Source: an archaeon (GTDB lineage: Archaea; B1Sed10-29; JAJSAI01). From it: a stretch of 41,625 bases of DNA. The notes beneath the pieces were generated by a model. That model was given only the letters and a program-made list of their open reading frames with translations, had not been told where the DNA came from and did no database searches. The stretch spans positions 1 through 41,625 of the forward strand of contig JAJSAI010000028.1 of the NCBI GenBank assembly GCA_024274695.1, written 5' to 3'. A program made the position numbers and the translations under genes. Positions 1 through 41,625 of this stretch are shown in pieces (the stretch's first letter is position 1; every line of letters begins with the position of its first letter).

Positions 1-509
1 CCGTACTCGGTGAGCGGGAGTATGAGGATCTTGTCCCGGTATAGCACTCCAGTGTCCTCTAGCCTGGTGTACCTTATTCTTTTTTCGGTTTCTTCTTTTC
101 TGGGGGTGACCACTGGCTGTATTGACCCGGTGTAAGAGTCCAGGAAGGTGGTTATAGAGTCTATGACGAGCCTTCTGGGCTTGTATCTTTTGAGGGTCTT
201 TTCTAGTTCGGTTATCTTGCATTTTCCGCTGGTGAAGCTCAGGAACGCGAAGTCCAGGAGTCCTGTGGTTATCAGGTCGTCTAGTTTCCACCCGTACCTG
301 AGAGCCTGTCTCTTGAGGGCGTCAAGGCCCTGTTCTGTTCCCACGTACAGTCCTTTTTCCCCGTGCATTGCTCCCCTGTAAAGGTACTCAAGAGAAAATG
401 TTGTTTTCCCGGTACCCGGCCCTCCTGTGAGCAGGATCACGCTCCCTGGAGGGAACCCTCCTTCTATCAAGGGGTCGAATCCTTTTACGTAGGTTTTTAC
501 CCTGAGCAT
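1..509 (-). CDS. KaiC-like RecA-superfamily ATPase (partial, runs off window)
   Basis: This is an N-terminal fragment of about 169 residues whose 3' end lies outside the window. It opens MLRVKTYVKGFDPLIEGG and has a Walker A loop GGPGTGKTT (about residues 29-37) and a Walker B strand RLVIDS. The position of the KaiC catalytic Glu pair reads GTEQ rather than LEE, so the phosphotransfer chemistry of true KaiC may be changed. I chose ATG 509 because it is in frame with the GFDPLIEGG motif; an ATG at 519 is out of frame. A purine-rich ribosome site (GGGGGAG) lies about 10 bases upstream. It is the last gene seen of a minus-strand run of KaiC-family genes. Family membership is clear; the biological role is inferred only as ATP-dependent signalling. 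Confidence 0.85.
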   Translation of the reverse strand, partial: MLRVKTYVKGFDPLIEGGFPPGSVILLTGGPGTGKTTFSLEYLYRGAMHGEKGLYVGTEQGLDALKRQALRYGWKLDDLITTGLLDFAFLSFTSGKCKITELEKTLKRYKPRRLVIDSITTFLDSYTGSIQPVVTPRKEETEKRIRYTRLEDTGVLYRDKILILPLTEY

Positions 510-569
510 CCGAGACCATCTCCCCCTTTAAGGAATGTAAAAAGCTTTTGTGTTAAAAAGGGTTTCGGT

Positions 570-1271
570 TCACTGGAAGAAGGCTCCTACTTCCACGTCC
601 ACTCCCTTGGACAGGGTGAACGGGATCCACGCTAGCGGGTGGACGGTGTCCGTCATTCTTTTTATCCGGAGCATTCTCTTTTCTTCTTCAAGCTTCATTT
701 CTATGGTCCCGTTGGTGAGATACTCCAGGGTTGTTATGACCTGGGGGGAGTGTATTCCTTCTTCTAGCACGAAGAAGCTCGTGTAGTTGTTCTCGGCTGC
801 TTTGGCGGTCACGAGCTGCACGAACTTGTACACGCTCCTTTCCTCGTTATGCAGCAGCAGGTCTGACAGAGAGTCTATGACCAGCACGCCTCTTTCTCCT
901 TTCTTGAACGCTTCCTGTATGAGTATTAGCAGCTCGTCCAGGCGGGTGACGCTTGACAGCACGTTTTCCCCTTGCTTCGCGCCTATCCTCCAGGAGTACG
1001 CGTCTATGAATGTTAGGCGTTCACTGTACCTGCTTATGTCAAAGCCCCTGGCCTTCATCTGGGCCTTGATGCTTTCAGGGGATTCTGTTGTTGTGACGAA
1101 GACCACGTTTTCTCCTTTTGTCAGGGTATGGTATGCTACTTGTCTCACGAGCGTGGTCTTTCCGGTGCCAGGGAATCCTATCACGAGCACTGCCGAGTTC
1201 TCTGGGACTCCGCCTTGGAGCAGTTTGTCCAGGCCCGGCACGCCAGTGCTCTTCCTCTTAACTTCGTTCAT
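570..1271 (-). CDS. KaiC-like ATPase
   Basis: A 233-residue single-domain KaiC/RadA-type ATPase. Visible features are the N-terminal STGVPGLDKLLQGGVP signature, Walker A GFPGTGKTT at about residues 32-40, and Walker B VLVIDSLSDLL at about 127-137. The segment after strand 3 reads TTTESPES, so only one acidic residue stands where KaiC has a Glu pair. The C-terminal R-I-K-R-M element matches the family's closing strand. The start overlaps the end of the upstream gene by 4 bases (ATGA), so translation is probably coupled. It belongs to a three- or four-gene minus operon with a degenerate KaiC paralogue and a Roadblock-like protein. In archaea, single-domain KaiC proteins are proposed signalling ATPases; the partner here is unknown. 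Confidence 0.88.
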   Translation of the reverse strand: MNEVKRKSTGVPGLDKLLQGGVPENSAVLVIGFPGTGKTTLVRQVAYHTLTKGENVVFVTTTESPESIKAQMKARGFDISRYSERLTFIDAYSWRIGAKQGENVLSSVTRLDELLILIQEAFKKGERGVLVIDSLSDLLLHNEERSVYKFVQLVTAKAAENNYTSFFVLEEGIHSPQVITTLEYLTNGTIEMKLEEEKRMLRIKRMTDTVHPLAWIPFTLSKGVDVEVGAFFQ

Positions 1272-1909
1272 TTGAACACGAACCCCTTCTCGGTTATGCT
1301 GTAGTACAGGGTTTTCTTTTTAACATCCCACGGCCATCGGATTATCTTCATGACCCTTTTTCTCCCTCCTGTCATCTCAAGCCTGAGCACGCCTTCAAAG
1401 GATTCTTCCAGGAACAGCATTACTTCAGGGTGGACCATCTTGTGGTGAATGAGCGCCATCACGTGCCCGCAGTGCTTTTCCCAGGAGAGCAGCCTGTCCG
1501 CCAGGAAGTCTTTTAGCTTGACGGAGTTACTGCAGACCTCCGGGTCAACTCCTCCTAGCCCGCTTTCCATGAAGATGTGGGACAGGGAGTCTATGAGCAG
1601 CCTGTCAAAGCATTCTTTCTGCGTTCTTTTCCTTTCGTGGATCGTTCGGAAGAAGTCTTCGGGCTCTGGGCCCGCGTACACTATGTTATCCCGCCCGAGA
1701 CCGATCGCCGTCAGTTTTTTGATTAGGTTATTGGCTGACGCTCCTGCAACGAGCGCGCCCACGTTCTCCCCTTCTCTCATTCCCCCCAGAAGATAATGTA
1801 GCCCGAGCAGGGTGCCTCCTGCTCCAGAGTCGTGCTCTACCAGCACGTTATGGTCAGGGTATCCTCCGAGCACCTTGTCAAGATACTTTATTCCAGTGCT
1901 CACTCCCAA
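1268..1909 (-). CDS. Degenerate KaiC-like protein (Walker A lost)
   Basis: A 213-residue paralogue of its neighbours. It keeps the KaiC entry motif (VSTGIKYLDKVLGGYPD) and a Walker B-like strand (RLLIDSLSHIF), but the nucleotide loop reads EHDSGAGGTLLG. The invariant Lys-Thr of GxGKT is replaced by Gly-Thr, so ATP hydrolysis is unlikely. The reading frame is intact and overlaps genes on both sides (4 and 10 bases), so it is probably a working pseudo-ATPase rather than a decaying gene. A regulatory or scaffold subunit for the active KaiC next to it is the simplest reading. That role is inferred from the missing Lys and the operon position. Confidence 0.8.
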   Translation of the reverse strand: MGVSTGIKYLDKVLGGYPDHNVLVEHDSGAGGTLLGLHYLLGGMREGENVGALVAGASANNLIKKLTAIGLGRDNIVYAGPEPEDFFRTIHERKRTQKECFDRLLIDSLSHIFMESGLGGVDPEVCSNSVKLKDFLADRLLSWEKHCGHVMALIHHKMVHPEVMLFLEESFEGVLRLEMTGGRKRVMKIIRWPWDVKKKTLYYSITEKGFVFK

Positions 1910-2217
1910 ATTATCCTCTCCAGCTCCCGCAGCCTCAGAAGGTTCCGGGTTATGTTAATGTCAGGAGGGCACACCGCGCGAAGGTATCCCTTGCCAAACT
2001 TTATGCCTATCACTATCTTATCGTCGTAGAAGGTCAGGGACTGCCTGAATCCTTTCGGAATCCCTTTGGACTTGAGGAATCCTAAAACGCTCTTGTCAAG
2101 CGCTGTTTTCCGCCCGTACGAGAGGATCTCCTTTCCCTTGTCGTCCAGGACAACAAGGTTCTTGAGCGCAGGAAACCTTTCTCTGACGATCCTCCTGAAC
2201 TCTTTCTCGCTAATCAT
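1900..2217 (-). CDS. Roadblock/LC7-like small regulatory protein (tentative)
   Basis: A 105-residue protein heading the minus-strand KaiC operon; its end overlaps the next gene by 10 bases. It begins with a helix (ISEKEFRRIVRERFP). A strand-turn-strand (NLVVLDDKGKEILS), a strand carrying FYDDKIVIGIKFG, and a glycine-turn strand (GYLRAVCPPDIN) follow, before a closing helix. That order resembles Roadblock/LC7 (profilin-like) domains, which bind small GTPases or ATPases and often lie beside archaeal signalling ATPases. No strict motif proves it. A TATA element at about 2242-2251 lies 29 bases upstream. A structure prediction would settle the fold. Confidence 0.5.
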   Translation of the reverse strand: MISEKEFRRIVRERFPALKNLVVLDDKGKEILSYGRKTALDKSVLGFLKSKGIPKGFRQSLTFYDDKIVIGIKFGKGYLRAVCPPDINITRNLLRLRELERIIWE

Positions 2218-2241
2218 CAGTTAAAGGAAAAATGCCTGGGT

Positions 2242-2280
2242 TATTTAAAAGTTTGGTGTGGTGGGGAGAAACGGTTATAA
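2242..2280. promoter_or_regulatory. Divergent TATA pair of the KaiC cluster
   Basis: Minus-strand TATA CTTTTAAATAA (2242-2251) sits about 29 bases before ATG 2217. Plus-strand TATA GGTTATAA (2273-2280) sits about 27 bases before ATG 2305, implying leaderless transcription of the plus operon. Both KaiC operons therefore start from one 87-base intergenic region and may be co-regulated. Confidence 0.6.
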
Positions 2281-2304
2281 ACAACGGGCCTCTTTGGTAA
2301 GACC

Positions 2305-3039
2305 ATGAGAGTGTCCACCGGAGTCCCCGGGCTGGATGACCTTACTGGAGGAGGGTTCATCCCAGGGACTGTTAACATTGTCGCGGGAACCCCTGGAACA
2401 GGGAAAACAATCCTGGGAATACAGTACCTTGTCGAGGGCGCGAGAAGGGGGGAGAGAGGAATTTACATCTCTCTTGAGGAAAGGGCTGAAGACGTTGCAA
2501 AGTTTGTTTCATCCTTCGGATGGGATATTATCGGGCTCGCTGAAAAAGACTTCCTCAGAATCAAACAGTTCAAGATATCCCCTCCCAAGGAAGAGAGGAT
2601 AGAAGGGGTGACGGCCACCCTGCGCAGGTACAAGCTGCCTCAGGCTGCCGGCGTGCTGGACTTGTACACTACCCTCAAGGACGATGTGGTCACGGGAAAG
2701 TACTCCAGGGTGGTCATAGACTCTGCCAGCGTCCTAAAGTATTCCGCGGACGGGGAGAGGGAGAGCAGGGTTCACCTGGCCAGCTTGTTCAGGTTCCTCA
2801 AGGAACACGGTCTCACCACGATCGTCATAATGGAAAAGAAAACTGCTGATGATCCCTTCGAGTTTGAGGAGTTCCTCGCGGACACAGTGATAAGGCTTGC
2901 TGACTACCCCACCAGGGAGGAAAGAAAAAGAGGCCTGGTGGTAGTGAAGATGAGGGGGTCCAGCGTGGACAGGACCACAAGACCGTACAGGATAGGAGAG
3001 AACGGGATAGAAGTGTACTCAGGAGAGTATCTCTTGTGA
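2305..3039 (+). CDS. KaiC-like ATPase
   Basis: A 244-residue KaiC-family ATPase with all catalytic parts intact. It has the entry motif STGVPGLDDLTGGGF, Walker A GTPGTGKT (about residues 28-35), the acidic segment ISLEERAED (about 55-63), Walker B RVVIDSASVL, and the closing KMRGSS strand. The intact LEE is where KaiC has its catalytic Glu pair. An insertion of about 30 residues rich in charged side chains follows the LRIKQF strand. The ATG lies about 27 bases after a TATA box, so the mRNA is probably leaderless. It is the first gene of a plus operon with a second KaiC ATPase and a V4R protein. Confidence 0.9.
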   Translation: MRVSTGVPGLDDLTGGGFIPGTVNIVAGTPGTGKTILGIQYLVEGARRGERGIYISLEERAEDVAKFVSSFGWDIIGLAEKDFLRIKQFKISPPKEERIEGVTATLRRYKLPQAAGVLDLYTTLKDDVVTGKYSRVVIDSASVLKYSADGERESRVHLASLFRFLKEHGLTTIVIMEKKTADDPFEFEEFLADTVIRLADYPTREERKRGLVVVKMRGSSVDRTTRPYRIGENGIEVYSGEYLL

Positions 3040-3051
3040 GGTGATCTTTGA

Positions 3052-3729
3052 ATGGAAAGGGTTGAGACTGGAGTGAACGGGCTTGACGAAATGCTTAACG
3101 GGGGCATACCCAAGAACTACTCTGTCATAGTCATGGGAGGGCCTGGAACAGGGAAGACCCTGTTCGGCTCGCAGTTCGTTCACACTGGAGCCATGAAAGG
3201 AGAAAGAGGAGTTTACATTACTCTGGAAGAAGCTCCGGAAAGAATAAGAAAGAACATGAAGAACGCGTTCGGCTGGGACTTCAGCAAGCTGGAGAAAAAG
3301 GGGCTCCTGGCCATCGTGCCCGTGCAAAAGTACAACATGCAGCACTTGTATGACGTGATACAGTCAGAGGTCACCCAGAGGCAGACCACGCGGGTGGTGA
3401 TAGACTCTGTGACAATGCTCAAGATGTACTTCAAGAGCGACTTCGAGTTCAGGAGGAACCTGTTCGACCTGCTGGAGCTCCTGTCAAGGCTTGACTGCAC
3501 CACCGTGCTCACTGCAGAGAGACACTACTTCAAGCCAGAGGAAATGAGGCCTGAACTGGAAGAGTTCATAGCCGACGGGGCCATCGCGTTGTACAACCTG
3601 CCCCGGAAGAACGAGAGGGTGAGGGCCCTTGAGATCATAAAAATGAGGGGAACCAGCCACAGCCAGACTATTTACCCGTTCCAGATAACAGGAGAGGGAA
3701 TAAGGGTCATACCCGAGGAGGTACTCTGA
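3052..3729 (+). CDS. KaiC-like ATPase
   Basis: A 225-residue single-domain KaiC ATPase, 12 bases after the previous gene. A GGTGA ribosome site lies in the gap, about 7 bases before the ATG. Walker A GGPGTGKT is at about residues 28-35, the Glu pair is in ITLEEAPER, and Walker B is RVVIDSVTML. The C-terminal KMRGTSH strand is conserved. It ends directly against the V4R gene, whose ATG follows the stop with no spacer, so the two should be made together. An active ATPase paired with a ligand-binding V4R protein suggests a sensor-effector pair; the signal is unknown. Confidence 0.9.
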   Translation: MERVETGVNGLDEMLNGGIPKNYSVIVMGGPGTGKTLFGSQFVHTGAMKGERGVYITLEEAPERIRKNMKNAFGWDFSKLEKKGLLAIVPVQKYNMQHLYDVIQSEVTQRQTTRVVIDSVTMLKMYFKSDFEFRRNLFDLLELLSRLDCTTVLTAERHYFKPEEMRPELEEFIADGAIALYNLPRKNERVRALEIIKMRGTSHSQTIYPFQITGEGIRVIPEEVL

Positions 3730-4506
3730 ATGGCCAAGGCTCACTCGTTCTCTTACCAGATAGGCAAGAAGATTGACACCGCCAAGGTCCAGAAGAAGAT
3801 GGGCGGGAAGCTGATCGGGAGCGTGCTGGAGTCCAGGATAGACGAGATAAAGGTGCACGTTTTCCCGAGCGGCAGAATAAGACTAACCGCCCAGGACAAG
3901 GAGTACTCAGAACTACAGCAGATGATATTCAACAACACGGTCGGCATAATCTCGTTCATAGAAGAACTGATCAAAGCAGCAGGGGTAAATACTGACGCGA
4001 AAACGGTTATGAAAACAGGGAAACAGGATGACGCGTACGATTACGACCAGAGCGTGATAGGAGAAGAAACCAGGATCCCTGCAGGGGTAATGCAGATGAT
4101 CACAATATCCCTGTACCAGTTCGCAGGACAGTTCCAGGCGAGCAGGACAATGACCCAAGCCGGAGAAAAAGAGGGCAGAAGGCTCGTAAAAGAAAAGAAG
4201 CCTAAGAACAAGAAGGAGCTCCTGAAGCTGGTTAAAAAGTTTTTGGAAGAAAACTCTTTCGGTAAAATGGAGGAAGTAAAAGAAGAGAAAAGAAGGCTCG
4301 TGGACGTTATACTGAGAGTAACCTCCTGCGCGTTCGCGTCAGGAGCCCCAAACATTAACGAGGCAATCTGCGATTTCACCAGAGGAGTTATAAGGGGTGC
4401 GTTCGCGGAGTTCAAGGGAGCGGAGACCGTGAGCGTTAAGGAAACAAGGTGCTGGGCCAAGGGAGACGCGTACTGCGAGTTCGAGGTTTACTCCCTGGCG
4501 GCTTGA
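3730..4506 (+). CDS. V4R-domain protein with uncharacterised N-terminal region
   Basis: A 258-residue protein. The C-terminal 90 residues carry the V4R (4-vinyl reductase) pattern, including the hallmark WAKGDAYCEFEV with its Gly-Asp-Cys turn and a second Cys (ETRCW) upstream. V4R domains are small-molecule-binding modules, often with a regulatory role. The first 85 residues form an alpha/beta region (SGRIRLTAQD, then a helix with IISFIEELIKAAG) that I do not recognise. A Lys-rich linker (KEKKPKNKKELLK) joins the parts. It lies directly after two KaiC ATPases without a gap, making it the likely ligand-sensing member of the cluster. Confidence 0.75.
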   Translation: MAKAHSFSYQIGKKIDTAKVQKKMGGKLIGSVLESRIDEIKVHVFPSGRIRLTAQDKEYSELQQMIFNNTVGIISFIEELIKAAGVNTDAKTVMKTGKQDDAYDYDQSVIGEETRIPAGVMQMITISLYQFAGQFQASRTMTQAGEKEGRRLVKEKKPKNKKELLKLVKKFLEENSFGKMEEVKEEKRRLVDVILRVTSCAFASGAPNINEAICDFTRGVIRGAFAEFKGAETVSVKETRCWAKGDAYCEFEVYSLAA

Positions 4507-4567
4507 ACCCCTCCCACGAAACCCAGTGTGACTGGTTTTTTATAAGAGAAAAAACAAGGTTCTTATA

Positions 4568-5287
4568 ATGCCAAGAGCAAAGACGCATGCCTTCAAAGGA
4601 AAAGTATTCTCAGAACTGCCTCAGGAGATAGTGAACGCTCTAGGGATACAGCCAGGAGACGAGATAGAGTACAGGGAAATAGCCAAAGGGGTCGTGGCAG
4701 TATACTCCGCGGGGAACGGGCCCTCGGACGAGAGAATGCTCGTGGAAAAAGAGATTGATGTCATGAGAAAGGTTAACAACATTTACTCTGGCAAGAGGAC
4801 AGTGGAGTACATTGAGAGCGTGCTGGCAGAGGACGAAAAAAACGTCTTCAAGGACCTGCTGAAAAGAAGGGTGTTCTTCAAGTACAAGAAGAACGGGAAA
4901 GAACTCGTGGGACTGGACAAAAGGTACCTTCCCCTGGTGCTCGCCCCGAAAAAAGAAGAAAAGCCCCTCGACCTGTGGGAAAAAGGGTATGCGATAGTAG
5001 AGAACGAGAAGGATGTTGAAGAACTCAGCAGGAGAATAACAGAAGAAGGGAGAGAAGACCAGGTCAGGGGGGTCAGGGGATTCGACCAGAAGTACTACAT
5101 CGTCACCAACGAAAAGCTCAGTTCCCTTGAATGGAGGCTCTTGAACGCACTTGACGGGAAGAAAACCCTTGAAGAAGTAGCAAAAGAACTGGGAGAAAAC
5201 CCTGAACTCGTGAGAGCGTGTGTGGAAGTCCTGAGGGAAGAGGGAAAAATTCTTGAAAGAAGAAAAGAACTGTATGAAAGGGTGTGA
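4568..5287 (+). CDS. AbrB-like DNA-binding protein with C-terminal winged-helix/PqqD-like domain
   Basis: A 239-residue protein. Residues 5-45 match a swapped-hairpin AbrB/SpoVT domain: GKVFSELPQEIVNALGIQPGDEIEY, broken here as GKVFSELPQEI followed by the LGIQPGDEI turn. The last 60 residues (LSSLEWRLLNALDGKKTLEE onward) look like a winged helix or PqqD-like fold. The middle is charged and helical. It is most likely a transcription factor. The ATG lies about 26 bases after a strong TATA box (TTTTTTATAAG, 4536-4546), so the message is leaderless. It overlaps or abuts a Usp-like gene. Closeness to the KaiC/V4R cluster makes it a candidate output regulator, which is inference. Confidence 0.7.
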   Translation: MPRAKTHAFKGKVFSELPQEIVNALGIQPGDEIEYREIAKGVVAVYSAGNGPSDERMLVEKEIDVMRKVNNIYSGKRTVEYIESVLAEDEKNVFKDLLKRRVFFKYKKNGKELVGLDKRYLPLVLAPKKEEKPLDLWEKGYAIVENEKDVEELSRRITEEGREDQVRGVRGFDQKYYIVTNEKLSSLEWRLLNALDGKKTLEEVAKELGENPELVRACVEVLREEGKILERRKELYERV

Positions 5288-5291
5288 TGGC

Positions 5292-5651
5292 ATGCACAAG
5301 TGGATCCTGGTGCCCGCGGTGCAGGGGTCTGAAGAAATTGCCAGAACACTGCAGGACCAAGCGTCTAAGATAGTCCTTGTTTACGTGGTGGACTCCAACG
5401 CGAACACGTCAACCGCGTCAGTCGGTACAGAAATAAGAAAAGCGGAAGACAGGATGGACAGGATAAAAAAAGAGCTTTCAGGAAAAGAGATAGTGGTCAA
5501 GGACTACGTGGAATGGGGGTCCTGGCCTGACAAGCTGAAGGCAATAGCTGCAATAGAAAAGTGTGACGAGATAATAGTCCCGAGGAACCAGGAAACGCTG
5601 TGGCTCAGGAGAACGCTAAAAAAGGCAGGGCTTGAAGTGAAAGAAGCATGA
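5292..5651 (+). CDS. Universal-stress-protein-like small protein
   Basis: About 119 residues. It starts HKWILVPAVQGSEEIARTL and then has a core strand KIVLVYVVDS, a long helix (IRKAEDRMDRIKKEL), a strand (KDYVEWGSW), and CDEIIVPRN with a final short helix. This is the UspA strand and helix order. The ATP-binding G-2x-G-9x-G-S/T loop is not evident, so it would be a non-ATP-binding Usp. I prefer ATG 5292, which has a GGTG site 7 bases upstream, over in-frame ATGs at 5253 and 5274 that lie inside the AbrB gene. It overlaps the following lipoprotein gene by 4 bases. Confidence 0.5.
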   Translation: MHKWILVPAVQGSEEIARTLQDQASKIVLVYVVDSNANTSTASVGTEIRKAEDRMDRIKKELSGKEIVVKDYVEWGSWPDKLKAIAAIEKCDEIIVPRNQETLWLRRTLKKAGLEVKEA

Positions 5652-6196
5652 ACGCCAGAATCCTTCTTCTCGCGCTGATCATCAGCACCGTGTTCTTGTC
5701 AGGCTGCTTAGAGAAGGTGCCCTGGCTCGAGCAGAAAATCTGTCCACAGCCAAAACAGATGACAGCAACAGCCTACTTCTGCCCAGAAGACGCGTGCGCG
5801 GAGCACATCATAAGTCTTATAGACAACGCGAACACGAGCGTGCACGTGGCAGTATACTCCTTCACCCTAGACGCGCTTGGTGACGCGCTGGTAAGAGCAA
5901 AACAGAGGGGGCTTGACGTGAAAGTCATCGTTGAGAAAGACCAGCTCTCCCAGTATTCAGAGTACCAGAGGCTCAAGAGCGCGGGAATCCCTGTCAGGGT
6001 GGACAGTAACCCCGCTAGCATGCACAACAAGTTCGCGGTCATAGACGGGGAGATAGTGATCACTGGAAGCTTCAACTGGAGCAAGAACGCGGACACCAGG
6101 AACGATGAGAACATTGTGGTCATACGGTCCGAAGGTCTTGCGTTTGACTACGAGAAAGAGTTTCAGGAGCTGTTCGAGTCAGGGACAGTCCTTTGA
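5648..6196 (+). CDS. Secreted phospholipase D-like lipoprotein (single HKD motif)
   Basis: 182 residues. The N-terminus is a lipoprotein signal: hydrophobic LLLALIISTVFL followed by the lipobox LSGC at Cys20. The mature part is a single PLD catalytic domain with the motif MHNKFAVIDGEIVITGSFNWS (about residues 127-147). It contains the His-x-Lys-x4-Asp triad and the GSFN element typical of Nuc-type endonucleases and PLD-like hydrolases. At this size it would act as a dimer. It may degrade nucleic acid or phosphodiesters at the cell surface. It overlaps the convergent TrpRS gene by 18 bases and the upstream gene by ATGA. Confidence 0.85.
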   Translation: MNARILLLALIISTVFLSGCLEKVPWLEQKICPQPKQMTATAYFCPEDACAEHIISLIDNANTSVHVAVYSFTLDALGDALVRAKQRGLDVKVIVEKDQLSQYSEYQRLKSAGIPVRVDSNPASMHNKFAVIDGEIVITGSFNWSKNADTRNDENIVVIRSEGLAFDYEKEFQELFESGTVL

Positions 6197-7267
6197 AGCC
6201 CTCTCCACAATCTCCCTGGCGGCTGGGAGCACCTTCTCTCTCTTTTCCTGGTGGCTTTCCAGGAACCTGGCGATCCTTTCAGCAACGTCTCTCTTGCACT
6301 CACCGCACATTATCCGCCCCGCAGTGCAGTCCTCGAACCTCTTCCTGACAACAGAGTCATCAGGCTCCAGGTAGAGCAGGAGATCGTACACGGGGCATAT
6401 CCTGGGATTCCCTCCCTCCTTCTTTTGTTCTGCCACAGTAGGCCTTCCCCCAGTGAAGGCCTTCATCACCTTCTTCTTGGCAACCTCAGGATCCTCTGAC
6501 AGGGATATCATCCCTTCCGGCTCTGACTTGCTCATTTTCTCTGACCCCGTGAGGGACCTCATGAACCTGTGGTACGTGCTGCTTGGGACCACGAGCCCGT
6601 GCTTGCCTGCAATGTCCCTGGTGAGCCTGATGTGAGGATCCTGATCAAGCCCTACTGGAATGACCACGGGCTTCGGGCCCCCGAACTCAGGCTCTTCAGG
6701 CAGTAGTATATCACCCACCTGCAAGAGGGCGGAAAGATAGTGTCCTATCTGCTTTTCTCCGTACACTGCCCTGAGCATGTTGTTGGTCACGTCCCGGGCG
6801 TACAAGTACCCCAGGAGTTTTACCTTGGGCTGGCTTGACTGGAAGTAGAAGTAAGAGTCCTCCCTTATCCCGAGAGCGAGCAGGTCCGCGATATTGCTCT
6901 CAGCAATCCTCCTGCTCTCTTCAAGGGACTGCCTGTTAGCATGATACGCTTCAATATCCGCAACGGCATAGAACATCCTGGCGCCCATCTCCTGGAAAAC
7001 AAGCATCTGGTCAGCGACCAGCTTGCTTCCCACGTGAAAGTGATTGCTCGGTTTTATTCCCGTGAGCATCGCGAAAGGCCTTCCCTGATCCCTGGCGTCC
7101 AAGATCCTCTCTAGGTCCCTGTGCGCGAACACGATGTTCCGCCTGAACAAGTAGGAGTCAGGCAGCCTTCTCACGAGATCAGGAGTGATCCTTTTTATCC
7201 CGAACTCTCCTGCCAGTCTCTCGTAATCCTCAGGGATCACTGGACTGAAAGGATCAAAGGAAGCCAT
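6179..7267 (-). CDS. trpS: Tryptophanyl-tRNA synthetase
   Basis: A 362-residue class I aminoacyl-tRNA synthetase that charges tRNA-Trp. Both class I signatures are present: the HIGH box variant HFHVG after TGIKPSN (about residues 75-80) and KMSKS after GSE (about 246-250). Specificity features of the archaeal/eukaryotic TrpRS type are visible, including GEKQIGHYL and GLDQDPHIRLTRDIA. A C-terminal pair of Cys (IMCGEC) and an earlier Cys may form a small structural site. Length fits archaeal TrpRS. The TATA element at 7290-7297 lies about 26 bases upstream, so the mRNA is probably leaderless. Confidence 0.96.
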   Translation of the reverse strand: MASFDPFSPVIPEDYERLAGEFGIKRITPDLVRRLPDSYLFRRNIVFAHRDLERILDARDQGRPFAMLTGIKPSNHFHVGSKLVADQMLVFQEMGARMFYAVADIEAYHANRQSLEESRRIAESNIADLLALGIREDSYFYFQSSQPKVKLLGYLYARDVTNNMLRAVYGEKQIGHYLSALLQVGDILLPEEPEFGGPKPVVIPVGLDQDPHIRLTRDIAGKHGLVVPSSTYHRFMRSLTGSEKMSKSEPEGMISLSEDPEVAKKKVMKAFTGGRPTVAEQKKEGGNPRICPVYDLLLYLEPDDSVVRKRFEDCTAGRIMCGECKRDVAERIARFLESHQEKREKVLPAAREIVERASKDCP

Positions 7268-7273
7268 ACAAGG

Positions 7274-7297
7274 TTTTAAAATCCATTGCTATAAAAA
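7274..7297. promoter_or_regulatory. Interleaved divergent TATA boxes (trpS / endA)
   Basis: TTTTAAAA (7274-7281) serves the plus-strand gene, and TATAAAAA read from the other strand (7290-7297) serves trpS. Each lies about 26-32 bases from its start codon. The two promoters overlap face to face inside a 42-base gap. Confidence 0.55.
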
Positions 7298-7309
7298 CTT
7301 TGGGTGTAA

Positions 7310-7828
7310 ATGACAATGGCCGTGCTCGTGGACGGAAGAGTGATAGTAACAGACCCTGAACTAGCAGAGGAACTTGAACAGAAGGGGTACGGGGAAAAAG
7401 AAAAGGACAAGCTCATCCTCTCGCCAGAAGAAGCACTTTACCTCGTGGAAAAAAGGAAGAACTTCAGCGTGCAGGACGAAAAAGGAAAAGAACTCTCGTT
7501 CGAACAACTGCTCAAAAAGCTCAGCCGGCTTGACAAAGAGTTCGGCAGGAAGTACCTCGTGTTCAAGGACCTGAGGGACAGGGGCTTCTGCGTCAGGACA
7601 GGCTTCAAGTGGGGCACACACTACAGGGTGTACGCGAGGGGAGACAGGCCAGGGAAAGGCCACGCGATCTGGCTGGTGCACGTTGTCCCGGAAGAGTACA
7701 AGTGCAGTTTCCCAGAACTCAGCCGGGCGGTCAGGCTCGCGCAGAACGTGAGAAAGAAAATGATATACGCTGTCCTGGACAAGGAAGGGGACATCACGTA
7801 CTACAAGATAGAGAGGATAACCCCCTAG
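7310..7828 (+). CDS. endA: tRNA-splicing endonuclease
   Basis: 172 residues, the size of the homotetrameric archaeal tRNA-intron endonuclease. It cuts introns from pre-tRNA at the bulge-helix-bulge. The catalytic triad is visible in order: Tyr in WGTHYRVY (about residue 107), His in GKGHAIWLVHVV (about 121) and Lys in NVRKKMIY (about 146). The N-terminal domain (residues 1-75) is the usual less conserved alpha/beta half. An in-frame ATG at 7316 is an alternative start with better spacing to a GGTG at 7303. The stop codon shares the bases CTAG with the stop of the convergent gene. Confidence 0.93.
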   Translation: MTMAVLVDGRVIVTDPELAEELEQKGYGEKEKDKLILSPEEALYLVEKRKNFSVQDEKGKELSFEQLLKKLSRLDKEFGRKYLVFKDLRDRGFCVRTGFKWGTHYRVYARGDRPGKGHAIWLVHVVPEEYKCSFPELSRAVRLAQNVRKKMIYAVLDKEGDITYYKIERITP

Positions 7829-8094
7829 CCCTCCTGAGGCTCTGCAGGAGGCTGCCACGGGACCTCTTCTATTTCAACTTCCTCTACTCCCGGGACTTCA
7901 AGGGCTTTTTGCCTGATCTCTCCCAGGATCATCCGGGAGAAAGGACAGAAAGGAGAAGTGAGCGCGACCTTCAAGAAAACCTTGTCCCCCTCTATTTTGA
8001 CGTCCCGGATCATCCCCATGCTCACAACATCAATGCCCAGCTCCGGGTCCATGACCCCCTTCAACGCGTCCAGAACAGCCTCCTCGGAAACCAT
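7825..8094 (-). CDS. MIP18/PaaD/SufT-family Fe-S assembly protein (DUF59)
   Basis: 89 residues if started at ATG 8094 (MVSEEAVLDALKGV). It has the full DUF59 pattern: helix, VMDPELGIDVVSMGMI, a basic strand pair (DVKIEGDKVFLKV), then the reactive Cys in LTSPFCPFS and the closing VEEVEIEEV. Members help mature iron-sulphur proteins. The longer frame starting at 8145 adds 17 hydrophobic residues that no family member needs and includes the promoter region, so it was not used. A Pro-rich tail (PWQPPAEPQEG) is typical of the family. Confidence 0.9.
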   Translation of the reverse strand: MVSEEAVLDALKGVMDPELGIDVVSMGMIRDVKIEGDKVFLKVALTSPFCPFSRMILGEIRQKALEVPGVEEVEIEEVPWQPPAEPQEG

Positions 8095-8192
8095 GCCTAA
8101 CATTCTCCAACACCAGTATAAAAACCCAACCCAAAGAACAAGCAAGCCAACATCTTGAAAAAATGGATGAATTGTCTTCGTAACAGGGATAA

Positions 8193-8211
8193 TTTTATAT
8201 ACAAATTGTCT
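8193..8211 (+). promoter_or_regulatory. TATA box of the ATPase-dphB operon
   Basis: TTTTATATA (8193-8201) lies about 28 bases before ATG 8226, implying a leaderless mRNA. The 7-base word ATTGTCT occurs on both sides of it (8171-8177 and 8205-8211), which could be a regulator half-site. Confidence 0.5.
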
Positions 8212-8225
8212 CTATTATAAACCCA

Positions 8226-9494
8226 ATGATAAGCAAGTCGGACCTGAGGGATTATTTTAGGGAAAGGGAAGAGCTTCCAGAAGACATAATGCCAAGAGAA
8301 CTGCAGGTCCCGACCAAGGAAAAGCAGGTGATCTCAGTAATAGGCCCCAGAAGGGCCGGCAAAACGTATTACTTTTTTTCACTAGCGAAAAAACTCGGGT
8401 CATACGCCCACCTCAATTTTGAGGACACACGACTGGCCGAGGCCACTGGCAAGGAAATACGGGACATCCTCAGAGAATACATAGCATTGTATGGAAAGCG
8501 ACCGAAGCACATTTTCCTTGACGAAGTGCAAGAAATCCCAGGATGGGATAGGGCGGTCAGGGAACTGCACGATCTCGGGAAGTACAGGCTGTTCGTGACA
8601 AGTTCTAGCTCCAAGCTCCTGAGCAAAGAGATAAGCAGCAGACTAAGGGGAAGGAGCCTTTCATTCCTCATACTCCCATTCAGCTTCCGGGAATTCCTAA
8701 GGTACAGGAAAACGAAAACAAGAAACCTCTCGCGGGACGAGGAAGCCATTGTCAGGAGCGGTCTCTCGGAGTACCTTGAGTTCGGAGGATTTCCTGACGT
8801 GGTGAAAACCGAGCACAAACTAAGAATACTCAAAGAGTACTACGAGATGACACTGTTCCGGGACTTCGTGGAAAGGCATGGGGTACTAAACATTGAACTG
8901 GCGAGAACGCTTCACGCGTTCATAGTGCAAAATCACTCTCGTGAAATCTCGGTCAGGGCAGCGTACAACAGGATAAGCTCTGTCACGAGGGCTGGAAAAA
9001 ACACCGTGTATGATTACATGGAAAAACTTGAGGACACCATGTTCTTTTTCATGCTGAAAAAGTACTCGCCCAAAGCCCACTTGAGGGAGACCTGGCCCAA
9101 AAAAGTCTACTTGTGCGACACTGGTCTGAGCAAGGTAGTGCGGCCGTCCCCTGACCTAGGGAGGCTCATGGAAAACGCGGTGTTCCTTGACCTCCTGAGA
9201 GAAAAAAACACGAACCCCCTGCTCGAGACATACTACTTAAAGCTCAAGGACGGAGAAGTGGATTTTGTGATAACAGAAGGAAACATGCCCTCCCAATTAC
9301 TACAGGTTACTCTCGCTTCATCCGAGGACGAGCTCGAGCGCAGGGAAGTCCGGAGCCTGATAAAAGCCGGGCGCCTGCTAAGGTGTAAGGATCTCAGGAT
9401 AATAACCTGGGACCACGAGGACGAGAAAAACGTGAGGGGCAAGCGAATCGTGCTGACTCCCTTGTGGAAATGGCTGCTGCAGAGGAGGTTATGA
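8226..9494 (+). CDS. AAA-family ATPase with DUF4143-type C-terminus
   Basis: 422 residues. Walker A GPRRAGKTYY (about residues 40-49) and Walker B HIFLDEVQ (about 97-104) are followed by a sensor strand (LFVTSSSS) and the FREFLRY box. Then come a winged-helix region and a C-terminal segment with GEVDFVI. These order as in the AAA_14/DUF4143 archaeal ATPases. The PD-(D/E)xK-like core is incomplete: after GEVDFVI the expected Lys strand reads LLQVTLA. The function of the family is unknown, though links to defence or mobile DNA are often suspected. Its stop overlaps the dphB start by one base, so it is co-translated with a housekeeping gene. Confidence 0.85.
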   Translation: MISKSDLRDYFREREELPEDIMPRELQVPTKEKQVISVIGPRRAGKTYYFFSLAKKLGSYAHLNFEDTRLAEATGKEIRDILREYIALYGKRPKHIFLDEVQEIPGWDRAVRELHDLGKYRLFVTSSSSKLLSKEISSRLRGRSLSFLILPFSFREFLRYRKTKTRNLSRDEEAIVRSGLSEYLEFGGFPDVVKTEHKLRILKEYYEMTLFRDFVERHGVLNIELARTLHAFIVQNHSREISVRAAYNRISSVTRAGKNTVYDYMEKLEDTMFFFMLKKYSPKAHLRETWPKKVYLCDTGLSKVVRPSPDLGRLMENAVFLDLLREKNTNPLLETYYLKLKDGEVDFVITEGNMPSQLLQVTLASSEDELERREVRSLIKAGRLLRCKDLRIITWDHEDEKNVRGKRIVLTPLWKWLLQRRL

Positions 9495-10243
9495 TGCTCT
9501 CGCTGGTCGGGCTTGGTTTATGGGACGAGCAGGACATCACCCTAAGGGGGCTCCAGGAAGCCAGAGGTGCTGACCTCGTTTTCCTTGAATCGTACACGAG
9601 CAGGCTCATGGGCCTGAACAAGAAAAGGCTGGAGGAGCTCATAGAAAAAGAGGTTAAGGAAGCGGACAGGGAGTTCATAGAATCGGGGAGGGTTCTCGAG
9701 CACGCTGGAGAAAAAAGGGTGTGCGTGCTCGTGGGAGGAGACCCGATGGTGGCCACGACCCACGCTGACCTGGTCCTCAGGGCAAAAGAAAGGGGAATTC
9801 CTGTCAGGATCGTGCATAACGCGAGCATTTATTCTGCCGTGTGCGAGACAGGCCTGCAGGCGTACAAGTTCGGCCGGAGCGCGACCATAGTCTTCTGGGA
9901 GGACAATTACAAGCCCACCAGCTTCTACGACGTGATGGTAAAGAACAAAGAGCTTGGGCTGCACACCCTCTTTTTCCTGGACCTGCGCGCGCATGAGAAC
10001 AGGTTCATGACCGTGCGCGAGGCCCTGCAAGAGCTTCTTGAAATAAGCGCTGAAAGAAAGGATGGGCTCTTCACCCCCCGCACGCGGGTCGTGGCAGTCT
10101 CACGGCTGGGCTCTCCCGAGCAGAGGATAGCGTACGGCGTGGTGGAAAAGATCATGACAGATGACCTCCCGCCACTGAGCGTGATCATAGTCCCTGGAAA
10201 ACTGCATCCCGTGGAAAAAGAGTTCTTAGAAAGCTTGCTTTGA
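9494..10243 (+). CDS. dphB: Diphthine synthase
   Basis: About 249 residues from ATG 9494, which has a GGAGG ribosome site 5 bases upstream and overlaps the previous stop. It methylates the modified His of elongation factor 2 using S-adenosylmethionine, a step of diphthamide synthesis. The tetrapyrrole-methylase fold shows in LSLVGLGLWDEQDIT at the start, VLVGGDPMVATTH in the AdoMet site, VHNASIYSAVCETGLQ, and VVAVSRLGSPEQ near the end. Length matches archaeal DphB. Coupling to an AAA ATPase gene is unusual. Confidence 0.95.
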   Translation: MLSLVGLGLWDEQDITLRGLQEARGADLVFLESYTSRLMGLNKKRLEELIEKEVKEADREFIESGRVLEHAGEKRVCVLVGGDPMVATTHADLVLRAKERGIPVRIVHNASIYSAVCETGLQAYKFGRSATIVFWEDNYKPTSFYDVMVKNKELGLHTLFFLDLRAHENRFMTVREALQELLEISAERKDGLFTPRTRVVAVSRLGSPEQRIAYGVVEKIMTDDLPPLSVIIVPGKLHPVEKEFLESLL

Positions 10244-10266
10244 AAAGAAAAAATGACAGAGAAGGA

Positions 10267-10659
10267 CTAGTACCTTCTCCCACCGTAAGATGCTCTTCTC
10301 CTGTACGGGTTCTCATGCTCTTTGGCTGACATGTCATTATCTGTGTTCACTGTTATGTCCCTGTCAACCTGGGTTATTTCCCCGTACCTTCCGGTGTTCA
10401 GGCGAAGGTGGTTCTGGAACGTGCTTGTGTACCCGTTCTTCAGCTCGTAGGTCTTCCCTTCTTCAACAAGGTTTATCTTGTCGTCCCACAAGGTGAGCAC
10501 TACCGTGCCGGTGGAGTCTCCTACGACAACATCGCACACCTTGTGCGTGCTCCCGTCCATCTTGCTGGTGACTTCCCGCACGGGTTGTTTTTCAACCACT
10601 TTAAAGGCCAGATCAATCTGTCTCGCCCCTGGCCTAAGGCTTGCTATATCGGTCTGCAT
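10267..10659 (-). CDS. Single-stranded DNA-binding protein, OB fold (crenarchaeal-SSB-like)
   Basis: 130 residues. One OB-fold domain fills residues 1-105: LRPGARQIDLAFKVVEK, then VCDVVVGDSTGTVVLTLWDD, then EGKTYELKNGYTS and RLNTGRYGEI. A short basic tail rich in Arg, Tyr and Gly (PYRRRASYGGRRY) follows. This is the architecture of small archaeal SSB/RPA-like proteins, which coat single-stranded DNA in replication and repair. No zinc finger is present. TATA (GTATTATAAACC, about 10728-10740) gives a leader of some 50 bases that begins with a hairpin (10689-10706). Confidence 0.85.
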   Translation of the reverse strand: MQTDIASLRPGARQIDLAFKVVEKQPVREVTSKMDGSTHKVCDVVVGDSTGTVVLTLWDDKINLVEEGKTYELKNGYTSTFQNHLRLNTGRYGEITQVDRDITVNTDNDMSAKEHENPYRRRASYGGRRY

Positions 10660-10688
10660 GTTCGTTCAACTCTTCAGATTCTGTGCGC

Positions 10689-10706
10689 GCTCTTTACAGA
10701 AAGAGC
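10689..10706 (-). promoter_or_regulatory. Perfect 7-bp hairpin at the 5' end of the SSB leader
   Basis: GCTCTTT, a 4-base loop, then AAAGAGC. From the TATA position, transcription should begin near 10705-10712, so the stem would form the first bases of the mRNA. It could protect the 5' end or serve as an operator in DNA form. Confidence 0.4.
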
Positions 10707-10754
10707 ACTACAGTTATTCGGCTAGCAGGGTTTATAATACCCTTCTCTTCCCGG

Positions 10755-11909
10755 CTAGAAGTAGGAAATGATCTTGGACAGGACCTCTTCCGCGGTCTCC
10801 CTGAAGAAGATGTCCCTCTCCCTGAGGTAGTCCATGTTCTTGGCGCGCGGAGAAACTGCCCTGACAGGGTTTATGACTATAATCTTTTTCCCAGCCCTCC
10901 TGGCCTGCCTGATCACTCCCCTGCGGTCTGCAGAAACTCCTATAACCAGCAGGGCCCTGGCTTTTTTGCTGAAGGAAACAGGAGTATAGTCAGGGAATAT
11001 CTCCACCTCCTGCAGGGGAGGCCTGCTCTTCCGCGTCGGGATCGTGGGAAGGCCCACGCGCTCAAGAAGCCCGTCCAGGTTGTCCGTGAAAACCTTGAGA
11101 ACAACTCCCTTGTCATGCAACTGTTTGAGGATGTAATGAGACCTTGAAGGGGAGGCTTTCAGGGCGACGATATTGAACCTGCATAACTTTCTGAACTCTG
11201 CCTCAGGATCAGCAGCAAACCTTAACGGAAGAGGATCGTCCTCCCCGAAAATGAAGCCCTTCCCTCGAACGTCCACGTAAAAGTCCTCGTGAATAGAGGG
11301 CAGAGTAGGCACTCCTGCCTCGTACGACAGTCCAGAACCGCACAAGACGTCAAACGGAGCGTACTCCCTCAGGTCATGGTCCTTCGATTCTTTTATCAGC
11401 TTCAGGGGAGGGACCTTGTGAGGTCTTTCAGAGCACAGCCTCCGGAGGACAAGAGGCAGCAGTTTATCTTTCGGGCAGCAGGACACCTCGTACCTTATCA
11501 CTCCCGAACTTCCCCTCTTCCTAAGGCTTGCGGAGATAGTGAACCCGGAAACAGAAAACGTGCTCTTAGCAAGCCGGACCGCGTGCCCTTCAAGAGCGCC
11601 GAGGATTTTCTTGTGAAAGCGTCTGGCCTCGTTGAGAGGAAGCTTGTGCTTGCAGAAAAAGTACGGGCACTCCAGGTAAAGATCCTTCCCATCCACGCTC
11701 AGCCTTCCCTGGAAGTAGACTACCCTGCTCTTTTTTCCAGAGTCTCTCTTCCAGCCCCAATGAATGTTCTTGCGCACGAACTTGAACGCCTGAACGTCAG
11801 AATCGGACAATCCTGTTAGGAAAATCCTGCACGGCACTCTCAATCCTCTCCTGCAAAGTCTGCCGGGAAAAACGGTCGCGGACCGCTCGGCACTCAAAAT
11901 CTTCTTCAT
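10755..11909 (-). CDS. Sirtuin-fold (DHS-like NAD-binding) protein with novel N-terminal domain
   Basis: 384 residues. The C-terminal half (about 190-384) aligns with Sir2. It has CGSGLSYEAGVPT (cf. GAGISxxSGIP), SPSRSHYILKQL (cf. PNxaHxaLaeL), FTDNLDGLLERVGLP (cf. TQNIDgLhxxAG), LLVIGVSADRRG and IIVINPVRA. The catalytic His that should follow DGLxxxAG is absent (the segment reads PTIPTRKSRPP), and no zinc Cys pairs are seen. Deacetylation is thus doubtful; NAD binding or hydrolysis remains possible. Residues 1-185 form a basic domain with Cys-rich patches (LECPYFFCKHKL, VSCCPKD) that I do not recognise. A short leader ORF overlaps its start by ATGA. Confidence 0.7.
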   Translation of the reverse strand: MKKILSAERSATVFPGRLCRRGLRVPCRIFLTGLSDSDVQAFKFVRKNIHWGWKRDSGKKSRVVYFQGRLSVDGKDLYLECPYFFCKHKLPLNEARRFHKKILGALEGHAVRLAKSTFSVSGFTISASLRKRGSSGVIRYEVSCCPKDKLLPLVLRRLCSERPHKVPPLKLIKESKDHDLREYAPFDVLCGSGLSYEAGVPTLPSIHEDFYVDVRGKGFIFGEDDPLPLRFAADPEAEFRKLCRFNIVALKASPSRSHYILKQLHDKGVVLKVFTDNLDGLLERVGLPTIPTRKSRPPLQEVEIFPDYTPVSFSKKARALLVIGVSADRRGVIRQARRAGKKIIVINPVRAVSPRAKNMDYLRERDIFFRETAEEVLSKIISYF

Positions 11910-11950
11910 CCCCCGGCGAGCCCCGGGGTGGGAAGCCTGGTCGTCGTCAT
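11906..11950 (-). CDS. 14-residue leader peptide (putative uORF)
   Basis: The frame reads MTTTRLPTPGLAGG and stops at TGA 11906-11908, which overlaps the ATG of the sirtuin-like gene. It has its own ribosome site (AGGAG, 5-base spacing) and begins after the predicted transcription start. A GC-rich hairpin covers its last codons and the next gene's ribosome site. Translation of the leader could open that hairpin. This is inferred from layout. Confidence 0.4.
   Translation of the reverse strand: MTTTRLPTPGLAGG
11911..11928 (-). promoter_or_regulatory. GC-only hairpin immediately before the sirtuin-like start codon
   Basis: CCCCGG, a 6-base loop, then CCGGGG. The 6-bp stem ends one base before ATG 11909 and would hide any ribosome site for that gene, making its translation depend on the leader ORF. 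Confidence 0.4.
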
Positions 11951-11964
11951 CGCGGCTCCTGAAA

Positions 11965-11974
11965 CTTTTATATT
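11965..11974. promoter_or_regulatory. Shared TATA element, divergent promoters
   Basis: CTTTTATATT reads as a TATA box on both strands. It lies about 35 bases before GTG 12009 on the plus strand, leaving room for a GGTGA site. It lies about 20 bases before the leader ORF ATG 11950 on the minus strand. Confidence 0.5.
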
Positions 11975-12008
11975 CCTACCCTCATTTAAGGGTTTTGGGT
12001 GACTTCCT

Positions 12009-12344
12009 GTGACAGAAGAGTGGCTGAAGGCGTTCAAAAAAGCCGAGAAAAACCCAACGCGGCAGAACGTGTGCAACGCGATAATACAGTGCTTCATAGA
12101 AGCGAACAAAGAAATGTACAAAGGAGAAAAACTCCTCTCAGAAAAAGAGATTGAAGAGATCGTAAAAACGCGCGTGCTAGACCTCTGCAAGGAGCTTGCA
12201 ATAGACCCAGACAATCCATCCAAGGACGAGCTGAAGCGCCTCATAGACGCGCTGAAAAAAGAGTCGGAGGGAGTGAGGGACAAGAAAACAATAGAAAAAC
12301 ACTACATGGAATGCTTATACCTGATAAACCTGATAAAAGAATAG
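12009..12344 (+). CDS. Small helical protein, unknown
   Basis: 111 residues, starting at GTG with a GGTGA site 6 bases upstream (12002-12006). The sequence is almost all helix-forming and highly charged (for example EKEIEEIVKTRVLDLCKELA and KKTIEKHYMECLYLINLIKE) with two Cys. I do not recognise a family. It lies just before a DUF357 gene and is probably in the same transcript. Confidence 0.65.
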   Translation: MTEEWLKAFKKAEKNPTRQNVCNAIIQCFIEANKEMYKGEKLLSEKEIEEIVKTRVLDLCKELAIDPDNPSKDELKRLIDALKKESEGVRDKKTIEKHYMECLYLINLIKE

Positions 12345-12366
12345 GTTTTGGACGGTGGGAAAACAG

Positions 12367-12639
12367 ATGGAGAACATCAAGCCGAGGGTTCCTTCAGGGA
12401 AGCTCGAGTTCTGCCTGAACGAGACCAAGAAAGCTCTTGAGAGAATAAGGGTCTTGGACGAGAAGGCTGAAGAACTCCTTAAATTCGCGAGAGACTACTA
12501 TAATGACGCGGTCCACTACAAGGAGGCAGACCCTGCGACCTCCCTGGAGGCAGTAGCATACGCCCACGGTTTCATAGACGCATGCGTGCTCCTGGGACTG
12601 GCGGAGATACCCGGGTATCACCTGACCAAAAAAGAATAA
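12367..12639 (+). CDS. DUF357 family protein
   Basis: 90 residues from ATG 12367, which has a GGTG site 8 bases upstream; an in-frame GTG at 12355 is the alternative. Two helices (CLNETKKALERIRVLDE, then EELLKFARDYYNDAVHYKE) lead to the conserved DUF357 signature EAVAYAHGFIDACVLLGL. The family is small, archaeal and of unknown function; members form a helical bundle. It follows another small helical protein by 22 bases. Confidence 0.85.
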   Translation: MENIKPRVPSGKLEFCLNETKKALERIRVLDEKAEELLKFARDYYNDAVHYKEADPATSLEAVAYAHGFIDACVLLGLAEIPGYHLTKKE

Positions 12640-12679
12640 AAACAACGTCTTCTTTTTCTTCCTCCAGGAGGGAAGGGTA

Positions 12680-13099
12680 ATGCAACTTCCTGAAGTAGAG
12701 TGGAAAAAGGTTCTCGCGCTGGCGGGCGTTATCGTGGCGCTTGGAATACTGTGGACTGTGCTGTCCTTTTCAGGAACGAGCGTGCTGAGAGCCTGGTTCT
12801 CAGACCCTGTTGTCTCTCCGGGAAGCAAGACCGTTCTGAACGTTGAAGTGAACAACCTGCTGGACTCTGACGTTCAGGAGCTGGTGGTGTCAGTAGAACC
12901 GAAGGACAAGGATACTGTTATCGTGCTCACAGACCCCTCACAGAGGTTATCCCATTTCGGCAAGGGGGAGAACAGAATCCTGCAGTTCCCTGTGATGGTC
13001 GGAGGGAGCGCGGTCAGCGGAAGGTACTCCATCGTAGTAAGAGCGTTGCTAGACGGAAAAGAGTACCATGAGACAGTGTTCATAGAGGTGAAAAAATGA
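12680..13099 (+). CDS. Membrane-anchored beta-sandwich protein (CARDB-like)
   Basis: 139 residues. One N-terminal membrane helix (about residues 11-30, LALAGVIVALGILWTVLSF) is followed by an extracellular beta-rich domain. Repeating strands such as SKTVLNVEVNNLLDSD and RYSIVVRALLDGKEYHE resemble CARDB/DUF11-type sandwiches. It has a ribosome site (GGAGG) and overlaps the next gene by ATGA. It opens a run of overlapping genes through the antiporter. The role is unknown; exposed adhesion or support domains of this type are common on archaeal envelopes. Confidence 0.65.
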   Translation: MQLPEVEWKKVLALAGVIVALGILWTVLSFSGTSVLRAWFSDPVVSPGSKTVLNVEVNNLLDSDVQELVVSVEPKDKDTVIVLTDPSQRLSHFGKGENRILQFPVMVGGSAVSGRYSIVVRALLDGKEYHETVFIEVKK

Positions 13100-13275
13100 A
13101 CGGAAAGTTTGACCTGGAACTAACCCACAAGCTCGACGAGGACCTCCTGAAAATGGGGTTCAAGACCGCGAACCCTGTCGCGGTCGAGCTGACGAAAATC
13201 TGCATTGAGACCGGGAAAAAACCGGAGGAGGTTCTCAAGGTGTACAAAGAGATACTCCGGGGGCTGGTGGAATGA
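13096..13275 (+). CDS. 59-residue protein, unknown
   Basis: The frame runs from ATG 13096, overlapping the previous stop, to TGA 13275, overlapping the next start. Four-base overlaps on both sides strongly support a real gene. The protein is helical with the centre KMGFKTANPVAVELTKICIE and an end KPEEVLKVYKEILRGL. No family is recognised. Position between an envelope protein and an SdpI-like protein suggests a shared unit. Confidence 0.7.
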   Translation: MNGKFDLELTHKLDEDLLKMGFKTANPVAVELTKICIETGKKPEEVLKVYKEILRGLVE

Positions 13276-13901
13276 ACGCGTCAGACGTTGTCGCGCTCGC
13301 CCTGCTGGCGGTCACAGTAGGGATCACCGCAGGAGCGTTCCAAACGCTTCCTGAAAAGGTCCCAGTGCACTGGAACGCGGAAGGCAGGATCGACGGGTGG
13401 GCTGACAAGAGCTTCCTGTGGATCACTCCGATCCTTTCAGCAGGAATGCTGGGCCTCTTCCGGATAGTACCGAAAATCGCCGTTAAGAAAGAGGCTTTTG
13501 AAAAAAGCAAGAAGTACTACAATGTTATGGTCCTTGCAGTGCTAGGATTCCTGTTACTACTGCAGGCAGGGCTCCTTGCTACCGCGGCCAATCCGGAGAC
13601 GGATATAGGCATCGTGCTCTACCCTGGCGTGGCGTTCATGTTCCTGGCAATGGGGTGGTCCACGGCAAAATTCGAGCCAAACTATTTCGTGGGGTTCAGG
13701 ACCCCCTGGGCTCTCGCTGACAAGAGGGTCTGGAAAAAGACCCAGGCGTACGGGGGGAAGACCATGATGCTCTTGTCCATCATGGTCCTCGCCAACGTTT
13801 TCGTGAACAACTTCTTCCTATTCTTCCTGGCGCCCCTGGTATTATGGGCTTTCAGCGTGTTCGTCTACTCCTATACAGTGTACAAGAGGCTGAGAAGATG
13901 A
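13272..13901 (+). CDS. SdpI-family membrane protein (DUF1648 plus SdpI domain)
   Basis: 209 residues with five or six membrane helices. The DUF1648 signature LPEKVPVHWNAEGRIDGWA is at about residues 25-43. The SdpI signature NYFVGFRTPWALADKRVW, followed by KKTQAYGGK, is at about 136-162. In Bacillus, SdpI gives immunity to the SdpC toxin and senses it; archaeal homologues have no assigned role and no sdpABC genes are visible here. It overlaps both neighbours by four bases, so it belongs to the same operon as endonuclease IV and the antiporter. Confidence 0.9.
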   Translation: MNASDVVALALLAVTVGITAGAFQTLPEKVPVHWNAEGRIDGWADKSFLWITPILSAGMLGLFRIVPKIAVKKEAFEKSKKYYNVMVLAVLGFLLLLQAGLLATAANPETDIGIVLYPGVAFMFLAMGWSTAKFEPNYFVGFRTPWALADKRVWKKTQAYGGKTMMLLSIMVLANVFVNNFFLFFLAPLVLWAFSVFVYSYTVYKRLRR

Positions 13902-14740
13902 ACGCCTTCAGAGAACTCTTGTTCGGGCCAGGAGGGATCCCTGGCTCTGCCAAGGGCAGGGGAACGGCAGAAGGAGTGAGGGAAGTCAAAAAACTAGGGC
14001 TTGGAGCCATGGAACTGGAGTTCGTGAGGGGAGTTAACCTTAGCCGGGAGAAGGCCGCGGAAGTGGCGGAAGCAAGGAGAGAAACTGGTGTTGTCCTGAC
14101 AGCCCACGGGCCGTACTACATTAACCTGAACTCTTCCGATCCTGCCAAAAGAAAGGCCAGTGTGGAAAGGATCCTCAAGACCGCGAGGATCGCGCACGCG
14201 TGCGGCGCGTGGTCCATAACATTTCACGCAGCATACTACCAGAAAACACCGGCAGAAAGGGTGTACAACACAGTCAAGAAATCCCTGGAGGGAATAGTGA
14301 AAAGGCTGCAGGACGAGGGCGTGCGCGTGTGGATACGGCCTGAGGTCAGCGGAAAACCATCCCAGTTCGGGTCACTTGAGGAAATAATCCGCCTCTCCCA
14401 GGACCTGGAGATGGTCGCGCCGTGCATTGATTTTGCTCACTTGCACGCGAGAACCAACGGGAGGTACAACTCGCGGGAAGAATGGGAACAGGTCCTGGAT
14501 CTTGTGGAAAAAGAGCTTGGCAAGCAGGCCCTGAAGCAGATGCACGTTCACTTAAGCGGAATAGAGTACTCAGAAAAAGGAGAGAGGAACCACTTGATGC
14601 TGGACGATTCTGACCTGAAATGGAAGGAGCTCTTCCGCGTGTGGAAGGAATACAAGATTGCAGGGTGCGTAATATCAGAAACCCCTGACCCCACAGAAGG
14701 AGCCCTGCAAATGCAGAGAGAATGGGAGCGGATGAAATGA
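13898..14740 (+). CDS. nfo: Endonuclease IV (AP endonuclease)
   Basis: 280 residues from ATG 13898. This TIM-barrel metalloenzyme cuts DNA 5' of abasic sites in base excision repair. Likely zinc ligands are visible in order: His in LTAHGPYY, His in ITFHAAYY, Glu in RPEVSGK, Asp and His in CIDFAHLHAR, His in MHVHLSG, the NHLMLDDSD segment, and Glu in VISETPDP. Length fits the family (about 280). An extended upstream frame exists but starts inside the SdpI gene; ATG 13898 overlaps its stop by ATGA. Confidence 0.93.
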   Translation: MNAFRELLFGPGGIPGSAKGRGTAEGVREVKKLGLGAMELEFVRGVNLSREKAAEVAEARRETGVVLTAHGPYYINLNSSDPAKRKASVERILKTARIAHACGAWSITFHAAYYQKTPAERVYNTVKKSLEGIVKRLQDEGVRVWIRPEVSGKPSQFGSLEEIIRLSQDLEMVAPCIDFAHLHARTNGRYNSREEWEQVLDLVEKELGKQALKQMHVHLSGIEYSEKGERNHLMLDDSDLKWKELFRVWKEYKIAGCVISETPDPTEGALQMQREWERMK

Positions 14741-15897
14741 TGAACTTTTTCCTGTTCTTGGGAATAGGGTTCTTGTTCACATTCGTTGTGGGCAGGACTC
14801 TTGAAAGAATTAAGGTCCCCTGGATCTTCGCGGCGCTCTTGTTCGGAGTCCTGCTGTCAGTCTACAACCCATTCGCGTCCTCCTTGAAAAGCTCTGCGTT
14901 CAAAATGCTCGCGGACCTGGGAATGTACTTCCTGCTGTTCATCATAGGCCTGGAGATAGACCTTAACGAGTTCAAGAAGACAGGCAAGTTCATAATAGAG
15001 TCCACAATAGTAATAACCCTGCTCGGAGCACTAGGCGGGGCAGTGGTCATAAGACTCTTCTTCGGATACGATTGGCTCCTGTCAGCAATCCTAGGGCTTT
15101 CTTTCGCCACGGTCGGAGAAGCCATCCTGATACCCATCCTTGACGAGTTCAGGATAGTCAACACCCGCCTGGGCCAGACAATAATAGGCGTGGGAGTGCT
15201 GGACGACGCGTTTGAACTGCTTGCTCTCGTTCTCGCGGTAGCACTGATGGGAGTCAGCGCGTCAGGAGGCATGAACTTCACTGTCGTGGGAGTCTCCCTC
15301 CTGGCGCTCCTTGCCATGACCTTCTCCCTGACCAAACTGGGAGAGGAAGGACGGAAAATAAGGATATTCAAGGTAGAAACACTCTTCTTCCTGGTGATCG
15401 CAATATTCTTCGTGTTCTTAGGAGTGGGATGGTACGCTGACTCTGCAGCGATAGCAGCACTGCTCGCAGGTGTTGCCATAAAAGCGTTCATACCCCGCAA
15501 GAGACTTGACCTGATCGAAACAGAAATGAAGGCAGTATGCTACGGGCTGTTCGCGCCCATGTTCTTCATGTACGTAGGCGCGTCAATGGACATGACGTAC
15601 CTGGCGAAGTACCCTCTCACCATTATAGCGATAGTAGCCGCGTCAGGACTATCAAAGCTCCTGGGAAGCTACATAGTGGGAATCAAGCGCATGGGGTTCA
15701 AGGACGCGACGCTCCTTGGAATAGGCCTCTCAGTAAGGTTCAGTACGAGCATAGTCATAATAACCATACTGTACAATTCTCGGATAATCAGCTCAGAAGT
15801 GTTCTCGGTTATAGTAGCGTCAAGCATCATTTTCACCATCTTCATCCCAGTGCTGTTCGCGCAGTTACTCGCAAGATGGAAGAAGGAAAGCGTCTGA
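14737..15897 (+). CDS. Monovalent cation/H+ antiporter (CPA2, KefB-like)
   Basis: About 386 residues with roughly 12-13 membrane helices and no soluble C-terminal TrkA domain. CPA2 marks include VPWIFAALLFGVLL in helix 1, the FLLFIIGLEIDL motif, ATVGEAILIPILDE in the ion-site region, and GVGVLDDAFELL, where the paired Asp residues bind the transported ion. It exchanges Na+ or K+ for protons at the membrane. ATG 14737 overlaps the previous stop; ATG 14740 is the alternative. The link to DNA repair genes is probably only shared transcription. Confidence 0.88.
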   Translation: MMNFFLFLGIGFLFTFVVGRTLERIKVPWIFAALLFGVLLSVYNPFASSLKSSAFKMLADLGMYFLLFIIGLEIDLNEFKKTGKFIIESTIVITLLGALGGAVVIRLFFGYDWLLSAILGLSFATVGEAILIPILDEFRIVNTRLGQTIIGVGVLDDAFELLALVLAVALMGVSASGGMNFTVVGVSLLALLAMTFSLTKLGEEGRKIRIFKVETLFFLVIAIFFVFLGVGWYADSAAIAALLAGVAIKAFIPRKRLDLIETEMKAVCYGLFAPMFFMYVGASMDMTYLAKYPLTIIAIVAASGLSKLLGSYIVGIKRMGFKDATLLGIGLSVRFSTSIVIITILYNSRIISSEVFSVIVASSIIFTIFIPVLFAQLLARWKKESV

Positions 15898-15990
15898 AAG
15901 AACAGGCTCAAGAGCACGCCCTGTCTTTACTCGAAAACGCGCAGGATCCTGCCGAAACACTCTTTTTTTCTTAAGGAGTAAGTGTACCTG

Positions 15991-17022
15991 ATGAAAAGAA
16001 CAGGAATCCTTGACTCTCCCCTGCACCCTGGAAAGTGCCCTCCCTGGCTTTTCCAGAGGATGAAAAGACTCGGGGGGCTCATAGGAAAAGCAGTAATAGA
16101 AGAGCATGGGGAGCGGGAGCTCTTGAAAAGGATCGCGGACCCCCTGTTTTTCCAGGCCCTGGGCTGCGTGCTGGGGTTCGACTGGCACAGCAGCGGCCTG
16201 ACCACGACCGTGTGCGGCGCTCTGGCAGAAGGGTTCAGGGAACAGGATCTGAGCGTCAGGGTGCTCGGGGGTAAGGGGCTCAGGAGCAGGAAAACTCCTG
16301 AACAAATCAGGGCACTGTCAAGAGAGTGGAACCTGGATCCCCTGCCGCTGGAAAAAGCTAGTAGGATGAGCGCGAAGGTTGACAATGCGCTCGTGCAGGA
16401 CGGGCACCAGTTGTACCACCATTCTTTTTTCCTGGCCGAGACCGGGGACTGGGCCGTGGTCCAGCAGGGGATGAACCAGCACTCAAGAACCGCGAGAAGG
16501 TACCACTGGCTCGGAGAGAGAGTGAGCTCCTTCGTGGTGGAACCACAGGCAGGGATAGCAGGAAAACCTGCCGAGAACGTGCTGGACCTCACCGCGAGGG
16601 AAGGAGAGGATAACAGGAAAGCGTGCTTGGACGTCTTGATGGAAGGAGAGTACAAGAAAATGCCTGACCGGCACCAGATAACCCCTGCTGACCTGACAAA
16701 AGGAGACATTGAGTTTTTTGAGAGGGTAAGGAGGCTTGAACCGAACGACTACGAGGAGCTCGTGGCAGTCAGGGGAATGGGGCCCAAGAGGCTCAGGGCA
16801 CTAGCCCTCGTTGCCGGGATCGTCTACGGGGCCGAGCCGGTGTGGAGGGATCCAGTAAAGTTTTCCTTCGCGCACGGGGGAAAGGACAGGATCCCGTACC
16901 CCGTGAACAGGAAGGTCTATGACGAGAACATCAGGTTCCTGGAAGAAGCGCTTGATAGAGTAAAAGGGCAGGAAAAGAAGAGAGCCATGAAGAAACTTGT
17001 TCAGCTCACACTGGCCGACTGA
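15991..17022 (+). CDS. DUF763 family protein
   Basis: 343 residues. It opens with the family start MKRTGILDSPLHPGKCPPWLF, given here as the KRTGILDSPLHPGK and PPWLF blocks. It contains DWHSSGLTTTVCGAL, DGHQLYHHSFFLAE, QQGMNQHSRTARRYHW and LLDLT-type segments seen across DUF763 proteins. Near the C-terminus, ELVAVRGMGPKRLRALALVA is a helix-hairpin-helix DNA-binding element. The function is unknown, but the HhH and nearby endonuclease IV hint at nucleic-acid work. A GGAG site (15975-15978) favours either GTG 15982 or ATG 15991; family similarity favours the latter. Confidence 0.85.
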   Translation: MKRTGILDSPLHPGKCPPWLFQRMKRLGGLIGKAVIEEHGERELLKRIADPLFFQALGCVLGFDWHSSGLTTTVCGALAEGFREQDLSVRVLGGKGLRSRKTPEQIRALSREWNLDPLPLEKASRMSAKVDNALVQDGHQLYHHSFFLAETGDWAVVQQGMNQHSRTARRYHWLGERVSSFVVEPQAGIAGKPAENVLDLTAREGEDNRKACLDVLMEGEYKKMPDRHQITPADLTKGDIEFFERVRRLEPNDYEELVAVRGMGPKRLRALALVAGIVYGAEPVWRDPVKFSFAHGGKDRIPYPVNRKVYDENIRFLEEALDRVKGQEKKRAMKKLVQLTLAD

Positions 17023-17065
17023 AAAACAAAAACAGTAATATACCCTGTTAGGGCTTAAGCTCACC

Positions 17066-17284
17066 ATGAAGATCAGGGTGAAAGTGGTCCCAAAGTCTTC
17101 GAGAGTCTCGGTCTCAGAGGAAAACGGCTGGCTGAAGGTGAGGTTGACCGCGGCCCCTGAAAAAGGGAAGGCGAACAAGCAGCTGGTGGACGTGCTGGCA
17201 GAATACTATCACGTGAGCAAGTCTAGGGTCAGGATCGTTTCAGGAAAAACATCCCAGGAGAAGATTGTGGAAATAGAAAAGTGA
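17066..17284 (+). CDS. DUF167/YggU family protein
   Basis: 72 residues with the typical YggU pattern: IRVKVVPKSSR, then LKVRLTAAPEKGKANKQLVD and VRIVSGKTSQEKIVEIE. The Pro-Glu-Lys-Gly-Lys-Ala-Asn block is the family hallmark. The family is widely conserved with no firm function. It ends next to a hairpin shared with the convergent arginase-family gene. Confidence 0.92.
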   Translation: MKIRVKVVPKSSRVSVSEENGWLKVRLTAAPEKGKANKQLVDVLAEYYHVSKSRVRIVSGKTSQEKIVEIEK

Positions 17285-17296
17285 TACGAAAAAACG

Positions 17297-17313
17297 GGGG
17301 AAATTATTTCCCC
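17297..17313. terminator. Hairpin between convergent genes
   Basis: GGGGAAA, the bases TTA, then TTTCCCC make a perfect 7-bp stem. The three loop bases are the stop codon of the minus-strand gene. There is no long T run, so a bidirectional terminator or mRNA 3' end structure is only likely. Confidence 0.4.
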
Positions 17314-18065
17314 AGAAGCCTCCAGCAGAGCTCGCGGAACAGGGTTATCACCTGAGGCCATCCCTTGTCAGGAACCCACTCCACAAGGTCCGCGTGCTTA
17401 AAACTGGCATATCTTATGAGGTTCACTACCCTTGACAAGGGCTTTCCAGGGGCCTCTGGCCACGCGGTCCCAACAAGGGAGGGGTCAAGAACATCAACAT
17501 CCAGGGACAGGTAATCAGCTTCTCCAGCGAAGTCAAGGTCGCTGGACCAGTCTATCCCGTCCCGGGCAAGGGCGTTATGCTCTTCTTTTGAAAAAACCCT
17601 CGTCCCCCTCATCACAACTTGTCTGCCCTGCTCGACAAGCCTTCTTGCGCTCGTGGCCTGTGCAAACTTTTCTCCGTCCATCTCGTTATAGTAGTCAGGA
17701 TGGGCGTCAACCCAGAGTATTCTTTTAGCCCCTAGAACGCTTGCGGTAACCTGTGTTATCGTGTGATCGCCTCCCACGAAAAGGAATCTCATTCCCGGGT
17801 TCTTTTCTCTAGCCTCGTTCACCTTCTCCTGAACTTCTTGCACGAGCCCAGCGTAACTGGCGGGAGAGATCACTCCAAGAAACGCGACAGGCTCTTCTGC
17901 CAGGTCCCCTCTCCTCGGGTCAAACGTTTCCATGAAGGAGAGGTAATGCTGCAGGACATTAGGAGCGCTCGCCGTGCCTCTGACCCCCTGGTTTCCGGCG
18001 TCGTATGCTATCCCGAGGACTCCTACCCTGGCAGCTTCAACCGGTGTTTCCATGAATCCAGTCAT
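17304..18065 (-). CDS. Arginase/agmatinase-family ureohydrolase
   Basis: 253 residues. Metal ligands of the binuclear Mn site are present: FVGGDHT, WVDAHPDYY and LSLDVDVLDPS, plus the late Glu in LVEWVP. These enzymes split urea from agmatine or arginine. One change is notable: the His that agmatinases carry in the SHAT block reads FAQAT here, so substrate or rate may differ. The protein is shorter than typical agmatinase (about 290). With SpeH 10 kb away, a polyamine role (putrescine from agmatine) is the best guess. It is followed by NMD3 upstream on the same strand with a 6-base gap. Confidence 0.82.
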   Translation of the reverse strand: MTGFMETPVEAARVGVLGIAYDAGNQGVRGTASAPNVLQHYLSFMETFDPRRGDLAEEPVAFLGVISPASYAGLVQEVQEKVNEAREKNPGMRFLFVGGDHTITQVTASVLGAKRILWVDAHPDYYNEMDGEKFAQATSARRLVEQGRQVVMRGTRVFSKEEHNALARDGIDWSSDLDFAGEADYLSLDVDVLDPSLVGTAWPEAPGKPLSRVVNLIRYASFKHADLVEWVPDKGWPQVITLFRELCWRLLGK

Positions 18066-18071
18066 GATCCC

Positions 18072-18761
18072 TCACACTCTTATGCAGTATGACTTCCGCG
18101 TAACATGTCTTCCTCTAGGGTTGTACCTTATCATCTTCGCCTCTGACGCGGTGTACCTCAAGCCCTTCTCGGAATGCAGGTAGTTAAGCACTCTGAGGGC
18201 TATCGGCTTGTAACCGTAGTAGACGTTAATCCCCTCTTTAACTTCCTTGGTGTAGACAAGTTCTGCCTCAGGATGGTACCGTGATAATATTTCCGTGTAC
18301 CCGAGCATCTCTTCCAGGACCTCTTTTATCTCTTCAGGGTCGCCTCTCAGCTGGACCTCAACCTCATAGTACTGAGTCCCTTTTTTTGAGCACACCCAGC
18401 ACGTCCTGTCCTTGTACTCTATCTTGACCCTGCCGGACACACTGACATCAAAGAACCCTTCAGGATCAAGAGAGCCTGTCACTGTAACGTTCACCGCACG
18501 GTTGTCCTCCCACTCGAAAGAGTAAGAAGGACTGAAAAGGTCTGTTTCCACCTTCTTTTTTATCATTTTCTCTATAACGCTCCTGCTGCCGGGAACTAGC
18601 TTGTTGGCCACGTAGATGGACTTGCACGCCGGACACCTGGTTACCACTATCTTTTTAGGGATCCTGACGACCTCATGAGTTTCCAGGTAACATTCCTTGC
18701 AGAATCCCTTGTACATGTCCTTGTCCGTACTCCCGCACTTGGGACAGAACCTCCTGGCCAT
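18072..18761 (-). CDS. NMD3-like ribosome export/assembly protein
   Basis: 229 residues from ATG 18761. The N-terminal zinc region has four CxxC pairs or near pairs: FCPKCGST, FCKECYLE, RCPACKS and CWVCSKKG. NMD3 folds follow. In eukaryotes NMD3 carries the large ribosomal subunit out of the nucleus; archaeal proteins have the conserved core and likely act in subunit assembly. The long upstream frame (to 18965) runs through the promoter of the divergent gene and was rejected. A TATA box at about 18785-18792 lies 27 bases upstream, implying a leaderless start. Confidence 0.9.
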   Translation of the reverse strand: MARRFCPKCGSTDKDMYKGFCKECYLETHEVVRIPKKIVVTRCPACKSIYVANKLVPGSRSVIEKMIKKKVETDLFSPSYSFEWEDNRAVNVTVTGSLDPEGFFDVSVSGRVKIEYKDRTCWVCSKKGTQYYEVEVQLRGDPEEIKEVLEEMLGYTEILSRYHPEAELVYTKEVKEGINVYYGYKPIALRVLNYLHSEKGLRYTASEAKMIRYNPRGRHVTRKSYCIRV

Positions 18762-18784
18762 CACCATAACTCCGCAGCCCACTC

Positions 18785-18822
18785 TTTTAAAATTTACCAG
18801 ACAAAACACAGAAAGGTTTATC
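18785..18822. promoter_or_regulatory. Divergent TATA boxes (NMD3 / GNAT paralogue 1)
   Basis: TTTTAAAA at 18785-18792 sits about 27 bases before ATG 18761 on the minus strand. GGTTTATC at 18815-18822 sits about 28 bases before ATG 18847 on the plus strand. Both messages look leaderless. Confidence 0.5.
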
Positions 18823-18846
18823 TTCGCAAAAATGCCAATACCTAGC

Positions 18847-19356
18847 ATGAGATGGTGGAATTTCCTGCAAAGGAAAAAGAAAAGCAGAATGGCGCTCGCC
18901 AGGGGAGAAAAGCTACTGCTAAAAGAAAGGTACCTTGGCGAAGCAGAGCTCTTAGACAACGCCAAAGCACTTCACCACGAGATCAAGTTCGTTGACCCAA
19001 TAACCAAAGAGGACAGGTCAAGGCTGGAGTACAGGGTTTACAAAACAATCTCGGGGCTCAAAAGAGGGGAAGTACTGAACCTGAGGACTGAAGAAAAATT
19101 TGAAAAGCAGGGGCTTGCGAGCAAGCTACTGGACACGGCCATAAGAAAGATGGAAGAGGAAGGAGTTAATTTTGTAGTCCTCTCCCTTTCTCCGGAAAGG
19201 AGATCGTTAAAACACGCTGAGAAACTGTACCGCAAGAAAGGGTTCGTGCCAGTATCAGAACTACCCAAAGAAACAGCAATCAAACTCCTCGGAAAAGAAG
19301 AGTACGAAGCGGTAATGAAGCATCTTCCGGACAGGGTGCTTGTCAAGATACTGTAG
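18847..19356 (+). CDS. GNAT-like N-acetyltransferase, paralogue 1
   Basis: 169 residues. It has a basic N-terminus (QRKKKSRMALARGEK), then a beta sheet, and the GNAT acetyl-CoA region TEEKFEKQGLASKLLDTAIRKM (here split: TEEKFEKQGLASKLL) where QGLAS replaces the usual Q/RxxGxG/A loop. It ends HAEKLYRKKGFVPVSEL. Two other copies lie in this window (24325 and 27912). Its codons for FVPVSELPKETAIKLLGKEE are identical to those of paralogue 2 over 62 bases. The target of acetylation is unknown. Confidence 0.72.
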   Translation: MRWWNFLQRKKKSRMALARGEKLLLKERYLGEAELLDNAKALHHEIKFVDPITKEDRSRLEYRVYKTISGLKRGEVLNLRTEEKFEKQGLASKLLDTAIRKMEEEGVNFVVLSLSPERRSLKHAEKLYRKKGFVPVSELPKETAIKLLGKEEYEAVMKHLPDRVLVKIL

Positions 19357-19358
19357 TG

Positions 19359-20654
19359 TCATAGGTACTTGTCAATGTTCACTACGTCGCCTACATCCGG
19401 GAGGATCGCGTAGGCGTTGGTATTGTCCTCCACCCACTGCTTCAGCACGGGTGCTTTGTCAGGATCCCCGTGGACTATTATCACCAGCTTGGGGTCAACT
19501 GTTTTTATCATCTCGTGCAGGTCAGGCTGGTCAGCGTGCGCTGAGAAATCAAAGTACTTCACGTTAAGGTCAGAACAGTTTATGTTAATGTTCTCCACGG
19601 AAAACCTTTTTTCCTCCAGGAGCACCCTCCCAGGAGTTCCTGGGACCTGGTACCCTGTGAGGAACACGGCGGGGTTCACTGACTTTTTCAGCATGTTAAC
19701 CATGTATGAAACAACATGCCCTCCCTGCATCATTCCAGCAGGGGACACCACAATACTAGGCTCTTTGAACACCTTCCGCCTAGTGCTAGGATGTGACACC
19801 CATTCAGCGTCCATCAGGGCCTTCTGCAACGCGTCAGGATCCCTGACGTACTCTGGGTACGAGATCATGATGTCCGCAATGGCCTTCGCCATACCATCAA
19901 GGTACACTGGGTATGGCACGTTGTAGGAGTTTAGGATCATGAGGATCTCCTGCGCCCGGCCAAGCGCGAACGCAGGCACGAGCACGTTCCCGCCAGAGTC
20001 TAGGACGTCCAGGCAGGACTGAACGAACTCCTTCTCCAACTCCCTCCTGTCAGGATGCACTCTGTCCGCGTACGTTGACTCGATTATCAGAACATCCACC
20101 TCTCCCGGCTTGAAGTCAGAAAAGGCAGGATCATGCAGCCTGGTCTGATGAAGGTTAAAGTCTCCAGTGTACAGTATTTTTCTTCCCTTGAAGTCGAGCT
20201 CAGGCATCACGGACCCTATCACGTGCCCAGCGTCATGAGGTTTTACCATCACCCCTTCCGTGACCTGCTTTTCCTTCTCGTACTTTAGTTGTCCTATTCT
20301 CCTCATCATCCTCCTGAGCTCGTTCTCTCCAAAAGGCAGGTACTTGTCGCTCAGGTCAGCTATTTTGAGAGAGTCCCTGATGAGCAGTTCCACGAGGGGG
20401 ATTGAAGGAGGAGTCATGAACGTCTTCGGTTCTGAGTCCCGGTACAGGAGGGGAATCCCTCCGGAGTGATCCAAGTGAGCGTGGGATAGTATGACCGCGT
20501 CAACATAGCCCTTGAAAGGAATTGGGAAGGCTTTCGGGATCTCCTCTTCCTCTATGTTCACACCGTAGTCCAAAAGAACCCTGGCGTTACCCTCCTCCAA
20601 AAGGAATGCTGAACGCCCGACCTCCTTGGCTCCGCCTAGAAAAGTAATGTTCAC
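19359..20654 (-). CDS. Archaeal beta-CASP ribonuclease (aCPSF2-like)
   Basis: 431 residues from GTG 20654, which has a strong GAGGTG site 6 bases upstream. The longer TTG frame to 20759 crosses the promoter. Metallo-beta-lactamase motifs are HAHLDHSGG, the DAGHVIGS block and YTGDFN. The beta-CASP motifs are IESTYAD, VPAFALGRAQE, SPAGMMQGG and SAHADQPDL. No N-terminal KH domains are present, so it belongs to the short aCPSF2/RNase J-like side rather than aCPSF1. It is a zinc nuclease for RNA 3'-end processing or decay. Confidence 0.9.
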   Translation of the reverse strand: MNITFLGGAKEVGRSAFLLEEGNARVLLDYGVNIEEEEIPKAFPIPFKGYVDAVILSHAHLDHSGGIPLLYRDSEPKTFMTPPSIPLVELLIRDSLKIADLSDKYLPFGENELRRMMRRIGQLKYEKEKQVTEGVMVKPHDAGHVIGSVMPELDFKGRKILYTGDFNLHQTRLHDPAFSDFKPGEVDVLIIESTYADRVHPDRRELEKEFVQSCLDVLDSGGNVLVPAFALGRAQEILMILNSYNVPYPVYLDGMAKAIADIMISYPEYVRDPDALQKALMDAEWVSHPSTRRKVFKEPSIVVSPAGMMQGGHVVSYMVNMLKKSVNPAVFLTGYQVPGTPGRVLLEEKRFSVENININCSDLNVKYFDFSAHADQPDLHEMIKTVDPKLVIIVHGDPDKAPVLKQWVEDNTNAYAILPDVGDVVNIDKYL

Positions 20655-20689
20655 ATGAGACACCTCTCGGAGTTTTAAGGCAACAAAGG

Positions 20690-20697
20690 TATAAAAA
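20690..20697. promoter_or_regulatory. Shared TATA element (beta-CASP RNase / acdB)
   Basis: TATAAAAA on the plus strand, TTTTTATA on the minus strand. It lies 31 bases before ATG 20721 and about 36 bases before GTG 20654, whose message would then carry a short leader with GAGGTG. Confidence 0.5.
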
Positions 20698-20720
20698 CCA
20701 TTAGCGAGTTTTCTTTGAAG

Positions 20721-21344
20721 ATGATGGACTTGTACACTGCCCTGTGCAAGGCAGAACAAGCAGGGATAAAGACCCCCGCCTGCGCTTTCGCAAGCAGCCT
20801 GCCGGAGCTCCTGGAAAAGGCGGGAAGACTCAGGTACCCCCTGGTGGCCAAGCTCGTGTCAAGAAAACCGGTGCACAAGACGGATGTTGGAGGAATTGTT
20901 CTGGGGATCAGGAGCTCGGAAGAGCTCGTCAAGGCTTACGAGAAGATAAGGAGGGCGGGGAAAAAGGATTTTCTGGGAGTGCTCGTGCAAGAGCAGGTCA
21001 AAGGAACCGAGGTAATAATAGGAGGCAAGACAGACCCCCAGTTCGGCCCAGTGCTCTTGTTTGGGCTCGGGGGCGTGTTCACGGAAATATTCCAGGACTA
21101 TGCCCTGAGGATCCTTCCCGTGAACAAGCGCAAGGCCATGGAAATGATCAAGGAGATCAGAGCATATCCCGTGCTCAAGGGATACAGGGGAAGGCAGGGA
21201 GTAAACCTGAGGGAACTGGCCGACACGATCGTGAAGGCAAGCGCCCTGTTCAACGACCCGCGCGTGCGCGAGTTCGACCTGAACCCGGTCATGTGCACTG
21301 AAAAGGACTGCATCGCCGTGGACGCTAGGATAATAACCCTGTAA
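20721..21344 (+). CDS. acdB: Acetyl-CoA synthetase (ADP-forming), beta subunit
   Basis: About 207 residues with an ATP-grasp fold. Visible blocks are YPLVAKLVSRKPVHKTDVGG, LVQEQVKGTEVIIGGKTDP, LFGLGGVFTEIFQD and REFDLNPVM. This is the short beta chain of the archaeal enzyme that makes ATP and acetate from acetyl-CoA, ADP and phosphate. The alpha chain gene lies at 29267-30670, so the two are not in one operon. ATG 20721 is chosen by TATA spacing; ATG 20724 and TTG 20715 are in frame. Confidence 0.92.
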   Translation: MMDLYTALCKAEQAGIKTPACAFASSLPELLEKAGRLRYPLVAKLVSRKPVHKTDVGGIVLGIRSSEELVKAYEKIRRAGKKDFLGVLVQEQVKGTEVIIGGKTDPQFGPVLLFGLGGVFTEIFQDYALRILPVNKRKAMEMIKEIRAYPVLKGYRGRQGVNLRELADTIVKASALFNDPRVREFDLNPVMCTEKDCIAVDARIITL

Positions 21345-21402
21345 AAACACGGCAGTCAACGTGGAGAACTATTTATATTACCCTCGTTTACTCTTTTCTT
21401 GA

Positions 21403-21564
21403 ATGAGGGAGGATAAAAGACTCGAAAAAATCCTCAGGTACATGGAAACCCTTCCGCTCAAGGAAAGGGAGGCACTAGCGAACATGCCCTTGGAAGAACT
21501 TCTTGAGAAAATGGAAACCGAGAAAATAATCCCCCTCAAAAGACAAAACTTCTACTTCTCGTGA
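21403..21564 (+). CDS. 53-residue charged helical protein, unknown
   Basis: It starts at ATG 21403, exactly about 27 bases after a TATA box (TTTATATT, 21372-21379). The TATA spacing and intact frame are the evidence that it is a gene. The sequence has two charged helices (KRLEKILRYMETLPLKERE, then MPLEELLEKMETEK) and ends KRQNFYFS. No known family. It ends 3 bases before the convergent ABC permease. Confidence 0.55.
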   Translation: MREDKRLEKILRYMETLPLKEREALANMPLEELLEKMETEKIIPLKRQNFYFS

Positions 21565-21567
21565 CGG

Positions 21568-22359
21568 TCACGCGCCGTGCCCAGAGTACCTCCTGAGCCC
21601 CCTTGAGAGCATGAAGCGCGTGAGAGTGTACAATGCCCCGGCCCAGGCCATGCCCACCACGAAGAGGATCAGAGCCTGCTGGAATCCTATCCCTCCCAAC
21701 AGCGCCCTTGCGGGCAGGCCTGCCATAAACTCGAAAGGCAGCAGGCCTGACACGCTCTTGAACCACTCAGGGAAAAAGGACAATGGAATCAACGCTCCAG
21801 AGAACAGCCTGATTATGAAACTGAACGCGCCCATGCATCCTCTTATGCGCCCTGTCCAGAACGCAGTCTCCCACAAGAGAGAGTAAACGAAAAACGAGAC
21901 AAAGAACGCGGGCAACAGCAAGAGCGCGAACGAAACCAGGTCCAGAGGACCGCGTCCTCCGAAGACGATTACCGTGAACAGGAGCGTCGGCAGAAAAATC
22001 ACTCCTTTAACAACCGCTCTGGACAGCGTGACGTGAAGAGCCTGCTCCTGCAGGCCCATTGGACGGACCAGATCACTGTTTATGCGCCCCCTCACTATGC
22101 TCCTGGCCATGCTGCCAGCAAAACCTCTTCCAGGAACAATGCTTCCTACAAAAAATATCGTCCCGTAGTACACGAGCAGCTGATCCAGTTCCATCGGCAG
22201 CCCGCCTGACGCGGCGTAAACGTGAGACCAGAGGAAGTAGTACGTCGTCATGTAAACCGGGAACGTGAGCAGGTTGAACAAGGCACCGAGCGCGTACGCT
22301 CGCAAAAACTCTTTCTCTAGTCTTATCCTCGCGGCAAGCTTACGAACCGTACGCTTCAT
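21568..22359 (-). CDS. ABC-2 type exporter permease
   Basis: 263 residues with six membrane helices. It resembles the COG3694/COG4587 type pairs of ABC-2 permeases. Marks are VYYGTIFFVGSIVPGRGFAGSM followed by RSIVRGRINSDLVRPMG, broken in the middle by the cytoplasmic loop that meets the ATPase. It overlaps the upstream permease gene by 20 bases. With that gene and the ATPase it makes one exporter; the substrate is unknown (lipid, drug or polysaccharide are usual for the class). Confidence 0.82.
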   Translation of the reverse strand: MKRTVRKLAARIRLEKEFLRAYALGALFNLLTFPVYMTTYYFLWSHVYAASGGLPMELDQLLVYYGTIFFVGSIVPGRGFAGSMARSIVRGRINSDLVRPMGLQEQALHVTLSRAVVKGVIFLPTLLFTVIVFGGRGPLDLVSFALLLLPAFFVSFFVYSLLWETAFWTGRIRGCMGAFSFIIRLFSGALIPLSFFPEWFKSVSGLLPFEFMAGLPARALLGGIGFQQALILFVVGMAWAGALYTLTRFMLSRGLRRYSGHGA

Positions 22360-23143
22360 ACCTCTTCAGCCCCGCCTTCCACAAGAGCCAAGCACTCAAA
22401 AGCCAAACGGTCCAGACCAGCAGAGAGAGAGCGATCAGGCCCAGAACCCCTTCGGGAGGAAACTCCTTCAAGGAGGACAGCGCAGGCCCTGTCGTGAAAA
22501 ACACCACCGGCAGGAACATTACCAGAACAAACTTCACGCTCGCGGGAAAGATCGTGACAGGATACTCTGAAACAGTGAAGTACGCGTTGTAGAACAGGTT
22601 CAACGCGTTAGTCCTGCCGAACCAGAAGCTCAAGGACTGTATCAAGAACACTATCGTGGACGCAATGGTAACGCCCAAGAACACCATCAATACTCCCGCC
22701 AACAGGCCAGGCAGGGAAATGTCAGCGCCCAACCAACCCGCCACAAGAAAGTACGCCACGACCCCGGACAGGTTCTTCAAAGCGCCCAACACATCAATGT
22801 TCGTGACCAGCAGGTAGATCACCGGATTCACAGGCTTTGACAGCACCGTGTTAAGCTCTCCGGACACTATTATCTCGTCCAGCTCCTCCGGAAAGATGTA
22901 TAAGAGGTTCCAGAAGAGGAAACCGAGGTTCATGAACGCCTGCAACAGGATCACTTCACCAAGAGTCCACCCCGCAATGACCCTGGCATGAGAGAAGATC
23001 ACCTGCCAAAAGAACAGGTTGACCAACAGGTAAGACGGCACGGTGATCAAGAGCACGGCAAAGTCTGCAGAGTACTCTCTCATTTCAGCGAGCCTCACCC
23101 GAGCCATATCCCACAACAGCCTCAGGTAATACCCTGCCCTCAT
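22340..23143 (-). CDS. ABC-2 type exporter permease
   Basis: 267 residues with six membrane helices, a paralogue of the next gene. Blocks include RLAEMREYSADFAVLLI at the first helix and EELDEIIVSGELNTVLSKPVNP, which includes the coupling loop pattern seen also in its partner (RGRINSDLVRPMG). It overlaps the ATPase gene by 4 bases and the second permease by 20 bases, so the three are translated as a unit. Confidence 0.85.
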   Translation of the reverse strand: MRAGYYLRLLWDMARVRLAEMREYSADFAVLLITVPSYLLVNLFFWQVIFSHARVIAGWTLGEVILLQAFMNLGFLFWNLLYIFPEELDEIIVSGELNTVLSKPVNPVIYLLVTNIDVLGALKNLSGVVAYFLVAGWLGADISLPGLLAGVLMVFLGVTIASTIVFLIQSLSFWFGRTNALNLFYNAYFTVSEYPVTIFPASVKFVLVMFLPVVFFTTGPALSSLKEFPPEGVLGLIALSLLVWTVWLLSAWLLWKAGLKRYEAYGS

Positions 23144-24105
23144 TTTTTCTCCCCGTAAACCTTGACGAGAAGCCTGTCCAGCCCAGGTTCTTTCACGTCA
23201 AGGTCTATAACGTTCACAGCCTTCAACAGCGCTGCAACAGCCTTAGGAAGCCTGCCGTCGGTTTTCAGCTCAAGCTCCACCCAGTTCTTCCCCCTGCCGA
23301 CCAGCCTGCCCATCCTCACGACGGACTCCAGCCTGGCCTTGTCCTTAACGCGATCGTACTCGACGTACAGTATCTTGTACCCTAAGTAATTCTTCTTCAG
23401 CCTGGAAATGCTCCCGTGGAATATTTTCTTGCCCTTGTCAAGCAGCAGGACCTTGGTGCACAGAGCCTCCACGTCCAGCACGTCGTGCGTGGTCAGCATC
23501 ACTGTGAGCTTGTGCTTCTTGTTAAAGTCCCGGATGAAGTCCCTTACAGCCTCCTTGGAGACCGCGTCAAGCCCTATCGTGGGCTCGTCAAGAAACACTA
23601 TCTCAGGATAGTGCAACAGCGCGGCCACCAGGTTGCACTTCATTCTCTCTCCCAGGCTCATCTTTCGGACAGGCTTTTCCGCAAGCTTTTTAACCCCAAG
23701 AATAGAGTCAAAGTACTCCAGCCTTTCGCTGAAATCATCCTGCGAAACCTCGTAAACGTCACGGTAGAACTTGAACGCTTCCATTGCCGGAATGTCCCAG
23801 AAGAGAAGGGACTGCATACCGAAAACCACTCCTATCCGCTTCAGGTACTCTCTTTTCCTTTCCCAGGGCACGAACCCCAGCACCCTGGCGCTGCCGCTAG
23901 TGGGAGTCATGATCCCCGTAAGCATTTTTATGGTCGTGGTCTTCCCGGAACCGTTCTCCCCAAGGTATCCGAGGATCTCCCCCCTCCTCACCTTGAAAGA
24001 AACGTGGTCCACTGCCACGATCTCCTTCTTCCTGCCGAACAGCCTGCGCAGTCCAGATCCCTTCTCGCGTGCAGTAAAAACCTTCGTGAGCCCATTAACC
24101 ACCAT
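23140..24105 (-). CDS. ABC-2 exporter ATP-binding protein
   Basis: About 321 residues. Walker A GENGSGKTT, signature MSLGERMKC, Walker B IVFLDEPTIGLD and the switch His in LTTHDVLD are all present. The C-terminal 80 residues (YKILYVEYDRVKDK onward) form the usual small regulatory domain of the COG4586 type. It powers the two permeases encoded downstream. I prefer ATG 24105 with GAGG 5 bases upstream; TTG 24126 is an alternative. TATA-like TTTAAAG lies near 24160-24166. Confidence 0.93.
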   Translation of the reverse strand: MVVNGLTKVFTAREKGSGLRRLFGRKKEIVAVDHVSFKVRRGEILGYLGENGSGKTTTIKMLTGIMTPTSGSARVLGFVPWERKREYLKRIGVVFGMQSLLFWDIPAMEAFKFYRDVYEVSQDDFSERLEYFDSILGVKKLAEKPVRKMSLGERMKCNLVAALLHYPEIVFLDEPTIGLDAVSKEAVRDFIRDFNKKHKLTVMLTTHDVLDVEALCTKVLLLDKGKKIFHGSISRLKKNYLGYKILYVEYDRVKDKARLESVVRMGRLVGRGKNWVELELKTDGRLPKAVAALLKAVNVIDLDVKEPGLDRLLVKVYGEKK

Positions 24106-24324
24106 CACGTCCTCTGCCAACTGCAAGACCTCCCTTCAGTCATCCAAGGGTTCCAGAACTTTAAAGAAAACGGTTTAAACCAGCACGTTTTTCCAGAACT
24201 CAGCAGAGCGCGAAGACCATCCTGTTCACCCAACAGGGAGTAAACCGCAGTCAGAGAATAAAAAGATTGCGGAAGACCAAAAGGGTATAAACACCCTCAT
24301 CCTTAAGATATAGGGGGCGGGAGA

Positions 24325-24846
24325 ATGCGCTTCAGGATCCGCGACTTTCTTCAAAAGAAGAAAAAAGGGAAGATGACGATCGCGAAAGGAGAAAAAGTGA
24401 TAATGAGGGAAGAGCCCGGCGGGGCGTTCAGAATAAGAGAAGACAGGCTGGAAAAAGAGAGGTACGGGGCGATCACGTTCATTGATCCTGTGACAGGTAA
24501 AGAGTACTCACGGGTAGCGTACAGGATAGACGAGAAAAAATCCGGGCCAAAGCCAGGATATATCTCGTGGGTTTACACCGAAGAAAAGTTCAGGGGAGAA
24601 AAACTCGCGAGCCTTCTTCTGGACAAAGTCCTCTCTAAACTAGAAGAGGAAGGCGCGCACTACGTGATGCTCAGGTTCTCGCCGCTGGAAGGATCCAAGG
24701 AAACCGCTGAGAGATTGTACCGCAAGAAGGGATTCGTGCCAGTATCAGAACTACCCAAAGAAACAGCAATCAAACTCCTCGGAAAAGAAGAGTATGAAAA
24801 AATCATGAAAATCAAGCCCGACGAAGTGTTCGTGAAAGTGCTGTAA
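24325..24846 (+). CDS. GNAT-like N-acetyltransferase, paralogue 2
   Basis: 173 residues, the same layout as paralogue 1: basic N-terminus (RDFLQKKKKGKM), ITFIDPVTGKEYS core strand, acetyl-CoA loop TEEKFRGEKLASLLLDKVL, and the C-terminal YRKKGFVPVSELPK. A TATA box (GTATAAAC, about 24285-24292) and a GGGAG ribosome site precede the ATG. It shares an exactly identical 62-base block with paralogue 1 (24733-24794 against 19243-19304), although the rest of the gene is much more diverged. It is followed by a hairpin terminator. Confidence 0.72.
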   Translation: MRFRIRDFLQKKKKGKMTIAKGEKVIMREEPGGAFRIREDRLEKERYGAITFIDPVTGKEYSRVAYRIDEKKSGPKPGYISWVYTEEKFRGEKLASLLLDKVLSKLEEEGAHYVMLRFSPLEGSKETAERLYRKKGFVPVSELPKETAIKLLGKEEYEKIMKIKPDEVFVKVL

Positions 24847-24852
24847 ACGGCT

Positions 24853-24889
24853 TTTAAACCTTCTCGGAAACGGAGAGAAGGTTTTTAAA
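24853..24889. terminator. Hairpin terminator between convergent genes
   Basis: AAACCTTCTC (24856-24865), a 9-base loop, then GAGAAGGTTT (24875-24884), a perfect 10-bp stem followed by TTAAA with T5 in total. The flanking TTTAAA/TTTAAA sequences make it usable on both strands, fitting the convergent genes on either side. Confidence 0.65.
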
Positions 24890-24895
24890 TAAACC

Positions 24896-25396
24896 TCAGA
24901 AAGATCCTCGCGTGCGCGGGTACTGCCCCCTGACCCCTCTCCTGATCCTTTTCTCGTCCCAGTCCCGCGGGATGATTCCCTGCTCCTTGCACCAGCGCAC
25001 GTGAGACCGCGCGTAGGAGGGCGGCCTTCCCAGCCTCCTTTTCTCGTACTCGTACCTCCTGCCCCCTGGCAGGGAGTCAAGCAGTGTCTCCCAGTTGGTC
25101 TTCCACCGGGGATGGTACCCTAGCGACAGAATCGCGTTTTTCACCGCAGAACGATCCCGCTTGTTGCAGTATACGATTAGCGCGCTGTACTTCCGGCCAA
25201 AGGCTGAAAGGTTAACCGAGTACTTCAAGGACAGGATCCTGCCCTGTTCCACCAGCGGTTTCAGGAGCTCTGCCAACCGGGCCATGTTCTCGGGCTTGCC
25301 TCTCACGATCCACTTTCCCCTCTCCAGGAAGGGCGCTGCAGGCTTTCCCGGCCCAGCCATCCTAACAAAGAACTTGTCCCTGGTCACGCGGATCAC
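24896..25396 (-). CDS. Unknown protein, faintly DUF1917-like
   Basis: 166 residues from GTG 25396. That start has GGAGG 7 bases upstream, and the TATA box (ACTATAAAC, about 25436-25444) would start the message near 25414, after the GTG at 25429, which rules out the longer frame. Blocks are ERGKWIVRGKPENMARL, KYSVNLSAFGRKYSALIVYC and LGYHPRWKTNWETLLDSLPG. The order GKW, then VY-C, then LG-WKTN recalls DUF1917 (BLES03) proteins, but the match is weak. The C-terminus is very basic (RRLGRPPSYARSHVRW), suggesting nucleic-acid contact. Confidence 0.55.
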   Translation of the reverse strand: MIRVTRDKFFVRMAGPGKPAAPFLERGKWIVRGKPENMARLAELLKPLVEQGRILSLKYSVNLSAFGRKYSALIVYCNKRDRSAVKNAILSLGYHPRWKTNWETLLDSLPGGRRYEYEKRRLGRPPSYARSHVRWCKEQGIIPRDWDEKRIRRGVRGQYPRTRGSF

Positions 25397-25473
25397 AAGC
25401 TCGCCTCCACCACCAGCCCGTGGTCGCACGGGAAAAGTTTATAGTCCCGGGCGTATTTAAAGGAGTTCAGGGA

Positions 25474-25617
25474 ATGGGCGCGGGCGGGGAGATGTTCATC
25501 CGCGCGAGCTGGACCCTGTGGGCAGGGTACCTGGAGTACGTGGCCGCGGCGGTCCTAAGCGCCTTCCTTGCATTTAGTAAAAGCTTATTTACTAAATGCA
25601 CACATTTGGTAAAATGA
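25474..25617 (+). CDS. Putative 47-residue membrane peptide
   Basis: The frame begins at ATG 25474 with a GGAG site 8 bases upstream. It contains one hydrophobic stretch (WTLWAGYLEYVAAAVLSAFL) and ends in the palindromic repeats (SLFTKCTHLVK). A TATA read on the plus strand at 25436-25445 could serve it. Alternatively it is chance coding beside the repeats. Nothing else fills this gap. Confidence 0.25.
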   Translation: MGAGGEMFIRASWTLWAGYLEYVAAAVLSAFLAFSKSLFTKCTHLVK

Positions 25618-25631
25618 AGTTTACTAAATGC
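25570..25631. repeat. Two tandem 30-bp palindromes upstream of the AAA ATPase gene
   Basis: Unit A (25570-25599) is GCATTTAGTAAA, a 6-base spacer, then TTTACTAAATGC, a perfect 12-bp inverted repeat. Unit B (25602-25631) is ACATTTGGTAAA, a 6-base spacer, then TTTACTAAATGC, with two mismatches between arms. They lie directly before the TATA box (25637-25646) of the ATPase gene. Two more copies lie after its stop. Confidence 0.85.
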
Positions 25632-25668
25632 AAAGGTTTTTAAATGAGTTCGGCCTACTTCTCCTGCG

Positions 25669-26859
25669 ATGGACAAGAGCGTGTTCTCCAGGATCGTGCT
25701 GGAGAGCGAGAAACTAAAGCAGAGGGCTTCGGAACTAGAGTTCAGAAGGTATTTGTACCCTGAAGTAAAACGCGTGCCAGAACAGTTCTTCGTAGGAATC
25801 TATGGGATGAGGGGAATCGGCAAGACCACCCTCTTACTACAATTGGCCAGCGAGAATCCTGACAGCCTGTACTTTTCAGCGGACTGGTTGCACGTGAGAA
25901 TGACGGGAGTGTACGAGGTTGTAAAAGAAGGAGTAAGGCAGGGATTCAGGAACTTTTTCGTTGACGAGATACACTCCCAGCAGGACTGGACTTATCATTT
26001 GAAAACGCTTTACGATGAAGGAGAATGCAGAGTATTCTTTACGGGCTCTTCTGCCCTGAACCTTAGGCAGGGCGCGGACCTCTCAAGGAGAACGGTAATG
26101 TATCACATGAAGCCAGCTTCCTTCCGGGAGTTCCTGTGCCTCAAGCTGGGAAAACGCTTGCCCGCTGTTAGTCTGAAAAGTCTGCTAGACCACAAAAAGC
26201 GGAAGACACTGCTGAGCAAGCTGGCACCGTACTCAGAGCATTTGGAGGAGTATTTTGCCAGGGGAGGAGTACTGTACCAGGAACCAGGCGAGCTATTCTA
26301 TAAGATCATGCGCAACATGCTGGACCGGTGCATGACCCATGACCTGATGGCCCTCAGGGACGTTAACATTAACGTTGAACAGGACGCGCTCCAGATCCTG
26401 AAGCTCATCGCCTGGTCCAGCCCGCTGGAAGTGAACTACGCGAGGATAGCAGACAGTCTGGAGATCAGCAAGCCCACTGTCAAGAGCATGGTGTTCTTAT
26501 TGCAGAAAGCAGGGCTTGTGAGAGTAGTAGAGCCCTGCGCAAAAGGACATGCAGGAATAAGAAAAGAACCCAAGATACTGTTGAACATTCCCCTCAGACA
26601 CTTCTTGTGCCACGAGACCGGGAAAACTCCCCCGGTAGGAGGGCTTAGGGAAGACTTTTTCGTCCAGCACGCTGACCCAGAATGCTATCCTAAAACAGAG
26701 AGGGGGGCAAAAACCCCCGACTACGTTAAGGATGGGACAACATTCGAAATCGGCGGGGCCTCCAAAGCTAGGGTCCAGGGACAAAAAGTAACGGTGGTGG
26801 ACGAACTCTCGCTAGAGCCTGACACGATCCCATTGTTCCTAACAGGCTTTACCTATTAG
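25669..26859 (+). CDS. AAA-family ATPase with C-terminal nuclease-like domain, palindrome-flanked
   Basis: 396 residues. Walker A YGMRGIGKTT (about residues 44-53) and Walker B NFFVDEIHSQ (about 99-108) are followed by the sensor strand VFFTGSSALNL and the FREFL box. A winged helix (ADSLEISKPTVKSMVFLLQKAGL) comes next. The C-terminus has REDFFV, PDYV and FEIGGASKAR, matching the PD-(D/E)xK-like end of archaeal DUF4143 ATPases. TATA TTTTTAAATG lies 26 bases upstream. Both ends of the gene are bounded by pairs of 30-bp palindromes, so it may be a mobile or self-regulated cassette. It is only distantly like the ATPase at 8226. Confidence 0.82.
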   Translation: MDKSVFSRIVLESEKLKQRASELEFRRYLYPEVKRVPEQFFVGIYGMRGIGKTTLLLQLASENPDSLYFSADWLHVRMTGVYEVVKEGVRQGFRNFFVDEIHSQQDWTYHLKTLYDEGECRVFFTGSSALNLRQGADLSRRTVMYHMKPASFREFLCLKLGKRLPAVSLKSLLDHKKRKTLLSKLAPYSEHLEEYFARGGVLYQEPGELFYKIMRNMLDRCMTHDLMALRDVNINVEQDALQILKLIAWSSPLEVNYARIADSLEISKPTVKSMVFLLQKAGLVRVVEPCAKGHAGIRKEPKILLNIPLRHFLCHETGKTPPVGGLREDFFVQHADPECYPKTERGAKTPDYVKDGTTFEIGGASKARVQGQKVTVVDELSLEPDTIPLFLTGFTY

Positions 26860-26920
26860 CATTCAGTAAAACAAGATTTACCAAATGCATGCATTTAGTA
26901 AAACAAGATTTACCAAATGC
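26859..26920. repeat. Two tandem 30-bp palindromes downstream of the AAA ATPase gene
   Basis: Unit C (26859-26888) is GCATTCAGTAAA, spacer ACAAGA, then TTTACCAAATGC. Unit D (26891-26920) is GCATTTAGTAAA, the same spacer, then TTTACCAAATGC. Unit C begins with the last base of the ATPase stop codon. Compared with units A and B, the right arms carry ACC instead of ACT and both spacers are identical, so the two pairs were duplicated separately. Confidence 0.85.
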
Positions 26921-27887
26921 AGGTGAAGGGCTTGAAAAGGGCTTGCGAGTGGACCGTCCGGCCGGAGCCGCCGTACCACTTTGACGGGAACATGCACAAG
27001 CCCTCGCACTTCCCGACTCCTGACAGGGCCTGGGAGCCTGGCAGGTACTGGCAGACCCTGTTGTGGAAGGGCAGAGCCTACGGGCTACTCCTGGAAAACC
27101 AGGGCACTCCCTGGAGGCCCGTGGTCAGGGTGAGCGTGTACGCTGACCGCAGACCCGGAAAGCACGCGCTGCAAGAGCTAGAGCAAGAAATAGGCTACCG
27201 GTTCAACTTCTGGCAGGATGTCTCAGGATTTTACAGAAGATACCGGAAGGATCCCACGATAGGCAGGCTCGCGCGCAAGTGGGCTGGGATGAAGCCATTA
27301 TGCTTTTGCTCCTTGTACGAGCTGCTCATCGTTTACGTAACGCTCCAGAACGCCACGGTGCGCAGGACCGTGCAGATGATGGAAAACCTGTTCCGCGCGT
27401 ACGGTCCGAGGCCAGGTTCGCTGGAAAACATCTGGCCGTGTGGTGGCCGCCTGAAAAAATCGCGCTGGGGTCGAGCGAGCAGGAACTCAGGAGACTAAAA
27501 CTCGGGTACCGGGCCAAGACAGTGATGCGCTTGAGCCAGCAGTTCGCTTCCCGTGAGATAAGCGAGGAGAACATTAGGGGCAGGGACAAGCAGGCTGTCC
27601 AGAAGAGAATGCTCGGGTTATACGGGATAGGCCCTGCGAGCGTGGAGTACTTGTTGTTCGAGTACGCGTACCTCCTGGACGAGCTCAGGGTGATCCCACC
27701 CTGGGAGCAGAAGATCCTATCAAGGCTCTTGTTCAACAGACCCGGAGCGCCAGCGCAGGAGATCCTCAGGTTCTTCGGGAAATACCCTGGCTACGAGAAG
27801 CTCGCCTTCCACTTGCTCTGGGAGGACCTCTTCTGGAAGCACCAAAAGAAAAATATTCCTTGGCTGGAGAAAGAGATAAGAATGTAA
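26917..27887 (+). pseudogene. HhH-GPD DNA glycosylase, frameshifted
   Basis: Two frames together make one protein of the OGG1/AlkA class. Frame 1 gives the N-terminal beta domain and MMENLFRAYGPRPGSLENIW. The family continues in another frame with WWPPEKIALGSSEQELRRLK, then LGYRAKT and the hairpin LYGIGPASVEYLL. The switch falls near 27436-27440 and fits one missing base. The usual catalytic Lys in the hairpin and the Asp of PVD are not seen (IPPWEQKI), so activity was doubtful even before the shift. The ATG lies in palindrome D; TTG 26932 with GGTGA 5 bases upstream is a better start. Alternatives are a sequencing error or programmed frameshifting. Confidence 0.75.
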
Positions 27888-27911
27888 GCCGCGCAGTTAG
27901 TCTCGGTTGTC

Positions 27912-28454
27912 ATGAGGCTCTTCAGGCGCGGGCGCAAGAAAAAAGAACAGCCCCTGCAGAAGAAAACGCGAGACAGGATGGTGCTCGCTAGGGGAGAAAA
28001 GCTGATAATGCACGAAAGAGAGTCACTGTACAGTTATGACACTGTGACCGGCAAGACAGAAGGAATAGAATCAAAAAGACTTTCCTTCGTGAACCCGGTC
28101 ACTGGGGAAGAAGAATCAACGGTACACTTCTGGGTAAAGAAAACGCCGAATGGGATCAAGGAGGGTTCAATAAAATGGGTGCACACAGAGCGCGCCTTCA
28201 GGAACGAAGGCCTTGCACAAGAGCTCCTTAAAAGAACTATTGAGAAACTGAGAGAAGATGAGGCATCATACGTGATACTGTACTACAGTCCCCTGGAAAA
28301 TCCTGAAGCCGCTGAAAGAATATACCGGCGCGCTGGATTCGTGCCCTTGTCAGAAGTCCCACGAGAGCTCGCCGAAAGGTACATTGGAGGAAGGTGGTAC
28401 CAGAGGCTGTCCGAAAAGGACAAGAAGAAGATTTTCTTCCTTCCACTCCACTAA
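27912..28454 (+). CDS. GNAT-like N-acetyltransferase, paralogue 3
   Basis: 180 residues. The N-terminus is very basic (RRGRKKKEQPLQKKTRDRM), followed by ARGEKLIM, LSFVNPVTGEEES and the acetyl-CoA loop TERAFRNEGLAQELLKRTI, then AERIYRRAGFVPLSEVPREL. It is the most diverged of the three copies and lacks the shared 62-base block. No TATA box is close, so it may be read through from the broken glycosylase gene, 24 bases upstream. The substrate is unknown. Confidence 0.72.
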   Translation: MRLFRRGRKKKEQPLQKKTRDRMVLARGEKLIMHERESLYSYDTVTGKTEGIESKRLSFVNPVTGEEESTVHFWVKKTPNGIKEGSIKWVHTERAFRNEGLAQELLKRTIEKLREDEASYVILYYSPLENPEAAERIYRRAGFVPLSEVPRELAERYIGGRWYQRLSEKDKKKIFFLPLH

Positions 28455-28465
28455 CCTGGAAAAGG

Positions 28466-28804
28466 TCATCCCCTGTCGAACACCTGTTTCTTGACCTGCC
28501 TGGGCTTGAACTTCTCGTACAATACCTGGTACGCGATGTCAGCCTGTTTGGGGTCGCCGCACGTGAAAACGTCCAAGGCCACGAGCCCGTGCTCCGGCCA
28601 CGTGTGTATTGACACGTGGCTCTCGGAGATGAGCATTATCCCCGTGACTCCGTAGGGCTCGAACTGCTTGTATATGGACCCCACGACATCAAGGTTAGCC
28701 CTGTCCGCGGCCTCGTTCATTATCTCGCGCACTGTCTTCTTGCGCGCTATGAGCTCAGGATCAACCCCGTAAAACTCTGCTATGATGTGCTTTCCGACCA
28801 CCAT
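28466..28804 (-). CDS. speH: S-adenosylmethionine decarboxylase proenzyme
   Basis: 112 residues from ATG 28804, which has GAGGTG 6 bases upstream; GTG 28813 is in frame but overlaps that site. The self-cleavage and active-site block ESHVSIHTWPEHG is intact; the Ser becomes the pyruvoyl cofactor. The second hallmark LDVFTCGDP carries the catalytic Cys. It makes decarboxylated AdoMet for spermidine-type polyamines. Some archaeal SpeH relatives are instead arginine decarboxylases, which sequence alone cannot exclude. The leader contains a short hairpin (28830-28847). Confidence 0.93.
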   Translation of the reverse strand: MVVGKHIIAEFYGVDPELIARKKTVREIMNEAADRANLDVVGSIYKQFEPYGVTGIMLISESHVSIHTWPEHGLVALDVFTCGDPKQADIAYQVLYEKFKPRQVKKQVFDRG

Positions 28805-28829
28805 GAGCATCACCTCAAGAACTCCAGGC

Positions 28830-28847
28830 AGCCTGACAGAGCAGGCT
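28830..28847 (-). promoter_or_regulatory. Hairpin in the speH leader
   Basis: AGCCTG, a 6-base loop, then CAGGCT. It lies between the TATA region (28885-28900) and the GAGGTG ribosome site, so it would be part of the mRNA leader. Control by polyamine level is possible but unproven. Confidence 0.3.
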
Positions 28848-28901
28848 AAGCGGTGTAAATCTCCTGAAGAAAACAGGATGTTAAAAATTACTCGCGGGTA
28901 T

Positions 28902-29203
28902 TTAAAAAGGTTTTGCTAAGGCAGTCTTCCCCGTGATCTCCTCTACTTCTTCTCTCCCGCGCTTTAGCTCTTCTGCTTGCTTCTTGTCCAGCCTGAGCAG
29001 GAGTTCCTGAAACTCTCCGACGTGCGTCTTTTCCTCGTCCGCGATGTCCTGGAAAACCTTTTTCAGGTCAGGGTTCTTTGTCATCGCGGCAAGCTGCTCG
29101 TACAAGTTTATCGCGTCAAGTTCCGCGATAATCCCCACGCGAACGAGCTCTGCGTCCTTTATCTTTCCTTTAGCTTCTTTTGGGGGAAAATGCTTGACAT
29201 CAT
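28902..29203 (-). pseudogene. Ferritin-like protein gene with frameshift at a C5 run
   Basis: The promoter (TATA 29236-29243), ribosome site (GGTGA 29209-29213) and ATG 29203 are all in place, but this frame gives only MMSSIFPQKKLKER before a stop. The ferritin-like protein lies one base out of register. A -1 shift within TTTTCCCCC (29183-29191 region) yields MMSSIFPPKEAKGKIKDAE joined to LVRVGIIAELDAINLYEQL, and then DIADEEKTHVGEFQELL with the metal Glu and His residues. Small ferritins like this can be cargo of encapsulins. It may be a homopolymer read error, a true mutation or a -1 programmed shift (T-TTC-CCC fits X-XXY-YYZ). Confidence 0.7.
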
Positions 29204-29235
29204 GTTAATCACCAGCCAGGTAAAACACGTGAAAC

Positions 29236-29243
29236 TTTTATAA
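29236..29243. promoter_or_regulatory. Shared TATA element (ferritin-like / acdA)
   Basis: TTTTATAA reads as a TATA box on both strands. It lies about 28 bases before ATG 29267 (leaderless) and about 35 bases before ATG 29203, which keeps a GGTGA site in its leader. Confidence 0.55.
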
Positions 29244-29266
29244 CGGTTGCCCTCTTCTTTTAGCAC

Positions 29267-30670
29267 ATGACCTCTCTAGAATCCCTAACTCCGTTCTTCC
29301 GTCCAAGGTCCTGCGCTGTAATAGGCGCGAGCAGGAAAAAAGGCAAGGTAGGGAACACTATTTTCGCGAACATGCTCAGGTCATTCAAGGGGCCCGTGTA
29401 CCCAGTGAACCCGAACGCGAGGAGGGTTCTCGGAAGTAAGGCGTACGCAAGCGTGCTCGACATCCCGGGAGAAGTGGATCTCGCGGTAATAGCAGTGCCC
29501 GCCAGAATCGTCCCTGAGGTCATGAGAGAGTGTGCTGAAAAAGGAGTCAGAGGAGCGGTTATAATCTCTTCAGGGTTCGCGGAGACAGGGAACAGGGCCT
29601 TGGAGGAAGAGGTCAGGCGGATCGCCAGGACCACCGGCCCAAGGGTGGTGGGAGTGAACTGTCTCGGGATCCTGGACACTCATTCTGGAGTGGACATGCT
29701 GTTCATGCCCGAAGAGAAGATCGAAAGACCGAAAAAAGGGGATATCGCGTTCATCTCCCAGTCAGGAGCTGTCGGGTCAACCGTGCTTGACATGATCGCG
29801 GAACAGGGGATAGGAATCTCTTCGTTCGTGTCCTACGGTAATGCCACTGATGTTCAGGACTACGAGCGGGCAGAGTACCTTGCAGTGGACCCGGAGACTA
29901 AAGTGGTATGCGCGTACATGGAGGGGACCAAGGACGGGAAAATGTTCCTGGAGCACTTGAAAAAGGCAACCCGGATAAACCCTGTGATCGTGCTCAAGGC
30001 AGGAAGAACAGAGGCTGGTAGGAAGGCGGCCGCGAGCCATACCGCGAGCATGGCAGGGTCTGACAGGGTCTACGACGCTGCCTTCCGAGAGGCTGGCGTT
30101 ATCAGAGCCCAGGACTTACAGGAACTGTTTGACATGGCGAGAGTGTTATCAAAACAGCCTCTCGCGAAAGGAGACAGAATACTAATAGTAACTAACGGTG
30201 GAGGATTTGGAGTGCTCGCGGCAGATGAGGTTGAAAGGGCTGGCCTGAAACTCGCCGTCCTCAGCAAGAAGAGCATGAGAAAACTGGAAAAGGTCCTCCC
30301 AGAATACGCTAACATAAGCAATCCCCTGGACCTCGTGGGAGACGCTGGGCCTGAGAGGTACCGGGCGGCCTTGGAGGTAGCGTTGGAGGATGACAATGTT
30401 GACGCGGTACTGTGCATCGGGCTTTTCCAGACCGTTTCAATAACCCCCACTGTGGTTGACCACGTGCTGTGGTTCAGTAGGAAAAAGAAAAAGCCAGTAG
30501 TGTTCTGTGCCGCAGGCTCCGATTACACAAGAAAACACCTGAAGAAACTCGAGGACAAAGGAGTCCCAGCATTCTCGTTCCCTGAGCGGGCGGTCAGGGC
30601 GCTCAAGGCCCTTGTAGAATACGGGAGAATAAACCCTGAGTTTGACAGGATAAGAGGGTTCAAGAAGTGA
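29267..30670 (+). CDS. acdA: Acetyl-CoA synthetase (ADP-forming), alpha subunit
   Basis: 467 residues. Domain 1 is a CoA-binding Rossmann fold (CAVIGASRKKGKVGNTIF, VYPVNPNA). Domains 2 and 3 are succinyl-CoA-ligase-like, with IAFISQSGAVGSTVLDM and the phospho-His block AASHTASMAGSD (about residues 253-264). FVSYGNATDVQ is also conserved. It transfers phosphate from acetyl-CoA breakdown to ADP together with AcdB (20721-21344). Length matches the separate alpha chain of archaea such as Pyrococcus, not the fused bacterial form. ATG 29267 is 28 bases after a TATA box. Confidence 0.95.
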   Translation: MTSLESLTPFFRPRSCAVIGASRKKGKVGNTIFANMLRSFKGPVYPVNPNARRVLGSKAYASVLDIPGEVDLAVIAVPARIVPEVMRECAEKGVRGAVIISSGFAETGNRALEEEVRRIARTTGPRVVGVNCLGILDTHSGVDMLFMPEEKIERPKKGDIAFISQSGAVGSTVLDMIAEQGIGISSFVSYGNATDVQDYERAEYLAVDPETKVVCAYMEGTKDGKMFLEHLKKATRINPVIVLKAGRTEAGRKAAASHTASMAGSDRVYDAAFREAGVIRAQDLQELFDMARVLSKQPLAKGDRILIVTNGGGFGVLAADEVERAGLKLAVLSKKSMRKLEKVLPEYANISNPLDLVGDAGPERYRAALEVALEDDNVDAVLCIGLFQTVSITPTVVDHVLWFSRKKKKPVVFCAAGSDYTRKHLKKLEDKGVPAFSFPERAVRALKALVEYGRINPEFDRIRGFKK

Positions 30671-30671
30671 G

Positions 30672-31883
30672 TTACTGTTTCATCAGGTCTATCGCCGCGC
30701 TGGTGTTATCCTCTGCCAGCGCGTCTATCACCTTCTCAGGGTCAGGGCCGTCGTAGCCCTGTTCCTCGAGCAGGCTTGACACGAGCGCGTTCACCATCTC
30801 TTCCACAGACCTCTTCTCCGCATGGGTTTTCCTAAGCTGTTCTATTCTTTCCCTGAACCCCGCTTCCGCGAACGCTTTTTTCACAGTGGCAAAAAAGCGG
30901 AATCCCTTGAGCAGAGAGGACTCGTCAATGTCAGAAGACTCATGTCCTCTGGCCAGGGTTCCTGAAAGCTTGAGCATAAGCAAGGGAGCAGGATCCTGGG
31001 GTATCTTCTCCAGCTCTTTCCGTGTTCTGCTCACCACTTCTTCAGGAGAAGCGTTCTTGAACTCTAGCTCAACATAGTAGAATGGCCTTTGTTTTTTCAG
31101 TTCTATGAACTCGTAAGAGTAGGTCGTGTCGGGACGCACGTCAAACAAGAAAAAGCCTTTCTTTTTTTCAGCCTCTATCTTTCTCTTCTGGGTTATCACC
31201 GTGCTCCCTGGGAAAAAGACCTTCCTGGACCCTGTTTCGAGCACGTTCCACCAGTGGATGTGCCCGTCAATGTACACGTCAAACCCCGCAGGGAGATCGT
31301 TTACACTGATGAACGTGTTCTCGGGATCGTACACGTACTCTTTCAGGGACTGGTGGAACATGAAAATGTTAAAAGCCCCTGGAACAGGCTTGGGCTGCCA
31401 CTGTTCCAGAACTGGCTTAACGTATCTTTCAGGCACTCCGGACAGCCCCTGGACCGCGATCTTCTGGCCCTCTTTTTCCAGCACCAGGCCATTAGCGTGC
31501 AGGTTCACCAGCAGTCCCGCTTTTTCCAGTAGTTGTATCGGGTTTACGGACCTGCTGCTTCTTCTCTCGTGGGTACCGTAAATCGAGATGACGGGGATTC
31601 CCTTCCAGGCGTACGAGGGCATATCCTCATCCTTTCCTATGAAAGAGGAGGGTCTCACGCCAGTGTCTGGCTTCTCGTGGGGTATCCTCAGCAGTTCTGC
31701 AGCCCTTCCTAAAACCTCCTGCCTGGGAGTCCTCTCGTCAAAAATGTCTCCTGCAAGAAGTATGAAATCCGCTGACTTGCACGCTCTCTCAAGAGCCTCC
31801 CTGAACTGAGAAAACGCATCTTCTCCCAGTTCTGTCCCGTACGCGTGCCCGAGGTGCGAGTCAGAGATTACTGCGAACTTCAT
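30672..31883 (-). CDS. mre11: Mre11/SbcD-type DNA repair nuclease
   Basis: 403 residues. All phosphoesterase motifs are seen: ISDSHLGHAYG, LLAGDIFDE, SIYGTHERRS (GNHE reads GTHE), FMFHQSLKEY and DGHIHWW. The nuclease domain is followed by a cap region and a charged helical C-terminus that should bind Rad50. Mre11 processes DNA ends in double-strand break repair. No rad50, herA or nurA gene is in this window. It follows the winged-helix regulator by 4 bases and is probably in the same operon. Confidence 0.9.
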   Translation of the reverse strand: MKFAVISDSHLGHAYGTELGEDAFSQFREALERACKSADFILLAGDIFDERTPRQEVLGRAAELLRIPHEKPDTGVRPSSFIGKDEDMPSYAWKGIPVISIYGTHERRSSRSVNPIQLLEKAGLLVNLHANGLVLEKEGQKIAVQGLSGVPERYVKPVLEQWQPKPVPGAFNIFMFHQSLKEYVYDPENTFISVNDLPAGFDVYIDGHIHWWNVLETGSRKVFFPGSTVITQKRKIEAEKKKGFFLFDVRPDTTYSYEFIELKKQRPFYYVELEFKNASPEEVVSRTRKELEKIPQDPAPLLMLKLSGTLARGHESSDIDESSLLKGFRFFATVKKAFAEAGFRERIEQLRKTHAEKRSVEEMVNALVSSLLEEQGYDGPDPEKVIDALAEDNTSAAIDLMKQ

Positions 31884-31887
31884 GTGC

Positions 31888-32250
31888 TTATTCTGGTTGC
31901 AGCGCTTTTTTAATCTTGTCCACCGCTTCTTCCGACCAGGAGTTCACGGCCCGCACCATCTTATCCCTCAGCACGCTCCTTGGGATGGCCCGGTACACGA
32001 ACTTTGCCCCTCCCCTGCCTGTCCTGACAAGGTTCCTTGTAGCGAGCCCCTTCTTCACCAGCGCGTGCAAGGCCCTCTGTGCAGTGCTTCTGTCCCTCCC
32101 CAAGAGCGCCGCCGCGTCCTTGACAGTGAGCTCTCTGTCCAGGAGGAAGATAAGAGCCTGAGCGCTCACGTCACTGAGGTCGAAAAAGACACTGGCGAGG
32201 TCGGCGAGAGAGGCCTGCGCAAAAAAGTCTCTGGCCAGCAGGTGTTCCAT
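31888..32250 (-). CDS. Winged-helix transcriptional regulator (TrmB/MarR-like)
   Basis: About 120 residues from ATG 32250; TTG 32256 is in frame. The helix-turn-helix lies in ELTVKDAAALLGRDRSTAQRALHALVKKGLATR (for example VKDAAALLGRDRSTAQRAL), and a beta-wing follows (TGRGGAKFVYRAI). A C-terminal helix (SEEAVDKIKKAL) could dimerise. A TGTGC-N9-GCACA palindrome touches its start codon and ends beside its TATA box (32271-32278), which is the layout of self-repression. It lies upstream of mre11 on the same strand. Confidence 0.82.
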   Translation of the reverse strand: MEHLLARDFFAQASLADLASVFFDLSDVSAQALIFLLDRELTVKDAAALLGRDRSTAQRALHALVKKGLATRNLVRTGRGGAKFVYRAIPRSVLRDKMVRAVNSWSEEAVDKIKKALQPE

Positions 32251-32268
32251 GTGCAATCAAAACGCACA
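32250..32268 (-). promoter_or_regulatory. Candidate operator of the winged-helix regulator
   Basis: TGTGC (32250-32254), 9 bases, GCACA (32264-32268). The palindrome fills the space between the TATA box and the start codon, where bound repressor would block polymerase. Confidence 0.45.
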
Positions 32269-32282
32269 ATATAATAAAAGCG

Positions 32283-32447
32283 TTACTCCTGCAGGCCCTC
32301 CTCCTGTTCTTCTGATTCTTCCTCAGAGTCTTCCTCGTCCTCTTCCAGCAGTTCTGACTCAAGGGAGTCCAGCTGGTCCGCGAGATCGTCAACCTTGGCC
32401 TCTATTCTTTCCAGCCTTTCTATTATTTCCCTCAACAGTTCCTCCAA
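32283..32447 (-). CDS. 54-residue acidic coiled-coil protein
   Basis: It starts at TTG 32447, six bases after a very strong AAGGAGGTG site that also contains the stop of the upstream gene. A GTG at 32456 lies inside that site and is unlikely. The protein is one heptad-like helix (LLREIIERLERIEAKVDDLA) followed by an extremely acidic tail (EEDEEDSEEESEEQEE). A small adapter or DNA-mimic role is conceivable; the family is unknown. It is co-transcribed with the Mth938 gene. Confidence 0.65.
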   Translation of the reverse strand: MEELLREIIERLERIEAKVDDLADQLDSLESELLEEDEEDSEEESEEQEEGLQE

Positions 32448-32460
32448 GGCGTGCACCTCC

Positions 32461-32820
32461 TTAGCATGTAACGTGCATTAGCGCTACCGTGCGCTTCCTG
32501 AGGAATATCTCGTTATACTTTTTTATGGCCTCTGGGGTGGGGAGCTCGTAGTATTCTATGCCCCTCTCTTCCAAGAGCTTCTTAGCTTCCGGGGTCAACC
32601 CCGCCGCTCCGTTCTGCCCCGTGCCCACAACGAGAGCCTCGCAGTCAGGGTCCAGAATGCTTTCCACTTCCTCTTCGTCTATAACGTGGCTGGTCCCGTA
32701 CTTCTGCTTGGCGTGGGTCTTGTCCCTCGGCCTGGCGTTGTGGTCTGTGCCCACTACCACGTCGCACTCGTAGACTTTTCCTGAAAACTTTATCCTGCCG
32801 AAACTGGTCCACTCGAACAT
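32461..32820 (-). CDS. Mth938-domain protein (DUF498 / NDUFAF3-like)
   Basis: 119 residues. The family pattern is complete: FGRIKFSGKVYECDVVVG, then the His in TSHVID, EALVVGTGQNGAAGL, the strand IEYYELPTPEAIKKYNE, and the C-terminal VALMHVTC. Human relatives NDUFAF3 and AAMDC have this fold; the archaeal role is unknown. The next gene's ribosome site overlaps its stop codon, so a 54-residue acidic protein is its partner in expression. Confidence 0.88.
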   Translation of the reverse strand: MFEWTSFGRIKFSGKVYECDVVVGTDHNARPRDKTHAKQKYGTSHVIDEEEVESILDPDCEALVVGTGQNGAAGLTPEAKKLLEERGIEYYELPTPEAIKKYNEIFLRKRTVALMHVTC

Positions 32821-32866
32821 GCTCGTGAGAACGTTTTTAACCTATTTATTCTTATGCTCTTCCGGC

Positions 32867-33316
32867 ATGATGAACTGGGCGTACATAATCCTGCTTACCC
32901 TCGTGCCCGGAGTGGAGCTGAGGGGGAGCATTCCCCTGGCAGCAGTCCTGGGCGAGAACCTGGAGGTAGCCGCGGTAGTGGTAACCCTCGTGAACGTGCT
33001 TCTCGCGCCTGTGGTGCTCGCCGGGCTTGATAGGGTATGGGATCTGGCTCTCAGGGTAAGAGTGGTAGAGAGGTTGCTTGGGAGGCAGGTTGAGAGGGTG
33101 CGCAGGAAGTCAAAGCCTTTTGTGGAAAAGTACGGTCTTCTTGGACTCGCCCTGTTCGTGGCGGTGCCCCTGCCCGGGACTGGAGCGTACACTGGAGCGC
33201 TCGCAGCATGGCTGCTCGGCATTGAAATGAAGAAAGCGGCTCCCGCCATAGGCGCTGGAGTGTGCATCGCAGGGGCTCTCGTTTACCTGGCAGTAAAAGG
33301 AGTGCTGATGTTCTGA
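32867..33316 (+). CDS. Small multidrug export-family membrane protein
   Basis: About 150 residues with four membrane helices. It matches the COG2426 family: LVPGVELRGSIPLAAVLG near the start, the hydrophilic RRKSKPFVEKYGLLGLALFVAVPLPG region (for example KPFVEKYGLLGLALF), then GTGAYTGALAAWLLG. The name is historical; export of drugs is not proven for the family. TATA (CTATTTATT, about 32840-32848) places the start at ATG 32867 or 32870, not the upstream ATG 32819 that overlaps the divergent gene. Confidence 0.85.
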   Translation: MMNWAYIILLTLVPGVELRGSIPLAAVLGENLEVAAVVVTLVNVLLAPVVLAGLDRVWDLALRVRVVERLLGRQVERVRRKSKPFVEKYGLLGLALFVAVPLPGTGAYTGALAAWLLGIEMKKAAPAIGAGVCIAGALVYLAVKGVLMF

Positions 33317-33336
33317 AAATGCTTTCCAGGGCGGGA

Positions 33337-33501
33337 TCATGAGACTACCTTGAGGAATATCACCAGGAGCACGAACAGGGTCGTCCCGGCCAGAACCACT
33401 TCTGGCTTTACCTTCGGGCCCCCTCCCCCAACGTCAAAGAACCTCATTATCCCCGCGGAGCTGAGGGGTGTTGGAGCGCTGTTCGTCTTTATTCCCTTCA
33501 T
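33337..33501 (-). CDS. Preprotein translocase subunit Sec61-beta (SecG)
   Basis: 54 residues. It carries the archaeal Sec61-beta signature: TPLSSAGIMRFFDVGGG, then KVKPEVVLAG and a single C-terminal membrane helix (TTLFVLLVIFLKVV). It is the small subunit of the SecYE channel for protein export. The ATG at 33501 has GGAGG 8 bases upstream, and a TATA at about 33538-33546 lies about 40 bases away. Its small size makes it easy to miss. Confidence 0.93.
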   Translation of the reverse strand: MKGIKTNSAPTPLSSAGIMRFFDVGGGGPKVKPEVVLAGTTLFVLLVIFLKVVS

Positions 33502-33537
33502 GCCTGATTCCTCCGGTGAAGATATTAGCGGACAAAC

Positions 33538-33546
33538 TTATATAAA
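33538..33546. promoter_or_regulatory. Shared TATA element (Sec61-beta / envelope trio)
   Basis: TTATATAAA is nearly symmetric. It stands about 28 bases before ATG 33570 on the plus strand (leaderless) and about 40 bases before ATG 33501 on the minus strand (leader with GGAGG). Confidence 0.55.
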
Positions 33547-33569
33547 TGTTTCAGACCTCTCTTTATTGC

Positions 33570-34970
33570 ATGGGGTCTCTTGAAAAAACACTGCCTCACG
33601 TCATCATCCTGGGAGTGCTCGTGCTAGTACTCTTGTTCATACTAACACAGTTTGGGTTCATCAGATGCTGTGACGTCCCTGGGTTCTGCACGGTGTACTA
33701 TGCGGTCAAAGGCCAGCCTAAAATGCTCATACTCTACGGGAACAATGGAATAGGAGACCCTGAAGCCCTTGCCAACTTCATGAAAACAGAAATGGGAGTC
33801 TACCCTCACATGCTTGAAACCAGCCTCTTTTCTGACGCTGACGCCCTGAAGCAGTACGACATGGTGGTTGTTGACAGGGCCAAAAAACTCTCGACCAAGC
33901 AGTTGCTCGCCCTGAGGTCCTACGTGCAGCAGGGGGGAACACTGGTCTGGATAGGGGATGCTGGAACCGAGCTTGGGGACAAGGACTACATCTGCGAGAA
34001 GGTCACCTTCGAGTGGTGGCCGAGCGTGAAACAGCAGACACAAGCCCCTGTGAAGTACACGTGCGATGATGTGCCAGACGCGACTCCTGAAAACCCCGAC
34101 CTCTACCGGGAACTCTGCAGGAAGAACCAGTGCAGCATGATAGATAACCCGGACGCACAGCAGATTTGCATATACGCTGTCCAGGGAGCGGTGAAGAGCA
34201 CCAAAGAGGAGATTCAGGAGGTGTGCGCTGAGGACATCGTCTCGGAAACCCCTGACCACCCTGAGGGGATAGGGGCAGGAATATGCGGTAAGAACTTTGC
34301 GGAGGTAATATACTGGTACGAGAGGATCTACGAGCAAGAGTACAAGAAGGCTTCTGAGTTCGGACTGTGCTCTCAGGACAAGGAGCCGTTCAGGACCACG
34401 GGAGACGACAGGATAAAACTATGCATACAGAAGATCAGAGAAGGGGTTGGAAGAGATGTTAACATCAGCAAGCTCAGCCTGCAGGATCTGGAGGAGTACG
34501 TTGACCAGTACTGTGAGGGTATGACGAACTACTGGAACAGGGGCCCGAGCTACGACGAGACGAGCAAGAAGATCCTGAACCAAGGGATTGACTTTTCTCA
34601 CGATGTGCTAGGGTTTGACTATGCGGGCACAAAGGAGGTTGACCTGCGCATAATACCAACCGACCCAAGCCACCCCCTCATCAGAGGATACGAGGCTCCC
34701 GTGTGGGTTAACAGGATCTTGAACGTGTCACTAGCAGACACTTACAGGTTTTCAACCATTCCCAGAACCCATACTCTCATGGCCTTCAGCATGCCCCAGT
34801 CAGCAGGAGGAGAGTCCTGGCCAGCGGTCCTGGTCAGCAATCCCCTTCCGAGCCCGTTCAAGAGAGGGAACATAATATTCTACGCGTTCGCCCCAGAAGA
34901 GCTTATGAAGGGCACGGGGAAGGGATCAAACCTGCTCAGGAACCTGGCAGACTGGCTTTACTGCAGATAA
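33570..34970 (+). CDS. Membrane-anchored Rossmann-like envelope protein, trio member 1
   Basis: 466 residues. One membrane helix (about 11-27, IILGVLVLVLLFILTQFG) is followed by a Cys-rich link (RCCDVPGFC). A flavodoxin/GATase-like domain comes next: KMLILYGNNGIGDPEALANF, YDMVVVDRAKKLS, YVQQGGTLVWIGDAG. An insertion with about ten Cys (residues 150-320) is unique to this copy. The end NIIFYAFAPEEL resembles the closing strand in its two neighbours. The fold order recalls DUF4350/GldG-type domains that sit outside the membrane. An in-frame ATG at 33546 lies in the TATA box and was rejected. Confidence 0.65.
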   Translation: MGSLEKTLPHVIILGVLVLVLLFILTQFGFIRCCDVPGFCTVYYAVKGQPKMLILYGNNGIGDPEALANFMKTEMGVYPHMLETSLFSDADALKQYDMVVVDRAKKLSTKQLLALRSYVQQGGTLVWIGDAGTELGDKDYICEKVTFEWWPSVKQQTQAPVKYTCDDVPDATPENPDLYRELCRKNQCSMIDNPDAQQICIYAVQGAVKSTKEEIQEVCAEDIVSETPDHPEGIGAGICGKNFAEVIYWYERIYEQEYKKASEFGLCSQDKEPFRTTGDDRIKLCIQKIREGVGRDVNISKLSLQDLEEYVDQYCEGMTNYWNRGPSYDETSKKILNQGIDFSHDVLGFDYAGTKEVDLRIIPTDPSHPLIRGYEAPVWVNRILNVSLADTYRFSTIPRTHTLMAFSMPQSAGGESWPAVLVSNPLPSPFKRGNIIFYAFAPEELMKGTGKGSNLLRNLADWLYCR

Positions 34971-35031
34971 TAAAACTTTATAAATGCTCGGGCCCCTTAT
35001 AACTTTGTTTGAGCACAGGAGGTCTGGAACA

Positions 35032-35880
35032 ATGGCAGACTATTATGAATTTGAAGAAGAAGGGGGATGGAAAAAGAGCCTTGAAGTGGTAATACCGGTT
35101 ATCCTCTTGATAGTGGTCCTAGTCTTGGTGGCCTCGTACCTCGGGTTCTTGAAAGGAATTCCCATCGTGGGAGGTCTTTTCGGGGCTGGGAACATCAATG
35201 TTCTCCTTATAGGAGACGACGGGACGATATACGAGATCCTAGAAAAGCAGCTGGCTCCTGACATGCCCATAAACGTTGAGACGTTGACCCCAGAACAACT
35301 TGCAGAGCACAGGGAGTCCTCCTTCATAGAAAAGTATAACATTCTCATCCTTACAGAGGGAAGCGATGGACAGGGGCTGTCAATGCCATACAATGCACTG
35401 CAGCACATAAAATACTACCAGAGTAGGGGAGGGGCAGTGATAATGATAGGAAGGGCTGCTTACAAGGTGACTGACGAGCCTCAGACGAGGGGCTGGGACG
35501 TTCTTGGGTTCGTTCCAGTTGACTGCGTTTCGGACGAGTTGTCCAACTGCGATTCTGACTCTGGAACGTTCCAGGCCAGCTGGACAAGAATATCAACACC
35601 TCATAACACCGAACTGTACGTGCTTGACAAGAGTGTTACCGGACTGACCCAGGGGCTGAACGACAAACTGTCCTTCGAAACAGCCACAGGGAACATTCAC
35701 TACGTGAAGGTCACTCCTAAGGCTAAACAGGTGTGGAGCCTGAAAACGGATACTGAAGAGGTTCCGGGAGTAGTGTACGCTGACAACATTGGCAGTGGGG
35801 ACGTGGTGTACTTCGCGTTCCATCCCAAGGACCAGGTCCCGCTGTTCAGGAACGCAATAAAAACGGTTACGGGAGCGTGA
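35032..35880 (+). CDS. Membrane-anchored Rossmann-like envelope protein, trio member 2
   Basis: 282 residues from ATG 35032, which has AGGAGGT 8 bases upstream and its own TATA box (TTTATAAA, 34977-34984). The start is acidic and aromatic (ADYYEFEEEGGWKKSLE), followed by a membrane helix (VVIPVILLIVVLVLVASYLG). The outer domain reads NINVLLIGDDGTIYEIL, KYNILILTEGSDGQG and YYQSRGGAVIMIGRAA, and it ends DVVYFAFHPKDQ. It lacks the Cys-rich insertion of member 1. Function unknown; probably one complex with its neighbours. Confidence 0.65.
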   Translation: MADYYEFEEEGGWKKSLEVVIPVILLIVVLVLVASYLGFLKGIPIVGGLFGAGNINVLLIGDDGTIYEILEKQLAPDMPINVETLTPEQLAEHRESSFIEKYNILILTEGSDGQGLSMPYNALQHIKYYQSRGGAVIMIGRAAYKVTDEPQTRGWDVLGFVPVDCVSDELSNCDSDSGTFQASWTRISTPHNTELYVLDKSVTGLTQGLNDKLSFETATGNIHYVKVTPKAKQVWSLKTDTEEVPGVVYADNIGSGDVVYFAFHPKDQVPLFRNAIKTVTGA

Positions 35881-35885
35881 AATGA

Positions 35886-36725
35886 ATGGCTTACTATTAC
35901 GAGGAGGATAGGGGCTGGAAAAGGGATGCTGAGGGAATAATCCCTGTAATAATCCTGTTGCTCATAGCAATAGTGATAATAGGGAAAACGACCCCAACAT
36001 TCTGCAGTGTCCCAGGAGTTAACCAGTTCCTGTGCACAAAACCGGGCCCCGTGAGAATAGGAGTCATAGGAACCCTGAGCGGAGGGGACACTGAAATAAC
36101 CGCTGACAAATTCAAGCAACTGCTGGACACTCAGGGAACACCCTACGAGATACACTATACTCAAATCCCTCTGGACGTGCTGAAGTACCCGAGAGAGAAA
36201 ATGCTCAGCAACTTTGACCTTGTGATAGTTGCTGGGGTCAAGAACCTTACTTACGCGCAGAGGGACGCGATAGGAGAGTACCTGAAGGCAGGAGGTAAAG
36301 TGATACTAATAGGGGACGCTGCCACGACAGACCCCAACGATCCCCTCATAATAGGATGGAGTTCTGCCAGTTTCGGGGACCAGGTTCCCGTGAGCCTTAA
36401 CCCCATGGCAGCACAGAACAAGGACATAACAAGAGAGATAACAGGGGCCAAGCTCGTGTTCATGAGCCCGCACACGATCCTGCACGACTACGCGGACCTG
36501 TACAAGCTCAACCTCTCGGAAGTAGCCTGCGACAATATTAAGGTAGTGAAGGTTGTTCCCAACGGTGAGGTCATAGCCTGGCTAGAAGGAGAGAACGGAC
36601 AGTCAGAGCCTGGAATAGTTGAGGGGAGCGGGCTGTTCGGAGGCAACGTGCTCTACTTCAACTACGATCCAGGATGCACGAGAGGAATAGCGTTCGCTGC
36701 AGTAAGGTACCTGGCAGGAAAGTAA
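35886..36725 (+). CDS. Membrane-anchored Rossmann-like envelope protein, trio member 3
   Basis: 279 residues, five bases after member 2, with a GGAG site. The N-terminus AYYYEEDRGWKRDAEG closely copies member 2, and the membrane helix (IIPVIILLLIAIVIIG) is followed by CSVPGVNQFLC, like the RCCDVPGFC of member 1. The outer domain has VRIGVIGTLSGGDTE, FDLVIVAGVKNLTYAQRD, YLKAGGKVILIGDAAT and the end NVLYFNYDPG. Sharing features of both siblings shows a tandem expansion. A GGTTT-TTG-AAACC hairpin and T5 run follow the stop. Confidence 0.65.
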   Translation: MAYYYEEDRGWKRDAEGIIPVIILLLIAIVIIGKTTPTFCSVPGVNQFLCTKPGPVRIGVIGTLSGGDTEITADKFKQLLDTQGTPYEIHYTQIPLDVLKYPREKMLSNFDLVIVAGVKNLTYAQRDAIGEYLKAGGKVILIGDAATTDPNDPLIIGWSSASFGDQVPVSLNPMAAQNKDITREITGAKLVFMSPHTILHDYADLYKLNLSEVACDNIKVVKVVPNGEVIAWLEGENGQSEPGIVEGSGLFGGNVLYFNYDPGCTRGIAFAAVRYLAGK

Positions 36726-36727
36726 GA

Positions 36728-36747
36728 GGTTTTTGAAACCCTTTTTC
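36728..36747 (+). terminator. Hairpin and T run after the envelope trio
   Basis: GGTTT, loop TTG, AAACC (36728-36740), then CTTTTTC. Small but correctly placed just after the last stop and at the convergent DNA ligase end. Confidence 0.4.
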
Positions 36748-38494
36748 AGTCTCCTTTTACTCTCTTCTGCATCTTGAACAATTGTTTTATTTCGTCCACA
36801 GTGGTGGCGTCTTCTGGTTTTTTGTCCCTGATCCCTGAGATTATCCTCGGGAAGCGCAGGGCGTACCCCCTCTTCTTTTTGGGATCCCATCCGCACGTGT
36901 GCAGGGGAGACTCTGTTATCTCGTCTGCCACCAGGGTGACAACGTACTTGGGCTCCACCCATGCGTCAGGCTCCAGCAGGGAGTCCACCCTGGCAGGCTT
37001 TCTGTCTACTCTTATGCTCTCCAGCAGTTCTCCGAATTCCTTCATCTGGTCCTCGGTGAACCCTGAGCCGACCTTCGCTATTGTTTTGAAGGAGTCCGTG
37101 CTGGGATCGTAGACTCCCGCGAGGATCGTGCCGAACTTGAACCTTGCCCTGTGGCCCTTCCCTTTAAAGTAGCCTAGGACGACCACGTCTATCGTGTCAC
37201 TAAGTTCCCCCTTGTAACTTCTCTTAAGCTTTACCCACGCGAACTTCCTCGCGCCCACAGTGTACGGGGCGTCAAGGTCCTTTGCTACGACCCCTTCAAG
37301 CCCTCTGGAGACGTAGTCGTCAAAAACCTGTTGCAGTTCTTCCGGGGTCTTGACCACCTTCATTTCAGAAACTTTTATCTTCTCCGAGTAAGAGTCCACG
37401 GCCTTTTCCAGTATCTTTCTCCTCTTCTTGTACGGCTCGTCTATCAGGTCCTTCCCGTTGTAGTGCATTATGTCAAAGGCGAACAGCCTCAAGGGAAACT
37501 CTTCAGCGTACTCTGTCACCCCGTACTTCCTTTTCCTCTGCACGGTCTTCTGGAAGGGATAGAATTCTCCCGTTTCCTCGTTGTACGAGAGCGCTTCCGA
37601 GTCGAAGACTATTGATTCTGCGGGAATCTTTTTGACCGCCTCGACAATGTCAGGGAACATGTGGGTCATGTTCTCCTGCCGCCGTGAGAACAGCCAAACT
37701 TTCCCGTCCTTCATGTGGCACTGTATCCTAACCCCATCGTACTTAGCCTCTGCAGCGCACTCCCCAAGTTTCTCTATTATTTCCTCCGCGCTGGAAAGCC
37801 TTTCGCACAAGGCAGGGCGTAACGGGGTTCCTGGAGTGATCCTCACCTGCTTCAAGGCGTCCAGCCCCTTCTCGTACAAGACGCTCGTGACAAAGCCTAT
37901 GTCAGAAGTGAGGTTGTACGCTCTCTCAAGGATCTCCCTGTTCCTCCTGTGCCCAGCGAACACTGCCGCGAGCGCGTCCAGGATAGTGGGGTCTCCCACG
38001 CCCAACCTCAGTTTGCCCAGGGGGATCCTGACAACGTACCTTGCCTCAACCGGGCTTGAGTTGTTCAACAGTTCGGTGAGGTGCCGGATTTTCAAGGCCT
38101 GGCTTTTCTCTCCAGAGGCCTCCGCAATTTTCTTGAACGCTGTGAAAACGTCTGACACGCTCAGGGACCTGGAAAAAAGGGATCTCTGCTTCTTTTCTGC
38201 CACGAGCTTTTCGGCGACCAGGCCAAGGTCCCCTGTCTCCAGGTACATTTTTTCTATTTTCTTGACAGGATAGCCCGTGGCCTTTGATATGGCCTGCTGC
38301 ACGAACTTTTCCCCAACACCTATATCAAGTCCCTTGAAAGGTGGTGCGACAACCCCTTGCAGAAGGTAGGCGATCATGCCCGCCTCGTTCTTGTCCGCTT
38401 TCCGGAAGAGTTCCGCGAGTATCTCTGTCATTTCTATCCTGCTGCTGGTTGACTCCAGTGCCTGAAAAACCAATGCAAGGTCCTTGAAAAGCAT
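36746..38494 (-). CDS. lig: ATP-dependent DNA ligase
   Basis: 582 residues. Motif I AEAKYDGVR (about residues 251-259) holds the Lys that forms ligase-AMP. Other motifs are FSRRQEN (Ia), FDSEAL (III), RLFAFDIMHYNG (IIIa), LEGVVAKD (IV) and WVKLKRSY (V). An N-terminal DNA-binding domain (1-210) with IPLGKLRLGVGDPT and a C-terminal OB domain (about 420-582) complete the archaeal type. It seals nicks in replication and repair. ATG 38494 lies 27 bases after a TATA box. Confidence 0.97.
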   Translation of the reverse strand: MLFKDLALVFQALESTSSRIEMTEILAELFRKADKNEAGMIAYLLQGVVAPPFKGLDIGVGEKFVQQAISKATGYPVKKIEKMYLETGDLGLVAEKLVAEKKQRSLFSRSLSVSDVFTAFKKIAEASGEKSQALKIRHLTELLNNSSPVEARYVVRIPLGKLRLGVGDPTILDALAAVFAGHRRNREILERAYNLTSDIGFVTSVLYEKGLDALKQVRITPGTPLRPALCERLSSAEEIIEKLGECAAEAKYDGVRIQCHMKDGKVWLFSRRQENMTHMFPDIVEAVKKIPAESIVFDSEALSYNEETGEFYPFQKTVQRKRKYGVTEYAEEFPLRLFAFDIMHYNGKDLIDEPYKKRRKILEKAVDSYSEKIKVSEMKVVKTPEELQQVFDDYVSRGLEGVVAKDLDAPYTVGARKFAWVKLKRSYKGELSDTIDVVVLGYFKGKGHRARFKFGTILAGVYDPSTDSFKTIAKVGSGFTEDQMKEFGELLESIRVDRKPARVDSLLEPDAWVEPKYVVTLVADEITESPLHTCGWDPKKKRGYALRFPRIISGIRDKKPEDATTVDEIKQLFKMQKRVKGD

Positions 38495-38498
38495 ACTG

Positions 38499-38525
38499 TT
38501 TTAAAACGGTTAGCTCGTATAAAAA
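38499..38525. promoter_or_regulatory. Interleaved divergent TATA boxes (DNA ligase / DUF460)
   Basis: TTTTAAAA (38499-38506) serves the plus gene. TATAAAAA (38518-38525), read on the other strand, serves the ligase. The layout copies that at 7274-7297, with both promoters overlapping in a 44-base gap. Confidence 0.5.
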
Positions 38526-38538
38526 TTTAGGTGATGGG

Positions 38539-39501
38539 TTGAAGGAGTACTTGATTGTAGGAATCGACCCTGGAACCACGGTCGGGCTGGCCTTTGTTGA
38601 CCTGCGCGGGAACGTGATCAACGTTGAAAGCGGGAAGAACCTCTCGTTCTCGGAAATAATGTACGAGATACAGGATCACGGGGAACCGGTGATAGTGGCT
38701 ACTGACAAGGCCCAGCCTCCTGAGATGGTCAAGAGGATAGCGGGGCTCACGAACGCAAGACTCTACTCTCCTCCAGAGGACCTTTCCCACCAGGAGAAGC
38801 TGGAGCTCGTGAAAAAGTACTCGCTGAAGAACCAGCACGAGAAGGACGCCCTAGCAGCAGCCCTTAAGGCGTACAACGTGTACTCTGGAAAGATAAGAAG
38901 CATGCTCAAAAAACTGGACTTCAAGAAGGCCTGGCTCGGGCTCAGGGAAAATGAAGAAGAACAGGAAGAACAAAAGCAGGAGCCTGAAAAGGTGGTCATA
39001 GTCCAGAAGCAGGCTGACACCGAGAAAATAAACAAGCTAAAGTCAAGGATAAAGGTGCTGGAGAGCAAGGTTGAAAACCTGCAGAACATAGTAGACCAGC
39101 AGAGGAAAAGAATACGTAAACTGGAGAGCATGCCCAAAACAGCAGACCCTCTCCTGGAAAAGAAGCTTGAGGAAACAGAAGAGGATCTGGCCGCTGAAAA
39201 AAGGAGGGTCTCAGAACTCCTTAAAGCGATCAGGGAAGGGACTCTCGAGTCAGCCGAGATTTCTAGAACGAGGATAGTCAGGACAAAAGAACTGCTCAAA
39301 GGAAAAGTGCTGACCGAAGACAAAGAAGTCTTCGAGTACTATAAAAAGCACTCCAGAGCCTGCCAGCTGGTCAGAATAATCGCGCAAGACGATGAAAGGG
39401 TGTACTACACCGTGATTGAATCGTATGAACCAGCATCCCCTGACCTGCTTGAAAGGATAGTAAAAGAGTACAAGAGAAGAAGAGAAAGGGTTTTTAAGTA
39501 A
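38539..39501 (+). CDS. DUF460 protein, short form (RNase H-like fold plus coiled coil)
   Basis: 320 residues from TTG 38539, with GGTGA 4 bases upstream. Residues 5-110 form an RNase H/RuvC-like domain: LIVGIDPGTTVGLAFVDL, VIVATDKAQPP and HEKDALAAALKAY, where Asp residues match the metal site. A coiled coil (about 150-235) follows, then an RTKELLKG segment and a basic C-terminus (RRRERVFK). Full DUF460 proteins are usually around 600 residues, so this one is about half size. It lies upstream of alba with a 46-base gap. Function in the family is not known. Confidence 0.85.
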   Translation: MKEYLIVGIDPGTTVGLAFVDLRGNVINVESGKNLSFSEIMYEIQDHGEPVIVATDKAQPPEMVKRIAGLTNARLYSPPEDLSHQEKLELVKKYSLKNQHEKDALAAALKAYNVYSGKIRSMLKKLDFKKAWLGLRENEEEQEEQKQEPEKVVIVQKQADTEKINKLKSRIKVLESKVENLQNIVDQQRKRIRKLESMPKTADPLLEKKLEETEEDLAAEKRRVSELLKAIREGTLESAEISRTRIVRTKELLKGKVLTEDKEVFEYYKKHSRACQLVRIIAQDDERVYYTVIESYEPASPDLLERIVKEYKRRRERVFK

Positions 39502-39503
39502 AA

Positions 39504-39516
39504 GATTCTAAGAATC
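39504..39516 (+). promoter_or_regulatory. Palindrome between TATA and start of alba
   Basis: GATTCT-A-AGAATC, a perfect 6-bp inverted repeat, sits just after a TATA-like TTTTTAAG (39490-39497) and ahead of the expected transcription start near 39520. It could be an operator for alba. Confidence 0.35.
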
Positions 39517-39547
39517 CTTACCGAGAAAAATTCAAGGGTGATAGAGG

Positions 39548-39826
39548 ATGGCAGAAGAGGCAGACAACGTGATATACGTCGGAAAGAAAGGAGTCATGAG
39601 CTACGTCCTAGCAGTAGTGACCCAGTTCAACAAGGGCGCCAAGAGCGTCATAATAAAGGCAAGAGGGAAGTCCATCAGCAGGGCAGTGGACGTAGCAGAA
39701 ATAGTGAGGAACAAGTTCCTCAACGAAGTGAAAATAGAGAACATAGAAACGCACACAGAAGAGATAGACAACGAGGACGGGAGCAAGTCAAAGGTATCGG
39801 CCATAACAATAACCCTAACAAAATGA
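39548..39826 (+). CDS. albA: Alba chromatin/RNA-binding protein
   Basis: 92 residues. Alba signatures are [20 protein letters not shown], with the basic loop, [20 protein letters not shown], where the Lys is the acetylated position in some archaea, and the closing strand SAITITLTK. Alba dimers coat DNA and bind RNA. A GGTGAT site precedes the ATG by 5 bases. It is followed by a TATA-bearing 70-base gap before the KH protein. Confidence 0.95.
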
Positions 39827-39896
39827 ATGCCTCCCGCTTAACCTTCTTTTTTTAAACCTGAAACCCCTTTTTATCTCTGGATAGGGTGATCTGCGT

Positions 39897-40376
39897 ATGA
39901 GCATTCCTCTCCCCGAAGGCTATCTAGGGAAAGAATACAAAGAGAAGATAGAGAACGGCAGAGTAAGCGAGGAAGAAGAGAAGGTGCTGAAAGCGATCGC
40001 GGGAATAGCCGCGGAAACCGGCCTTGGGGACGTTATAATACAGGGGATGCTGAAGGCAGGAAGTGTCATGCTAATTCTCGTTGAAGGAGATCCAGGACGC
40101 CTCATAGGAAAAAACGGGAGGAACATCCGGAGGATAGAGAAAGAGTCAGGCGTCAAGATAAGGATAGTCAAGAAAACAGGTTTTGTTGAAGGAGTCGCCG
40201 ACCTGATATACCCTGCCAGAATACTGAGCATCAGCAGGGTCTTCCTGCCCGATGGAGAAAAAAGAAAGATAATAATTTCCAAAGAGGACATGAAGAGGCT
40301 TCCCTTGAAAAAGGAAGAAATCGAGGAGGCCGTCAAAACATTATACGGAAAAGAGATTGAGATCACCGTAGAATAA
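39897..40376 (+). CDS. KH-domain RNA-binding protein
   Basis: 159 residues. The KH signature is GRLIGKNGRNIRRIEKE (about residues 66-82), inside a region of strands MLILVEGDP and VKIRIVKK. N-terminal residues 1-50 are helical. The C-terminus (ISKEDMKRLPLKKEEIEEAVKTL) is a basic extension not typical of plain KH proteins. I do not know its RNA. It is 10 bases before aspS with a GGTG site, so both are likely in one transcript. The TATA lies near 39866-39873. Confidence 0.82.
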   Translation: MSIPLPEGYLGKEYKEKIENGRVSEEEEKVLKAIAGIAAETGLGDVIIQGMLKAGSVMLILVEGDPGRLIGKNGRNIRRIEKESGVKIRIVKKTGFVEGVADLIYPARILSISRVFLPDGEKRKIIISKEDMKRLPLKKEEIEEAVKTLYGKEIEITVE

Positions 40377-40386
40377 GGTGCCTAGG

Positions 40387-41625
40387 ATGGAAAGAGTAAC
40401 AAGCGCGCAGGTGACACCTGAAGCAGAAGGTAAGAAAGTGCTTCTAGCAGGATTCGTCCAGCACTACAGGGATCTTGGGGGACTGGCGTTCATAAAACTC
40501 AGGGATAGGCATGGGCTGGCCCAAGTGGTACTGAAAAAGGGAACAACACCAGAAGAAGAATTCAGGAAAATGGAGGACGTACCGCGAGAGAGCGTGATAA
40601 CAGTAACGGGCACTGTAAGAAAGAACGAAAAGTCATTGTCAGGAGCAGAGCTCGTGGCAGAGTCAATCACTGTGGTGAGCAAGGCAAAGACCCCTCTCGC
40701 GATAGAATTCATGGGAAAAGTGGAAACAGACCTGAGCAAAAGAATGGACTACCGGTGGCTGGACCTAAGAAATCCTAAAAACCTGCTCGTGTTCAAGGTT
40801 TCTAACACTGTTGAGCAGTCCTTCAGACAGTTCATGCTCGAGAGAGGGTTCCTTGAGATACACACTCCAAAGCTCATGGCAAACCCCAGCGAGAGTGGCG
40901 CAGAACTGTTCGAGGTGAAATACTTCAAAAAGAAAGCATACCTGGCCCAGTCGCCGCAGTTCTACAAGCAGATGGCCATATCCGCAGGGTTCGAGAAGGT
41001 CTTCGAGTTCGGCCAGGTCTACAGGGCCGAAGAGAGCAGGACGATAAAGCACACGACAGAGTTCCTGAGCTTTGACATGGAAAAAGCGTGGATAAACTCA
41101 GAAGAAGAACTAATGCAGATGGAAGAAGAGATTATAGTAAATGCCATAAAGGCAGTGAAAGAAGCTCACGGGGACGAGATAAAAGAACTTCTCGGGAAAG
41201 AAATCAGAGTGCCTAAGATACCCTTCCCGAAAATGGAGGTCAGAGAGGCTGTGGAAAAAGTAGCCCCCCACCTGCTCGAGGCAGACGAGTTCAGCGAGCT
41301 TGACTCTGAAGGAGAAAGAAAGCTCGGAGAATACGTCAAGCAAAAGCACGGACACGACTTCGTGTTCTTGACTCACTTCCCGTACGCGGTCAGGCCATTC
41401 TACCACATGAAGAGAGAAGAAGACCCTAACCTGACCAAGAGCTACGATCTCTTGTACAAGGGGATAGAGGTAACAACAGGAGCACAGAGAGAACACAGAC
41501 CTGACGTGCTAAGAAAACAAGCAAAGGAAAAGGGCTTGACTGAAAAGGGTCTTGGCAGGTACATTGAGTTCTTTGAGTATGGTTGCCCGCCTCACGGGGG
41601 GTGGGGTTTTGGAGTGGCCAGGTTC
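40387..41625 (+). CDS. aspS: Aspartyl-tRNA synthetase, archaeal type (partial at window end)
   Basis: At least 413 residues; the stop lies past the window. The N-terminal OB fold (VLLAGFVQHYRDLGGLAFIKLRDRHG, for example GGLAFIKLRD) binds the anticodon. Class II motifs 1 and 2 follow: FLEIHTPKLMANPSESGAELF, FGQVYRAEESRT and EFLSFDMEKAW. Near the window edge is IEVTTGAQREHR and the motif 3 start PHGGWGFGVARF. It charges tRNA-Asp, and possibly tRNA-Asn if non-discriminating, which I cannot tell. GGTG 6 bases upstream supports ATG 40387. Confidence 0.95.
   Translation, partial: MERVTSAQVTPEAEGKKVLLAGFVQHYRDLGGLAFIKLRDRHGLAQVVLKKGTTPEEEFRKMEDVPRESVITVTGTVRKNEKSLSGAELVAESITVVSKAKTPLAIEFMGKVETDLSKRMDYRWLDLRNPKNLLVFKVSNTVEQSFRQFMLERGFLEIHTPKLMANPSESGAELFEVKYFKKKAYLAQSPQFYKQMAISAGFEKVFEFGQVYRAEESRTIKHTTEFLSFDMEKAWINSEEELMQMEEEIIVNAIKAVKEAHGDEIKELLGKEIRVPKIPFPKMEVREAVEKVAPHLLEADEFSELDSEGERKLGEYVKQKHGHDFVFLTHFPYAVRPFYHMKREEDPNLTKSYDLLYKGIEVTTGAQREHRPDVLRKQAKEKGLTEKGLGRYIEFFEYGCPPHGGWGFGVARF

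Follow-up and report, generated by a model that had tools for sequence, protein, structure and literature searches.

Deacetylation by canonical sirtuins is described as requiring their zinc module (PMC12700824). Several Sir2-type NADases have a Rossmann domain without this module and need an Asn–His pair, namely N133/H171 in DSR2 (PMC10981675), N142/H186 in SPARSA (PMC10781750) and N163/H206 in human FAM118B (PMC12700824). The His lies 38–44 residues past the Asn in these proteins, and DSR2, SPARSA and FAM118 lose some or all of their activity when it is mutated (PMC10981675; PMC10781750; PMC12700824). The protein described here, referred to below as the pseudo-sirtuin, is encoded in a 41,625-nucleotide stretch of archaeal DNA (the window). 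It shares with DSR2, SPARSA Sir2-APAZ, ThsA and human FAM118 a Rossmann domain that retains the Asn and has no zinc module, but it has no His past this residue (Asn277), and it matches the family SIR2 rather than the SIR2_2 type of defence NADases. Its best sequence and fold matches are the canonical sirtuins of PF02146 (SIRT3, Sir2-Af1 and Sir2Tm), with which it has in common the Rossmann core and the GxGxS, TxNxD (Asn and Asp), G-S and Asn-Pro motifs. It differs from them in the absence of the His-Gly and of the zinc cysteines, in the replacement of the TQN Gln by Asp, in an 11-residue insertion and in the presence of an additional basic N-terminal domain (N-domain).

The gene is read on the reverse strand from an ATG at 11909 to a stop codon at 10757–10755 and encodes 384 residues (Table 1). 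Its single-frame codon signal is unbroken, with values of 0.26 in the N-terminal half and 0.32 in the C-terminal half, compared with 0.26–0.50 for the other genes of the window. The annotated frame scores positive and highest along almost the entire gene; the sole weak stretch comprises the first ∼15–20 codons, so that the true start may lie slightly downstream of the ATG. The third-position G+C content (0.66) is like that of the neighbours, the codon bias is typical for them, and the longest stop-free run among 30 shuffled versions of the entire window was 282 codons. By its composition, this is a genuine gene. A frameshift concealing the zinc module was rejected, as the other two frames at 10900–11100 contain stops and no CxxC pattern. 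The gene is flanked by two candidate TATA boxes, both read by eye, one upstream of the ATG (Table 1) and a similar one (TTATAAA) between the gene and the following SSB gene, suggesting that the pseudo-sirtuin may be its own transcription unit.

Table 1. Features of the pseudo-sirtuin gene and of its product
Feature	Position	Strand	Basis or remark
Entire gene (384 aa), encoding a basic N-terminal and a divergent SIR2 domain	10755..11909	-	Open frame, coding signal, Pfam
Residues 1–185, orphan basic domain, pI 10.3	11355..11909	-	Cys 19, 27, 81, 86, 144, 145, 159
Residues 186–384, sirtuin-like Rossmann domain	10758..11354	-	Pfam/PDB sequence match, AF2, Foldseek
Residues 191–201, GSGLSYEAGVP, NAD-binding GAGxS...GIP loop, kept	11307..11339	-	Alignments
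Residues 204–214, PSIHEDFYVDV, insertion before R215	11268..11300	-	Alignment; pLDDT < 50
Residues 275–280, TDNLDG, Asn277 and Asp279 kept, Gln to Asp	11070..11087	-	Alignments
Residues 287–304, short linker replacing His-Gly and the four-Cys zinc module	10998..11051	-	Alignments; no later His
Residues 324–326, GVS in place of canonical GTS; Gly and Ser conserved	10932..10940	-	Alignments
Residues 346–348, INP, Asn347 kept	10866..10874	-	Alignments
TATAAAAG, putative archaeal TATA box, 56 nt before the ATG	11965..11972	-	By eye

PF02146 (SIR2) is the sole Pfam family matched by the protein, at residues 191–289 with a score of 34.9 bits (curated cut-off 24; E 1.9e-8), and the nearest solved relatives in a PDB sequence search are SIRT3 (E 2.5e-7) and other canonical sirtuins. 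The NAD motifs did not arise jointly in any of 200,000 shuffles. An AlphaFold model of the sirtuin half, computed with 32 sirtuin rows as input, displays a confident Rossmann core (mean pLDDT of about 78–95 at residues 181–200, 231–290, 311–350 and 371–384), with low confidence at residues 205–224 and 295–307. The top Foldseek matches of this model are all Sir2 proteins, with a target-normalised TM score of about 0.5; this match is not independent evidence, because the alignment rows given to AlphaFold were themselves sirtuins. The C-terminal half is of sirtuin ancestry and has diverged, most likely from the canonical type.

The pseudo-sirtuin was aligned with 32 sirtuins for a comparison of individual residues. 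Outside the His/zinc block, it keeps 19 of the 27 columns that are at least 90% conserved among the 32 sirtuins, including S195, N277, D279, G324, S326 and N347. The NAD-pocket motifs (GAGxS, TQN[IV]D, GTS and N) are thus mostly retained, with two changes inside the pocket, Gln to Asp at position 276 and Thr to Val at position 325. R215 is kept according to the alignment, but its assignment is uncertain since it follows the 11-residue insertion in a low-confidence stretch. None of the six His-Gly/zinc columns is kept: the catalytic His-Gly, present in all 32 aligned sirtuins, is absent, and the zinc block is missing together with its four cysteines (0/4). No His occurs anywhere C-terminal of N277, so that a misalignment cannot conceal a catalytic His in the usual place. 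The removal of one block with retention of the pocket makes the pattern look less like random decay. These results bear out the sequence-only reading in its coordinates and frame for the gene, in its sirtuin fold for the C-terminal half and in the loss of the deacetylase His and zinc cysteines. Its claim that the NAD-pocket motifs are kept holds for GSGLS, N277/D279 and N347, with the corrections that the canonical GTS has become GVS here and that Asp stands in for the TQN Gln.

The retention of Asn277 and Asp279 with a new acid adjoining them is compatible with an enzyme of altered chemistry (a deacylase, ADP-ribosyl transferase or glycohydrolase), in which Asp276 or another residue would, together with Asn277 and Asp279, take the place of the His. 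We consider such an enzyme very unlikely: canonical sirtuins are described as needing their zinc module to deacetylate (PMC12700824), no precedent was found in the literature searched, and the proposal rests on a single sequence.

The sequence-only reading had further held that such Sir2 variants act as defence NADases and that the gene may be an NAD-depleting or NAD-sensing system. The former is not supported: the known enzymes keep and need the Asn–His pair. The loss in the pseudo-sirtuin of a His that the zinc-less NADases need argues against NAD depletion, which we regard as unlikely from this comparison. Sensing stays in place as a possibility, whereas depletion is disfavoured by the missing His, by the housekeeping neighbours and by the best matches, which are to canonical SIR2. 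The surroundings of the gene are archaeal housekeeping (translation, DNA/RNA) and not a defence island. The neighbours encode a TrpRS-like synthetase, a tRNA endonuclease, an FeS-assembly protein, an AAA_14/DUF4143 ATPase, the diphthine synthase Dph5, an RPA-like SSB and a DUF357 protein, with NMD3, a beta-CASP nuclease and a DNA ligase farther out. An NAD-hydrolysing defence effector, with an N-domain that senses infection and a Sir2 domain that depletes NAD, would account for the loss of the zinc module, which is common to ThsA, DSR2 and FAM118, and could draw on the AAA_14/DUF4143 gene (8226–9494, + strand), whose product contains DUF4143 in full and has PDC-S01, a PADLOC candidate, as a match (E 6e-90). 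However, this gene lies about 1.3 kb away, past two housekeeping genes and on the opposite strand, and DUF4143 ATPases also score over the cut-off in five of 14 control genomes. The pseudo-sirtuin itself has no real match among the PADLOC defence models (PDC-S65 comes closest, with 22 residues at E 0.013), and the His whose mutants lose or lower NADase activity in DSR2, SPARSA and FAM118 is the one it lacks. We therefore regard a defence effector as highly improbable. The pseudo-sirtuin seems to form a unit of a single gene, unconnected with defence, in an archaeon with a small genome (0.3–1.3 Mb for the genomes of the phylum examined). The archaeal identity of the host follows from its genes for Dph5, the RPA-like SSB, the tRNA intron endonuclease and DUF357.

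Several other features of the window were recorded. A second AAA_14 ATPase is encoded at 25669–26859 (+), and an ABC transporter operon at 21568–24126 (-) consists of an ATPase and two ABC2_membrane_6 permeases. KaiC-type ATPase genes are clustered at 570–1271 (-), 1268–1909 (-), 2305–3039 (+) and 3052–3729 (+) and are followed by a V4R-domain protein at 3730–4506 (+), so that 570–4506 is a possible archaeal signalling cluster. A small PLD-family protein at 5648–6196 (+) is weakly similar to the DISARM defence protein DrmC; no further DISARM genes were found among the proteins scanned.

The N-domain is strongly basic, with a net charge of about +24, and contains seven scattered cysteines with no CxxC pair. 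It has no match beyond chance to families in Pfam, NCBIfam, PHROG or PADLOC and none to PDB sequences. Two AlphaFold runs without N-domain relatives agree on a strand-rich order with helices near residues 92–106 and 150–158; these models are of low confidence (mostly pLDDT 45–67), too weak for the fold to be named. A Foldseek search with the N-domain model gave no match with E below 0.001 and a query TM of at most 0.25. Structure prediction and searches of residues 1–185 thus leave the domain without a fold or family match, in keeping with the earlier description of it as basic, novel and of unknown type; 'Cys-rich', which had also been said of it, is apt only in a mild sense (7 Cys in 185 residues). 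An internal duplication was rejected, as the self-alignment score is no better than for shuffled sequences. Residues 31–38 (LTGLSDSD) resemble the motif of LAGLIDADG homing endonucleases, but this region is modelled as a strand and not a helix in the single-sequence model, and a LAGLIDADG assignment was rejected (hhalign probability 0.1% with a small three-sequence profile; no Pfam or Foldseek match). Judged by its charge alone, the N-domain probably touches nucleic acid.

LAGLIDADG_3 domains occur elsewhere in the phylum, in 17 of the 19 genomes (L174–L193; up to 21 each) but not in the window's own genome. They lie mostly within very long frames and are probably inteins. In one related genome (G015, L045:132–1472), the SSB gene adjoins an intein-bearing ribonucleotide reductase, as read by eye. 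None of G008, G010 and G015 conserves the surroundings that the SSB gene has in the window.

The pseudo-sirtuin is known from one sequence in one genome assembly of 32 contigs. Relatives of the full protein or of the N-domain were found neither in the 19 genomes of the phylum nor in 394 archaeal genomes nor in 295 genomes of another archaeal phylum. Peptide-pattern scans of the viral and 84,980-species genome collections, which detect close relatives only, gave no relative among the matches listed; bacteria were covered for the N-domain by the genome_contigs pattern scans only. Among the 80 matches listed for sirtuin loci in genome_contigs, all 78 read in frame keep His-Gly after TxNxD. The viral_contigs, scanned with the pseudo-sirtuin protein alone, encode no relative, and the 21 viral_contigs sirtuins found in an alignment-based search match only within residues 154–316; the presence of the gene in viruses was rejected on this basis. 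Other candidates were also set aside: a weak match in G455 reads as a ParA/MinD-type ATPase, one in G499 has two stops inside, a weak SIR2 match in G008 falls on a frame that reads by eye as Hsp20-like, and matches of the N-domain alone at E 0.01–0.1 behave like background.

The chief rival to a functional binding module is that a sirtuin gene, either acquired or relict, is degenerating within a reduced genome, with catalysis gone and the frame still open but without function. Among the 19 phylum genomes, SIR2 scores over the cut-off in the window's own alone, and this restriction, the want of an orthologue in any genome searched, the changes at near-invariant active-site positions and the insertion beside the pocket are all as expected of decay. 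The 384-codon frame is nevertheless intact, its codon bias is normal, the pocket residues are selectively retained and the 185-residue N-domain, which is not a sirtuin remnant, has coding signal. We thus consider decay to be somewhat unlikely.

We favor the reading that the diverged sirtuin is a non-catalytic module that binds NAD(H) or ADP-ribose and acts on the attached basic domain, with a rough probability of 0.45. The evidence for it consists of the SIR2 matches in Pfam and the PDB, the confident Rossmann core, the 19 of 27 conserved columns kept outside the His/zinc block, the codon bias, the charge of the N-domain and the housekeeping neighbours; the evidence against it is that no orthologue was found in the searched genomes. 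Loss of the catalytic His and of the zinc module would have removed deacylase and NAD-hydrolysis chemistry, and most of the pocket for the ADP-ribose part of NAD would remain. The dead module would bind its ligand, NAD(H) or ADP-ribose, and would change the behavior of the basic domain, which probably touches nucleic acid. Also against this reading, the insertion at 204–214 beside R215 and the loss of the TQN Gln and the GTS Thr may have spoiled NAD binding too. A more specific form, a single-gene, NAD-responsive regulator in which a sirtuin fold turned pure NAD sensor is joined to a DNA- or RNA-binding domain of new fold, seems quite unlikely.

The weight of the finding is limited by its coming from one orphan sequence in one genome in 32 contigs. 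As a useful negative, the missing His sets the pseudo-sirtuin apart from the defence NADases. If the NAD-binding reading is true, it adds a domain of unknown fold, and if NAD is bound without turnover, a canonical sirtuin would be convertible to a sensor, with NAD recognition separated from catalysis.
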